DNA of 64,000 bases. Origin: Margaritifera margaritifera. Lineage: Eukaryota; Mollusca; Bivalvia; Unionida; Margaritiferidae. The DNA is taken from NCBI GenBank assembly GCA_029931535.1, contig JAQPZY010001660.1, forward strand, positions 1,513,001 through 1,577,000. Reading direction: 5' to 3'. Position 1 is the stretch's first letter. The number at the start of each line of letters is the position of its first letter. Below the pieces are notes generated by a model, which worked only from the letters and a program-made list of their open reading frames with translations, had not been told where the DNA came from and searched no databases. The translations under genes were made by a program, and so were the position numbers. Below, piece by piece: positions 1-64,000 of this stretch.

Positions 1-27
1 ATTGTACTTTATACATTACATGCATTA

Positions 28-33
28 TTTATT
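28..33 (-). promoter_or_regulatory. Candidate polyadenylation hexamer AATAAA
   Basis: AATAAA on the minus strand about 150 nt downstream of the FBH1 stop codon. The position suits a short 3' UTR, but AATAAA is common in AT-rich DNA and the real end could be beyond the window. Confidence 0.4.
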
Positions 34-186
34 GAGTACTGAAACCATCTTTTAATTATATTATAAACCTTATTCAAATATATGAACAATAGAGTGTATC
101 CTGATTAACAACTCGGCTTGATATCTTACAAATTTTCTTTAAACAATGTATTTTGTTTCATATAGGTACTGATGTATGCATCCCTG

Positions 187-327
187 TCATATATGTGAAC
201 AAAACTTCTGCTCTTTCTTTTCATTATCATGGGTCTCCAGGACACCAAGAAGTTCTGAGAAACTCCCATCATCTTCTGATATGAGCTCGGGGCTAAATAC
301 ACCACCTCCCAGTTTTGTCAAATCACC
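187..327 (-). CDS. FBH1: FBH1 terminal coding exon with TGA stop
   Basis: From a TGTTTCAG acceptor the frame reads [30 protein letters not shown], then a charged tail ending KFCSHI and TGA at 187-189. It enters in phase 0 as the previous exon requires. The GGGVFSPEL stretch could correspond to the family's GG(Y/F)-C-x-x-C block with both cysteines lost. The low conservation and acidic tail make this the least certain exon, but no GT donor precedes the stop. Confidence 0.7.
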   Translation of the reverse strand, partial: GDLTKLGGGVFSPELISEDDGSFSELLGVLETHDNEKKEQKFCSHI

Positions 328-3300
328 CTGAAACAAAACATTTAATATTATATTTAACCAGAATTGTATGTGTGTGTACCATGTATATCCCCACTGCAGC
401 CAAAAAACAAATGTCCAAGTCCAGAGGATTCAAAAACTTTTAAAAAAGGAAAACAAACTGCTTTAGTGACAAGAAAATATAATCATGTCATCTACTTATA
501 CATACATATATACATAAAACACTTTGTTTGTTTATATCAAGTGGTTTTTGCACCATCATACTAACAAGGTTTTCCCCCAAAAGTCAAAAATTTATTTTAA
601 AAATGGAAAAGATGATTTAGTGGTATTGAAATCTAATCAATCATCTAAATATGAATGTCAAATTTTATTTGTCTATTGCAAGTGGATTGTGTGCAGCAGT
701 GCTACTGTAACAAGGGTTTAATCAATAACAAAAAAATTGCAAACCCAAAGTCCAAAAATTTATAACGTGGTAATTGCTTTAATCTCATGAAAATCTAATC
801 TGGTTATCTATATGTGCATACATATATGTCCACCAAAGTTTATTTGTCTACATCAAGTAGTTTTTGCGCAATTGTGCAAAAGAGGTTCTCAGACACAGAT
901 GGACATATGAACAGACTGAGGGATGGATGGACCGGATGAAATCAAGATGCCCCTGCTGCAAATAGTGGGGACAAAATAAAATAAAATATTGAAAAACAAT
1001 AACATATTCTAATCTTATTAATCCAATATAAAACACTGAACATGAAAATCCTAGATTGAACATAAAAATCCTAGACTGAACATACAAAATCCTAGACTGA
1101 ACTGACAAAAATCCTAGACTGAGCATACAAAATCTTTTACTGAATATACAAAATCCTAGACTGAACATACAAAATCCTAGATGCAACATTCAAAAATCAT
1201 AGACTGAGCATACAAAATCCTTAATTGAACATACAAAATCCAGACTAAACATACAAAATCCTTGACTGAACATACAAAATCCTAGACTGAACATACAAAA
1301 ATCCTAGACTGAACACATTTAATATTTAAGAACTCGTTATAAATCTTTCCCAAACATTATTTAAAAGCTACAGTCTGATAAACTGGAGTTTGATTAAACA
1401 AGTGCTGTCAAAGATAGCATAGCCTACCTCTACACTAATGCCAACTGGTAACATTTGACCAAAATCAAGTTGTTCCAATTTCTAAGGAAATCTAAGCATG
1501 CTAGGTAAATATTTGTTTGACCTTTTTTGTAAAAAACAAAAAGGTTTAGCATTATAAAACCTGGTTGACAGCATTGCTTGGTTATTGGGGAACAGTTAAC
1601 TATGCAATTTGAATGGGGTAATAAAAACTAAGCACTCTTTAATTTGGGATTTACCTGATTAATGAACAAACATGTACCTGTAGAGTCAGTAGTAAAAAAG
1701 ACATTGATCCCTAACAACCAACTTTGACTGATGACAATGAAGCTTCAAATATTAGTCACAGTGACCTCCTGATCTAATTTTGGAATGATAACGTTATACA
1801 TACCAATGAGTATCCATGCAAAGATACATTGTGATACAAGGAACATTGCTTGAGAAACTGACTTGAATGCATAACTCAAAGTCATTGATGCATGAAATGT
1901 AGATCACCATGACCTGTTTTTGATTTGATGTAGTACTAAACATAATGGATCTGCAGGCAAATGAAATGTCCGAGGTAAAAGAAGTCACTCAAGTGTGAAA
2001 CATAGGTCATGTGACCTACTTTTTAGCATGTTGGTTTAGTTCTCTCCAATCTGGATCCACACACCATACTACAAGACCCTATAAGTAAGAGTATCTAATA
2101 AAATCTAACCTTAAGTAATAGAAAACTGAACCAAGGTATGATGAAAAGATGGACAATGGGCAGGCAGAAAAGGTTAACACTATATGGGCACAGACCACTA
2201 ATTCAATTTCCATTGACTACAATGTTAATGTTTTGCTAAATTACTATACTTTCAAGGTAAGTCCAGCAAAACACACCTACATAACATATGATATTTACAA
2301 GAGTAAACTTTTATAATAATGAAAATTGTATGGTTTTAGGTTCAAGTCTACTATTGCATACAATTTACACATACATAGCTTCTTCTGGAAAATTATGTAC
2401 ATTTTTTCGGGTAAATATTTTCAGCCAATCTGTGACCTTCATTCATTAAATACGGTATTTAATATTGGATTCATTGCTCCTAAAAATTACTTGTCTGTGA
2501 CTTAAAGTCAAATTTTACTTAATAATTATTCATAGCCAACAGCATTCTTCTTCAAAACCACCTGTAAAAGCGTTAGTTATCTCGCAATTACCATTTTGAA
2601 GAAATTGAGGAATTTGTTTCAATTTGGATGCCTACTGTAATGATAAAATTATAAAATTCTCCACAAAAGAATATAATCCCCCCCCAAAAAAAGTTGTTGA
2701 TAAATATAAAAGAAGTACTTTTGTTCCAATGTGGATAAGTAGTGTATATCTTAGGCAAAATGAATTATGATACACAATGCAACAGGACTCTAGCAAAGGG
2801 AGATAATTTTGGATTGTTATAAAGCTCTTAGCCAATATGAAACTTCAACATTTTTGTGTTTTTCAAAATTTTACTTACAACAATAATGCATATGGAGTTT
2901 TCAGGTATGGAAGATTAAAAAATAAGTTTAAAGAAAAAGCTCCATATCTGACTTTTTAACACAAACTTTAACTGGCTCTTAAAAACCTTTAATGCAAACT
3001 TTAACTTCAAACTTTTCACTACAAATTGCAAACAAATTACTACAACTGTATAAAAATTACCCAACAATGCCAGGCATAAGCTAATCAACATACAGAGGTA
3101 AAATTTAAATGTATAGCTCCTGCCTACAAGCCAAACACAAAACCTTAAACAAAAACTTTAACCTATTGTCTACACCGAGCAAACCTTAAATGCAAACATT
3201 AACCTCAAACTTTTCCCCATAAATTGCCACAAATTCAGGGCTGTTCCATTTAAACATACATGGTACCCAGGGAAGGCAGATTTTTACAAATATACACCAG

Positions 3301-6300
3301 GGTACTCTGATAACTCAAAGAGTTCATATGAAGCTGATACAAAATTCTAAATTGCATCTATGGGTGACCACTCCACATTACAAGTGCCTACCCTGGGTCC
3401 CAAGTATATTTTACTGTAACAGCCCTCAGTGAAACTGGACAAAAGGTATTAAATATGGTCAGACACATGCTATTTAACACAAAGTAGTGAAATTTAAATA
3501 CACAATTCCTTCATATGAACCATAATCAAAAACTTTAACACAAACTTCATACAGCCAATCTCTGTTTATCTGCCAACAGCAATGAAGATAAAGCCCATCA
3601 TAGCATAAGCTCTCCTGTACTTCAAACAGTCAAGTAATGAGACAATACTGTATATGATAAAATAATAAAACAATAAAGCCAACTGCAAATAAAATTACAC
3701 TTTGGAACAGACTTTAATAAACTGTCTAATTATATGATCATCCTCTGAACTTAGAGACATCTAAATATTCTACCTAACAATATGATAATTTTCTACATTT
3801 GTCAATGGGCTCAAATTTAAGACATATGCTTTATTTAAGAATTGTACACTTCATACCATAGTAATTTCCTTTCGTTGCAGTGTAAGTGCTGTTGGCTTGA
3901 AGTTTGCATCTGTTTCCCTGCATTTGAATGTGATACCATCTTTCTCTAGTTTCTTACTAAGTACTGGGAAGTCAAATCTTTCCTGAAAAATAAATATATT
4001 GGAACATAAATAAAGTGCTTATTTACATTAATAGGAAAAGAGAGGACAACTGTGGCACATTAAACAAAGTGACCTATGAGCAGTTTTTCATGGATTTTTC
4101 ATGAATGGCTATACTTATAAAAAAATGAAAAGTCATTAAAGTGACTTTGGGCAACAATTGCTTCAGTTAAAAATTTTCTTTATAACTGGAGTTTTTTTCT
4201 GCTCATGTTACAATTATATTACCATTTATACACAACAAAACACAGATTCAGTTAAGTTTTTATTTATAATTATAATGTTTGCCTAGGGGGACTGTCTGCT
4301 GCTACTGATGAAACTGTTTTGGTTCATTCTGTCAGTGAGTGATTCAGTGGTTACTGAATGGTTGTACAGAGGTCACAGCTGGGCTGTGAAACTCCCTGAC
4401 AGAATGTTATGGATAACCCTTGAGTAAAGTTTCTTCAGCGGAAACTGAAGGAGCCCAGTGGCAACTGGGCTGTCCAACGAAGGTTGGGATGACAGCGGCA
4501 ACTGTGTGGACTTCACTCAATGGGTTTAGTTTGAATATGCCATATAGCGCTGACATTAGATTCTTGGGTGAATAAACGGAATGGAATGAAGTAAATGCCC
4601 AAAGAGAACATATGTGCAGCAGATGTTGTCCCCCAAGAATGTAATAAGATGGGAAAGCCTTCAGTGTTCAATGAAAAGAAAAAAAAAAATGTTTGTTTAT
4701 ACAACAGTAGCATATCAACAATACTGGAAAAGAAAGGTATACATACATGAAGAAATAAATCGACAATGGCAAGAAACAGCATGCAATTACTATGAGTAGA
4801 CTGGTATTACAACTGCAACACCAGACTCGAACTTATGAAGACAAAGACACATGAACCGCAATAAGTCTATGATGTATGAAAATGTCAAATCTTGAATATT
4901 GCAATTATCAAGACAAAGTCACTTGAATTGCAAGAAGTCTATGATATATGTAAATTTAAAGTCTTGTGCGAATGAATGGCTGAGAGTGGTTCCATGCGTG
5001 CTGAAAACACTGCAGTGTTGCAAAGACATCTGATCATGTATGGGCCGCATTATGTGAAATAATTGTGTACCAATCTGAGTCGGACGATGGTGGCATAGCA
5101 TGAGAAAGATACATCTTGGAAGATGGCAATGATGAATCCGTGGTAAATTGAGAATGGAAACGATTCAATGATCACATCCAACTCAGGCAGGAAGCAAGAT
5201 GATCACATCCATGAAATGGGCAGAAGAAGACCCTGAGAATGCACTAACACCTCCATGAACTGAAAGCACTGAAAGCACATTTGGCAACGAAGATGACGGA
5301 TATGCACAAACGGCACACAAGGAACACCGGTATCACACGCGTGCAGAAACTCCACACATACGATGAATATAGAAACACAATGCACTACTTTGGAAAGTGG
5401 AACAACCGCAATCGCATGACATGACAAAGCACCGTAGAACTGGATCCAGAAAAACACAACCAGGATGGAAGAACAACGTGAATGGGAGACCTCCTATCCT
5501 TGTATGTTGAATGCAGAATGATCAGGGTCGCTGTGTATTGCTATCCGCATCCATGGCCATGGCTCTCTGCACTGCCCGGAGAGCACTGTGAGGAGTGCGA
5601 ATGTATCTTGTGTAACAATCTGAAGACCACTTTGATTATATAGTCTTCCAGCCGAGCCGCTGCCGCTGAAGTAGCCGCACCTATACGGAATGAATGACCT
5701 ATACGGAATGAATGGCCACTGAACCGATTAGTATCCATTCCCATCTTATGGTAGAGAAGTTGCATGTGATTAAGGAACACCACTCTTGACAACGCCTGAC
5801 CTGTAGCCGTAATGAAGAGCGGTGCATATGGCAGGGGCGATGAGCATCTCCTGAATTGCATAAAAGTCTTCAGAGCAGTGTATGGACATATAGCGCGACC
5901 TGTGGCATGAAACTGAACGGTCACGGCCTTACGGAAAGGGTCGGTTTTAGACGATTTTAACTTGAGAAAAGCAATTTCAAGGTGGAAGTGCACATCGCCG
6001 ACACAGAGATGAATGGTTGGATTGAAGGAATCCCGAACAGTGAATTCCCCACATCTCAGAAAGCCAAAGAAAGCAACTGTGCAGACAGTGAATAACAGCA
6101 AATCCGTGTGTGTGTCAAATACTCCTCCACGCAGAATTGTACAAATGCTTGTTAGGATATTGAATGTAATAGGCTGGCACAGTTTTTCAGGTGAACCTTG
6201 AGTTTTTTTGATGGCCCGGAGGATGGTGGCAAGACGAGGCAGATTATTTCTGTCTGTGGTGAATGGTGATTGCAAACCAGCCTGCATATACTTGAACCTA

Positions 6301-9300
6301 ATGCCACAGAGGCACAATTTTATTGTAGAATGCTTTAAGTTGAGGACTCTATTGCAATGTGTCGCAAAGTAGATTAATGTGTTCTCCGTAATAGCTGGCA
6401 AAAGTTGCATGGTTGAGGCAAAGCCACACGTCAGCATGAAGGTCCTAAACACGTTGAATGCAGTGTTGTAGGCGATCTGTGTCGCAGGGCTTAAAGACTG
6501 GTTCCACAAAATTTCTACCTCTGATTCCAGGTCCACAAGACTTCCGAGGGTGGGGGGCATGTGCTGGGTTGCAGATCCGCGTCCAGAGCCAGTGCATGAA
6601 ATTTCTGAAATTGAAGGCGGGACAAGGCATCAGCTGTATTGTTGATAACTCCAGGAATGTGTTTGGCAGAAAAATAAAAGTTACAAGAAGCCGCACACCA
6701 CGTAAGTTTACGCATTAATTTCATTATATGCATACATTTTGATCGTCCTTTTAGAAGTATATTCACCGTGGCCATATTATCACATATAAATATTATGCGT
6801 TTGCCTGCCCACTCTGCACCCCAAATAATAGCAGCAACAACAATGGGGTACAACTCCCTAAATGCCATAGAGAAATCATTCTCCACAGAAAAAATAATTT
6901 TAAGATCATCAGACCATGCAGATGCAAACCAGTGGGTTTTGAAGTAACCTCCATACCCCACCGCTGATGAAGCATCTGTGCATAATTCAAGTTTGTCCGA
7001 TGTTGTGGACTGATTGTCAAAAAACATAGAAACTCCATTCCACGTAGCCAGGAATCGGTGCCACATATATAGTTCCTCTCTGCAATTTGCATCAAAGTGT
7101 ACGTAATGATGGAGTTCCCTGACTTTGGTAGATAGTCGAATGAGGTATGACACAAACGCACGCCCTGGTAGGATAACACAGGTAGCATAATTGAAGTGGC
7201 CGAGTAACTGGAGCAGTTCTCGCTTGCGGACACTACGTTTGTTAAGAAAGTTTTTTATGCAGTTTGCAATACGTTCCACTTTATCCCTCGGTAGACGTGC
7301 TTGCATTTGATCTGAGTCCAGAATTATTCCCAAATATTCTAAAACTGTACAAGGGCCAACGGTCTTGTTTGGAGCCATGGGAATCTTCAATCTGTTGAAA
7401 ATTAAAGTCAACAAAGCCATAGTTCTTTCACCACATGCAGAAGGAGGATCTATTGTAAGAAAGTCGTCAAGGAGGTGCAAGATAACGTCAACACCGTAAT
7501 TATGTTTGGCTATCCAACAAATCGCCTGAGACAGGGTATCAAATAATTTTGGACTTGAACGTGACCCGAAAAGGGGAGGCGAACACAAACGAAATAGTGT
7601 CCTCTCCATTTTACGCAGAACAAGTGCCATTGCGAAGGCGCAATGGGAATCTGTTTGAAAGCATCTGAAATGTCAGTTTTGCACATAATAGCTCCCTTAC
7701 CATAACTCTGAATGATTCGGATGGCATCATCGATCTTTACGTAGCTTAGAGAGCATTTTTCCTTGTCAATAAGTTCATTGATGCTTGCATGAACGAGGTC
7801 GCCATGGGGAGATGACAGGTCAATGATAAGTCTCTTCTTTTTTTAATATTTACCTTCCGCGATACCGACCGGACTAACTCTGTAATTTGGATATGGTGGA
7901 GATGGAAAAGGGCCCAGCATGAAATCTTTGGCACATTCCTTTGCTAATAACTGACCCACAATATTCGGTTGTTTAGTAGCAGAAAGCAAGTTTTTGCACT
8001 CTTTTGTAGGCAAGCGAGTTTTATGAACCATAGTGTCAAAACCATGTTTCAGACTGGAAGACAAATATTGAACGAAGTCCTGATCAGGATGATGAAGGAG
8101 TTCAAGCTGCAATGTTTGATGTCAATGGGGGTGGAAGCATGTGGTGAGAAAGTTGGTCAGATTTGTTTCGTCTTGTCTGGCACTGATTTGCGATGGGTAT
8201 GGACGTTGCGTGTACCAGTGCTGGAAAAACTGTGCAAAGGGTTCTTTGGGCAGGTGGCCGCCCCATGCGTTTTGTCCCTGCACTGATTGCAGGCATGTAA
8301 GAATTGGCAAGTAGTTCGGTGGCAACCCCGTCTGGAATTGAAATTGTTACAAAGTTCCTTCCCCTCAACCATCTGTCTAGGACGGCCGTACTTGTCAATA
8401 TCCGTTTGCCTTCTGTTGGCCATATTACCAACGGGTGTGGCAGTGAACGTTTTTTGTGGGCAAAAGTCAGTTGGGTGAGTAACAGAATTGCAGATGTCGC
8501 ATGTTGTTGTTTTGCGGACTCCAATCAATAGCTGAAGAGCTGTCTGGTCCCTCAGAGCCCAATTGACTTTGAGTTTGTAGTCACGCAGGGCAACAGCCGC
8601 CTGACTGGAGTAGACGTTGTGATAGTCATAGAATATGTCCCCATAGGCATTGGCAATTTTGATAATGTCGGCCTCGTACATGTCCAATTCATGGCGCCTG
8701 TTGGGGTAAACAGAACAGATGATTCTTTTAAACTTCCCGAAAGCCGTTATGAACTCACTAATACTAAGCCGCTTAAGTAACCGGGGATCATTCTTCCCAG
8801 CCTTGTCATCTTAATTTGATAGATCCGATTCAAAGTGTGGTAGCAAAAGAGTGGCCAGATTGACGTGCTTACCATTGATTATCTGTTTCCGCTGGATTTC
8901 GGATACCACGTCGATAGCTGGAAGTATTTCCGGCGAAACTCCCTACGACTGCATCAGCCGATTGATCGGCGTCGCAAGCTGGGCTACTATCGGCGATGAG
9001 AGATGTATTGAGTCGTCTAAGAATAAATCCCGGAGAAGACGCCTGTTGTCGTGCCAGGATGTGAGTAATGGAGTTATTGAGGTCCACGATTGAACGCTGA
9101 ATGGAGTGGATAGAGGTCATTATGTTGACGTTAGACTCTGTGTTTACATCTAGGGCGGCCATGTTGGAACTAGTTCCTACTTCCGGAACATTGCACCGCA
9201 CTGCTGTTGCTGCTACATTGACTTCCGCCAAAGTGATTCCCTCTGCCGAATCATCACGAACAATTGTCGCACAATGGCTACGTCGACGTGGACTTGAATG

Positions 9301-12300
9301 TGGATCGAGGGATACAACTTCTTCTTCAGACCGAATTGTGCTTGGTTGCGATTGAGTTGGGTTGTTCGTCTCTTGTCCTGTCAAACGATCAGCAGGCCGT
9401 GAACTGGTGGAAGGGGCATTATCCAAGTATAACTGTCTTAAGGCATGCTCAGAGAGAAGAGCAGACACTTTAATGCCTATCGATTCAAGTTTCTGTTTTA
9501 AACGGAGAGTAGTCCAGTTGAATGGATTGTCCAAGTCGTATGGGACTGACCTCCGACCTCTCGAAGAGCGCGACGTCATTGTTTTCAGACAAAGGAAAGG
9601 CCTCGAGTGTCCAACGAATGGTAACGATAACTACTGATGAATTCACGGAATGTGAAGAGGAAACAAATGGGGAATTGCAGATCTGGTAAAGAAAGCCCGT
9701 GTTGTGAAAATAAGCAAGAGATGCACACGCGAATAAAAGTGTGAAGCGCAATTCGACAGAATTATGCGTGCTGTCGCTCTCCACTCCAAACAAGAACAAT
9801 TGAACAAAGACGCTGCACGTGACAGCTGGGAATGCCTTGATTGGCTGGTGAGTGATGTATTAATACAGCTCATGCATATTAATGCGGACTATTTGCAGGA
9901 ATGGTAGTGAATGGGTCGCCTATTGCTGTGTATAAACTATGCCTAAGCAATCGCATAAGCAACCACAGTCAGTACACACCAGGGTAAGATCAGCATATAC
10001 TATTACCACAGTCACTATACACCAGGGCAAGATCAGCACATACTAATGTCACATTCAGTACACACCTGGGCAAGATCTGGGATACTATTACCACAGTCCG
10101 TACACACCAGGGCAAGAGCTGGATATACTATTACCACAGTCAGTACACACCTGGGGAAGATTTGGAGATACTATTACCACAGTCAGTACACACCTGGGCA
10201 AGAGCTGGATATACTATTGCCACAGTCAGTACACACCTGGGCAAGATCTGGAGATACTATTATCACAGTCTGTACACACCTGGGCAAGATCTGGAGATAC
10301 TAATACCACAGTCAGTACACACCAGGGCAAGATCTGGATATACAATTAACACAGTCAGTACACACCAGGGCAAGATCTGGAGATACTATCACTACAGTCA
10401 GTACACACCTGGGCAAGATCTGGATATACTATTACCACAGTCAATACACACCTGGCAAGATCTGGATATACAATTACCACAGTCAGTACTCACCTGGGCA
10501 AGATCTGGATATACTATAACTACAGTCAGTACACACCTGGGGAAGATCTGAAGATACTGTTACAACAGTCAGTACACACCTGGGCAAGATCTGGATATAC
10601 TATTGTTACAGTCAGTACACACCTGGGCAAGATGTGGAGATACTAAAACCACAGTCAGTACACACCTGGGCAAAATATGAAGATACGCTTTGTTTCATAT
10701 AAGATGTTATATAGTCTTGCTCCATATGCCATACGGCTTCTTGAGCTAGGCTTGAGCTGATTTATGCTCATTAGCCTTCAGCCAATAAATTTCATTAGTT
10801 TATAATTTTTTTCAAATCTAAAACTCTTTTGTTTTCTACATGAATGCCTGAGAATATCTTCACTGGATCTGGTAGCAAAATAAAAATCATAAATGCAGGG
10901 TTAATGAGGTGGATTACATAAATCAAATATTCTTTTTAAGAAGAGTACTGTGAGCATTAAATTAAACACCTGCCCCATGTTTAATATTCTTCTATGTAAG
11001 CACTAACAGAGCATGGTTCACTCTTGAGATTATTCACCAACAGGTCACAAGGACGTTGACATTTGTTCAAACGTCAAGCCATGCAGCCTTGAATGAAACT
11101 TACTGTGCAGAAACCATTATTTCTTGATTAGACTTACCATGACCTTTGACCTTTATACTCAAAATCTATAGGTTACTTTCTTAGCCTAAGTGCAAGCCAT
11201 CCACAAAATTTAGTCAAGGAACTTACTCTAGAACAAATGTCACTGTGCAAAATCCATTTTGCTTTAAGTCACAACAACCTTTACCATTTAATACCAAAAT
11301 CAATTGACCTCTTCCATAAGTGAAAGCCCTCCACAAACTTTGTTAGTATCGTCTGGAACTAAAGTTATTAGGCAAAAATACATTTTTCTTCTCTCAGTAA
11401 CAGTGAACTTGATCTTTGACCCTAAAATCAATAGGTTTCTATCTTATCTATAGTATAAGTCATCTGTAAACTTTGGTGAAGGTATAATGTAAAGAACTTA
11501 AATTTCTGTGTAGAAAACATTCAAGTCACTGTGACCTAGACCGCTGACCTTTTGAGCTACCTTGATCTTTTATTTATATACCTTTTACAGAATTTTAACA
11601 TCTTTACCTTTATATTCTATATTGTTGTACAACATGTTCACATTTATTTGGAAGGGTTTATCTTCCTAGGGTTTATGTGTAATTCTTCTTTGTTACATTT
11701 TTAAAATGTTACTTTTAGTTGGCAACATATAGCCACTATTGTGCTGAGGTGCCATTAAGCACTGAAGAGGGTTGGGGCCAACACGCAGCCTTGCTTGACT
11801 CCAGTGGCGACTGGGAACGGTAATGATGCCTTTCATGACCATGACATGGGGATCGACATCAGATACCGGACTGAGGGCAACCTCTTCAATTTGAGGAGAC
11901 TACAGGCAAAGACAAAGTTACAGGAAGTGACTGTTCGTGATCTCCTATTTGCTGACGACTGTTCCATGAATGCTAAATCTGAGTCTGACATGCAACAGAG
12001 TATGGACCATTTGTCTTCAGCTTGTGACAACTTCGGTCTCACAATCAGTATCAAGAAGACAAAGGTGATGCACCAACCTGCACCAGGAAAACCATATGTA
12101 GAGCCTACCATCACAGTAAATGGCCAAACCCTCCTGGCAGTCAACAAGTTCATCTATTTCAGCAGCACACTGTCATGTGCAGTCCACATCGATGATGAAA
12201 CCAATGCCAGAGTTGCTAAAGCAAGTGTGGCCTTTGGTAGACAATGCGCAAATGTGTGGGAGCACAGAGGCATCAGTCTAAAAAAAAAAACGAAGGTCTA

Positions 12301-15300
12301 CAAAGCCATTGTGTTGCCAACCCTGCTGTATGCTTGCAAAACCTGGATGGGGTACAGATGCAATGCCAAGAAGCTGAACCATTTTTATATGAACTGCCTG
12401 AGGAAACTGATGAGGATAAGATGGCAGGACAAGGCCCAGACACTGAGGTTCTCACATGGGCAGGCATTCCAAGCATCCACACTCTGCTGATGAAATCACA
12501 GTTGAGATGGGCAGGACATGCCACCAGGATGTCAGAAGAGTGACTACCAAAGAAGATTTTCTATGGAGAGCTGAAGGAAGGAAAGCGTTCTCAGGATGGT
12601 CAGAAGAAATGCTTAAAAGATAACCTCAAATCATACTTGAAACACTTCAACATTGACCCTGAGTCTTGGGAATATCTTGCACAAGATTGCTCCGCCTGCT
12701 GACTTTGAACTTAGTAGAATTGCAGAGGCAGTGCAGAAGCATGAGCAGCGTAAATCTCAGAACTGTAACATGTCCTCTATTGATCAAGCAAACCCAAAGC
12801 GGCATCTCGTGTCAAGTGTGCCACAGACACAAACTGGCCTGATAAGCCACTCATGTACTCACAGAAACCAAACCAGTTAGTGATGTCTTGGTCATCTTCG
12901 AACTTGAAGGACAAACAACACAACACAAACACTACTACATACATATTTGACCCAAAAATCAATAGGCTTCTTCCTTACTCCAAGTACAAGCCATCCACAA
13001 TGTTTTGGTTTTTGGTGTAGAAGTAAAGTTATTGCACAGAAAAACATTTTTCTTCTTTCAGTCACAGTCATCTTGACTTGGACCATTTGACCCCCAAATT
13101 GACAGGCTTCTTCTTACTTCAAATGCAAGCCAGGTCTATGATGAAGAACTAATATTATTTTGCAGAAACCATTTTTCTTCTTTCAGTCACAGTGACCTCA
13201 ACCTTTGACCTTTTGACCCCAAAATCAATAGGCTTCTTCCTTATCCCAAGTGCATGCCATCCACAAAGTTTAGAAAAGGCAGATGTTGTAAATCTAAATT
13301 TATTGTGCAGAAATGAAAAAGGTAATAGATGTATGAACAGACATCATAACAATATACTCTATGCCTTTTGATGGGCATATAAAAAGGAATGCCTTTGGTA
13401 TATGTTAACTGAAACTTTTAACTTAATCGTATAATATATTTTCAAAAATTAATGGATAGATGGATAGCTTCCATGTGTGTCCCTCTCAAATTTAACTCTG
13501 CTCTAATTTAATCAGCAAAATAAACTATTATATAAAAACTAATGTGATTTTAGAAGATATTTATCATGGATGTGACATTACTGTATTGTCATATGTAAAT
13601 TATAAGATATTCTCATCCAATCAGAAAAAGGATTGCCAAATTCTACAGACTTTGCTACATTATGAATGCAGTATCTTTACAATGCTTCCAATGATCCATG
13701 AAAGTCCAATGATCCATGAAAGTCCAATGATTCATGAAAGTCCAAGGATCCATTATGCAGGATTGTATTCCAGCATCAAGTAGGCCTGATCATAATAAAT
13801 GAATCCTGATCCAGTCCTCTGCCTCCACTCGTTAGTCACAATGAACAATGAACACGAGGTTTCAAATCTGGAGAATGATGGTCCGTTAGTTTACATTAAT
13901 AATATACCTGATGCAAATGGATAAATGACAACAGTACTATGTAGCAGACAAGCTAAATTTCTTAAGCATTAACACCCACCTATATCCCCTATATTCAAGC
14001 ATTTGTATATAATTATGAATCCAATAAGTTATAATTACACATGATCTTTCTGTGTGATGCTAAAACAATGCATTTTTGACTCCTCTATCATCATCAACAA
14101 TACCACTATCATTATCACTATCAATCAGTCTCAAAAGTAACTTTGTTCCTTGTAGTGGTGGTGGTGGTGGTCACAGCTGTAGCATAAGCAATCAAAGTAG
14201 CAGTAGCAGTAATAGTACTAGCAGCAACACAAGATGTGCCATATTTGACATAATACCTTCACATGCCTTAATAAGTGCACACTCCTCTTTTTGTCACAAC
14301 TCACATACAAATTATCCATTTCCAAACACATGTGATGGGGACACCATGACATCATCTGTGTCTGATTATGATGATGAGCTTTAACTTCATTAAAATTTAC
14401 CCAAATTATAATTTTTAAAGTTCACAATGTGGGCATTATGTCAACTTTCATTTGGGCACTGGTGGGTTGAGGGGTGGCTAAATGTATAGTCAACTTTCAG
14501 TTGAACACTAATGGGTGAAGGATAGCTAAAGGTACAGTTAACTTTCAGCTGAACACTGGTGGATGGAGGGGTGGTTAAATGTCCAGTCAACTTTCAGTTG
14601 AGCACTGGTGGGTGGAGTGGTGGCTAAATGTACAGTAAATCAATTACACTGCAATGTTTATCATTCCTTGTGACCTTGGTCTTTGACTTGTGACCCATTG
14701 CTCAGTAGAAATGGTCAAGGTTCCTTGTTTAACTTCAGTGTCACATCACAAGCCAAGGGTGGAAGCAGATGTAATCATTCTAAAGAGAATGTTCATGCTG
14801 ACACCTCATAAATACCAGAGGGACACAGGGTTGAGATAAGTGACAACAAGTCCAAAATTTCAGTTCACTACATGTAGTGAAGTTGGTTGCAAATTTTCTA
14901 CGAGGTAACTTTACTGTTTATTCTGGACTGTCTGGCAAGCCAATGTGTTTCTACATGTATATATGTTGTTCTGTGTGTTAGTACACAAAGAATATCTGTG
15001 ATAAAACTAATCAAGATGTGAATCCAAATGTATGTTGTTCTGTGTGTCTGTACACAAAGAGTATCAGTGATGAAACTAATCAAAATGTGAATCCAAATGT
15101 ATGTTGTCCTGTCTGTTAGTACACAAAGAATATCAGTGATGAAACTAATGAAAATGTGAATCCAAATACAAATTTACGTTCAGTTCATCAGTTATTTCTA
15201 ATGTTTGCTATGGCTATCAATGTTCAGTCCTTGTAGCAAATACTTTCTGCTATTAAAAAAGAATTTAACTTCCAACTCTAGAACAAAAAAAGTACACAAA

Positions 15301-18300
15301 AAATTGCAGTTTATCTAATCTATATAACTTACCCCAGCTAATGCTAGTACTTTGGTCAAGGTAGGGGTCATCTGTAAGGCATGTTTAGCTCTAGTGACAG
15401 CCACATAACTTACCCAAGCTAATGCCAGTGCTTTGGTCAAGGTAGGGGTCATCTGTAATGATTGTTTAGCTCTAGTGACAGCCACATAACTTACCCCAGC
15501 TAATGCCAGTACTTTGGCCAAGGTATGGGTCATCTGTAAGGCATGTTTAGCCCTAGTGACAGCCACATAAAGCAGGTTACTCTCATCCGAGTTGGGATCT
15601 CCTGAAGAAAAAAAACCATTATTTTAAAACATGATTTCTTTGGGGGCAAAAAAGGAACATGAACTCCATACCCATGCCACCCATGACAACCTGAAACAAA
15701 TTCTTAGTTATTTTTCTCACTTGATTCCAGGCTGTATGTAAGTTCTGTAAACTTCTGAAAGCCTTCATATATTTAGTTTTGGGTATGCAATGGGAAAAGT
15801 ATGATGTGAATATTCACGTGTGATGATTTTAATTTAAATGTATTTAAGTTGATGGGTAAAAAAATTAAAAGACAAAGATTTTACAAAGTGTACAACTTCA
15901 AAACCATATTGATTTATGTCTTTGTACACTAAATCATTTGAAAGAACATTTCTTAATAGCGGTTTCAATTGATTTTACTAAGTTTGAATGAAACAAAAAT
16001 TAAACCATACCTTGCACACATTTTAATTAGATTTTAACATGAATATGTTTGATTTCAAAAGAAAAAGTTACAAAACTAAATATATCTTGAGTGCTTCAAC
16101 CCGAAAAGATATAACACTTGTTGATATACCATATTTTGGTGTCTATAACATGCACTTTTTATATCTATATTTCTTAGTTTCAGGAGTGAGTGTGCATTTT
16201 ACAGCAGCAAAAAGAAAGAAAATAAATTTCAGGTCGATCTGACAAAAGGATCATGGCACTTAAACTGCTTACACATGTCACATTCACTTCTTGTGAAATA
16301 TTATATCTGTTGCATTGTAACTAAATTGTTTACTAGTCTTATTAAAGAATTAAACAATGCTTACAAACCTTGATAGTCTTGTTCTTTGTTATGTTTATGT
16401 TTATGTTAATAAACTAATTTCATTTCATATCGGGCCACAGGTGGCCGAGTGGTCTAAGGCACTCAACTTTACAGATCACTCACATCTCACCTCTGTCCAC
16501 GTGTGTTCAAGTCTCGGCTCGACCAACATGGGTATGTGAGAAAGCTTGCCAGTAGCTTCCCATGGGTCAGTAGTTCTTCCCGGATTCTTCTTCCACCAAA
16601 TATACTGTCTGCCATGTATAGCCTATCATGTGATGAAAAGTGGGATTAAACCCACAAAACCAATCAAAGCCATGTATAGCCTATCATGTGCTGAAAAATG
16701 GCATTAAACCCACAAAACCAAACCAATCAAAGCCATGTATCATGTGCTGACAAATGGTGTTAAACCCTACCAAACCAAACCATCAAAGCCATGCATAGTC
16801 TATTTCATGTGCTCAAAATGGCATTAAACCCTACCAAACCAAACCAAACCAATCAAAGTCATGTATAGCCTATCATGTGCTAAAAATGGCATTAAACCCT
16901 ACCGAACCAAGCCAATCATTTCACTTCATTGTGTAGCTTTTTATTCTGTGAATTAACTGGAAATACATATGACAGGTAGCTTGTTGTTCTGTCATATTTA
17001 CATGAAAGCTGTGCAAAGTACCACACTGCAGAAGAACAAATATGATCACTTAACCCATAAATGTTCAATATTTAATAATTGTTGATGTAATCAATTTTTT
17101 TTTCATTTATTAATTTCTTTATTGGTTGAATTGAAGTATAATATTTAGAATTCATGTTAATGTTCTCATCTGAGGCACATTATGGGGACATCTTTTTTGT
17201 GACTATGGATTGTCTGTTATGGTAACATTGACACATATCATGAAACGAAATAAGTTAACGTATGAAATTGGCATACACTTTTTTTTTCTTTGGAAAATAA
17301 AACTGGTTTTTAGTTTTATTTCCCAACTTAAATCACAGTATTCAACATTTCTTTTGGACTATACAGTGATCAATGCTTCAATGATTCAGTGTGGTCTTTT
17401 CAAGGAAATCAATGCCAGCTAAAGCTTTGATGTGCTAAACATAATTACAATGCTTTGTCTAGTAAATTTGCAATTTATTTACTTTTCTTTGGAAAATAAA
17501 CTGGACTCTTTGTTTTATTTTTCATCTTAAATCGCAGTATTTGATACTTCATTGTGACAATACAGCTATCAATGTTCAATTGAGTTGGCTTGGTGTTTTT
17601 AAAGGTAATGAGCGTCGACTAAAACTTTGATGTACCAAACATAATTATGATGCATTGGCTTGGTAAATTCTAGCTTGGACACCAAGATATATTTCATAGG
17701 TGTCATGCAAGTCCAAATAAGTATAAATACTGGACCCTGAAGTTTCACATCGAATCTCATGTTTGACCTTGAATCGGAGTGAAATAACAAACTCATACAC
17801 TGCAAAAGACAAGTTAACCATCATTGCCTATAGAAGTACATAGTAACAGAGTCACTGGGAGGGAGTTCAATCTACAAGAGTCTTCTGATAGGGAATGGAG
17901 AAGAATGAAAGAAAGACTGAAGAATATGCTGAGGACAAAACAAGCAGACAGAGGGAAAACTACCAGGTATCCAGAAATAGAGAGAGGAGTCTTTGAATGG
18001 GTGATGGATAGAAGAAGACAGGGAATCTCAGTATCCACCACAGAGATTCGCTTTCAGGTAATTCTGATCGCAAATAAGAAGAAAATATGTGACTACAAGG
18101 AGTGTGTGAGCTGGGTATATGCATTCTACAACTACATTGTTAATCAATTTGGAGACACACACATATAACCCAGAAGCTGCCTGAAGTTTATGAGGACAAA
18201 CTGCTTGAATTCCAGTGATTCATCATTAAACAGCACAAAAGATACAACTTTGAGTTGAGCCAGATAGGAAATGCCTACCAGATGCCTTTGACATTTGATC

Positions 18301-21300
18301 TTCCATCCAACACCCACTGTAAACATGAAAGGGGCCTTCAAAATCAGCATAACCACAACTGGCAATGAAAAAAATGTTTTACAGTGATGCTTGCCAGTAC
18401 TGCAGATGGTAGAAAGCTTCCCCCTTTGTTATTTTCAAGAAGAAGATGCTTCAGTGTGGCCAAAGGGGATCCTCATCAGGTGCCAGAAAAAGGGACGGAT
18501 GGATGTAATATTGATGAATGACTGGATAAAGAATGTATGGGGAAAACAGCTAGGCAGTTATACCAGAAAAAGCCTATTAGTTCTGGATGCCTTTTGATAC
18601 CAAAAGTGATATGATGTCAAGAACCTGCTAAAGACGACTAGCACACCACTTTGGGCATAATTTCTGGTGGTATGACACTGATGCTTCAGCCCTTAGATAT
18701 CAGCATCAACAAGCCCATGAAAATAATGCTCAGAAGAAAATGGACTAAGTGGTAAGCTGATGACCAACACTCATTTATGCCATCTGGAAGAATGAAGGAA
18801 CCTAAGCTGACTGATGTGTGCCAGTGGATAATGGATGCATGTTCCGCGCTGGATCCAAGCATCATCAGTCATGCCTTCAAAAAGTGCTGCATCTCAAATA
18901 AAATGGATGGCACAGAGGATGATGTCTTGTGGGAGGAGGATGCTATGTATCAATATCACCCTGAGAGTGAGAGCAAAGACAAAGATGAGAACTATTAGAC
19001 AATAACGCACTGAATGATGACAGATGAGGAAATGGTGACTTTTTGAGAGTGACACTTATGAAGAGGAATTTGCAGGATTTCATTAAACAGACTGAACTCC
19101 ATCAACAAGGTGAACTATAAAAAATGGCCCTTTTAGAGGCCAACCATAAATTCAGAAAGATATACTTTAACTATTACCACTTTTTTCTTTCCTTCTTTTA
19201 TATCTTTAAAAAATTATTGGTCATGATCATGTGCCTTGAACTGACAGGAAAGACCAGAGAACAGTCAAGCACTGGTTTACTGTACACCAATCAAACATCA
19301 TGTAACAAATAATCAGTGCATGATCCAAAATGACAGACTACTGTCACACAACAAAAATGGAGCAAAATTATAAAGAGTTTAAAATGTATTATATCACATG
19401 CACGTTATATGGCACAACTTAGTTTTTTCACCTCATTCTGGATCAAAAATGGGAATGCGCATTATACATTAGTGTGCGTTATACATACCAAAATATGGTA
19501 ATGATCCCTATTCATCCCCCAAACCTATTAAGAAGTGGACTTCAGGGTGATGATTCTTATGGATAATTATGTGTACTATCATTAATCCTGTAACTATTGG
19601 TATACAGTCAAATCTGGTCAAGCAACCAACTGTATATAACATCAACCTGCCCATGGAGGCCACTATTTTCCAGTTCCTCTGAAATTTCCAAAATGGTTTT
19701 ACATGCATGAAGTGATCATCTGCTCAACACAAGTAGCTACTGCTATTTGATTCTGCGAACCTTCAGATACTGTGTATAGCGGCTGGTGATTGTGAGACAT
19801 GAATGTCTACTTTAACCCTTTATCTATTCACCTGCACTTTAAAGAATATAAAATCTCACCTGGTCCAATGGTTTATATTTTGCTGTTTTTAAAATGCAAT
19901 GACTTCATACTGCCATAGGTTTAACATTCTTAGTATTTTAAAATACAATGTACATGTTGTAGGAAATACAGAATGATAAACAACAGGGTTGGTTGCATCT
20001 GGGATTTAGCAAAACAGAATGATAAACAACAGGGTTGGTTGTATCTAGGATTTAGTAACTTGGGGCACTCTCCCCACTTAAAGTTTAAAAAAAGGGGGAG
20101 CAATCTGTTTATAGTTAGGACATCTCCATAGGGCATCAAAAAAGTAACTAAAAATGAAAACAGAAAGAGATCAAGTCCTATAATTTATCCCTTTTTCTCA
20201 CTAGTGTTATAATATAAAAATGAAAATTTATATTCTCTTTCTTTAGCACATGTTTTAAAGTGTTGTTTTTTATGCTTGCCATTTTTGAAACAGCACAGAA
20301 TGTCTATACTTTGCTGTCAAAAGAACATACACGTGCAATGAAGAATCTTGATCAACATATCCAAAACAGACTTGTTCTCTGAATTTTCAAGAATATCTCA
20401 CATAGTTGGCAGCGCATACTGACACTGTTGCACAGCTTTGAGTCTAAATGCTTTATTCATACTATACATACACTAGTGCTTACTTCTTTATTGAAGTCAA
20501 TCCTAGCACAATCAAGTGGTTGCATTTATCAAATTCTGTTGACTGCCATTTCAGTTGTTTGAAGAGTGATGGTAGCTGAGGAATGCTGAAGTCAGTTGAA
20601 CCAGGGGTGCATTTTCTTTAACGAAACAAATATGTCTAATCACAATTAGCCACAGAATCTCAACCATTAGTTCAACCAAATTCGGCATTACTCAGCTACC
20701 ATTGCTCTTCTATCAACTGAAATGGTGGTCCACAATAACACTGTACAGTAGCAAAATGGGTAATTTCTACATTTATTGGAAATAAAGCACGCATAATTCA
20801 AGAAAATTTGAACCAAATCCTTACTTTCTGCATGGGTATGTCCACACACATTCAAAAATTTTGCATAAAATTTCCAATTTTTGCATGATTTTCACAATCA
20901 CCATCGCTCTTTTACCAACTGAAATGGCGGTCCACAATAGCAAAACTGTACAGTAGCAAAATGAGTAATTTCTACATTTATTGGAAAAAAGCACACACGA
21001 TTCAAGAAAATGTGCACCAAATACTTATTTTCTGCCAAAAAAATGTCAATTTTTGCATGATTTTCAGAATCATGTGTCCCAGATGCAACCCTGAAACAAC
21101 CACCATTTTTTCCCCCTCCTAAACATTTTGTGTCAATGTTTTTGATGTCAATGCTTTTGTTGAGTGCAACAACAAATTAAGCTTCCTCAAAGGAAAAACA
21201 GGAAAAACAAAATAAGTCTATATGACAAAGCCATGGATAAAATGAAATGGCACGTACATGAAAACCAATAAAATGTTCACGGAACACAAATGCCCCACCA

Positions 21301-24300
21301 GAGTGCCTGAAAACTGACCTAAACCCACAACTTAACTGCCCAGACAGACAGAAGGACACAAATAACTATATGCCCCTACCATATATATAGTGAAGTATAC
21401 AAATCCTAATTTATCTGCAAAATCCGACAAGCATAATTGTGCACAGTGGCAGTGCAATTGCTGAAATTTGTAGAAAAATGCCACAAAGCCTATTTATCAT
21501 TATAAAATTCAGGTTGCAGATGAAGAAATACCTCTCTGTAAATTTTGAGGAAATATCATGCATATTGTTTCGTAATTTTTATTAAGGCTTTTAACACGGT
21601 CACAATGTTTGTCTATATTTGGACAGATTACACATATGCCTTTTTCAACAGATTCATGGCTACACTGTTGACTTAATGTAATCAAAATGGATACGCCACA
21701 TACTTAATGCAACCATCGAAGGCAGCTGGACCATTCCATCCATATTGATGGCAGCTGCATGCTGTCCCACACTAAAGTCATCCCCAAGTCTAACTGTGCT
21801 GAATTCCAGGCCTTTTGCCTTGTGAGCTGTGCTGAAGATGATATCTGCAAATGAATCCAAAAATGAGTCACATTTTAAGAATATTGGTACAGACAAATAT
21901 GATTTCAAAACATACATGAAAGACATAATTATTTTGTAAATAAATCAGTGCCTGATACATTAAAACCTGTCTTGAGTGACCTGTTATGAGTGACCACTTG
22001 TCATTTATGACCAAAATCATCATACATGGATCAATTTTATGATATAAATGCACTAATGTGAGCGACCAAATGCAGAATGCGACCATGATTTTTAGGCAAA
22101 ATAAGCAATTTGACACTGCTATGAATGACTGCATCACAAAAACAGAAATAAATACCACTGACCTTTATTTAATCCTTCGTAACCACAACCGCTTAGGAGG
22201 GTCTGCAGGCAGAGTGCAGATTGTTCTCAACAACACTGCTATGAGCAACCAGCATTGCAAAAGCAGAGATAAACACACAGACCTTTATTTAATCCTATGT
22301 AAACACAACCACTTAGGAGGGTTTGTTCTATATGATAAAAAAAAAGTTAAGTCTGGCTACAGATTTGCTTAAGACTGGCTACCGTTTTGCTAAAGTCTTC
22401 AGGTCATGCAGGTAGCATCTTATGCTACTGACTGTAAACCAGACTAAAGTACATGTCACTAACCCCCAATGAAGTGTCAAAGTCATGTAAATCCCAATTA
22501 TGATTAACCATTCCTTCTTCAAAGGGAGCAGTCAGGGACTTACATAGTCAAATGAACGGTTCATATTGTTTCCTTATCTTTTGTGAAAAACCGCACTATG
22601 CCGATAATGTCATAATGAGAAATATTCGGAAAGGGCTTCTATGTAGCGATCAAATACATCATTTGTCATTGGAGTCAATCCATAATGCCTGGGGTGAATG
22701 AGGTCTGTCTTTAATAAGTGATTACTGTTTTGGGGGTTTGATTGGCATTGCAAAAGGTTTATGTTGTTTGTTGCTTTTTTGATGTTACAGTTATTAAAAC
22801 ACACACACCAAGCCATTATCTGTTCACCACAGTGCAGTCGGTTACACTCTCTGAAGGCTTTGCTTATTGAGTTAATATCTTTATGTTGTTGGTGAATTAA
22901 GCCTTTGACTTTTGTCTCAAGATACATTTATTTTGTTTCTGGATGGGTTAATGTCTTTTGCTTTATTGGGACATATATATTCCATATTTACCCAAAACCG
23001 CTACAGTGTAATTCATACACAGGATAAATAAATAAATATTACTTTAGCTAATTTTGTAATTCATATGCTAATACATGCACATGTGATCTTCAAATATAAA
23101 TGTGAATGTTTTATTATAGATGTACATCTTGATTGCTACATAAAATTATTTTGGGATGAAATGAATGCAATATTTTAAGAAGAACTATAAATAAAGAATA
23201 AAATGTATGTACAGTAATTGTTGTTTTTTTTAATTCTTAAGCCCTGTTGAATTTTAACCTTGAAAACTGGTCTTCTTGTGCAAACCTGTTATGAGAGACC
23301 ACTTGGCTTGAGACTGCTTTTTGTTGGAAGAAGGGGTGGTCTCTCAAGACAGGTTTTACAGTAGTGGCAACATCCATCTGCTATGGAATTAATTTAGATT
23401 AACAATTATTAACTTTTTTATGAGCTAACATCCTTACAAAATGACACGTTAACAACAAAATCCAATAATGTCCTATTGACAAATTTACAAAAAACATTCA
23501 CAAATACAAACTTTTAATATATGTATTCATTTCAAGAATGATAATCATATTTCTACAAGATTACAATACATCTCACCAGATTAACAAATACAACTCTTAT
23601 ATACTGTGGCAATAAAACTTTGTAGTAATTAAAAAAATCAGTCTGGAGAAATTGGTGAAGAGGTTATAAAAATTTGGGAGCACATCTCATGTTATATTTG
23701 AATTTGTGTTATAACAAAGTGTCTTATAGTGGGTTTCCCTCTACAGTCCAAACTCGTATGATGGCAAACTCCCACACACAGAACTTAAAATAACCAATTT
23801 TTAAAAAATAAAATCCATAAGATCAAAATATGGAATATGTGTTGTGAATAAAAAAATTAAGATTTTTCTAATTAGGCTGAATTAGGCCATTTCAAAGAAA
23901 GAATGTTAGATATTTTCAAGGTTGACTGAGAGACTTACCATCAAAAGATGTCATTTCTTAATAACGTGTTATGTTATATAAAAGCTTGCTAATGAACTAT
24001 ACATATCCTTCCTTCAACTATCCATGAAATTAGTAAAATAAATCAATAAATTCAGCATCTAAAGGTTATCATAGATAGGCTAATTGTTTTGACTCAAGAG
24101 GTTTCAAGATGCTTCTACCAAAACAATGCAACTTTATGCAACATATACTGCAGTTGTTGTATCACAGAGGACCCCGCCTGCTACAATTTGTTCAGCAGCA
24201 CCTTAAACTGATGAACTTTGTGGAATCAAAAGAAGGTGTATCCAACAATGACAGGCAACTGACAAAATGATGTAAAATGTTGGTAATCATGCAAGAGTTC

Positions 24301-27300
24301 AACAATTTAAAGCTGCACATAAAATTTTTATGCTTGAAATCCTGGATGATCCTGTGCAAAAACCAAAGCTGCAAAAATCTGCAATCACTCCACTAATCAA
24401 TGATGTTGTAACTTTACAATGAATCTCATGGAAAGAAGACATCCAAAAATTAAACTCATATTAGATTTCATCAATATATATAAAGCTGCATGCCAAATTG
24501 GGTTGAAATCCAACAATAATACGTAAAGTTACAGTATGCCATAGAAACTAAATTTTAGGAGGGCAGGCAATCAGGGGCCATAACTCCTGTAAATTTTGGA
24601 TTACCAGAAATCAAACTTGTTCACAATGTCATCACTGTAAGCAGCATACCACACTTAGTTAAAGTTGAACAATCCTAAGTAAAGTTATACTCAAGAATCA
24701 AAGTTAGGAAAATGTGCAATTAAGGGCCTTAACTTTTGGAAATGATCATTTCTTGGAACACTAGAAATCGAACTCATTCAAGGTGTCACTGATATCAGGA
24801 AGCATGCCAAATTTAATACAACAATAAAAAATAAAGTTCTGCTGTGGAAACAAAAGTTATGAGGATGAGCAATCAGGGGCCCCAACTCCTATAAATGATG
24901 TCAAGGAATGCTAGAAATTAAAATTGTTCAAGGTTTCATCAAAACAGAGCTGCATGTCAAATTTGGTTTTAAGTCCAACAATGCTTAATATATTGATACT
25001 GTGGAAACCAACATTAAGTGGACAGGGAGCCTTAACTCTTTTTAAATGATGTTATTGTACACTGGAAATAAAACTTTTTCAAGTTTTTTAAAATATTAAG
25101 CTGCATGTCAAATTTGGTTCAAGTCCAACAACCCTTTGTAAAGTTAAGTGTAAACCAAATGTATGGTCTATCAGGGGTAAATAATGTTGTGTAATTCTGG
25201 ACACTGAATTTATTTCAGGTCTCATCAATATAAATCTGCATGCCAAATTTGACTGAAGCTCTCACAATCCACTACACAATTATGCTGCAGAAGCTGAAGT
25301 TTGGAGGACAGGGTACAGAGGCCACAACTCCTATGAATGATATCATGGAATGCTGGAAATTGAACTCATTCAAGATCTTATCAATAAAAAGCTGCATGTC
25401 AATTTGGTTCAAATCCAAACAAAGTTAGGAGGAGAGGGCTACCAGGGGCCAAAACTCCTGTAAATGATGTGGAATGCTGAAAATCAAACTCTTTTGAGGT
25501 CTCTTCAATATAAAGGTTTTATACCAAATTTGCTTGAAATCCGACTATTCCCAGAAAAGTTTTTGGTGCATAAAGGCAGTCTTTCTTCACTATAACTGCT
25601 TCCAGCAATGTGTGCGCTCAATGGACAGCCTTTTGACATGCAAGTAAGTAGATATGATTAAAGGGATTATATGTTCCAATGTGAATTGTCTTTGCAGCCA
25701 ATGGCTGTGTACTGTCAGATTTTTGTAATTAAAAAATGCCGATTATTGTCCATTCATCCAAGAAGCTACAACTATTTTTATAGATTAAATAAAAGTTAAT
25801 TACAACCTCTGCATATTTGGTTTTGGTTTTGTATTTTATGGCACAGCAACACATGTAGGTTATTTTGCACCAAGATAATTGGAGTAAAGTGTCTTGCCCA
25901 AGGACACACTGCTGTAGCTGACCTAGACTGATCTTATGGTAGGACTCAAACCTGCACCTTTTCAGTCATGATTCTGGTATGCTAACCTTGGTGTCACCAT
26001 GGCTTCTTTATGCACATATATATACCTGTGTAAACCTCAAAAAGACTCCTGCAGTGATTAGCAAGTTTAATGCCAAAATGCTGTCCATGGTTGTGAGAAA
26101 TGACAATGAAAAGGACAAAGATAGCAAAGATGAATCATTCAATATCATCATTCTTTAACAGTAGCAGAGACAATGTGACTCAAAGGTAAGATTTTTTTAA
26201 CTTCTATAGTGGTATTATTGACAGCCTTTCAAAATTACATAATAGCCTGAACATATATCTATTAGTGGTTCCATTCAATAGAAGAAGAAGAAGAAAAAAA
26301 AAAGAAGCAGAATAAGAAGAATAGATTTTTGTATCAGATCAACAGTAGGTTCTTCATTATTTTAGTTGTCGGGTTTTCTTAACATTACAATTCCAACAGC
26401 AATCAAGTAAGCGATTATATTAAGTTAATCACACCGAGGTAGAAAGATCACTGATTATATCATAAATTTAGATTTGACAGAAATGTTTGCTCTATGTTGG
26501 AAATTTTAAACATTTAAACATGTGATTTTGACCTAACATCAACCCCCTAAATTGAATCTTATATGCATTAAGCAAAGTATCATCTCATATATCCGTTATT
26601 AGTGATTAAAGTAATCATAAAAAGTCTTACTTATATGGTTACATACTCCTTAACCAATGACTGCAATTTTTTTTATTTATTATATCTTTATATGAAATGT
26701 GTGGAAATGCCTATATATGCAGAAAATAGATCTGAGACTCACAATCTAATTTAATAAAATGTTCATGCTTTTGGGGCAAGAAAAGAAAAGAAGATGATAA
26801 AGACTAGAACATATTTCTTGTGCTGAAGAATATTCATAGTTTTTCTTTATAAAGTACTTACTGAATCTAATCTATGAGGAACATATTATTAATATTATTA
26901 TTTTTATTATTATTAAATGCTACTTTGCAATAAAATAGATTGCCCTTTAAACTGCTAAAAGTGTGCTGAAGATGCTCTCTGGAGAGATTTATTACCATGT
27001 GAGATTCTGTGGGTAACATTATGGAAGAAAAAATGTTTTGACTTTTTAGAGCTATATCAGCAAAAAAGGTATGGGTCAGAAGATAGGTTGGGTTAATATT
27101 TGGCGTCTCTCTGTCTGCTACAAATCTCTGAAATGGGGGATCTTTAAGCTTTGAGCAAGGGCATCTCAAAGAAGAAATTATACTGCACACAGGGTTGCAT
27201 CTAGGATTTGGTAAATGTGAGCACTTCACCCCACTGAACCTGAAAAAAAGGGAACCAACCTAACCATAAGGGGGGCCTCCCAGTACAGTGTGAAAAAACT

Positions 27301-30300
27301 TCCGTGGATTAAAACAGAGCAATAGCAAGTATAATCAGTGTATTAAATGCATATCATGTGTTCTGTATATTACAGTATAACACTTAACACATATCATGTG
27401 TTCTGTATATTACAGTATAACACTTAATGCATATCATGTGTTCTGTATATTACAGTATAACACTTAATGCATATCGTGTGTTCTGTATATTACAGTATAA
27501 CACTTAACACATATCATGTGTTCTGTATATTACAGTATAACACTTAATGCATATCATGTGTTCTGTATATTACAGTATAACACTTAATGCATATCGTGTG
27601 TTCTGTATATTACAGTATAACACTTAATGCATATCATGTGTTCTGTATATTACAGTATAACACTTAATGCATATCATGTGTTCTGTATATTAAAGTATAA
27701 CACTTAATGCATATCATGTGTTCTGTATATTACAGTATAACACTTAATGCATATCATGTGTTCTGTATATTACAGTACAACACTTAAAACTGACATCAAA
27801 GTCTTGTATTTTCTAATTATGGTATTTTCTCTATACACTTACCATTAAAGAATCAAACCATGGGCTGCAAATCATGTTACTTCTCTGCCCATTCTTATAT
27901 CTTAAAAAACTGTCACATATTTCATGTTTGCCACATGTTCAATTCTGATTGGTCACATGTTTGCACTAATAAAGAGCAGGTTAGCACTTATTTTCCTTTC
28001 ATAGATGTGAACAAAGAATTTCTAAGGAAAACAAAGGCAAAGAAAGCCAAAACCAAAGCCCAAAGCAAAAAACTGCTCCCTTGAAATGTGAGTTGTCATA
28101 TTTTGTACATCCTGTGAGCACTGATCATGTATTGTAATCATTTTGAGTTCAATAAAATCAAAAACTCAAATAAAGTATATATAGTTTCCATAACAACAAC
28201 TGAGACATATATACATCTGCATACAGACTAAGACTCTGACTGTAATTCTGACTGCATTATTCTGTAAATCTGAGGCACTTTTTCCTGAATAGCCTCCTGT
28301 CCTTCCTCATCCTCCACTCTACCTATGCCTTATTAAAGCTGATGTCTCTCAACGGAAATCATCAAAGGGGTGATGGTAGCTTCTTCTGATTTGTTCTCCT
28401 GCCCAAAATGATAACAGAGAATTTTTATCTTGTCATCACAATAGCTTTTCTGTTCCTCAGAAGACAGGAATTTAAGGTTTCATAGACCAAGAACCTCAAA
28501 TGCTGTTGTCACATGTGTGCTGTTCTTTGAAACTCTTGCAGCCATTCTGCAAATTTTTAAGAAACTCATGCCAAAGGCTAGACACATCATCTGAAGCTTT
28601 CTTCAATGTGCTCCTGTGTAATGAAGGAAGTGATTATGCATTATCCTGTCTGTTTAATGTATCATAATTACACTGGAATATAGATTGAGGCTGATTTTGA
28701 AAACAAAGACCTTGGTGGGTTGCCACATATGCACAGTTGTGAAACAAGCAGATCAGGGTCAATGTCATTTGCCGCAATGATCATCGGAGCATTATGTATG
28801 TTTTCAAGCGGTGGGGTTTGTCTAACTACTGTAGTAGTTCATGACGCTGATGGCAACTCGATACATACTCAGCATTTTATTCAAAACAACAGTAAACTGT
28901 ATCATTTCAAAGAGACAAAAACCTGTTACAGTGATATATGGATATGTGAACTGTCTAGACTGGAAAGAATTTCATGACAAAGCAACAGTTACCAATAATC
29001 CAGATTGATGAAAAACTAGAGCATTGTCCATCACTGATCATTTTACAATATGAAATAATGATATGCAACCGAATGCAATTTCATTGGCTGATCAAGATGA
29101 TTGGTGCTATTATTAGTAATGGATTCCTCAAGATCTGCACTGATCGGTACCTTGCAGATCATCTACTGGTTGCCTAATAGTGAATTATATATATATATAT
29201 ATTTTTTTTTAAAATTCCATCCAAATTTCTACAGGAAACATGTAAATAAAATAAAAGAACTTACTTGAATTCCTCTACAGAAGCCCTTGACAAATATGTT
29301 AGGAATCCTCCACACTCTCATGTTGCCAACATCAACACCCAGAAAGTCAACACAATCCAGCAGTGAGCCATATTTTAGAGAAGCAATATTCTCCTTTGCC
29401 AAGTAATAGTCAATTGACAGCATGAGTAACTCATTCAGATTTCTTACCAATAGCTGCCATGCATGTAGTTTTAAGATTTTCACTAAGTTTTAAATCCTGA
29501 ATTGCCTGCTGAGTGAGCTGGTAATTCAATGTGTCTATCAAGGGTTGATGTATTGAAATTAGTATTTCCAAGTGTGAAGAAATTTTTTCTTTGCCAGCTT
29601 TTACACACCAACTACAAAGCATCTCATTTTTTTTCATTCGTTTCCAACCATGGTCAATTTTTTTCCATTCTGAATTCAATGAGTATTTTTTTCATGGACC
29701 TTGGATAGACCCTCAGTTTCAGTACTGCCATCTTTAGGTACATCATCTCTACCATCATCTGATACATGATTAGCCTGTGGATTTGTTTGTTCACTGTCAT
29801 TGTGGCTGTTGACAGAAACATCTTCACTCTGACTGTTATTAGAAATACTGCTGCTAAAATAATTAAAAAGTGTGTTTTAACTGGTTTTGCCATTTAACAC
29901 ATTGTCCCACTAAGCTAGCCTCAGCATCAAAAATGTGCTCTCCTGATCTTTTTTAGTACGAACATCTAACCAATCAGAATTGAGCATGTAACACACAAAA
30001 TATGTGAGACAATACACAACTAGAAAGAGACAACATCCTCTGAGAGTGACAGCCAGAATTTTTACAAAAAAAAAAAAGAAAAAAAAAGAAGACAATAGCA
30101 CATTCTTCACAAAAAAGAGCATAATTTTTATTTTTTGCACAACTTTGCCTGCACAGAATTGAAAATTTTGCAGGAAATCATTAACTTTGGGGGGATTTTT
30201 ACGATCATATGTCCTAGATGCAACCTTGTGCATATTATATGGATACTTGCATTTGCCAAAATCGCCAATGGTGATAAAAATTGTCAGATGGGAATTCATT

Positions 30301-33300
30301 TAAATAAAAACAACAATTTTATCAACTGAAAATTTAGGGGCTTCTGTTGTTGTCTGCTGAATATTTGCTTTAAAGTCGCTGACATCTGCTCGTGTCATGT
30401 ATTGTCATGGTTGTATAATAGATGTGAGGGACTAAATTTCAAGACAAAGGCAGATGCATTTATGCATGATTTAGCAATAAATCAAACTTGTATTAGTTTG
30501 AAAAGAAATTTTTTAGAAAAAGCGGGGGAATTGTAAGAAAATACAAAATAATAATGTGTAATGAGAAAAGCTGAGTACGAGCCAGATCTGGTTGGAACAT
30601 TCCAAATTGCAGCTCTTGTGAGTACACTAGATAATCAAACATGTTAGTATTTTTAAGGGAAAATATGATGGCTACTTGAGGCATTCTAGTGCTAATCTTG
30701 AATATAGTATTTGATTTCTTTGCACACACAGGGAATCTTGTGTGGCTGATTCTGGATTTTGTTACAAAAAAGAGTCTATGATAGCACTGCTTATATGAAG
30801 TAAATAAATACTAAATAAAATTGTGAAGACACATACCAGCTTGAGTCAAGTCCTCAATTGTTTTGTCAAGAATCTTGTTGGTAACACTGGGAAAAGTCAT
30901 GTGATAAGTTTTCACTATTTTGATCTTGCCAAGAAGTTCACTGTCAAATGTTTTGTTGGCAAACTGTTCCAATTCAGCAAAAGACTGGAAAGTCTTAATG
31001 AAATTGTTGGAAATGCATCTTTTGTCTGAAATATGAAGCAAACAGACCTCATTACAGCAAAGAGAGCATTGCAGAAGCAAAGTTTTAACAATCAACCTAC
31101 ATGAATTAATCAATCTACATACATTGTATATAGTTAACGTATCTATCTACATTGTACCTGAGTATCTACCTAAAATTATCTATCTACCTAAACTTCCTAA
31201 ATACCTTCCTATCTACCTGTGAATGTACTTTTATTCAATGGTTACCAATTGTCTTGTACATCATGGTTGCTACAAACCCAATGATATATTAAACATCTGT
31301 AAAAATTAAAAATCTGTAAATTTATTGTCTTGGCTGCAATAATGTCACTTCAGTCCTAGTAACATATGAATGAACAGACTCTATGACTTTGACCTCTGAC
31401 CATTTAACAGCACCATTCCTCTTCTAATATGTGACAGGAGGTGTATGGAAACCTAAGTTGGCACTAGAATTTCAATTATCTTGTGTATAAAAAAGGGCCA
31501 TACTATGGAATTATCCATTCCAGATCTGGCTCCTATTTTAATTTAGTCACTACCCATTATTAACTAGTATTTGTTCTCATAATTCTTCTTTTTCTCTGAA
31601 ACTTTTCTTTTCAAACTAACAAAAGTTTCATTTATTGCTAAATTATGTTTATCTGCATGTTTCTTTCTTAACAAGAGTACTGTGAATGTCACATTATACA
31701 CCCACCCCATGTTTAATAGCCCTCTATGTTGATAACTGATATTTTTGCATATAAACCATTTTTCTTCTTTCAGTGACATTGACCTTTGCTCTTTTGATCC
31801 CAAAATCGTTAGGGTTCTTCCTTAGCCTAAGTGCAATCCATCCACAAAGTTTGGACCAGGTCTGTGACATAGAACTAGTTATTTTGTGCATAAACCATTT
31901 TTCTTCTGACTGGCATAATCTTAACATTTGACCTTTTGACCCCCCCCCCCCCCCAAGCAACAGCCTTCTTTCTTACCCCATGTGCAAACCATCCACAAAG
32001 TTTGGTGAAGTACGTCTTGTAAAATTAATGTTATTGTGCAGAAACCATTTTTTTAATATTTCAGTCACAATGACCTTGACCTTTTGACTTTAAAATCAAT
32101 TGAGTTCTTCCTTACACCACTTCCAAGCCATCCACAAAGTTTGGTAACCATTGATGATGTTGATAATGGAGAACTCCAGTTACTGTGTGGAAACCATTTA
32201 TCTTCTTTCAATCAGCAACCTTGACCTTTGAACTTTCCAGACAGAATTCTATAGGGTTCTTCCTTACCCACAAGTGCAAGCAATCCACAAAGTCTGGTAA
32301 CTGTAGATGGTGGAGAACTTGAGTTATTGTGCTGAAACCGTTTTTCTTCTATCTGTCACAGAGACCATGACTATTGACCTTGAAATCAATAGGGTTCTTC
32401 CTTTCCCCAAGTGCAAGCTAACCAACAAATTTTGGTAACTGTAGATGGTGGAGAACTCAAGTTATAGTGTGCAAACCATTTTCCTTGTTTCAGTCAATGA
32501 CCTTTGAGCTTCTGAGCCGAAATCGATAGGGTTCTTACTTACACCAAGTGTAAACCATCCAAGTTTGGTAACTGTATATGGTGTGCAACTGAAGTAACTG
32601 TGCAGAAACCAAATTGGTAACAGACAGATGGATGGATAGACGGACATCATCATAACATAACACACTCCACCTTATGGCAGGCATATAAAAATTGAATCTC
32701 TTGCACGCACTGCTACAACCTCAAAAATATGCTAACTACCTGATGTCAGCAAATTCAACACAAAAATCTGCACAAAACCAGCCCCTTAGTTTTCAAATGC
32801 AAAATATGTTATTTCTATCAAAATGAATCACACTCTGAAAATTTTGACTGCCATTGACAATTTGGCTATCGCTAGAATCAATATATGAAAACAGACTGTT
32901 TACCCCAGAAAACTAAACAATGAATATTGTGAACTTGACCTGTGATGCATGGATCCATCATCCCCAAGGATGTGCCATGTACACTGGTGAATCTGGTTAG
33001 AAGTCAAATGCTTATCCACAGACACACAGTATAAGCTGCCCCCACCTCCCCCTAAAACTGACCACTATGACCTTGACCCCTGACCTCCACACCATTAGTG
33101 ATATTTATAGCCCATGGCAAACAGCTATACTGTGTGTGATGTCAAATCAGTCATGACAAAAAAAGATAATACTGCTCCTTGTGACCTTGACTTCTAAGGC
33201 TATCAATCCACAGGGGTATTCCGCCCATCCCCTCCCAATATTTTATCGGCAAAGTCTAATGATGATACCCTCATGAAAACAGGAGATACTGCCCTTTAAA

Positions 33301-36300
33301 AAAAGTTGACACCAGACAGATGGACATTGTGACCATAAACATCTTTACAGGCAAGACAAAATGAACCCCTCTCCCATCCATATATATAAGTACTAATGAA
33401 AATAATATTTTTATGGCAAAAACCACAACAAGCGATACCCATGATAATAAATGCAAGCATAATAACGATCTCTACACATGTACCACATTTACAGTATATT
33501 ACATAAAATACTGTGTGCTTTCTGTTCTTTGATAGGCCATCTGTTCTTTGATAGGCCATCCAATGGCAGGATAAATTACACAAAATCAAAAATTTAGCAG
33601 TTTTGATTATCAGGAAGCTAATGGTGGATTATCTAGGTCCTCCAGACCTCTGTACAGCCATCTTCCTTTGCAAACTCCTTTGTGAGTGCAGTCATTTTTG
33701 CATGAATTTCTCCTCATAAACTACCTTTCTTAATTGTTAGTATATTGATTAAACTGAACATCAACACATGAAAGGTTATTGTGTGCAATGACCAGTACAG
33801 TAATGTGGCTTGCCTGGAGACCCACCATGGTGGTGAACCTGACTTGGTCTGGGAAGGATTTGAACCCACATCTTTCTGGTCAAGAACCCAGCACACTAAC
33901 CACTAAGCTAACATGGCTCACACTTGACTGTTATCTGTTGTAGAAGTCATGAAGACCTATCAACATGTCTAATATAGCTTATGAAAAGATTACTGTAATT
34001 AGTCACATAAAGTTTTCATTATTGAACACAGACATGATACTAATTGATATTCAGGTAATAAGAATTAAATCCCATTTTACTCTTACCTTTCAATCTCTGT
34101 TCAGGTGGCAGAAGAAGTGTGTATAGGTCTTGCAACATTGGGAAACCAAAGCCACGTGTTCCCTACATTGAAAATATTTTTGAAATCAATTTAAGAACCA
34201 GCAAACATGTACTTTATACAATATGTATCAGGGGTTGAATTCACTTACCCAACTAGAAATGGTAAGTGAAAATTTCAGGATTGACCAGTGTTTCTCTTTT
34301 AATGAAAAGGATGTTCTGTCAACAATATTACCGACTTTGTTCATTAAAAGTCCATACTTTTTCAATTGGCTGTTTGTTTTCCATTTGTTTTGATCAAGCT
34401 CATACAAGAGCTTTACTCTCACTCTTCAATACTAATAAATGCTTACCAAGGCAGAGCAGACTGGTCTCAATTCATAATTACTTACAACTGATATTAGAAG
34501 GGTCAAAATTCCAGAAAACAACCTTTAACACAATCAAATTTAGGCTGCAAACATCATCAACTCATAATAGCCTACTCAGTAAGAGTTTATTCTGGTTAAG
34601 TAAAAATGTGTAGTACCTGCCTAGATGAGTAAGTGTTTTTGTTTCTTTTTTAGATTCTTCAATCCCTGTGTATTTATGTACAATGATTATATACTCCAAT
34701 GTACATTGACATACACTAACTGTAACTCAAATAACTAAATCAAATGGAAATAATGAATAGAAATAAACCTTTCAATTTCACTACAGAGCAGTAATATTGT
34801 TAAAGAAAGTTTCATAGAGAAAATACGATCTTGAGTTTATGAAAAGATCCTGAAAAGATCAGAACTGATGGAAAAGCTAATTATTTTTTAATCTATAGTT
34901 TCTGAAATACAAAGAATAAATAAAGAACTTTCCCCATTTGTGAATAACTTTCAAACACCAAATAAGTGAGAAAATATTACATGGATGTTTGTGGGGGTGG
35001 GGTGGGGGAATCTGGAGTTGAATATAGGCTCAATACTAGCCATGACAACCCATCAGCATATTTTTTTCACGAATCCTAGCATCAAATTTTCGGTATCAGG
35101 CAGACCATTCAAAATGTATGACATGTTCAGTAAAAGTAACAAATTTCTAAACAATCATATTGCATCAACAAATGAACCTATACATACCTGTATACTTTCA
35201 GTAACAATTAGGGTCCAGTGAGTATCAAGGGTGCATCCATTCCTGACCTTTGAATTCCTTTAACATTTTTTGCCAAAACAATAACCATAAGCATTAGTTT
35301 TCCTCATGATTTATGCAGTCTCCTTTGCCATTAATCACCATATTTCATCCATTACAATTTAATCAACTGGTCCAAAGTCCACTTATTGCCATTAACTGAG
35401 AAAGAAAGATGACAAACAAAAAAGTGTGTGAGATCCCTAATACTGACTTACCCCTACAAAGTTTTACGTCAATCCCCAATACTGTAGTATCGGAAATTTT
35501 CATGGGGACCAATTTTTGTACTTTTCATTGTTGCCCCAAACCACGAATTTAAATACCCAATGAAAAATTAGCCACATATGATGATGAACCCCTCCCCCGC
35601 GCTCATTTTCTTACTGTGTGTCGTTCCTAGAGATTAAGTAAGAGATCATACATATATACTTTAATAACTGATTGGCTTATTGTTGTTGGCTGTGTCGACT
35701 TCGTTTGATGTTGAGCACTCAGACGAAAACACAGTGTAAGTGACTGATCTTGACAGGGGTTTTATTTGTGTTCATAGAAGTGGTAGTATTGTTTTAGTGT
35801 TGTTGGCTGCATCGGCTTCCATTGATGCTATTCACTTAAACGAAAACACAGTGTAAATATTGAACTTATCAGGTCTTTGATTTGTGCTCATATATGTGGT
35901 AGTATTGTTTTAAACATTGAAGTGACTTCCATTTGTGTCAGTATAGTTTGATTCTTTTTAATTTTTTTTTTGGGGTATTTGTAGAGGTTAAACCATGAAA
36001 TTAAACACTCACTAATCTGCAAACTTTGACAGGCAAAACCATGAAATTAAGTACCTACGAAAATGTTTTTTTTTTAACAAAACCACGAAAATTGAGCCCC
36101 ATGAAAATAAATGATACTACAGTAACTGAGAAACTATGATGACTACTGTATATACTCACGTATAAGCCGAGTCCAAATGCAAACAACATAGACCCTGACC
36201 TGCCGGTGCATTATGTGCTGGCAGATCAGGGTCTATGTTGTTTGTTCTACTGAGTAGTCTTACAAACTGCATAGACCCAGATCTGCCGGCAAATTATGCA

Positions 36301-39300
36301 AAGGCAGATCTGGGTCTATGCAGTTTGCAGTTGGTACTGACTTATATGCGAGTATATATGGTAATCATAAATAAATGAGATCCTATCTATTGATGTACCC
36401 CTACAAAGGCCACTCTCCACTCCCTATCAGCATAGCAGCACTTCCTAACAGCTTCATTAAACAGTGTGTAATTACAGCGGGTGATGATTGCCAGCTGTCC
36501 AACTTGCTCTCCAAGTACTGTGCCTGTCAATGAGAAAGAAAACCAAACATATTTAATTCCACATGAATGACAGAAAATATATAGCGATTCTTCACTATTA
36601 CAACTCTAATTTAAACTACATTGCATGTATAATGAACACTCAAATTGGTCCCCAAAAGACACATACTTTAAATCATTGATTTTCTTGAGAATACATTTTT
36701 CAATTAAAAAAAAAAAAAAAAAACCATTTTGGTTGACTTTTTTTTACATCCATGCATATGCTCTCAACTGAAATTACATTAATGGCCAAGACATTTTGTG
36801 TTGTGTAATTCAAGGTCAAATATGGAGAAAGCCTTCAATTAATTTTTTTTTATTGCTTTATGAAGACAATATGTGCATGTGAAAAATCTGCTACTCCAGC
36901 GTAATTTATTTTCACTGAATTCCAGATATTAAGCACTAAAACTAATTAAGAGTCAGACCATCCAAAATTACTGACTGCATTACCTCCCATGACTTAAAAT
37001 TAGTTTGGTGTTTTCATTCAAGAACACGGTAAAACATCTACTATTACTGTAGACAGGTATACATGAAACATCTATTTTGAAGTGAAAATAATGGTTGTGA
37101 TTTTTAAAAAAAAGAATCATTTGAAGGGATTGATGATCTAATGGCCTAAAATAATTTCCAGGAATCGAAGATAAGATAATTTCTTCTTTTTAAATGCTGA
37201 GTTTTTAAACCATCTTGCAGCTATATTAGATGTAAAATCTGCAACATTTCATTAAGACCCAAGAACACATCAAAAGAAGTCTCTTGGTGAAAACCCCATG
37301 TTGATATGACCATCCATTCAGGAGAAGTAGCATTAACAAGTTTTCAAGCTGGCCATCACGGTGGCCATGTTGCATGCAAGATCAGCACCATGTCCATTTA
37401 GGAGCAACTAAATATCATAAGAAGTCTTGAAAACTTCATATTAATATGACCATCCATTCAAGAGTAGCAATAACAATATTTTCATGATGGATGTCAGATT
37501 GGCATCTTTTTCATTTATGAATGAACCAGACACCACAGGAAGTCTTCTGGTGAAAACCCCATGTCAATATGACTTTCTGTTTAGTAGTAGTGTTAACAAG
37601 ATTTTCAAGATGGCTGCCATGACAGCTATACTAGATGTGAGTTCGATATCATTTTCATTTAGAACCAACTTAAGATCATAGTTAGTCTTCAGGAGTAGCA
37701 ACTCATGCTGATATGACCATCCATCCTGGAGGAGCAGCGAAAACAAAATTTTCAAGATACTACCATGGTGGCCATATTGGAGGTCAGATCAGCACCACTT
37801 TCATTTAGGACCAACTTATACATCATGTCAATACAACCATCCATTTTGGAGGAGTAGTGATAAGAGTTTCAAAATAGCCACCATGAAAGCCATACTGGAT
37901 GTCAGATTGGCACAATTTTCATTTAGAACCAACTAGGTATCATAAGTCTTCTTATGAAAACTCCATGTTGATATGACCATCCGTTCAGGAGTAGCAATAA
38001 CAAGATTTTCAAATGGGCACCATGGCAGCCATATTGGATGTGTGATTGGCACCATTTTCATTTAGGATTAACTAGACATCATAAGTCTTTTAGTGAAAAC
38101 CCCATGCTGATATGACGATCTTTTTAGGAGTAGTAGCAAGAACAAGATTTTCAAAATGGCTGCCATGGGGGCCGTACTGGACATCTGAGAAACACCACTT
38201 TCATTTAGGACCAACTAGACTTTAGGATGAATGCATCTATAAAGTTTGGTGGCAATCCTTACAGTAGTATAGGAAGTGCAGTGAAAATGAACTTGTATAA
38301 ACAGGCACCAGACATCAGATGCCAGATACAAGATGCTGGATGAAAGGCCATTGCAAAAGCTCTATTGGTCTATGACCAGTAGAGTTACAAACAAAACCTG
38401 AAAGGAGACAATTGTTTTCTTTCTTGAAAATGTTTTTAGGAAGAAAGGTGCAGAAAACTTTGATTGAAACTCTGTTCAACTGGGATGTATCATTATGAGA
38501 TTTGCATGCAATGCTTGTTCTAAAATTAATTCCAAGTGTATTTAAAGCAATCAAATCATCACTAATCCTCCCAAACTTAGAAAAAGGATTTAGACAAAAA
38601 TTTTGGCATCAACTTATTGTCACTGTTATTCATGCCAGGTGTTACTGTTTGCAAATGATCTGATACCTACTTGGCAGAGTCAACCATGCATAATAATCCC
38701 ACTTCCTACTTGGCAGAGTCAACCATGCATCATAATAATCCCACTTCCTACTTTCACTCAGCAGTTCATAACTGGCTAATACTATACATAAAGCTAGCTG
38801 TGAGTGGCATCTTTACTCTGACACTGATCAGAGTATTGTAAAACAACAATTCAGGATGAGACACCATGTGCAAATCTTTACTCAAAACAATATTTTCTTT
38901 AGCCACCATTTTTACACTGCCACATGCTTTGATAGTAGTTGCATTCAATTCCCTCCACATATTGCAGAGCACCTTCAAATTAGTGCTCTAAGTGGCATAT
39001 GGGGATTTTAAAAAGACAATTACTCTTTCTTAATTCTATGCCAATACATCATTATGATAAGAACACATTTTGTGCTATTTCTGAGTTCTTTTCTTGATGT
39101 TAAAAAGGGTGGGGGATAATTCAACCTATTAGTGTAACTCTAGTAACTTGCATGATACATTCATATGCAGCATGAAGGAAAACAAAAATGCAATGAAATC
39201 AAATGATACATAAAAAATCTTACAATGAAACTTTTTGTAAAATAAAAAATAAACCTGGTGTGAAGAACAAAAGAAAGTAATAATGGCATGTACTTAATGA

Positions 39301-42300
39301 TGAGATCAGAAAAAAGTTTAAATACATTTGAAACTACTGTAGTATCATTTATTTTTGTGGGTCTCAATTTTTGTGGTTTTGAAAACAAATTTTAGTGGTA
39401 CTTAAATTTGTGGTTTTGCCTGTCAAAGTTTGCATATTTGTAGGTATATAATTTAGTAGATTAATCTCAACAAATACCTCAAATAAAGACCACAAAGAAA
39501 CAAACCTATGAGGACAACAAATGATGGTTGCTTTCAGGTTAGAACAGTACTACCACATGTATAAGCACAAATCAAACACCTGTCAAGATAAAACACTTAC
39601 ATTCAACATCAAAGGGAGCTGACACAGCCACCAACACTAAACTAATCAGTTATTAAAGTACATGTGTATGATCTCTTCCTTAAAACACTGTCCATAAAGT
39701 TGCACCATCAATTACTTTCTGACAACCATAGGATTAACACAGTGGCTTAAAAGTGGTAAAAATCAACTTAGATCCCCGTTGGTTTGGATAATGTCATCAT
39801 TCCATATGCAAACCAAACACGTGACCAGCTGCCCCTTACTCATTGCAATTAGCAAGTTGTGTCAACATTTTATGTGTTCAGAGCCCATCAAAATGCGAAG
39901 AAGCTAACTAAACTGAAAAACAATGGAATCACTCCTTTGTTTGAGCCTGCCTCATGTAGGAACCATCTTCAATCACTAGACTTTACTTAAAAATTGTCAA
40001 TGAAGTCGATTGATGCTGAATAGATAATTGTGGATCACATGAAAATGTGTGAACGATTGAACCTAATTATCTGTGGCTTTGAGAATACTGGACTTGTTTA
40101 ATTCAACAATTTCAGGATTATTTACCTGAAAAACATTTGTGTGTACCAGCCGACTTGAGTGACGCAATGTTGATTCAGTGGTTTTGTCCGAAAATTAGTG
40201 AAGAGTGAGAGTCAATACTCTGCCATAATTAGTGTATATACACAGTGTTTCATTAGTAATTGTGCCTCAAGCAATAGTTTTAGTATTTTACAGTTATTTT
40301 GTTCATTGGGATTAACCATGCATGGATAAAATGAGATGAGCTTTCACGAGGATTTAAATTTTTCGACAACAATTTCACCTGAATGAAGAATTTATTTGAA
40401 TAAGTATTAAATCTAATTTTCATTTATGGTATTATTTCCTATTCTTTCTTTCATTTTCAGAAATAACAGTGTTTGAATACCTTATGCTTTTTCTCAATTC
40501 TCTCTATCCTTACTTATCTTACAACATATCAATTTAAGGCAGTGAGTTGAAATTACAGCTACCAGACCGTTTAGATACGTGTGCATTTAAATAATATAAA
40601 AGGATGAAAATAAAACAGACACTTGTAAAAGCTAATATTTTTAACCAGATTACAGAAATAACATTGATTTATCAAATAGCTTTGTTAATCTCTAGGAATG
40701 AAACACAGTAAACAAGAAGAGGAGTGGGGGCTTCTTTATCCTATGTGGCTCATTTTTCATTGGGTCTTTAAATTCATGACTCAAGACAGCAACAAAATCC
40801 ATGAAAATTGGTACCCCACGAAAATTAGTCATACTACAGTATTAGAAATTCTAAACCTATACAGAATACTAAACCTATTAATATACACAGAGAAAGATCT
40901 GACTATAATACTTGAGAAATGTTACATATATACAGAGCGAACATAAAAATAATAAACGTCCAGAATGAAGTCTGTTTTAGAACTTTGAAATTGGTTCTTT
41001 CATATCAATGTTGGTTCTCCATGAGAGTATAGGGTATTTTTTAATTGTAAATTTTAATATTCTGGTGTTCATTAATTTAAAACTTTTTTTTATATAATTT
41101 TTACTGGCAAATTAAATGAATAATTTGATAATAATAATAACCTTATTCTTGTAACATTGGCCACTGGCCCAAATTATATTTGTACATCCAATCTGGTACA
41201 TACATATTGTGATATTATAATTTACACAGCAATACCTGGATCTTCAATGATTTTGACAGTAATAGTACAACATTATGCAAGCTATTATAATTATAATTGT
41301 AATAATTAGCATCACTGTAGACATTTCAAGGATTATCTCTAGTTGCCGTATATTGGACATTTCAAGGATCATCTAAAGTTGCCGTATATTGGACATTTCA
41401 AGGATTATCTCAAGTTGCCGTATATTGGACATTTCAAGGATCATCTAAAGTTGCCGTATATTGGACATTTCAAGGATCATCTAAAGTTGCCGTATATTGG
41501 ACATTTCAAGGATTATCTCAAGTTGCCGTATATTGGACATTTCAAGGATTATCTCAAGTTGCCGTATATTGGACATTTCAAGGATTATCTCAAGTTGCCG
41601 TATATTGGACATTTCAAGGATTATCTCAAGTTGCCGTATATTGGACATTTCAAGGATCATCTAAAGTTGCCGTATATTGGACATTTCAAGGATTATCTCA
41701 AGTTGCCGTATATTGGACATTTCAAGGATTATCTCAAGTTGCCGTATATTGGACATTTCAAGGATTATCTCAAGTTGCCGTATATTGGACATTTAACAAC
41801 AAAGTGATATTCATCTTCTCTATCTGTACAAAAAGGACAAACTTTTTGTATATATGAAATATTTAAAACAGCAAAAATTATTTCATATCCTGTTATAAAA
41901 CTGTAACTTTTCCATTAAATATAAATCTCCATTCAATTCTTGCAAGAAAATATCTCTATAGCTCTGTTTGAATACCGTAAAAAAACAAGATGTTGTCAAT
42001 AATTTGATCAGACACCTGGAGCCAAAATTTGATTTATTGTCGAGTAATCATTTTCTGGGGAAATGAGTTAGACACTTTTGGACCGGACAACTAGAGGATT
42101 TTATTGGGCAACCAGATTTTACAGTCTGGATGTCCTGTAGGCACCCATATTTTTTGAAAGCTTTTTTTCCCACCCCCAATCTGTCACTAGTTCAGGCTTT
42201 TATGCAGAATATTATATTCCTTTCCTCTATTTATGTACAATATGATGGTATTATCCATTCTGTGATGTAGGAAATTCCAATTCTTTACTAGCCCTGCTTA

Positions 42301-45300
42301 TGCAAAAGCTCATGTTACCTGGCTTGCCATGTCCAACCAGAGTCTTCTCCTTGATCTGCTTACATATTTCTAGGCAACAGGCTGCAACATGGGCAATTTC
42401 TGGCCCAAAACGGAAGGACTACAATAATAGAATATTGAACCTTTAGGAAGGACTACAATAATAGAATATTGAACTTCAATAATAGAATATTGAACCTTTA
42501 GGAAAGACTACAATAATAGAATACTGAACCTTTAGGAAGGACTACAATAATAGAATATTGAACCTTTAGGAAGGACTACAATAATAGAATACTGAACTTT
42601 TAGGAAGGACTACAATAATAGAATATTTAACCTTTAGGAAAGACTACAATAATAGAATACTGAACCTTTAGGAAGGACTACAATAATAGAATATTGAACT
42701 ACAATAATAGAATATTGAACTATAATAATAGAATAGGAAGGACTACAATAATAGAATATTGAACCTTTAGTGTCTTTCACCTAAATATAGGAAAATACAA
42801 ACTGCTCGATTTATACAGAGGAAGCAAAAACTCTCTTACTCTAAACTAACAATAAACATAAAGTGATATTAATGATTGTAAATAAAAACAAGGTTAATAG
42901 AAGACAAAGTAAATCATAAAAATACATGGGAAGAAAATCCAATGAGTGCATAAATGATCTGCAATGAAAAAGATCAATTTTTTAAACATAGTTCTTAATG
43001 TTACAAATTTACTTTCAAAGCAATGTTGTTTTGGTTAGATTAGAAAATTTGATGGTTTTCAATGCAGCCTCAGGTATACTTGATATTTTCAATAAATAAA
43101 CAAAACACAGTCAAATATATTTTTTTGAGAAATGAACTGACAACTTAAGTTTTATGGCAATGTTCTAGAATTCTGAGTTTTAACAGTTTCTTTATTATCA
43201 TATCTGGCTTACCAACATGGGAAAAACAGAAATATAAATGTGTCCATACAAGATGGATGCCACCACAAACACAATGAAACTGAAGAAATCTTGGTGCAAT
43301 ATGTAAGGTTTAAGTACTAACAGATGGCATATCTCAATAAAATTTTGAAGAAAAAGGTGAAAATCAAACTTTACCTAAGTCTTATTAATATGAAACCTTA
43401 GGCAAAATTTGATTTCCATATATTAAGTTCTTCAAAAGTTAATGAGCAGAAACCAAGGTCATGATACAAAGGAAATTTTTCTAAGTCAAACAGAGGCTTT
43501 AACTCAATCAAATTATAATGGAAAAGGCTGAAAAACCTAGACATGTGTCCATGTGCCCCTGCCAATATAATGCAAATCAAGGGTTAAGTTCAAAGCCAAA
43601 CGGGAATCATAACTCAATACAAATAAAAATCCAACATTTACTTAACCTAGGTGTTCTTAATATAAAGCCTCATATCAAGTTTGGTTTCAATCGACAAAGT
43701 CTTTCAATAGCTACCGAGCGAAAACTGAAAGACAAAGTTCCAAGTCAAACAGAGGGTCATAAATCTGTAAAATTTGCTAGAAAAATGTGAAACCGAATTT
43801 GACTGGTTTTCTTCATGTAAAATCTCGTACCAAATTTCATGTTGATCCATTAAGTCCTTCAAAAGTTATTTTGTGGAAACAAAATTTGTGATGGACATGA
43901 CAGGATGGGACGTGATGTGAAAGAAGAGATGGACATGGGTAACACTATATGCCCCTCCACATATATGTCTGGGGGCATATAAAAGTTGACCTCCACACAT
44001 ATGGCTGGGGGCATATAAAGGTTGACCTCCACACATATGGCTGGGGACTTATAAAGGTTGACCTATGTTTTCTTAATATAATACCTCATACCAAATTTGG
44101 TTACAATCTATTGAATCCTACACAAGTTATTGAGCAGAAACAAAATTTGTGATGGGATCGATGAACAGACGTGATGGCTTAACAGACATGTGTAATGCTG
44201 ATGAACACTTTAAAGAGTAAGACAGGAACATAAAAAAAACTGGTTGAATCATACCAAAGGCATGTCTGATCTTTACATAATACTACCTGATCAAATTAAA
44301 TGGCTAAACTATGACAGTGACAATTCTTACTTGTGTCAGGTAGAAAATGGTATCCGCCTGTACCTTTTCCATGGCATTGACTGCACCACGGAAAGAATAG
44401 ATCTGCTGGTGAGGATCTCCTACCAAGATTTTACCTTGGGGCTGGGACAAGAGTATGTCAGTGATAGCTAAATTATGAGAAAAGAAAAATTCAATGAAAG
44501 ACTGAATGATATCCTATATTAAGTAGAGATGCTACTACCAATGACCTAAAGTTGCATCTAGACAATGTTTTTACAACATTGCTGCAATAATTTAAGAATG
44601 TTATCATGTCAAAATTTTATTATAATTAACAAAAACTGCCAAACAACCGTGCCTTGAATAATGACGAAAATATTATGCATTTTTTCATTTTTGAGGGTAT
44701 CAATTTTCATGGTTATGCAAAAAATGACAGTTTTGTTGGTACAGTTCTCCCTCTATTTAACGCACTTCATTATAACATGATTCCGGATATAATCTGGTAC
44801 TGCTATGAACCCTTGACCAAAATGTAACCAATGTATGACAATTATGGGTTGAAAGAAAACAAGCTTAGTGTTGTATCTTTATTTCCTTTTTAAAACACCA
44901 TTATTTGACAACAATTTTATCATTCCCACTACTGTGGTTCAGCACATAACGGTGTTCTTACAATAACGCAGTTCCATACATAACATGGTTGGCAGTTATG
45001 GACCCCAACTATCAAATTATAACAAGGGAGAGATGTACTTAAATCATGGGTTGGTGAAGGGGTCCAATAATTTCACTGCATGGATCATCGTGTGTTGGGT
45101 CTTTCATGGTTTATAACAACCATGAAATCCATACATATTTTAAACTACAAATCGTAGTGAATTCAAAGCAAATAGACCAAAAAAACCCCAATGTATGAGA
45201 ATATACTCATAATAATTAAATCCAACATCCATACCCTATATAATAGATATTATTAAATATACCAATGCCAGAGTATCTCAAATAAATTTAAACTGTGGGA

Positions 45301-48300
45301 TGACATTTTTGGTGATTTGTTAAAGCATGTATAAATAATGTGTGTACCAAATGAGACATGACATCACAGAGTAAAATCTGACAGACAAATGACAACTGAA
45401 ATGGAATGAGAATGGGAGATAAATTTAAAATGAGGGTGGGGTGAACAAAAAATAAAAAAAAATTGGCAGTGTCAAGGAAATAATCCACCATTCCAAACAT
45501 GTGCATAATTTTAGAAACTGTTAATTATATCACATGCTAAACCAGACCTGCCAACCCTAACAAGACCTTCTCCATGAGGCAGTCGATATTTTTTCATAAG
45601 TTTTCAATAAGATGTAATGAAATATCCTGAAGTACTTTTGTCAACTTGGAAAAGATGGATTTAAAAGTTAAGAAATGTGATCTTAGACAGATGCAGTGAA
45701 GGCTAACATTATGTTCAACTAAAAAGGTACACTTAGACCTTAATTACCTTCAGTACAGTTTAAGAAACTGCAGTTCCAAACCCCATGGAGTTCAAAGGGT
45801 TCTTGCTAGATCTCTCAACTTGACATAATCTTTCGGTTTTTTTCAATTTCATGTGGCAACAGCAATCATCTGTCCCACCATGAGATATACTCAAATCAAC
45901 ATGACAATACATCCAATAAACTTAATTGTTGCCTTTCCTGATTTTTTCCCCCCAAGAATCTGAATATTCCTTTTTATACTTCTGCACTGATTGTTTAAAC
46001 TTTTCAAAGGCTTATTGTCCCGTTTGTCTTCAACATGCTTTTGTTTGTTGGATGCCATTTCTGGAAAATGCTGTATGCAACAGCTTGATCATGCAGGCAT
46101 TTTGCATGAAAAATATGGGCAGTTAATGCATCTGAGGTAATCCTGTTAAGTTAGTTTGGTTCCCTGACCAACTCCACTGGATCTAATACGAAACCCGGAT
46201 CCAGATCAAACATGGACAAGCCAGTATCCTGAATTGACTGCAATGATCGTATTTTCATAATTTTTGCTATTATTCCATAAGTTCAAAATTTAAGGGTCAT
46301 TTCAGTAAGACTTATAATCAAATTGTAAGGGTTAGCAGGTCTGCTAAAATGGTAACTAAGACTAGGACTACAGCCGTCTACTTTTAGGATAACCCACAGT
46401 TATATGATAAGAGTTCTGTAAATCAGAATGTGTTACATCAACAGATTTACTTCATTTATTTTCATGCATATCAAATGTTGAGGTTTTCAGAAAAATGACA
46501 GTTTTGTCTGTACTTTTGGTGAGAGGGTTCCTAACATGTTATTGTTCATTTAAATCAACCATGAAATCCATGAAAATTGGTATACCACAATAAATAATAA
46601 ATTCACAGTAATCAAAACTCTTCATTAAAGGTAAGATGTAAAACATTTTTACATCTTGAGATATGGTTGCATCATCAGCACTGGAGATACTGTCATATAC
46701 AAGTAATAATATGATTTATATATGTTGCTCACTAGAATGCTCATTTATAAAGACATTTTTACCACATGAGACAACGAGTTCAGCCCATTCTATTTTTAAA
46801 AAAATCAAATTCTACATTCATCACAAACCAGGGCTTTCAATAGAAGCCGGTAACTGTCATTTTGTTGCCGTTTATTTGTACAGAAATTGCTGTCTACAAT
46901 TCCAGAATTTTGAAAAAGTTCATTTTAATATTTTTTTTAATTCACCACTGTATTCCATCAGAGACTGTTCAACCAATTATAATTATCTTTTTCTGGTTGA
47001 TACAGATAGGTCTAAGTGTAGATGACGCTTGCTTTTTCCTATCTGGCATTACTGGAAATGCCTGCTAGACACATGATTCAACTTCTGCGAAAGAGAACCA
47101 TACTTGTTCAGTCTCTTTACTTCACACCCAAATGATCATGATCAAGAGTGGTGATCACATTCCTGCAGTGAAGAGAGGACAGCAAAACAAATGGCTGAAT
47201 AAAAACCAAAATATGGTTTGGAACGAATTATCATTTGATCATTCTATAAATAATGTAGTACAGATGTGGGGGTTGTGGTTGTGAAACATAGATGAAATAA
47301 AATAGGCTAGCACACAAGAGGTACATGATTTTTTTCAACAGATAAGCAACATGAGCTTAGTGTAATGGTGTAAAGCAATATGAGCTTATTGTCATGGTGT
47401 TAAGCAACATCTTATTCCTTTTTTCACAAGCAGAAACAACTATTTTTACATATTCAATTTCATCTTACCTGTCATGTCCAATGTAGGTCACTCTTTTAGA
47501 TTTAATTGATCCTTAAAGCACATCAATCATTATGCCTGTCCTATAACTTATCTTTAAGAGGTTTCAATAAATTATCTAAATATACGTATGTGCCAAGAAA
47601 TTACTATAATCCTAAAAGATAAAATTATTTGTATTATTATATGTTTATCAAGTGTATAGGCTTCAAGTTTACCTCCAACATCCAAATGGCTGTTGTATTT
47701 TACTGACACTAGGAAGATTCTTTTTGGAGGCATTTTTAAAAAAAATCTTTATTTAATCAGTGGACATGTTTGATTTGGCATGTTAAAATTTCTGTGGTAA
47801 GTAGCAGAGAAATGCAATGAGTTTAATCCATGTAACATCCAACTCAATGAAAAAAAATCGAAATTTTTTATACACATTTTCTAGGCCTTTAATTATCATA
47901 TGTAAGGAGCAGGTAACTGTATAATAGCTTACTGGAAATTTTTTAACAATAAAAAAGCTTTCAAAGCTGCTACTGTTGACACAAATGCCATTGGAGATCA
48001 TTACCTTATTGGTAGGCTCATGAAAATGGAAATTTCTGAAGCTATTGACCATGTCTCCTAAATTATATACTTTTAAAAGGTTCAAAATATTAAAAGGACC
48101 AAAAACCACTCAAGAAAAGGGCAATATTTGCTCAAAATGAAGATTTTCATGATTTGAATACATTTTTATTCTCAAGCTTGCTTCTGGTATCTGTAGTATC
48201 ACTACAAGGATTCACACATACCCAAGCTGTTTCACTGGTTACTGGGTCATTAGGTGCAGAGTGCCCCAGATGTGGCCAAGTGCCTGTATCACCTGATCCA

Positions 48301-51300
48301 TCATTGTTCAGGGGGACTCAATGATAGCCAAAGGAATGGTGAGCAATTTGATCACATAAATATACCTCACTTCTTCCACATCCCACCCCTTCTCATATAT
48401 ATATCTTCTGATGATGATCATAATGTGTACTAAGTTCCACTGCAAAACATTGAAAATTCACAAAATTATCTTATATACTGCATTCAGATGTAAGTCAAAA
48501 ATAGCAATAACTCTTACAAAAACCATGAATGCATATAGATTTGTCAATATGCACATCTCCAGATGGTGACCATGACATGTAACAAATTTCAAAGCTATCC
48601 ATAAAAGTTGCATTCACAAGATTCTGTTAAATACTACATTCAGCTGCAAGTCAAAAAGAGCAATAACTCTTACAAAACCCATGAATGCATATAGATTTGT
48701 CAATATGCACATCTCCAGATGGTGACCATGACATGTAACAAATTTCAAAGCTATCCATAAAAGTTGCATTCACAAGATTCTGTTAAATACTACATTCAGC
48801 TGCAAGTCAAAAAGAGCAATAACTCTTACAAAAACCATGAATGCATATAGATTTGTCAATATGCACATCTCCAGATGGTGACCATGACATGTAACAAATT
48901 TCAAAGCTATCCATAAAAGTTGCATTCACAAGATTCTGTTAAATACTACATTCAGCTGCAAGTCAAAAAGAGCAATAACTCTTACAAAAACCATGAATGC
49001 ATATAGATTTGTCAATATGCACATCTCCAGATGGTGACCATGACATGTAACAAATTTCAAAGCTATCCATAAAAGTTGCATTCACAAGATTCTGTTATAT
49101 ACTACATTCAGATGCAAGTCAAAAAGGATAATAACCCTAGTAAATATTGCAAAAACAAAGTACCTTGTTCATATATGCATTTTCAAAAGATGACCACAAT
49201 GTGTACAAATTTCCATGGCAATCTATTGAAAACTGTGAGACTAGCTGCATTCACAATTCCACCATATAATACATCAGACTCCAAGTCAAAAAGGGCAATA
49301 ACTCTAACAAAAATTACAAAAGCAAAGTGATTTGTTGATATGCATATCTTCAGATGATGACCATGACATTTCCCAAGTTTATTGGTGATCCATTCAAACT
49401 TAAGGAGATTAGTTGTGTTCACAATATTCTGTCAAACACTACATCCAGCTTCAAGTCAAAAAGGGCAATAACTCAAATAAAAATTGCAGGAGCACAGTGA
49501 TTTGTCGCTATGCACATCTTCAGGCGATGACCACATTATTTTTACCAAGATTCACAGTTATCCAAATAAAAAATGTCAGAGACTTGTCGGTTGTCAGATC
49601 AGCAACAATTTCATTTAGGATCAACTAGACATCATAAGAAGTCTTTTAGTGAAAATCCAATGTTGATATGATCATCCGTTCAGGAGTAGTGATAAGAAGA
49701 TTTTAATACTGGATGTACTAGTGCCACCATTTCCATTTAGGACCAGCTAGAATTTGGCATAAATGTGTGTGTGTAAAGTTTCATGGCCATCCTCCATGTA
49801 GTTTAAGAGAAGAAGTGATAAAAACTTGTGCTAATGGATGGAAGGATGATGAATGACAGACAGCAGGCCATTCCATATGTTTTACTGGTCCCTGAGCAGT
49901 AGAGCTAAAAATTGTGTGAGCAAAGTGATTTGTCAATATGCACATCTTCAGTTGAGGGCTGTTCCATTTAAACCAATACCATACCCAGAGAAGGCAGTTG
50001 TTAAAAAATATATCCCATGATACTCTGATTACTCTAACAGTTCATATGAAAATATATCACATGGTACTCTGATTACTCAAAGAGTTTATATGAAAATAAT
50101 ACAAAATTCTAAATTACATCTATGGGTGACTACTCCATTTTGAAAGTGCCTTGCCTGGGCCACAATTATGTATTACTGGAACAGCCCAGATGACCATAAT
50201 GTTTACCAAGTTTTATGGTGATCCACTGAAAACTGTGAGACTAGTTGCAATTACATGGTTTTGTCATACACTGCATCCAGCTGCCAAGTCAAAAAGAGCA
50301 ATAACTCTTAAAAGAGCACCATAAACGGTACATTATATACCTGCCATGTTTTAAATAGTACGTAATACTCTCTTTCACTGCTTGGATACTTCAATAGATG
50401 TCTTCCTTGTCTTACATGCAATCCATGCAGAAAGTTTTGTCAAGGTAAAAGACACAGAAACCATTTTTTTTCTTACAGTCTTGGTGACACTAACCTTTAA
50501 CCTATTGACCCCAAAAGTGATAGGTTCCTTTTTTTTTTCAAATGCAAGCCATCAACAACATCTGGTTATGGTTTGTGCATAGGACTCAAGTTATTTTGTG
50601 GAAATCATTTTCCTTCTTAGAGTCCAATTGACCTTGACCTTTGACAATTCTCAAATGCAAGCTATCTACTAGGTTCAGTCAAGCATGTGATATAGAACTT
50701 AAGTATATTTGTGGAAATCATTTTCCTTCTTTCAGTCCCTGTGACACTGACCTTTGACCTTTACAAGCCAAAATGATTAGGTGTCTTACTCATCTCAAAT
50801 GCAAGCCATCCACGCAGTCTGGTCAAGGTAGGCAACACAGAACTCAAAATATGTCAAAACAATTCTCTTCTTAAAGTCACTGTAACTTTAACCTTTGCCC
50901 CACCCCCCAATCAACAGATGTCTTTTTCATTATCTTAAATACAAGTCATTTAACAAGTTTGGTCATGGTATCTGGTATACAAGCCAAGTTATTATGTGGA
51001 AACAGTTTTCCTTCTTTCAGTCCCTGTGACCTTGATCTTTTGACCTTTGAAACTGAAATGAATTGGTTTCTTCCTTGCTCCAACTTTAAGCTACTCACAA
51101 AGTTTGGTAATGGTAGGTGGTGGAAAAAATGAGTTATTGTGTGGAAACATAATAGGGAGCAACAAATGGTTGGACAGACAGACATCATAACATATGCTCT
51201 GCCTTATGGTAGGCATATAAAAACTGCAGGAACAAAGTGATTTGTCGATACATGCATCTTCAGGTGATGACCATGATATTTACCATGTTTTATGGCAATC

Positions 51301-54300
51301 CATAAAAACTGCAAGACTTGCTGTATTCTAATCATTGTGTCACTGAATGAAGGACATATGGATAGACATGAGGATTCCTATATACCCTGTCTAAATACAG
51401 GTGTAGAGATGGGGGTATAAAAATCTTCTACCTCAGTGCATGACACATTACCCTCTCATGAAGGGGTGACCTCTGTTCTGAGAAGGCATTATAAGAGGGT
51501 TACCATCAAAGAAGCAAAACTTTTTATAGGCATTAATAAGTTTTCAGCAGGATCATATGCATGTATTACAAATTTCTATAGTGTATACAATTTCCTAAGT
51601 TATAATAGAAAATGTTTAATATGCGTTAACCAAGTAAGTACAAACAAACAGATTTACAGACAGGAATTGCTACAATCCATCAATAAATCCAGCTGGTATT
51701 TAAAGAACCTGACTAAATTTATGCAGAGCTCTAAATACCTGGTGTAAGGTCTTGTGCCTCATCTATCAGGATGTAGTCATAGTGATGCAGCTTGGGTTTT
51801 GAGAGCTGGTACAACTTAAGGTAACCATCATGGGACATGCCTACTTGTTTGTTCCGTGTGTCTTTCATCATTTCCCATATGTTTTCAGCATCTTCAGCAT
51901 ATCGCTGAAGAAAAAAAAGTTGAATTATCTTGCAATCCTTAAACCCAAACTAAAAGTCCAGGAGGACATGTCAACAAAGTATGGAAATTACCTGACACAG
52001 GATTTTTCAAAAAGGGTCCAACTTCCACACTGAAACTTTAAAAGTGGGCCAAACCTGCAAATAAGCAGGCCAAATAGCTTCATGACTTAGGGTCAAAAAA
52101 GCTGAATAAAATTAATCAATATGCAATGCCAATCTCTGTGATATTATGTGTCACTTGCTTACTTTCAAATATGACATTATCTAAATTGTTTCTTACCAAA
52201 GGAATATTCAAATGCTCTGAAATCTTCACAAGTCTTTCAAGTCTAAGGCACAAACATCATACTCTGGCAATAACTTGTTTTTATTGTTTTTCATAATGAC
52301 ACAGTCACATTACTTACCGTCAATTTTGTCGTCTTTCTTATATCTTATTCCACACTTTAAATTTTTCTTTTTTGTTTAAGTTTATTATCTTTTTATTTTT
52401 GCATATCTTTTCTCAAAACTTGTCGTACTTTGAATATTCTTCTACATTTTTTCTGTTTCCATGAGAACACAGCTGGAGAAAAATCAAAATCTCCTACATG
52501 CCTTCCTTCTATCCTTATGATCATCTGGATATTCAATGACTTCTCCTTGAGCCTACTTTTTCTGCTGGTTTTAATTCCATTTTGGCAAGAAAAACTTCTG
52601 TTACAATCTGCAGTTTGGTATGGTATCATCAATGCCACATTTGTCAAAAGATCATGTTTGGTATAATGTCTCTGTGATATGTATACAAAAACTTCCACAG
52701 AAGCTTCATACTATCCTTTGGATACATTTGTTGTAATTCCATTTTTTTTAGCCAATGACCATTCCACACAAAAGTTGCAAACATTTATCATGCTTTCACT
52801 CAAGACTTTTTATTTTCTGGCTTCTTTGCCACAGTGTTCAATAAGTATTTAAAGATCCTTCTTGCCAAACTATTCCCTCTGCTCTTCAGACATAAATGTC
52901 CAAGGCCTCATTCCAAGAATAGCAAAGACTGTGGCAACATCTATTGCCACTTTGGGAAATCTGTCATCAATATCGTACAAAAATTTGCACAAAGAGTAAT
53001 TCTGATCTCCTGTATTTCTTTGTTCAACTGTTTAACACCCTTTCTTATGTAAAGATTATGTCCCTTGAATGAGATTTCTTAACCAAATCATCATTGCCTC
53101 TTTTGATGACCATCTTTTCCTTAAATTCTTCATGATATTGAATCTTTCTTTTTTTGGCCAGTTTGATTTTGTCTTTTACATCTGTAAGACCTGGCTTAAT
53201 TGTTTCAATATCAATATCCTCCTTTTGCAATACAAGGGACATTTGATCCACTGAAGGAACAATATCCATTAACATGTGCATAATGGCTAGAAATCTAGTC
53301 ATTTAACTGCTATACAAATGACAGCAGATTTTTCCTCATGCTTTTTGAAATAACTTGATATCTGCATTTCCAATCCAACTCAATATCTGCATTTCCAATC
53401 CAACTTAATATCTGCATTTCCAATCCAAAGTTATAATTTATAAACTGCAAACACTGCTTTGTAAGAAAGCAATCCACCTGATCTCACAACACTCTTTCAG
53501 TTTCACCTCTGGGTTACATAATATCTTCTGTATTTCTGTCCATTTTCATGCTCTGTTAACTGACTTATCTCCAAAATAATGGTAGAGGTTACCAACAGTG
53601 GTCTCAAACTCTTATGAAAAGCATATATTTTTAATGCTTGTGATGTACTGAGATTAAAATGGTGTGCCATACAATGTATATTAATGCCATGTGGACTCTT
53701 TTCTATTATTCTGGTGGCAACCCATTGTTTCTGCCTGACCATAATGGCAGCATGATCACTACCAAAGCCTTTCAGTTTACCTAAAGATAAACCATAATCA
53801 TCAAGAAGCTTCACAATATAGTCATAAAGAACTTCTGAATCTGATTTTAGATTGGAAATGCAGATATTTTTAAGGAAACGTGTGAGGTTCAAAGTCTGGT
53901 CTACTATTCTAGAATACACAACCGTTTGTTTTGAAACACTAACATATAGCAATCCCCTGTTATAACACACCTCATTATAACATAATTCTGGATATAAAAT
54001 GGTACTACTATGGACCCCATGACCAAATCATATCAATGTATAGCAATAAGGGTTGAAAGAAAAGGTGAAACGTAGTCTTATATCTTCATTTCCTTTTCAA
54101 AACATGATTATTAACAAATTTGGATAGTGTCCGGTATACCACGGTTTCATATATTATGCTACTCTCAATATATTGTGGTTCCATATATATTGTGGTACTC
54201 GGTATAATGCAGTTCGGTACATAACGTGGTCGGCGGTGATTGACCCCGACTACCGCATTATAATGAGGAAGAGCTGTATGTGGACTCATCAACTAATATT

Positions 54301-55903
54301 GAAAACATATCTGCCTCTCTGATTTTACTGATTACATCCTCATTCATTACTTAAGCAATAGTATCATGAAGCTCTCCTTCAACACCTCTGGAAGTGTAGG
54401 AGCATTTTTGTAACCGACAGGTTTGATAATAATTTGTATTCATTACTTCTGTAAATTTATCAAGCTAGTATATTTCTTTATGGGTATATCTTCACTTGCC
54501 ATCCAAAAAAGTTCTCATTGCAGCTGTAATTACTGGTTCAGAAGCACTTCACTACAATGCAACACTAGCCACCTGAAACATGATATTGTTTTCTTCTGTT
54601 AACAGGGACAGCAATATCTGCAAAATTTAAGGACTTTTCCCAGTCAGGAACAAACCTATTCTTTCTCCCAACTTTGTCCCTGATTTCCTGGTAGTGTGGG
54701 AACCCTGCATGTAATACATGACTGCCACTGCTATGAAAAGTAGTAATTATTTCTCTATATTTTCTCTATTCAGTTTTAGTGTTTTGCATTCCCTAAGATA
54801 AATTCAAGGAGTTTTGGGAAAAGTTCAAGGAGTTTTTCAAGCAATTCAAGAACTTTTCAAGAATAAAACTAACTCTTACAAAATTCAAGGACTTTTCAAG
54901 GTGACCCCATTAGGTTCAAGGATTTTTCAAAGTTGTAAGAACCATGTTTCTGTATAAATAAATTTGATACTCATTATTTTCAACCTAACATGAATTAAGC
55001 ATCATACCATTTTGGCTTGATGATCTACTTCCACTAAGTTTCCTGTCTTGTCATCAATCCTTCTGTTAGGTACATGCGCGGTAGTGATGAAAGGATCTGC
55101 CGAAGCCATAAAGTGATGAAGTGTGTCCAGAACAAACTTGGCTCGGATAAATAAGTTATCTCCCTTGCGTCTTGGCATGTGTTGTATCAACGTGCTTATC
55201 TTTGGTTCCCAAAGATTCTTAGCTGCTGCATATCTGAAACCATTAAAAACAGAATACAGTGAAACTTTCCTAAACCTGCCCCTCTGTAATCTGGCTTTCT
55301 CTGCAGACTGACCACATATTTTGGTCCCAAAAGAAAAATGCAGATACTAATCAAACCTTTTTATACTGTATACTGGCCACCTTTATCAAATGTCAACATT
55401 GTAGGTTTCATCAGTGTCTGGTTTAGGGAAAATTTACTGTATATGTTCTGAATAGAATAAGATGTTCAAAAGCATAAAATTATATTAAGAAAAAAACAAA
55501 TTGAAGAAAAATTATGTATTTCTCCAGCTTCCAATATTTTGGGAATAACTTAAATCTTTCAAATACCACAATACAATTTTCTTGCAAATAAAGCTATAAC
55601 AGTATATATAGTTATAAGAAAATTGGAAATTTTCAGAGAAAAAAAAACTGATGCACTTACATGTAGCTGAGCATACAAAATATTGTTGTATATGTAAGAA
55701 CTAAATCAAATCTTCATCTATCACCTCAGAAATTTTGACAGAAAATAATGTAACAATAAGAACTACACATTTGCACATTGGAGAATAGTAAAAATTTTCA
55801 TTATTGTGTGCACCTTCGTCCCACATCTCCAAATGCAAGCGCATGGCCAGTCTTGCATGTAACATTGCCAGGAAACTTGGTTTTGGCATAATCGCACACT
55901 GAC
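187..55903 (-). CDS. FBH1: FBH1/FBXO18-like F-box DNA helicase 1, 3' part (12 exons)
   Basis: Superfamily-1A (UvrD/Rep/PcrA-type) DNA helicase. FBH1 family members are nuclear 3'-5' helicases that act as SCF ubiquitin-ligase subunits through an N-terminal F-box and restrain RAD51-dependent recombination at forks. Exons in gene order: 55903-55814, 55233-55008, 51904-51739, 44467-44331, 42418-42319, 36523-36399, 34162-34087, 31025-30837, 21844-21704, 15601-15495, 3982-3857, 327-187. Every junction has an AG acceptor and GT donor, and the phases agree, giving 1624 nt (540 residues plus TGA). Motifs in order: [20 protein letters not shown] (Walker B), [43 protein letters not shown]. The [15 protein letters not shown] stretch is a family signature that points to FBH1 rather than another UvrD-like helicase. 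Walker A and the F-box are not in the window. The model was built by reading the sequence; no transcript supports it. Confidence 0.93.
1043..1318. repeat. About 21-bp imperfect tandem repeat (cctagactgaacatacaaaat)
   Basis: Roughly a dozen copies of a 20-21-bp unit in the last FBH1 intron. The rest of the intron from 328 to 3856 is AT-rich with no recognised gene; the MITE at 3238 is its only other clear feature. Confidence 0.85.
3238..3425. mobile_element. 188-bp MITE with GGGCTGTT terminal inverted repeats
   Basis: It starts GGGCTGTTCCATTTAAA and ends with GTAACAGCCC, its inverse. It is flanked by TCA on both sides (3235-3237 and 3426-3428), consistent with a 3-bp target duplication. A second copy lies at 49956-50187 with the same ends and internal phrases (cccag-gaaggcag, ctatgggtga). 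Non-coding; superfamily not assigned. Confidence 0.8.
3857..3982 (-). CDS. FBH1: FBH1 exon k: C-terminal region
   Basis: A 126-nt exon (42 codons, phase 0 on both sides) from TTTTCAG to ATG/GTATGA. It encodes [20 protein letters not shown], then [20 protein letters not shown] and TM. It corresponds to the segment after motif VI in FBH1 (E-F followed by a Cys-containing region and an L-x-(M/L)-x-(K/R)-K-x-I-T block), here with a single Cys. It is less conserved than the motif exons; the call rests on splice sites, phase and this partial match. Confidence 0.82.
4325..4505. repeat. Array of short hairpins, strongly structured element
   Basis: An 11-bp outer stem (4325-4335 with 4396-4406) encloses two perfect hairpins: 4342-4359 (7-bp stem, ggtt loop) and 4374-4388 (cacagc/gctgtg). 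Four more hairpins follow at about 20-nt spacing: cttcag/ctgaag (4433-4450), gcccag/ctgggc (4453-4470), ccaac/gttgg (4474-4487) and acag/ctgt (4492-4505). Three of the four can be drawn with a six-base YGGMAA loop. No known RNA family was recognised. It may be an end of a transposable element or a structured RNA. Confidence 0.6.
4838..4965. repeat. About 71-bp direct repeat, two diverged copies
   Basis: The phrase (g/c)aagacaaag-cac-tgaa-gcaa-aagtctatgat-tatg occurs near 4838 and again near 4909. It lies between the hairpin array and the DIRS-like element and could belong to that element's 3' non-coding end, but no element boundary could be set. Confidence 0.55.
5541..6560 (-). pseudogene. 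DIRS-like tyrosine recombinase, damaged at the active site
   Basis: 339 codons. The family start is clear ([20 protein letters not shown]), with the first catalytic Arg in [12 protein letters not shown], a Lys-containing LKSSKTDPF beta-hairpin, and the HxxR box in SGHSFRIG. An 18-bp tandem duplication (5682-5717) repeats this box as [12 protein letters not shown]. Just after it a small deletion shifts the frame near 5640, so the catalytic-Tyr segment (CYTRYIR) lies in the next frame. Such enzymes integrate the circular cDNA of DIRS elements without target duplication. This copy is inactive as read. Confidence 0.85.
6515..8112 (-). pseudogene. DIRS-like reverse transcriptase-RNase H, frameshifted
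   Basis: The start of the domain (8112-7843) has the family phrases [23 protein letters not shown] and [15 protein letters not shown] frameshift near a run of eight A/T at about 7840 breaks it. The middle is in another frame (7640-7840), and the main frame (7630-6515, 371 codons) holds the catalytic HLLDDFL, a DD box variant of YxDD. RNase H follows: [16 protein letters not shown] (first Asp), AFRELYPIV (Glu), IIFICDN (Asp) and [11 protein letters not shown] (last Asp). The end overlaps the recombinase frame by 46 bp. Confidence 0.85.
8157..9579 (-). pseudogene. DIRS-like gag protein, broken into two frames
   Basis: The first part (9579-8869, 236 codons) begins [18 protein letters not shown] and has a SAP-like helix-turn-helix stretch ([19 protein letters not shown]). 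Near 8940 the frame shifts: the gag sequence goes on in another frame as [16 protein letters not shown], then meets a stop near 8813. The second part (8687-8157) carries two zinc knuckles of form C-x2-C-x4-H-x4-C ([14 protein letters not shown] and [14 protein letters not shown]) flanking a C-x8-C-x4-C-x3-H finger. Such fingers bind RNA in gag proteins. It is damaged but recognisable along its length. Confidence 0.8.
9966..10690. repeat. 43-bp minisatellite, about 16 copies
   Basis: The unit is cagtcagtacacacctggg plus caagatctggagatactatt plus acca. Units differ by scattered substitutions. As 43 is not a multiple of three, open frames across the array pass through all three readings of the unit every 129 bp. 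The array abuts the 5' side of the DIRS-like element. Confidence 0.95.
10990..11560. repeat. Mollusc-type tandem-core repeat, left part
   Basis: Diverged units of about 110-140 bp with the phrases 'aagccatccacaaa', 'ttattgtgcagaaa', 'ttcttctttcagtcacagt' and 'gaccttgacctttgacc'. Continues at 12945-13390 after a LINE insertion. Related arrays are at 31370-32690 and 50400-51226. Confidence 0.8.
11740..12945 (+). mobile_element. Non-LTR retrotransposon (LINE) fragment, 5'-truncated with inverted 5' end
   Basis: From about 11824 the plus strand encodes the second half of a LINE reverse transcriptase: [30 protein letters not shown] (the FADD catalytic box), [11 protein letters not shown] and [12 protein letters not shown]. 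After a frameshift near 12415 come [29 protein letters not shown] and the family tail. About 11763-11823 reads on the minus strand as [19 protein letters not shown], the block that normally precedes DAF, so the 5' end is inverted, as in twin-primed insertions. It interrupts a tandem-core repeat. No poly-A tail was seen; the 3' end is a caaacaacacaacacaaac-type tract. Confidence 0.85.
12945..13390. repeat. Mollusc-type tandem-core repeat, right part with gcatataaaa tail
   Basis: Units with 'tttgaccccaaaatcaatag', 'gcttcttccttat' and 'aagccatccacaa' continue from the LINE insertion point. The array ends in the tail 'agacatcataaca...gggcatataaaa', found at the end of the two other arrays of this family in the window. 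Confidence 0.85.
13690..13746. repeat. 18-bp tandem repeat (atgatccatgaaagtcca), three copies
   Basis: Three near-perfect copies followed by a diverged one. No other feature is seen between 13400 and 14430 apart from a TCA/AGC-rich low-complexity stretch at 14076-14260. Confidence 0.8.
14439..14636. repeat. About 49-bp tandem repeat, four copies
   Basis: Four copies of a unit beginning gtcaactttcagttgagcac and continuing with tggtgggtggaggggtggct. Intronic and non-coding. Confidence 0.85.
14945..15170. repeat. About 73-bp tandem repeat, three copies
   Basis: Three copies with 'atgttgttctgtgtgt', 'gtacacaaagaatatc', 'gatgaaactaatcaaa' and 'tgtgaatccaaatgta'. It lies downstream of the amplified motif VI exon, so this intron start holds two separate local amplifications. 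Confidence 0.85.
15333..15494 (-). repeat. Two extra tandem copies of the FBH1 motif VI exon segment with splice donor
   Basis: Two 81-bp units follow the motif VI exon head to tail. Each holds 75 bp of exon (from the Tyr codon of YVAVTRAK to the Gly/Trp codon) plus six intron bases, GTAAGT. Both are open in frame. The GTAAGT reads as Val-Ser, so the segment reads [10 protein letters not shown](Q/H)(S/A)LQMTP. Donor GT positions fall at 15493-15494, 15412-15413 and 15331-15332. The nearer extra copy has QS for HA and AW for AG; the farther one keeps HA and AG. After the third donor the frame stops within a few codons (SYID then stop). Confidence 0.9.
15495..15601 (-). CDS. FBH1: FBH1 exon j: motif [12 protein letters not shown]
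   Basis: The exon runs from a TTCTTCAG acceptor to the nearest GGG/GTAAGT donor, 107 nt. It encodes [20 protein letters not shown] then [25 protein letters not shown] is motif VI; its Arg contacts the ATP gamma-phosphate. Two further in-frame copies of the same 81-bp segment follow directly, at 15414-15494 and 15333-15413, each ending in its own GTAAGT donor. Use of a distal donor would lengthen the protein by exactly 27 or 54 residues. The end at 15495 is chosen because it gives the ancestral single-motif protein. Confidence 0.88.
16430..16604 (+). mobile_element. tRNA-Leu-like SINE
   Basis: A tRNA-derived head with an A box (TGGCCGAGTGGTCTAAGGC near 16442) and a B box (TGTTCAAGTCTC near 16504), spaced as in a class II tRNA with a variable arm. 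The flanks do not pair into an acceptor stem, so it is not a functional tRNA. A conserved body follows (agcttcccatgggtcagtag, ttcttcccggattcttc). Confidence 0.75.
16605..16920. repeat. SINE tail amplified in tandem, about 60 bp, five copies
   Basis: The SINE 3' end (gccatgtatagcctatcatg, then tgctgaaaaatggcattaaa and ccc(t)accaaacc) is repeated about five times, with the terminal 'aaacc' run varying in length. Tails of this type normally occur once. Confidence 0.8.
17820..18998 (+). pseudogene. pogo/Tigger-like transposase, broken
   Basis: The first frame (17824-18168) has a CENPB-type helix-turn-helix: [20 protein letters not shown] then [12 protein letters not shown]. Pieces in shifting frames follow: [16 protein letters not shown] (near 18325), then 18391-18597 with [25 protein letters not shown] and KSLLVLDAF, the last Asp being a DDE/D catalytic residue. 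Next come [13 protein letters not shown] (near 18685) and 18777-18998 with [31 protein letters not shown] and an acidic tail. This order is the standard pogo domain layout. Stops and frameshifts inactivate it. Confidence 0.85.
19984..21093. mobile_element. Non-autonomous hAT-like element, about 1.1 kb
   Basis: The left end CAGGGTTGGTTGCATCTGGGA and right end TCCCAGATGCAACCCTG are inverted repeats. They match the ends of the larger element at 27190-30228, as do interior phrases (ccccactt-aa...aaaaaaaggg, tttttgcatgattttcagaa). The left end and its flank (agaatgataaacaacagggt) are duplicated in tandem (19967-20058). The interior holds two copies of a 'gaaatgg(t/c)ggtccacaata' block. No coding capacity. 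Confidence 0.75.
21704..21844 (-). CDS. FBH1: FBH1 exon i: motif [12 protein letters not shown]
   Basis: A 141-nt exon encoding [20 protein letters not shown] and [16 protein letters not shown], ending [19 protein letters not shown] is motif V, which links ATP binding to single-strand DNA contacts; DDF follows as in other FBH1 proteins. Acceptor TTTGCAG, donor TTAA/GTATGT. It enters by completing Asp (G+AT) and leaves in phase 1, so A+GA makes Arg with the next exon. Confidence 0.94.
   Translation of the reverse strand: MSSSAQLTRQKAWNSAQLDLGMTLVWDSMQLPSIWMEWSSCLRWLH
21956..23363. mobile_element. Non-autonomous pogo-type element, about 1.4 kb
   Basis: The left end TACATTAAAACCTGTCTTGA is mirrored at the right end (inward TACTGTAAAACCTGTCTTGA), with TA at both borders. 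Subterminal 'tgttatgag-gaccact' is also present at both ends. It begins 112 bp upstream of the FBH1 motif V exon acceptor. It contains two copies of an 'acctttatttaatcct-tgta' block (22160-22330). The frame at 22610-22927 on the minus strand matches no family I recognise. Confidence 0.78.
23390..23749. mobile_element. Repeat fragment sharing its right end with 57300-57572
   Basis: It ends with ttataacaaagtgtcttata and gtgggtttcc; the region near 57572 ends with a cognate 'ttatagcggggtttcaccgta'. Interior phrases (gattaacaattatta, ctttgtagta, agaaattggtg) are shared in order. Probably a diverged pogo-type MITE; the left end is not defined. Confidence 0.5.
24380..25560. repeat. Tandem-core repeat, about 140-bp units, about eight copies
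   Basis: Diverged units with 'caatcaggggccataactcc', 'aatgatgtcatggaatgctg', 'tcatcaatataaagctgcat', 'gccaaatttggttgaaatcc' and 'aacaatcc'. No coding capacity. FBH1 intron. Confidence 0.8.
25790..26010 (-). mobile_element. tRNA-derived SINE, minus strand
   Basis: On the minus strand a B box GGTTTGAGTCC (25942-25952) follows a decayed A-box region, and the body contains the common SINE phrase inverse to 'agtaaagtgtcttgcccaagg' and 'acacac'. The acceptor stem is not paired. Confidence 0.65.
27345..27788. repeat. 40-bp minisatellite, about 11 copies, with a 120-bp higher-order period
   Basis: The unit is atatcatgtgttctgtatat plus tacagtataacacttaatgc. Units 2-4 and 5-7 repeat the same series of variants (aacac/catg, aatgc/catg, aatgc/cgtg), giving a 120-bp higher-order repeat. 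Units are almost identical, so the amplification is recent. Confidence 0.95.
28280..29893 (-). pseudogene. hAT (ZNF862-like) transposase remnants
   Basis: The piece at 29679-29431 has a zinc-finger-like start ([20 protein letters not shown]). An overlapping frame at 29483-29229 carries [20 protein letters not shown], matching the AKE(N/D)I--(K/R)(Y/F)-SL block of ZNF862/C17orf113-like hAT proteins. A piece near 28440-28320 reads [20 protein letters not shown] in the style of the same family's C-terminal half. The DDE core (GFGSDG, HC-AH) is absent between them, which suggests an internal deletion. A plus-strand frame at 28720-28977 in the gap is not recognisable and is not called. Confidence 0.65.
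30837..31025 (-). CDS. FBH1: FBH1 exon h: domain 2B helical insert
   Basis: A 189-nt exon starting with [20 protein letters not shown] and ending IEDLTQA, mostly helical and charged. It aligns in position and pattern with the FBH1 segment DKFIRRW...F-F--(Y/F)...D-ELEAKI that forms the 2B accessory domain before motif V. Acceptor ATTTCAG, donor GCTG/GTATGT. The codon shared with the previous exon is Asp (G+AC). It leaves in phase 1. Confidence 0.9.
31370..32690. repeat. Mollusc-type tandem-core repeat with gcatataaaa tail
   Basis: About eight to nine diverged units with 'aaaccatttttcttctttca', 'gtcacagtgaccttgacctt', 'tagggttcttccttaccc', 'aagtgcaagccatccacaaa' and 'gtttggtaactgtagatgg'. The array ends with 'acggacatcatcataacata' and '...ggcatataaaa', the shared tail. 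A C14 run lies at about 31941. Confidence 0.88.
33770..33920 (-). mobile_element. tRNA-derived SINE, minus strand
   Basis: On the minus strand the A box TTAGCTTAGTGGTTAGTGTG (from about 33912) and B box GGTTCAAATCC (33866-33856) have tRNA-like spacing, followed by a body with 'accaccatggtgggtctcca'. No acceptor-stem pairing, so this is a SINE head rather than a tRNA gene. Confidence 0.75.
34087..34162 (-). CDS. FBH1: FBH1 exon g: GTRGFG block
   Basis: A short 76-nt exon encoding [20 protein letters not shown] and EQRLK. It matches the G-(I/T)-(K/R)-x-FG-x-x-x-(I/L)-x-D(I/L) block of FBH1 that follows the domain 2A arginine. Acceptor AATGTAG, donor AAAG/GTAAGA. It enters in phase 0 and leaves in phase 1. 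Confidence 0.9.
35480..36124. mobile_element. Pogo-type MITE A, 645 bp
   Basis: The left end TACTGTAGTATCGGAAATTT is mirrored at the right end (inward TACTGTAGTATCATTTATTT). The inverted match continues through 'catggggacc-aattttt'. Its interior matches, in inverse orientation, that of 39335-40841 (agagatcatacatatatact, ggctgtgtcgact, gtggtagtattgtt), so it looks like a shortened relative. TA borders suit a Tc1/mariner-type insertion. Confidence 0.8.
36144..36363. mobile_element. Pogo-type MITE carrying two long perfect hairpins
   Basis: The ends TACTGTATATACTCACGTAT and (inward from the right) TACCATATATACTCGCATAT are inverted repeats typical of pogo/Tigger MITEs. Inside are two 65-nt hairpins of identical design, 25-bp stem and 15-nt loop, at 36180-36244 and 36263-36327. 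They share the stem core CATAGACCC(T/A)GATCTGCC but have different loops. It lies 35 bp downstream of the FBH1 exon f donor and would be transcribed in the pre-mRNA. Confidence 0.85.
36399..36523 (-). CDS. FBH1: FBH1 exon f: domain 2A start
   Basis: A 125-nt exon encoding [20 protein letters not shown], then FNEAVRKC and ending WRVAFVG. It corresponds to the family's GQVALLSRTNA-FDEAV block, where the TR(T/C)N segment follows a beta strand of RecA-like domain 2A. Acceptor TTGACAG, donor GGG/GTACAT. The alternative GT eight bases inside is less likely because it would remove the VGG junction conserved with the next exon. A MITE with twin hairpins begins 35 bp downstream of the donor. Confidence 0.92.
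37240..38400. repeat. Tandem-core repeat, about 125-150-bp units, with conserved tail
   Basis: About eight diverged units with 'tggtgaaaaccccatgttga', 'tatgaccatccattcaggag', 'aacaagattttcaagatggc' and 'catttaggaccaactagac'. The tail (tataaagtttggtggcaatc ... ccattgcaaaagctctattg) occurs again in the copy at 49580-49905. Non-coding. Confidence 0.85.
38638..38755. repeat. Short direct duplication (ctacttggcagagtcaacca)
   Basis: A 40-bp segment including tgcataataatcccacttc is present twice in tandem, and a third partial copy follows. Intronic. Confidence 0.8.
39335..40841. mobile_element. Pogo-type non-autonomous element B, 1.5 kb
   Basis: The left end TACTGTAGTATCATTTATTT and right end (inward) TACTGTAGTATGACTAATTT are inverted repeats; the match continues through the 'gtggg-t-caattttt-gtgg' block. 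It shares interior sequence with 35480-36124 in inverse orientation. No transposase frame was found. Confidence 0.8.
41320..41796. repeat. 36-bp minisatellite, about 13 copies
   Basis: The unit is gacatttcaaggattatctc plus aagttgccgtatattg. Two variants differ at two linked positions (gatCatctA vs gatTatctC). As 36 is a multiple of three, the plus strand stays open for 154 codons as a 12-residue repeat ([12 protein letters not shown]). The array is in an FBH1 intron and antisense to it, with no start context or flanking coding signal, so a protein is not called. Confidence 0.95.
42319..42418 (-). CDS. FBH1: FBH1 exon e: motif [11 protein letters not shown]
   Basis: A 100-nt exon encoding [20 protein letters not shown] followed by QIKEKTLVG. 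The Arg in SFRFG is the motif IV arginine that contacts nucleotide in SF1 helicases. The acceptor is TTGTAG/TCC and the donor is CCAG/GTAACA. The acceptor lies at the edge of a 34-bp minisatellite whose units repeat both the splice site and the first seven exon bases, so several near-identical acceptors lie upstream. Only the innermost joins the FBH1 frame, because the sequence just upstream has an in-frame TAG. Confidence 0.94.
42411..42770. repeat. 34-bp minisatellite built from the FBH1 exon e acceptor
   Basis: The unit is aaggactacaataatagaat plus attgaacctttagg. On the gene strand each unit reads TTCTATTATTGTAG/TCCTTCC, i.e. the exon e 3' splice site and its first seven exon bases. Nine units keep the AG/TCCTT or AG/TCTTT junction, and two shortened units also occur. 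The array starts inside the exon (42411-42418) and extends into the intron. Confidence 0.92.
43230..44225. repeat. Tandem-core repeat, about 130-150-bp units, with a 38-bp triplicate
   Basis: Diverged units with 'cataactcaatcaaatta', 'cttaatatgaaacctcata', 'ccaaatttggtttcaatc' and 'cttcaaaagttattgagcag'. Near the end (43955-44065) a 38-bp segment (cctccacacatatggctggg, ggcatataaaggttga) is present three times. It approaches to about 100 bp from the exon d donor. Confidence 0.75.
44331..44467 (-). CDS. FBH1: FBH1 exon d: motif [17 protein letters not shown]
   Basis: A 137-nt exon encoding [20 protein letters not shown], then [14 protein letters not shown] and ending [19 protein letters not shown] is SF1 helicase motif III, which couples ATP hydrolysis to DNA contacts. 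Acceptor ATTTAG, donor CAA/GTAAGA. A nearer GT after AMEK was considered and dropped, because the reading frame continues into the family's YLTQ block, which the next exon's SFRFG completes. It enters in phase 1 and leaves in phase 0. Confidence 0.95.
44740..45037. mobile_element. Pogo-type MITE C, 298 bp
   Basis: The left end TACAGTTCTCCCTCTATTTA and right end (inward) TACATCTCTCCCTTGTTATA are inverted repeats with TA borders. The interior matches 53945-54278 (cttcattataacatgattcc, ggatataatctggtac, gggttgaaagaaaa). Non-coding. Confidence 0.8.
45040..48480. other. Intron sequence without recognised genes
   Basis: AT-rich intron between exons c and d. The frames at 46663-47025 (plus) and 47783-48109 (minus) resemble no family I know and lack splice or start context. 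The only element trace is a MITE-end-like stretch at 46552-46615 (ccatgaaaattggtatacca), resembling the end of element B. Confidence 0.6.
48500..49560. repeat. 156-bp tandem repeat, four near-identical and several diverged copies
   Basis: The phrase ttgtcaatatgcacatctcc starts at 48541, 48697, 48853 and 49009, a period of exactly 156 bp. These four copies are almost identical, while those around 49140-49560, 49915, 50220 and 51225 are clearly diverged. So an old array was locally homogenised or newly amplified. Confidence 0.93.
49580..49910. repeat. Copy of the 37.2-kb tandem-core family
   Basis: It contains 'catttaggatcaactagaca', 'cataagaagtcttttagtga' and 'atatgatcatccgttcagga', and ends in the same type of tail ('aggccatt-c-tatgttttact', 'ggtc-ctgagcagtagagct'). 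It is spliced into the 156-bp family array. Confidence 0.8.
49956..50187. mobile_element. Second copy of the GGGCTGTT MITE
   Basis: Same ends and interior as 3238-3425, with an internal duplication of about 50 bp (catggtactctgattactc region). It interrupts a unit of the 156-bp family: the array's 'catcttcag-tgatgacc' phrase is split around it, which dates its insertion after the array. Borders TGA and AGA are compatible with a mutated 3-bp duplication. Confidence 0.8.
50400..51226. repeat. Mollusc-type tandem-core repeat with gcatataaaa tail
   Basis: About five units with 'gcaagccatccacgcagtct', 'ttctttcagtccctgtgac', 'gaccttgatcttttgacctt', ending in 'agacatcataacatatgctc' and 'taggcatataaaa'. 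Same family as at 10990-13390 and 31370-32690. It is inserted within the 156-bp family array, which resumes at about 51227. Confidence 0.85.
51739..51904 (-). CDS. FBH1: FBH1 exon c: Walker B (DEAQD) exon
   Basis: A 166-nt exon starting [15 protein letters not shown]. It contains the FBH1 signature [15 protein letters not shown], then [14 protein letters not shown]. The DEAQD motif is helicase motif II: the Asp coordinates Mg-ATP and the Glu is the catalytic base for hydrolysis. Acceptor TTCTTCAG, donor CCAG/GTATTT. It enters in phase 0 and leaves in phase 1. The exact SHDGYLK block upstream of DEAQD is the best single piece of evidence that this gene is FBH1. Confidence 0.96.
53348..53428. 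repeat. 28-bp tandem repeat, three copies
   Basis: Three copies of 'aatatctgcatttccaatcc' plus 'aact(c/t)' lie within the hAT relic, between its core and C-terminal regions. Confidence 0.85.
53945..54278. mobile_element. Pogo-type MITE D inserted in the hAT transposase
   Basis: The ends are TAGCAATCCCCTGTTATAAC on the left and, inward from the right, CAGCTCTTCCTCATTATAAT, flanked by TA at 53945-53946 and 54277-54278. The interior matches MITE C. Removing it restores continuity of the surrounding hAT protein between DEST and VSVSKQ, which fixes the insertion point. Confidence 0.88.
55008..55233 (-). CDS. FBH1: FBH1 exon b: domain 1B insert
   Basis: A 226-nt exon bounded by TTTCAG and ATG/GTATGA. 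It begins [19 protein letters not shown] and continues with a basic stretch (PRRKGD) and the [18 protein letters not shown] segment, which matches the family's V-TL-FFASAD block in the accessory 1B region between motif Ib and Walker B. It enters in phase with the previous exon (AG+A = Arg) and leaves in phase 0. A 187-bp MITE sits only 22 bp upstream of the acceptor, so its insertion is very close to the branch-point region. Confidence 0.92.
55255..55441. mobile_element. Pogo-type MITE E, 187 bp
   Basis: The left end TACAGTGAAACTTTCCTAAA and right end (inward) TACAGTAAATTTTCCCTAAA are inverted repeats with TA borders. The element starts 22 bp beyond the acceptor edge of FBH1 exon b. Non-coding. 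Confidence 0.85.
55814..55903 (-). CDS. FBH1: FBH1 exon a: helicase domain 1A (motif Ib region)
   Basis: A 90-nt exon, the most 5' one found. It encodes [20 protein letters not shown] followed by ALAFGDVGR. The CKTGHALAF stretch matches the conserved TFHSLAF block that follows Walker A by some tens of residues in FBH1 and UvrD helicases. The acceptor is tgcag before the exon; the donor is AAG/GTGCAC. It enters with one base completing an upstream codon and leaves with AG, which joins the next exon's A to make Arg. The Walker A exon should precede it; no GxAGTGKT-encoding sequence was found upstream to 64000. Confidence 0.88.
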
Positions 55904-58200
55904 CTGCAAATAGGAAAATAAGTTTTTCATATATATATATATATATATCAGGGATCCTGAAATTTCAAAGGCTCTCCCAGGACATTTTTCCCTGAAAAAT
56001 AACATGTCAGCCATATATTTGTTACAATTAATATAAAAACATTCATGGAAGGTATAACAAGGTGTGACAAAAAATAAAACATTGAAGCAAGAAAACTGGC
56101 AACTGAAGCGTAAATAGTTTGATTACATGTACTCACCAGCCGATTTCATTGTATCCATGATAGTAATTCCATCGAAAATGCGCACAAAGAAGCATAATTT
56201 ACAGAATTTTTCAGCTGGATTCCATTCAAATCCAAATACTTAATTTCCTCCTAATACACTCATACTAACTTAAGAAACACTGCATTTTCCAAAACATTCA
56301 TATATGCTCGACATGTCCAAAGAGACACATTTTTGAAGGTCAATAAAATGCATAAATAAGACATTGGAAGTTTCTAAAAAGAAACTTGTATGTAGGCTTG
56401 AAAAATTATTTAACTGAAATTTAAACAGGAGGTTAAGGGTATTTACCTCATAATGTACTTGAGATGAACAATTCAACAGGTGTATAACTGCCTAAACCGA
56501 GTTTGGGAGTAAACCATTCGATTTCATGGGAAAAAGAGTGATCTCAAAATAAACAGATGAGTCATTCTCTAAAAGACAGGAAAAAATAAATAAAATTAAC
56601 CCTCTAACTGAAATTTATGTTGATAACCATGACTCTACACTACTGCAAGGCAAAAACAGGGAGTAGTATTTTTGATTATAAGAGCAAATCCCTCCACCCC
56701 AACAACCGAAATGGTTCTGTTCTAATCAGTGTTTGACAACAATAAAGCTGTACATATAACTTTAGTATTACAATGACTAGTGACCTGTGGATGTTGGAGT
56801 GATATGAAACTGATATCTGCCTTTCTGACTATAAAATACAAAGGACTGAGTCAGATTTTAAGCGTATGGGTATAGCCATATAATAACTTCAAAACTTACA
56901 TGAAAAGGATAATGTGGGGTTATATTTATAGTTATGGAGTTAATGCAGGTAAGATGAAGGTTGATGCAGAGGAGGGGGGGGGGGTAAATGTAGGTGGCAA
57001 TGACCGAAACTGCTACTGAGAATTTGGGCAATAAACTTGTTTCAACAATGGTACTGTTTGGTGCATAGCTGTGTATAATGGTTAACTGAGCAGGCATTGG
57101 TGTTCTATTTTTTCGAATTAAATATGTAGTTAAATAAACTTATTTATACATTCAGGTGAGAAACTTTTTTATGACCACTGTTTTCTTTGGCGCTTGGTTG
57201 TGTATGCCAGATGACTGAGCAAAGATCTGTTGGCTACTGATAACCCTGGAGTGAGCAATCATGATTGAACACAGGATGCATTGAAGACAAACACAAAGGT
57301 TCAATAATAATTAGATTAACAATTATCAGCTTTGTAAGAAGCTAATATCTTTCAGAAATAAGCAAGAAGTGATAAGATTTTTTTTTTCTTCTTCAAGAAT
57401 ACAACATATCTTGCCATATGATTGAAATCAACATCTTGTTGATTCTGGGACTACGGCTTTGTAGTACTTCAAGAAATTGGTGTTATTGTAAAATTCTGGG
57501 AACCACACCATGAATATGCTACATCCGATTTCATGTTATAATGAAGCTTGTTATAGCGGGGTTTCACCGTATTTATAAAAATTATTTTTTCTTTCAAAAG
57601 CTACACAACAGAATATCATGCAACAATAGTGTTTCATTCAACTCTAGGGGTCTTTTTTAATTTAAAATTAATTATTAACTGACAACAAGCAGACTTCCTA
57701 CCTCAAAAATACATAATACCTAACTGATGGGAATGTCCAATAAAGTCCAATGGTGAAAATTTATTTGATCAGGTCACTTTTGATGATGATAATAAAAGTT
57801 AGTTGTTGTTGCAAGTTTTCTTTTTAAAAATTCTGGCCTAGGATCCACATACTTTGTTCTAAAGGTCTGATGTGCTGACACACCAGAACACAATAGACTT
57901 TTAAAAAAACACATGGTGTGAGGAATGGATGTAATGTCTACAGTACAGGTCCTGGGGCAATCATTCAATTATTGGGGTTTTATAAGTCTAGGAAACAAGC
58001 TTTCACACACTTCCTTTGTCTTGTGCTTTGTGGCTACAGAGTGTTTAAACAGTTGGGAAAACATAATGACCAAGCGAATGTACGGGATAATTATAAGCAC
58101 CTCATATCCAGTGTCCAATAGCTAGTAAATGGTCATTTGACAGTTTAGAGTTCTGTTGTTTGACATGTCCAGCAAATACAGCGATGTTAGGATCCCTAAG

Positions 58201-58201
<1 letters not shown>

Positions 58202-58252
<51 letters not shown>
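58202..58252. repeat. (AT)n microsatellite
   Basis: About 25 perfect AT dinucleotides. Confidence 0.97.
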
Positions 58253-58256
<4 letters not shown>

Positions 58257-61200
58257 CAACGCTCTCATTAACATTAGAACTTGGGTAAAATACACACAAA
58301 ATTAGACATCAGACTCTTCTAATAGAAGTTCTGCAGATGCATATTTTTTTATGTAGTGACCCCCCCTCTCCCCCAATGATATGCCTCAACTTTGACCCTG
58401 TATGTTGTAAATTCTTGGCAGTTGGATGCTTGTTTTAATATCACAGAGTCAATGAACTTATCGTTAATTATGCAAAAAGCCATGACAGGCAACCATTCTA
58501 TTTACTTTAATCAAAGGAATAACCAAGACATCAGGTAGCTTTTGCTATGTCTACTGATTTTCAAAGTCGATGCTCATAACACATATCAGTTAGTTAAGAA
58601 AAACAACTGAGTGGGGTATCAGCAAATGTGTAGAAAACAAATAAATCTGAAAATTAATCAATCAATTAAATTTCAGGGTCCATGCTGGAAATGAGTTAGA
58701 GGCAATAGTCACCCTAAGCAGGGGTCAAATTAAACTCTTTTTACTACTTTTTGCAATTTCTTGCAGGCAATATTTTTTTAACCCATTAATTTTATATACT
58801 GTAATCAAGGAATCTGGAATAAAAAGGAACAACTTTTTCATCAATTTCAATCTTATTATTTTTTTATCATTATGAATAAAAAAAATGACATGAACAGCTG
58901 AACTGCTAGTGGATGAACTGGATCTGAAGTGATGGTTTCTTGATACATATAATTTGAGCTTTGTCAATTTCACAGCCAGCATTGTATAAAAACATTGTCA
59001 AATGTCTATGAAGCACTTTGAGCTCATCAATTTCATACTGAAGCAAATTCAGCATTGTTGTAGCTAGGCCAGTTGCTTTACAGTACAGCTCACACGATTT
59101 TCCATTTCTCCACATGTCGCAGTGGGGCAGTTAATCCCCTCCATGCTCACTCCATGTTGGAGCACTGCGGTGGAGGGGTAAATATCTACAAATCACCACT
59201 GTGACTTGGCAGGTATGTCTTGTGCAACTCCACCATGGTGGGGGCTGGTCAACATTACTAATTGACATTTGAATAGCCAATGCATGAAGACCACCTCTGG
59301 AAAGACTGAGACATCAGAGTGATTTACAATCAGATACCATTTGAAGAATCAATTGTCTTTATGTGAATTATATATTTTGACAATTAAAAAAATAATTTCA
59401 AAAGAGTCTTGAATATTCAATTGATGTGTGTTTAGAAAAGGTTGATCGGTTTCTATGCAATACTTCTATTTGCAGTTATTGTCAATGTAAAAAACAATTC
59501 ATATGCATTCTCAATTCAGTTTAAACAATATAGCCCAAGAATTTTACACCATGATCAGTGGAAAGTAGATGACTGACAATTATATGAATTTTTTTGTTTT
59601 TACTTTATTAAAAAAAATCTAAACAAACTTATGCACCGACTTCACAAGAGGCATCCCTTTTCGGCTTCTCTTGAAAAGTATAAATTTATCCAATTGTTAC
59701 CGAAAAAAAGTAATCCTCTGAGATATTGACAGTTGAATTCCATACAAGAACCACTGCTATTGAAAATACAAAAAAGAACAGAAAACATGGAGTTAACACT
59801 GAAATGCAAACCACGTGCTTAGTCCGTAAGCAGTAAAAACAGTACACACAGTCAACAACAGCATGTGTTCACGAGGTTGAATATACACAACTCTGAGCCA
59901 GCTTGATTCTGATGCAATACAGCCAAATGCATGTGTACCATAAGGGACCAATCACTTAACTTTCAGAGGGAGGGCGGGGGTGGGGGGGGGTGGTGGCTGG
60001 GATTCACTTTCAGATTGGGATACATTTTTTTTCTTTCATTACCAGATATATAAAAAAATTCTTCTTGAAGTAAAATGTTTTCTCCACAAATCAGAGAAAG
60101 ACAATTATTTTCAAGCTTTTCAATAAGAATCCCAATCCTGTCCCCCCTTAGAAAATTAAATGGTCTGTCCATAAGAGAGACTTGACTTCAGCAGATGTTC
60201 TACAGAAATCAAAGTAGTGGCCATTGTCAACAGAGTTACAAATATTGGCAAGAATTAACATCAATCGAGGATGTCAATTTGGCTTGGGAAAGGTGTCATT
60301 ATTACATGAAGCAATCTGACCTGAAGCATCGTATTTAACAGCTCCAATTATACCTCAGCAATTAACAGCAGAAGTATATTATTATCCACAATAAAATTGG
60401 ATTAATCTTAAATGAATAATGATGTGGGAAAATTGTCACGATTCCAAGACTAATCTCTCTCACTCTTACTGTGAAAATTAAGTTGTGATCAAAGATTTTC
60501 AGATTTTAATTTCCAACAAAGGAGAAACACCTCTCACCATCAAGTATAGTTTACTCGCTTGCATTTTCTTGTTTTGGAATAAATTATTCGACAATCGATA
60601 CTACCAGATATCAGTATCCAAAATCTCTCTCGCTCCCTTCAGTGTTAAGTCAACATTTGGTTTATTTACGGTAGTTTACTTATTTCTAGGAAAGATGTTT
60701 AGCTATATAAACTACTGTACTGTGGGTCATTGTCGATATTAAAATTTGAATTTGTTTATTTTTCTTATGCAAAGAAATATGTCAAGTGCCTTGTGCAGGG
60801 ATACACAATAGTAGGTGAACCTTCCAACCTTTTCCAGTTGCTGTGGCACCTTAAATTGTCAGTGATTTTTTTTTTTGGGGGGGGGGAGGGGGAGGGTGGC
60901 ACTAGATTGCCAGTCTGACCCTGCCTTGAATTCACGCATTGCTGTGCCATACAACCCCAAATCAAACCAAATGTATGTTAAATCACGTATACTTTTCAAA
61001 TAAAACAAAAAAAACAATTCCCGTCTGATATCCCAGATTATTTTATATACCTTTTATCCAGTTTTAGTGAGATAAGCAGAGTCGTGCAGTCATCTGTCTT
61101 CAGCAATTCTGCATGCAGCTCTCTCTCAGAAATTTGAGGATTCAGTAAATTATATTTTCAGCTGACTTTTAGCTGATAATGAATTTGAGTTCATGATGTT

Positions 61201-61727
61201 GACACAATGTACACCTACTCCTTTAGCCCCTGACTTTATTCCTTTCATTTGCTATTTGTTCTTTCCTTCTCTCTGTTATTCTTGCAGTTTAATTTTACAT
61301 CTTTTCTCAATCATGGTTATTTTAAAATTATGACATTCATTTTTAGATTACTTGGTGTCTTGCAGTGCATTTTTAGCAACTGCACACAACCTACTCTCTA
61401 TAATTGTCTCCATGTTGTGAATTGAGAATATGGTTTATTTCTTTACAAAAATGATATCCATGTAAATATATTAATATAAATGTGGCTAAGAACTTCTTCA
61501 CCAACAATGGGACTTTAATGTCGATATGTCTGCTTTAGACAGACATGCTTGTGAAGAGAACCAACTTTTACCAATTTGATCATGCATTTTTTATTTTTTA
61601 AACTAGTGGTTGAATATGAAACTTTTTCATGCAATATTCAGTATTGTTTATATACTTTTTTGTGTGAAAAATGCATGAATCATGAAAAAATGAGTACAGA
61701 TTTACATGTCTTCAGCAGTCATGAGCA

Positions 61728-61730
<3 letters not shown>

Positions 61731-61796
<66 letters not shown>
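61731..61796. repeat. (CT)n microsatellite
   Basis: About 33 perfect TC dinucleotides on the plus strand. Confidence 0.97.
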
Positions 61797-61798
<2 letters not shown>

Positions 61799-62806
61799 GC
61801 ACACAAAAGAATTTGAAGATTTGATACATTCTATTTTCATTTGACATTTAGCTGGTAATGCCTAGCAAGCTTGGGTTTTGCCAGCTTTTGCATACATAGA
61901 TTTCAACAACTTTTATCTAAATACATCATATTTTAACAATAAAAAAATTGCATTTATTATTCTTGAATATTTGAAAATAAAGAAATTGGTTCTGATAATA
62001 TAGAACTTTTTTTTTTTTAATCTGAAAAATAGATGCTTCACTCAATATATAATGTTTTAATAAAGTTCATGTGTTGATAACGTTCATGTGATTGTTGCCC
62101 ATGACAAGATTGGTTAATGGCCGATCGTAGTTTAGAATAAGCAACTGATGGAAAATAGAGTTTGGGGATTCATCAGCTGAGTATCAGTCTTTGCAATTTC
62201 AGTCAACTAATGACTTTTAACTGTGTGCCAGGATCTGAAATAGTCACTTTATTATGATCTATATAGTACTTTCAATAGAAATTCTGTTTGGGGAGTCAGG
62301 GACTCCCAGGTCTAAATATGGTGAGTTAGACCTCAGAATTGAAGAGTCACATTTTTTTATTTCAGGCATCTGAAACTTAAGCTAAAAAACAGCAAAGTAT
62401 ACTAATTACACTATTAAAATATAAAGAATATTATCTATTAAATAAAACGATCCACTGAATACTTTTCATGTATATAATATATGCATATTGTGTGTAAAGT
62501 ATCTTTCAATATACATATATTGAATAAACTTGTGCCATCCTGTTTCAATTCTCTACTTCACGTGTGAGTGTAAAAAAAAGATAAAACAGTGAATCATCTG
62601 TGAGTTGATGGGGGGTGGGGGGGAGTAGGGAGGTCACAATTTAGAAGAAAAATTGTTTATAACCAATTCGGTGTATCATTCCATTTATTTTCAAGTTTCA
62701 CTGGTAATTCTCTGTATCTTGAAAAAAAATATTTTATAAAATGCCTTCGACACTTCCTCATGATTTCTCAGCATATCAAAGTGTTCACATGTATGTGTAT
62801 CCATGC

Positions 62807-62810
<4 letters not shown>

Positions 62811-62855
<45 letters not shown>

Positions 62856-62890
62856 AGTGTGTGTGTGTGTTTGTGCATGTGTGTGCGCAA
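62811..62890. repeat. Compound (AT)n(GT)n microsatellite
   Basis: An AT run passes directly into a GT run with a few interruptions. Confidence 0.95.
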
Positions 62891-64000
62891 ATGTGTGTTT
62901 TTATGGATATGTATGCATAATAGGTGACTTGCAAAAATAGGTAACTGATACTCATCTAGTAAGTTTTTCCAACTTTAATTTCATCAAATATTGTATACAT
63001 TAATTTATCTTTACTAGCATTATGCATAAAAAACTCCATGAAGATAAGTATGCTTGTGGTTGGACTACAGAAGCCTAGAAATTCAGTCCTTGCAAGTTCA
63101 AATGTGAATTCTCAGTGCGATTCTTGTAGATCAGTACATAATTGCAGATAACTGTATGACTAGTCATAGTGGCAGCACAAAAGTTGATGACAAAGCATCT
63201 GTCTATTGAGCAGCAACTTTTTGGATTAATGACATGTGAGCTGACTGTATTCAGAATACTACAGCATATGTTGGAGGTAAGGGGGGGGGGGGGGGGTAGG
63301 GACTGATTCAGGGCAAAGTCAACTTACAATTATCATCAGCATATTGGAGAGGAAAAGATAAGACCAAGGCAGGAGCTTGAATCTAGTGCCAGCATACTCA
63401 TAAAATGTTAATTTTGGAAAATGAGATTTGATATTTCTGGCTCTTGCATCTTTTTACATGCTACATTTTCCAATGATATACAGCAAATAATTAGTAAAAC
63501 TCCTTAAAGTACGTAAATAATCCCTTCACCACCACACCCCTCCAAAAAACAAGCATAATTTCAAAATGTAAAATGATGCTTGTTGATGAGATAAGGTGAG
63601 TAGCATGTAGTCTAATACTGTGGTCATACATGTATTTACTGATAATACAATTTTGACAAGGGCACAACTGTTATGTTTTCAAGGAAAAGTAGGATATCTC
63701 TTTCATGCCCAGCCATTTTATCCATAAATATGAAAATATTTCTCTGATATTATCTTCACTTAGATAAAATCTATAACTGTGTCTCCTCCAACATCTTGCT
63801 TTGCTGGTATTTGTTTTGTAGGATGGCTGATCACATATATTTATGTTACATACTATCCTGACTATCTGTATCCCCCCAAAATGAATTAGTTGTCCCCAGC
63901 AAGTCAGTGAAAGACTATATCATCATACTATTTTTAATGATTGCTCTTTGATACAGATGTTTGATACTTAGAGTGTCATTAAATTGCAATTTAATGACGG

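Follow-up and report, generated by a model that had tools for sequence, protein, structure and literature searches.

In laboratory tests of how one of several equal splice donors is chosen within an exon, Carranza, Shenasa and Hertel used designed minigenes in transfected cells and reported that, where two identical CAG/guaagu donors 52 nt apart were flanked by 365-nt introns, the upstream donor alone was used (Carranza et al., 2022; PMC9225289). The same report describes a preference for the upstream site in human exons that have long introns on both sides and near-equal donors, and a partial preference genome-wide over all classes, the upstream donor being taken in 60% of near-equal cases (PMC9225289). 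The rule was derived in human cells and need not apply to mussels. A splice signal can also be multiplied by ordinary local duplication, as described for a potato RdRp gene in which a tandem genomic duplication across an intron-exon boundary copied the acceptor side and a new intron arose (PMC4974935).

The window analyzed here, a stretch of 64,000 nucleotides from the mussel Margaritifera margaritifera, contains a gene of the F-box DNA helicase FBH1 in which the end of the exon encoding helicase motif VI is present three times in tandem, each time with its own donor. The mussel exon is like the minigenes of Carranza et al. in carrying identical GUAAGU donors within one exon subject to exon definition, but it is natural and has three donors 81 nt apart between introns of 6 and 11 kb. 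It is like the potato gene in that a tandem duplicate spans a splice boundary and takes the splice signal with it, for which ordinary local duplication is enough, but here it is the donor side that was copied twice, without any acceptor, and as the unit length is divisible by three the outcome is alternative donors instead of a new intron. Compared with known FBH1 (PDB 9xzj), which it resembles in sequence, in its motif VI exon and, for an abalone relative, in fold, the mussel gene has three motif VI coding segments and three donors instead of one. No description of a triplicated in-frame donor was found in the literature searched. The locus is a natural counterpart of the laboratory splicing test, with three equal in-frame donors in one exon of each of two sister genes. 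Use of the extra copies would mean that splicing varies the number of a core helicase motif, and their disuse would illustrate how a gene can be protected by exon definition when its splice site is duplicated.

Successive FBH1 exons run along the minus strand of the window, and the features that matter for the argument are the following.

21704 to 21844, minus strand: preceding FBH1 exon, which we take to be the motif V region; the intron to the motif VI exon is about 6.1 kb
15495 to 15601, minus strand: motif VI exon as bounded by donor 1 (codes (R)...LALAG), 107 nt, with the acceptor ttcttcag just above 15601 and matches to Potamilus and Sinanodonta FBH1
15489 to 15569, minus strand: unit 1, 25 amino acids and GTAAGT
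15489 to 15494, minus strand: donor 1, GGG/GTAAGT, phase 0
15408 to 15488, minus strand: unit 2, 25 amino acids and GTAAGT
15408 to 15413, minus strand: donor 2, TGG/GTAAGT, phase 0
15327 to 15407, minus strand: unit 3, 25 amino acids and GTAAGT, continuing into the intron
15327 to 15332, minus strand: donor 3, GGG/GTAAGT, phase 0
3857 to 3982, minus strand: following FBH1 exon, beginning in phase 0; the intron from the motif VI exon is about 11.35-11.5 kb
42418 to 42770, minus strand: second boundary array of the same gene, spanning the acceptor of the SFRFGPEIA exon and about 7 exon bases, about 10 repeats

Exons were located with the proteins of relatives, including by tblastn; the boundaries given for the array, the donors and the neighboring exons were checked in the sequence, and several other exon ends are approximate. 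A 15-kb frame of the window gave no match among solved structures, while the translated exon matched 9xzj_F, 'F-box DNA helicase 1' (E 2.1e-4), and the 35 amino acids before donor 1 are 97% identical to the F-box helicase of Potamilus streckersoni and 94% to that of Sinanodonta woodiana, the two top matches among bivalve FBH1 proteins. By sequence match along the helicase exons the gene is FBH1, in agreement with the original prediction. The UvrD-type C-terminal helicase domain with motif VI was recognized by PF13538 (2.1e-12) and PF13361 (5.9e-10), both above the cut-off, and the first large exon of both FBH1 genes described below has an F-box-like match (PF12937, 22.5 and 23.9 bits) that is just below the cut-off of 24.3 and stops at the exon end, with 38 of the 47 profile positions covered. 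Motif VI contacts ATP in SF1 helicases. In the predicted model of the abalone relative (mean pLDDT 83; best PDB match 9xzj_F, TM 0.77 by query), one unit extends from the last part of helix 543-553 through arginine 555 of motif VI and the strand 556-562 to helix 564-572.

The array lies at the end of the FBH1 exon and consists of three head-to-tail 81-bp units on the minus strand (15327-15569). Tandem Repeats Finder reported it at 15324-15570, with a period of 81, 3.0 copies, 91% matches and no indels, and translation of the minus strand showed one shared open frame through units 1, 2 and 3, so that the triplication, the common frame and the GTAAGT at the end of each copy are as originally predicted. 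Each unit is made of 75 bp of exon followed by GTAAGT, and the splice signal and intron bases are thus inside the duplicated unit. Nine of the 81 columns vary among the three units (8 differences between units 1 and 2, 4 between 1 and 3, and 6 between 2 and 3), which makes them non-identical copies, and the first six intron bases are the same at all three donors. A pyrimidine-rich acceptor precedes the exon start at 15601, the first bases complete an arginine codon begun in the preceding exon, and the exon would be 107, 188 or 269 nt long with donor 1, 2 or 3, respectively. Each of these lengths stays in phase with the next exon, which begins in phase 0 at 3982. A switch to donor 2 or 3 would hence add 27 or 54 residues without a frame shift, which bears out the prediction of a choice free of frame penalty, and the interval 15333-15601 that had been predicted is exactly the exon if donor 3 is used.

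It had also been claimed that motif VI is normally present once, and among the 120 homologs listed of 766 it was found once in 117, in three not at all and twice in none, a strict pattern accounting for 101 and a looser one for 16 of the other 19. In the mussel gene the number of segments would be one, two or three depending on the donor. Comparison with related species, which the original prediction had suggested, gave one motif VI each in the FBH1 proteins of Potamilus and Sinanodonta, both of them annotated proteins and thus gene models. Searches with the triple exon, limited to candidates of about 550-1750 and 149-472 amino acids and to the 7997 with the most shared words, yielded 3 and 4 proteins, and in no case did the alignment cover more than 51% of the query. 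The unit closest to the Potamilus protein is unit 3, with 1 amino acid change in the gene of the window (gene A) and 0 in a second gene (gene B); the corresponding counts are 1 and 3 in unit 1, and 5 and 6 in unit 2. An FBH1-like protein of Mya arenaria (P0035) has an exact 28-residue repeat, 29 residues apart, that ends (TQ) where the mussel exon ends, which may be a further repeat at an FBH1 exon end or an artefact of the gene model.

The second gene lies in tandem with the first. FBH1 protein P0002 matches two exon series on the window's contig, gene A at 1513193-1600781 and gene B at 1642817-1742963, and the gene B copy of the motif VI exon, about 128 kb from that of the window, is 92% identical over the exon region in a same-genome search. 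Its start is three bases shorter than in gene A with the frame kept, its array has three units with all three GTAAGT present (donors at contig positions 1656787, 1656706 and 1656625) and all frames open, and the unit 2 signature QS...A...W is common to both genes. Because the same three units with the same individuality occur in both, the array predates the duplication of the whole gene. On these sequences the array is old, not very recent, as one alternative of the original prediction had it, and an assembly error is unlikely. The alignment of the two gene regions consists of 39 collinear blocks in a chain, which cover 51.4 kb of gene A with 11.6% substitutions, the helicase exons of the two genes have pS 0.083 and pN 0.044 (16 exon blocks, the first large exon and the array left out), and the 752 residues of exon blocks in each gene contain no stops after trimming of one block that ran into the intron and had an end stop in each gene. 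In a phylogenetic tree genes A and B cluster with each other, apart from Potamilus plus Sinanodonta, with moderate support (82/84).

The branch leading to gene B is about twice as long as that to gene A (0.11 vs. 0.049). One FBH1 exon (window 30838-31026, contig 1683615-1683803 in gene B) has 19 nonsynonymous and no synonymous changes between the two genes, as if under diversifying or relaxed selection judging from these counts, and its counterpart is absent from the Potamilus protein P0001.

How the array arose can be approached from its edges, where TTAT occurs both in the exon sequence leading into unit 1 (CTTTATGTGG) and in the intron that follows unit 3 (AGTTATATAG). We infer two rounds of tandem duplication of the exon end and the six intron bases next to it, with this shared microhomology as the probable route. 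The second round would have followed the first, units 2 and 3 sharing ACC in gene A, and the array was in place before the FBH1 gene as a whole was duplicated in tandem, three units having been kept in both genes. The window is rich in minisatellites (29 arrays with a period of at least 15, covering 9.2%), and by circular shift of a set of 24 FBH1 exon ends, some of them approximate and one of them a coding-region end rather than a splice site, two lie in arrays compared with 2.2 expected. A special targeting of exon boundaries was rejected on this count, and the location of the array needs no special cause. The second boundary array of the gene, at the SFRFGPEIA acceptor, reflects an event of the same kind but has spacings of about 21-55 bp, mostly 34, and is therefore out of frame; its length by Tandem Repeats Finder is 289 bp in gene A and 741 bp in gene B. 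What is distinctive in the motif VI array is that it is in frame and kept, not its position at a boundary.

Whether the extra copies were retained for their coding capacity can be judged from the divergence between genes A and B. Six of the 81 sites of unit 1 are different in the two genes, four of these changes being nonsynonymous, compared with two sites in unit 2 and three in unit 3. Units 2 and 3 together differ at 5 of 162 sites (3.1%; 2 nonsynonymous, 3 synonymous; pN 0.017, pS 0.073), compared with about 5.3% in the other exon blocks and 12.2% of 45,610 aligned noncoding columns. Noncoding windows of 162 columns with five or fewer substitutions number 118 of 4169 (73 when one very similar tract is taken out), or 2.8%, a figure to be read as a proportion rather than a formal P value since the windows overlap, and the binomial P of 4e-5 against the noncoding rate is not used as the main figure because noncoding divergence is uneven. 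The difference between unit 1 and units 2 and 3 gave a Fisher p of 0.19. In 50-base steps, the stretch of low divergence reaches from about 15501 to 15352, and substitutions are higher on both flanks.

Across the two genes no donor and no YVAVTRAK segment has been lost (six of each), and in 8000 neutral simulations at the observed rate the four extra units kept frames, donors and octapeptides in 0.14% of runs, or in 4.2% at half that rate. A comparison of synonymous and nonsynonymous differences between units, also suggested originally, did not reveal selection, as the units within gene A differ by 6 nonsynonymous and 3 synonymous changes, which is the neutral ratio. With 10 simulated neutral changes, frames stayed open in 0.75 of runs and frames together with all donors in 0.34, so that open frames and donors alone mean little. 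Open frames as proof of coding and the between-unit ratio as proof of selection were both rejected on these grounds. Of the 43 arrays in the gene A region, 11 could be matched, by the criteria used, to a counterpart close to the collinear position in B, and in three of these 11, the motif VI array among them (247 vs. 244 bp), the length agrees within 5%. The adjacent array, with a 69-bp unit about 160 bp downstream, has three copies in A but one in B. Low divergence of this kind could also result from a short gene conversion between the two genes, and one noncoding tract of 0.8 kb is at 3.4% divergence, but any conversion tract at the array would have to be short given the more diverged flanks and the differing 69-bp array. 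The divergence data are thus moderate evidence, not proof, that units 2 and 3 were retained; of the original alternatives, a very recent duplication or retention of coding capacity, the former falls and the latter is upheld to this extent, units 2 and 3 being less diverged than 97% of the noncoding windows.

The reading that we favor, at about even probability, is a duplication of microhomology or minisatellite type over the exon-intron junction that was tolerated in frame, with donor 1 dominant and the longer isoforms minor. Given the long introns (6.1 and 11.35-11.5 kb) and the six equal bases, most splicing is expected from donor 1 (15494), and by analogy with the published rule we infer that it pairs with the upstream acceptor over the shortest exon (107 nt) between the two long introns. 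Donors 2 and 3 would give minor transcripts, expected at a low level, and their longer products would be tolerated because each unit has an open frame and a length divisible by three. The output of three isoforms that had been predicted is accordingly graded here as possible and, by the published rule, probably minor. Several points speak against this reading: unit 1, the only unit that would then always be coding, is the most diverged between the genes, which disfavors donor 1 as the sole functional donor; it is unit 3, not unit 1, that is closest to the Potamilus protein; and the published rule is a human one, with a partial preference genome-wide. Clearly less probable, though a serious contender, is that donor 1 alone is used and units 2 and 3 are intron that has not decayed or has been evened by short gene conversion. 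The neutral ratio between units, the chance retention of frames and donors, the single-copy gene models of the two relatives and the upstream preference of equal donors (PMC9225289) all agree with this, and the equally similar noncoding windows and the 0.8-kb tract make conversion plausible; it is countered by the low divergence of units 2 and 3 (by the binomial as by the empirical share of 0.028), the rarity of full retention in the simulations at either rate, and the flanks and 69-bp array that leave room for a short tract only.

It is rather unlikely that all three copies are translated in both genes and have been kept since before their split, giving isoforms with one, two and three motif VI segments; if true, donor choice would be a natural switch of helicase activity. 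More doubtful still is that donor 3 is the main or only donor and that both FBH1 proteins have three motif VI segments in a row, of which only one could sit in the helicase core. Such a protein would account for units 2 and 3 being at least as conserved as the other exon blocks, for unit 3 being nearest to Potamilus and for exactly three units in both genes where few arrays have a counterpart of the same length, but the equal-donor rule (PMC9225289) goes against it, none of the 120 listed homologs has two copies and, judging from the relative's predicted structure, an insertion of 54 residues would break up a packed domain. An assembly error is very improbable: the published M. margaritifera assembly was, according to its description, made from PacBio CLR and Illumina reads (PMC10189783), but the units are non-identical and the three-unit array with QS...A...W recurs at a second place with 92% exon identity and 12.2% noncoding divergence.

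Other features of the window were also recorded. Within the 11-kb intron, open reading frames at 5541-9630 (minus strand) resemble a DIRS-type retroelement, a label that we presume from motifs, and the three of them that were scanned matched no Pfam family above the cut-off. A reverse transcriptase fragment lies at 11759-12490 on the plus strand (PF00078, 28.7 bits, just below the cut-off of 29.6). Two further minisatellites contain long open frames, one at 9959-10551 with a 43-bp unit, about 17 copies and a frame of 187 amino acids, and one at 41320-41857 with a 36-bp unit, about 13 copies and frames of 154 and 178 amino acids.
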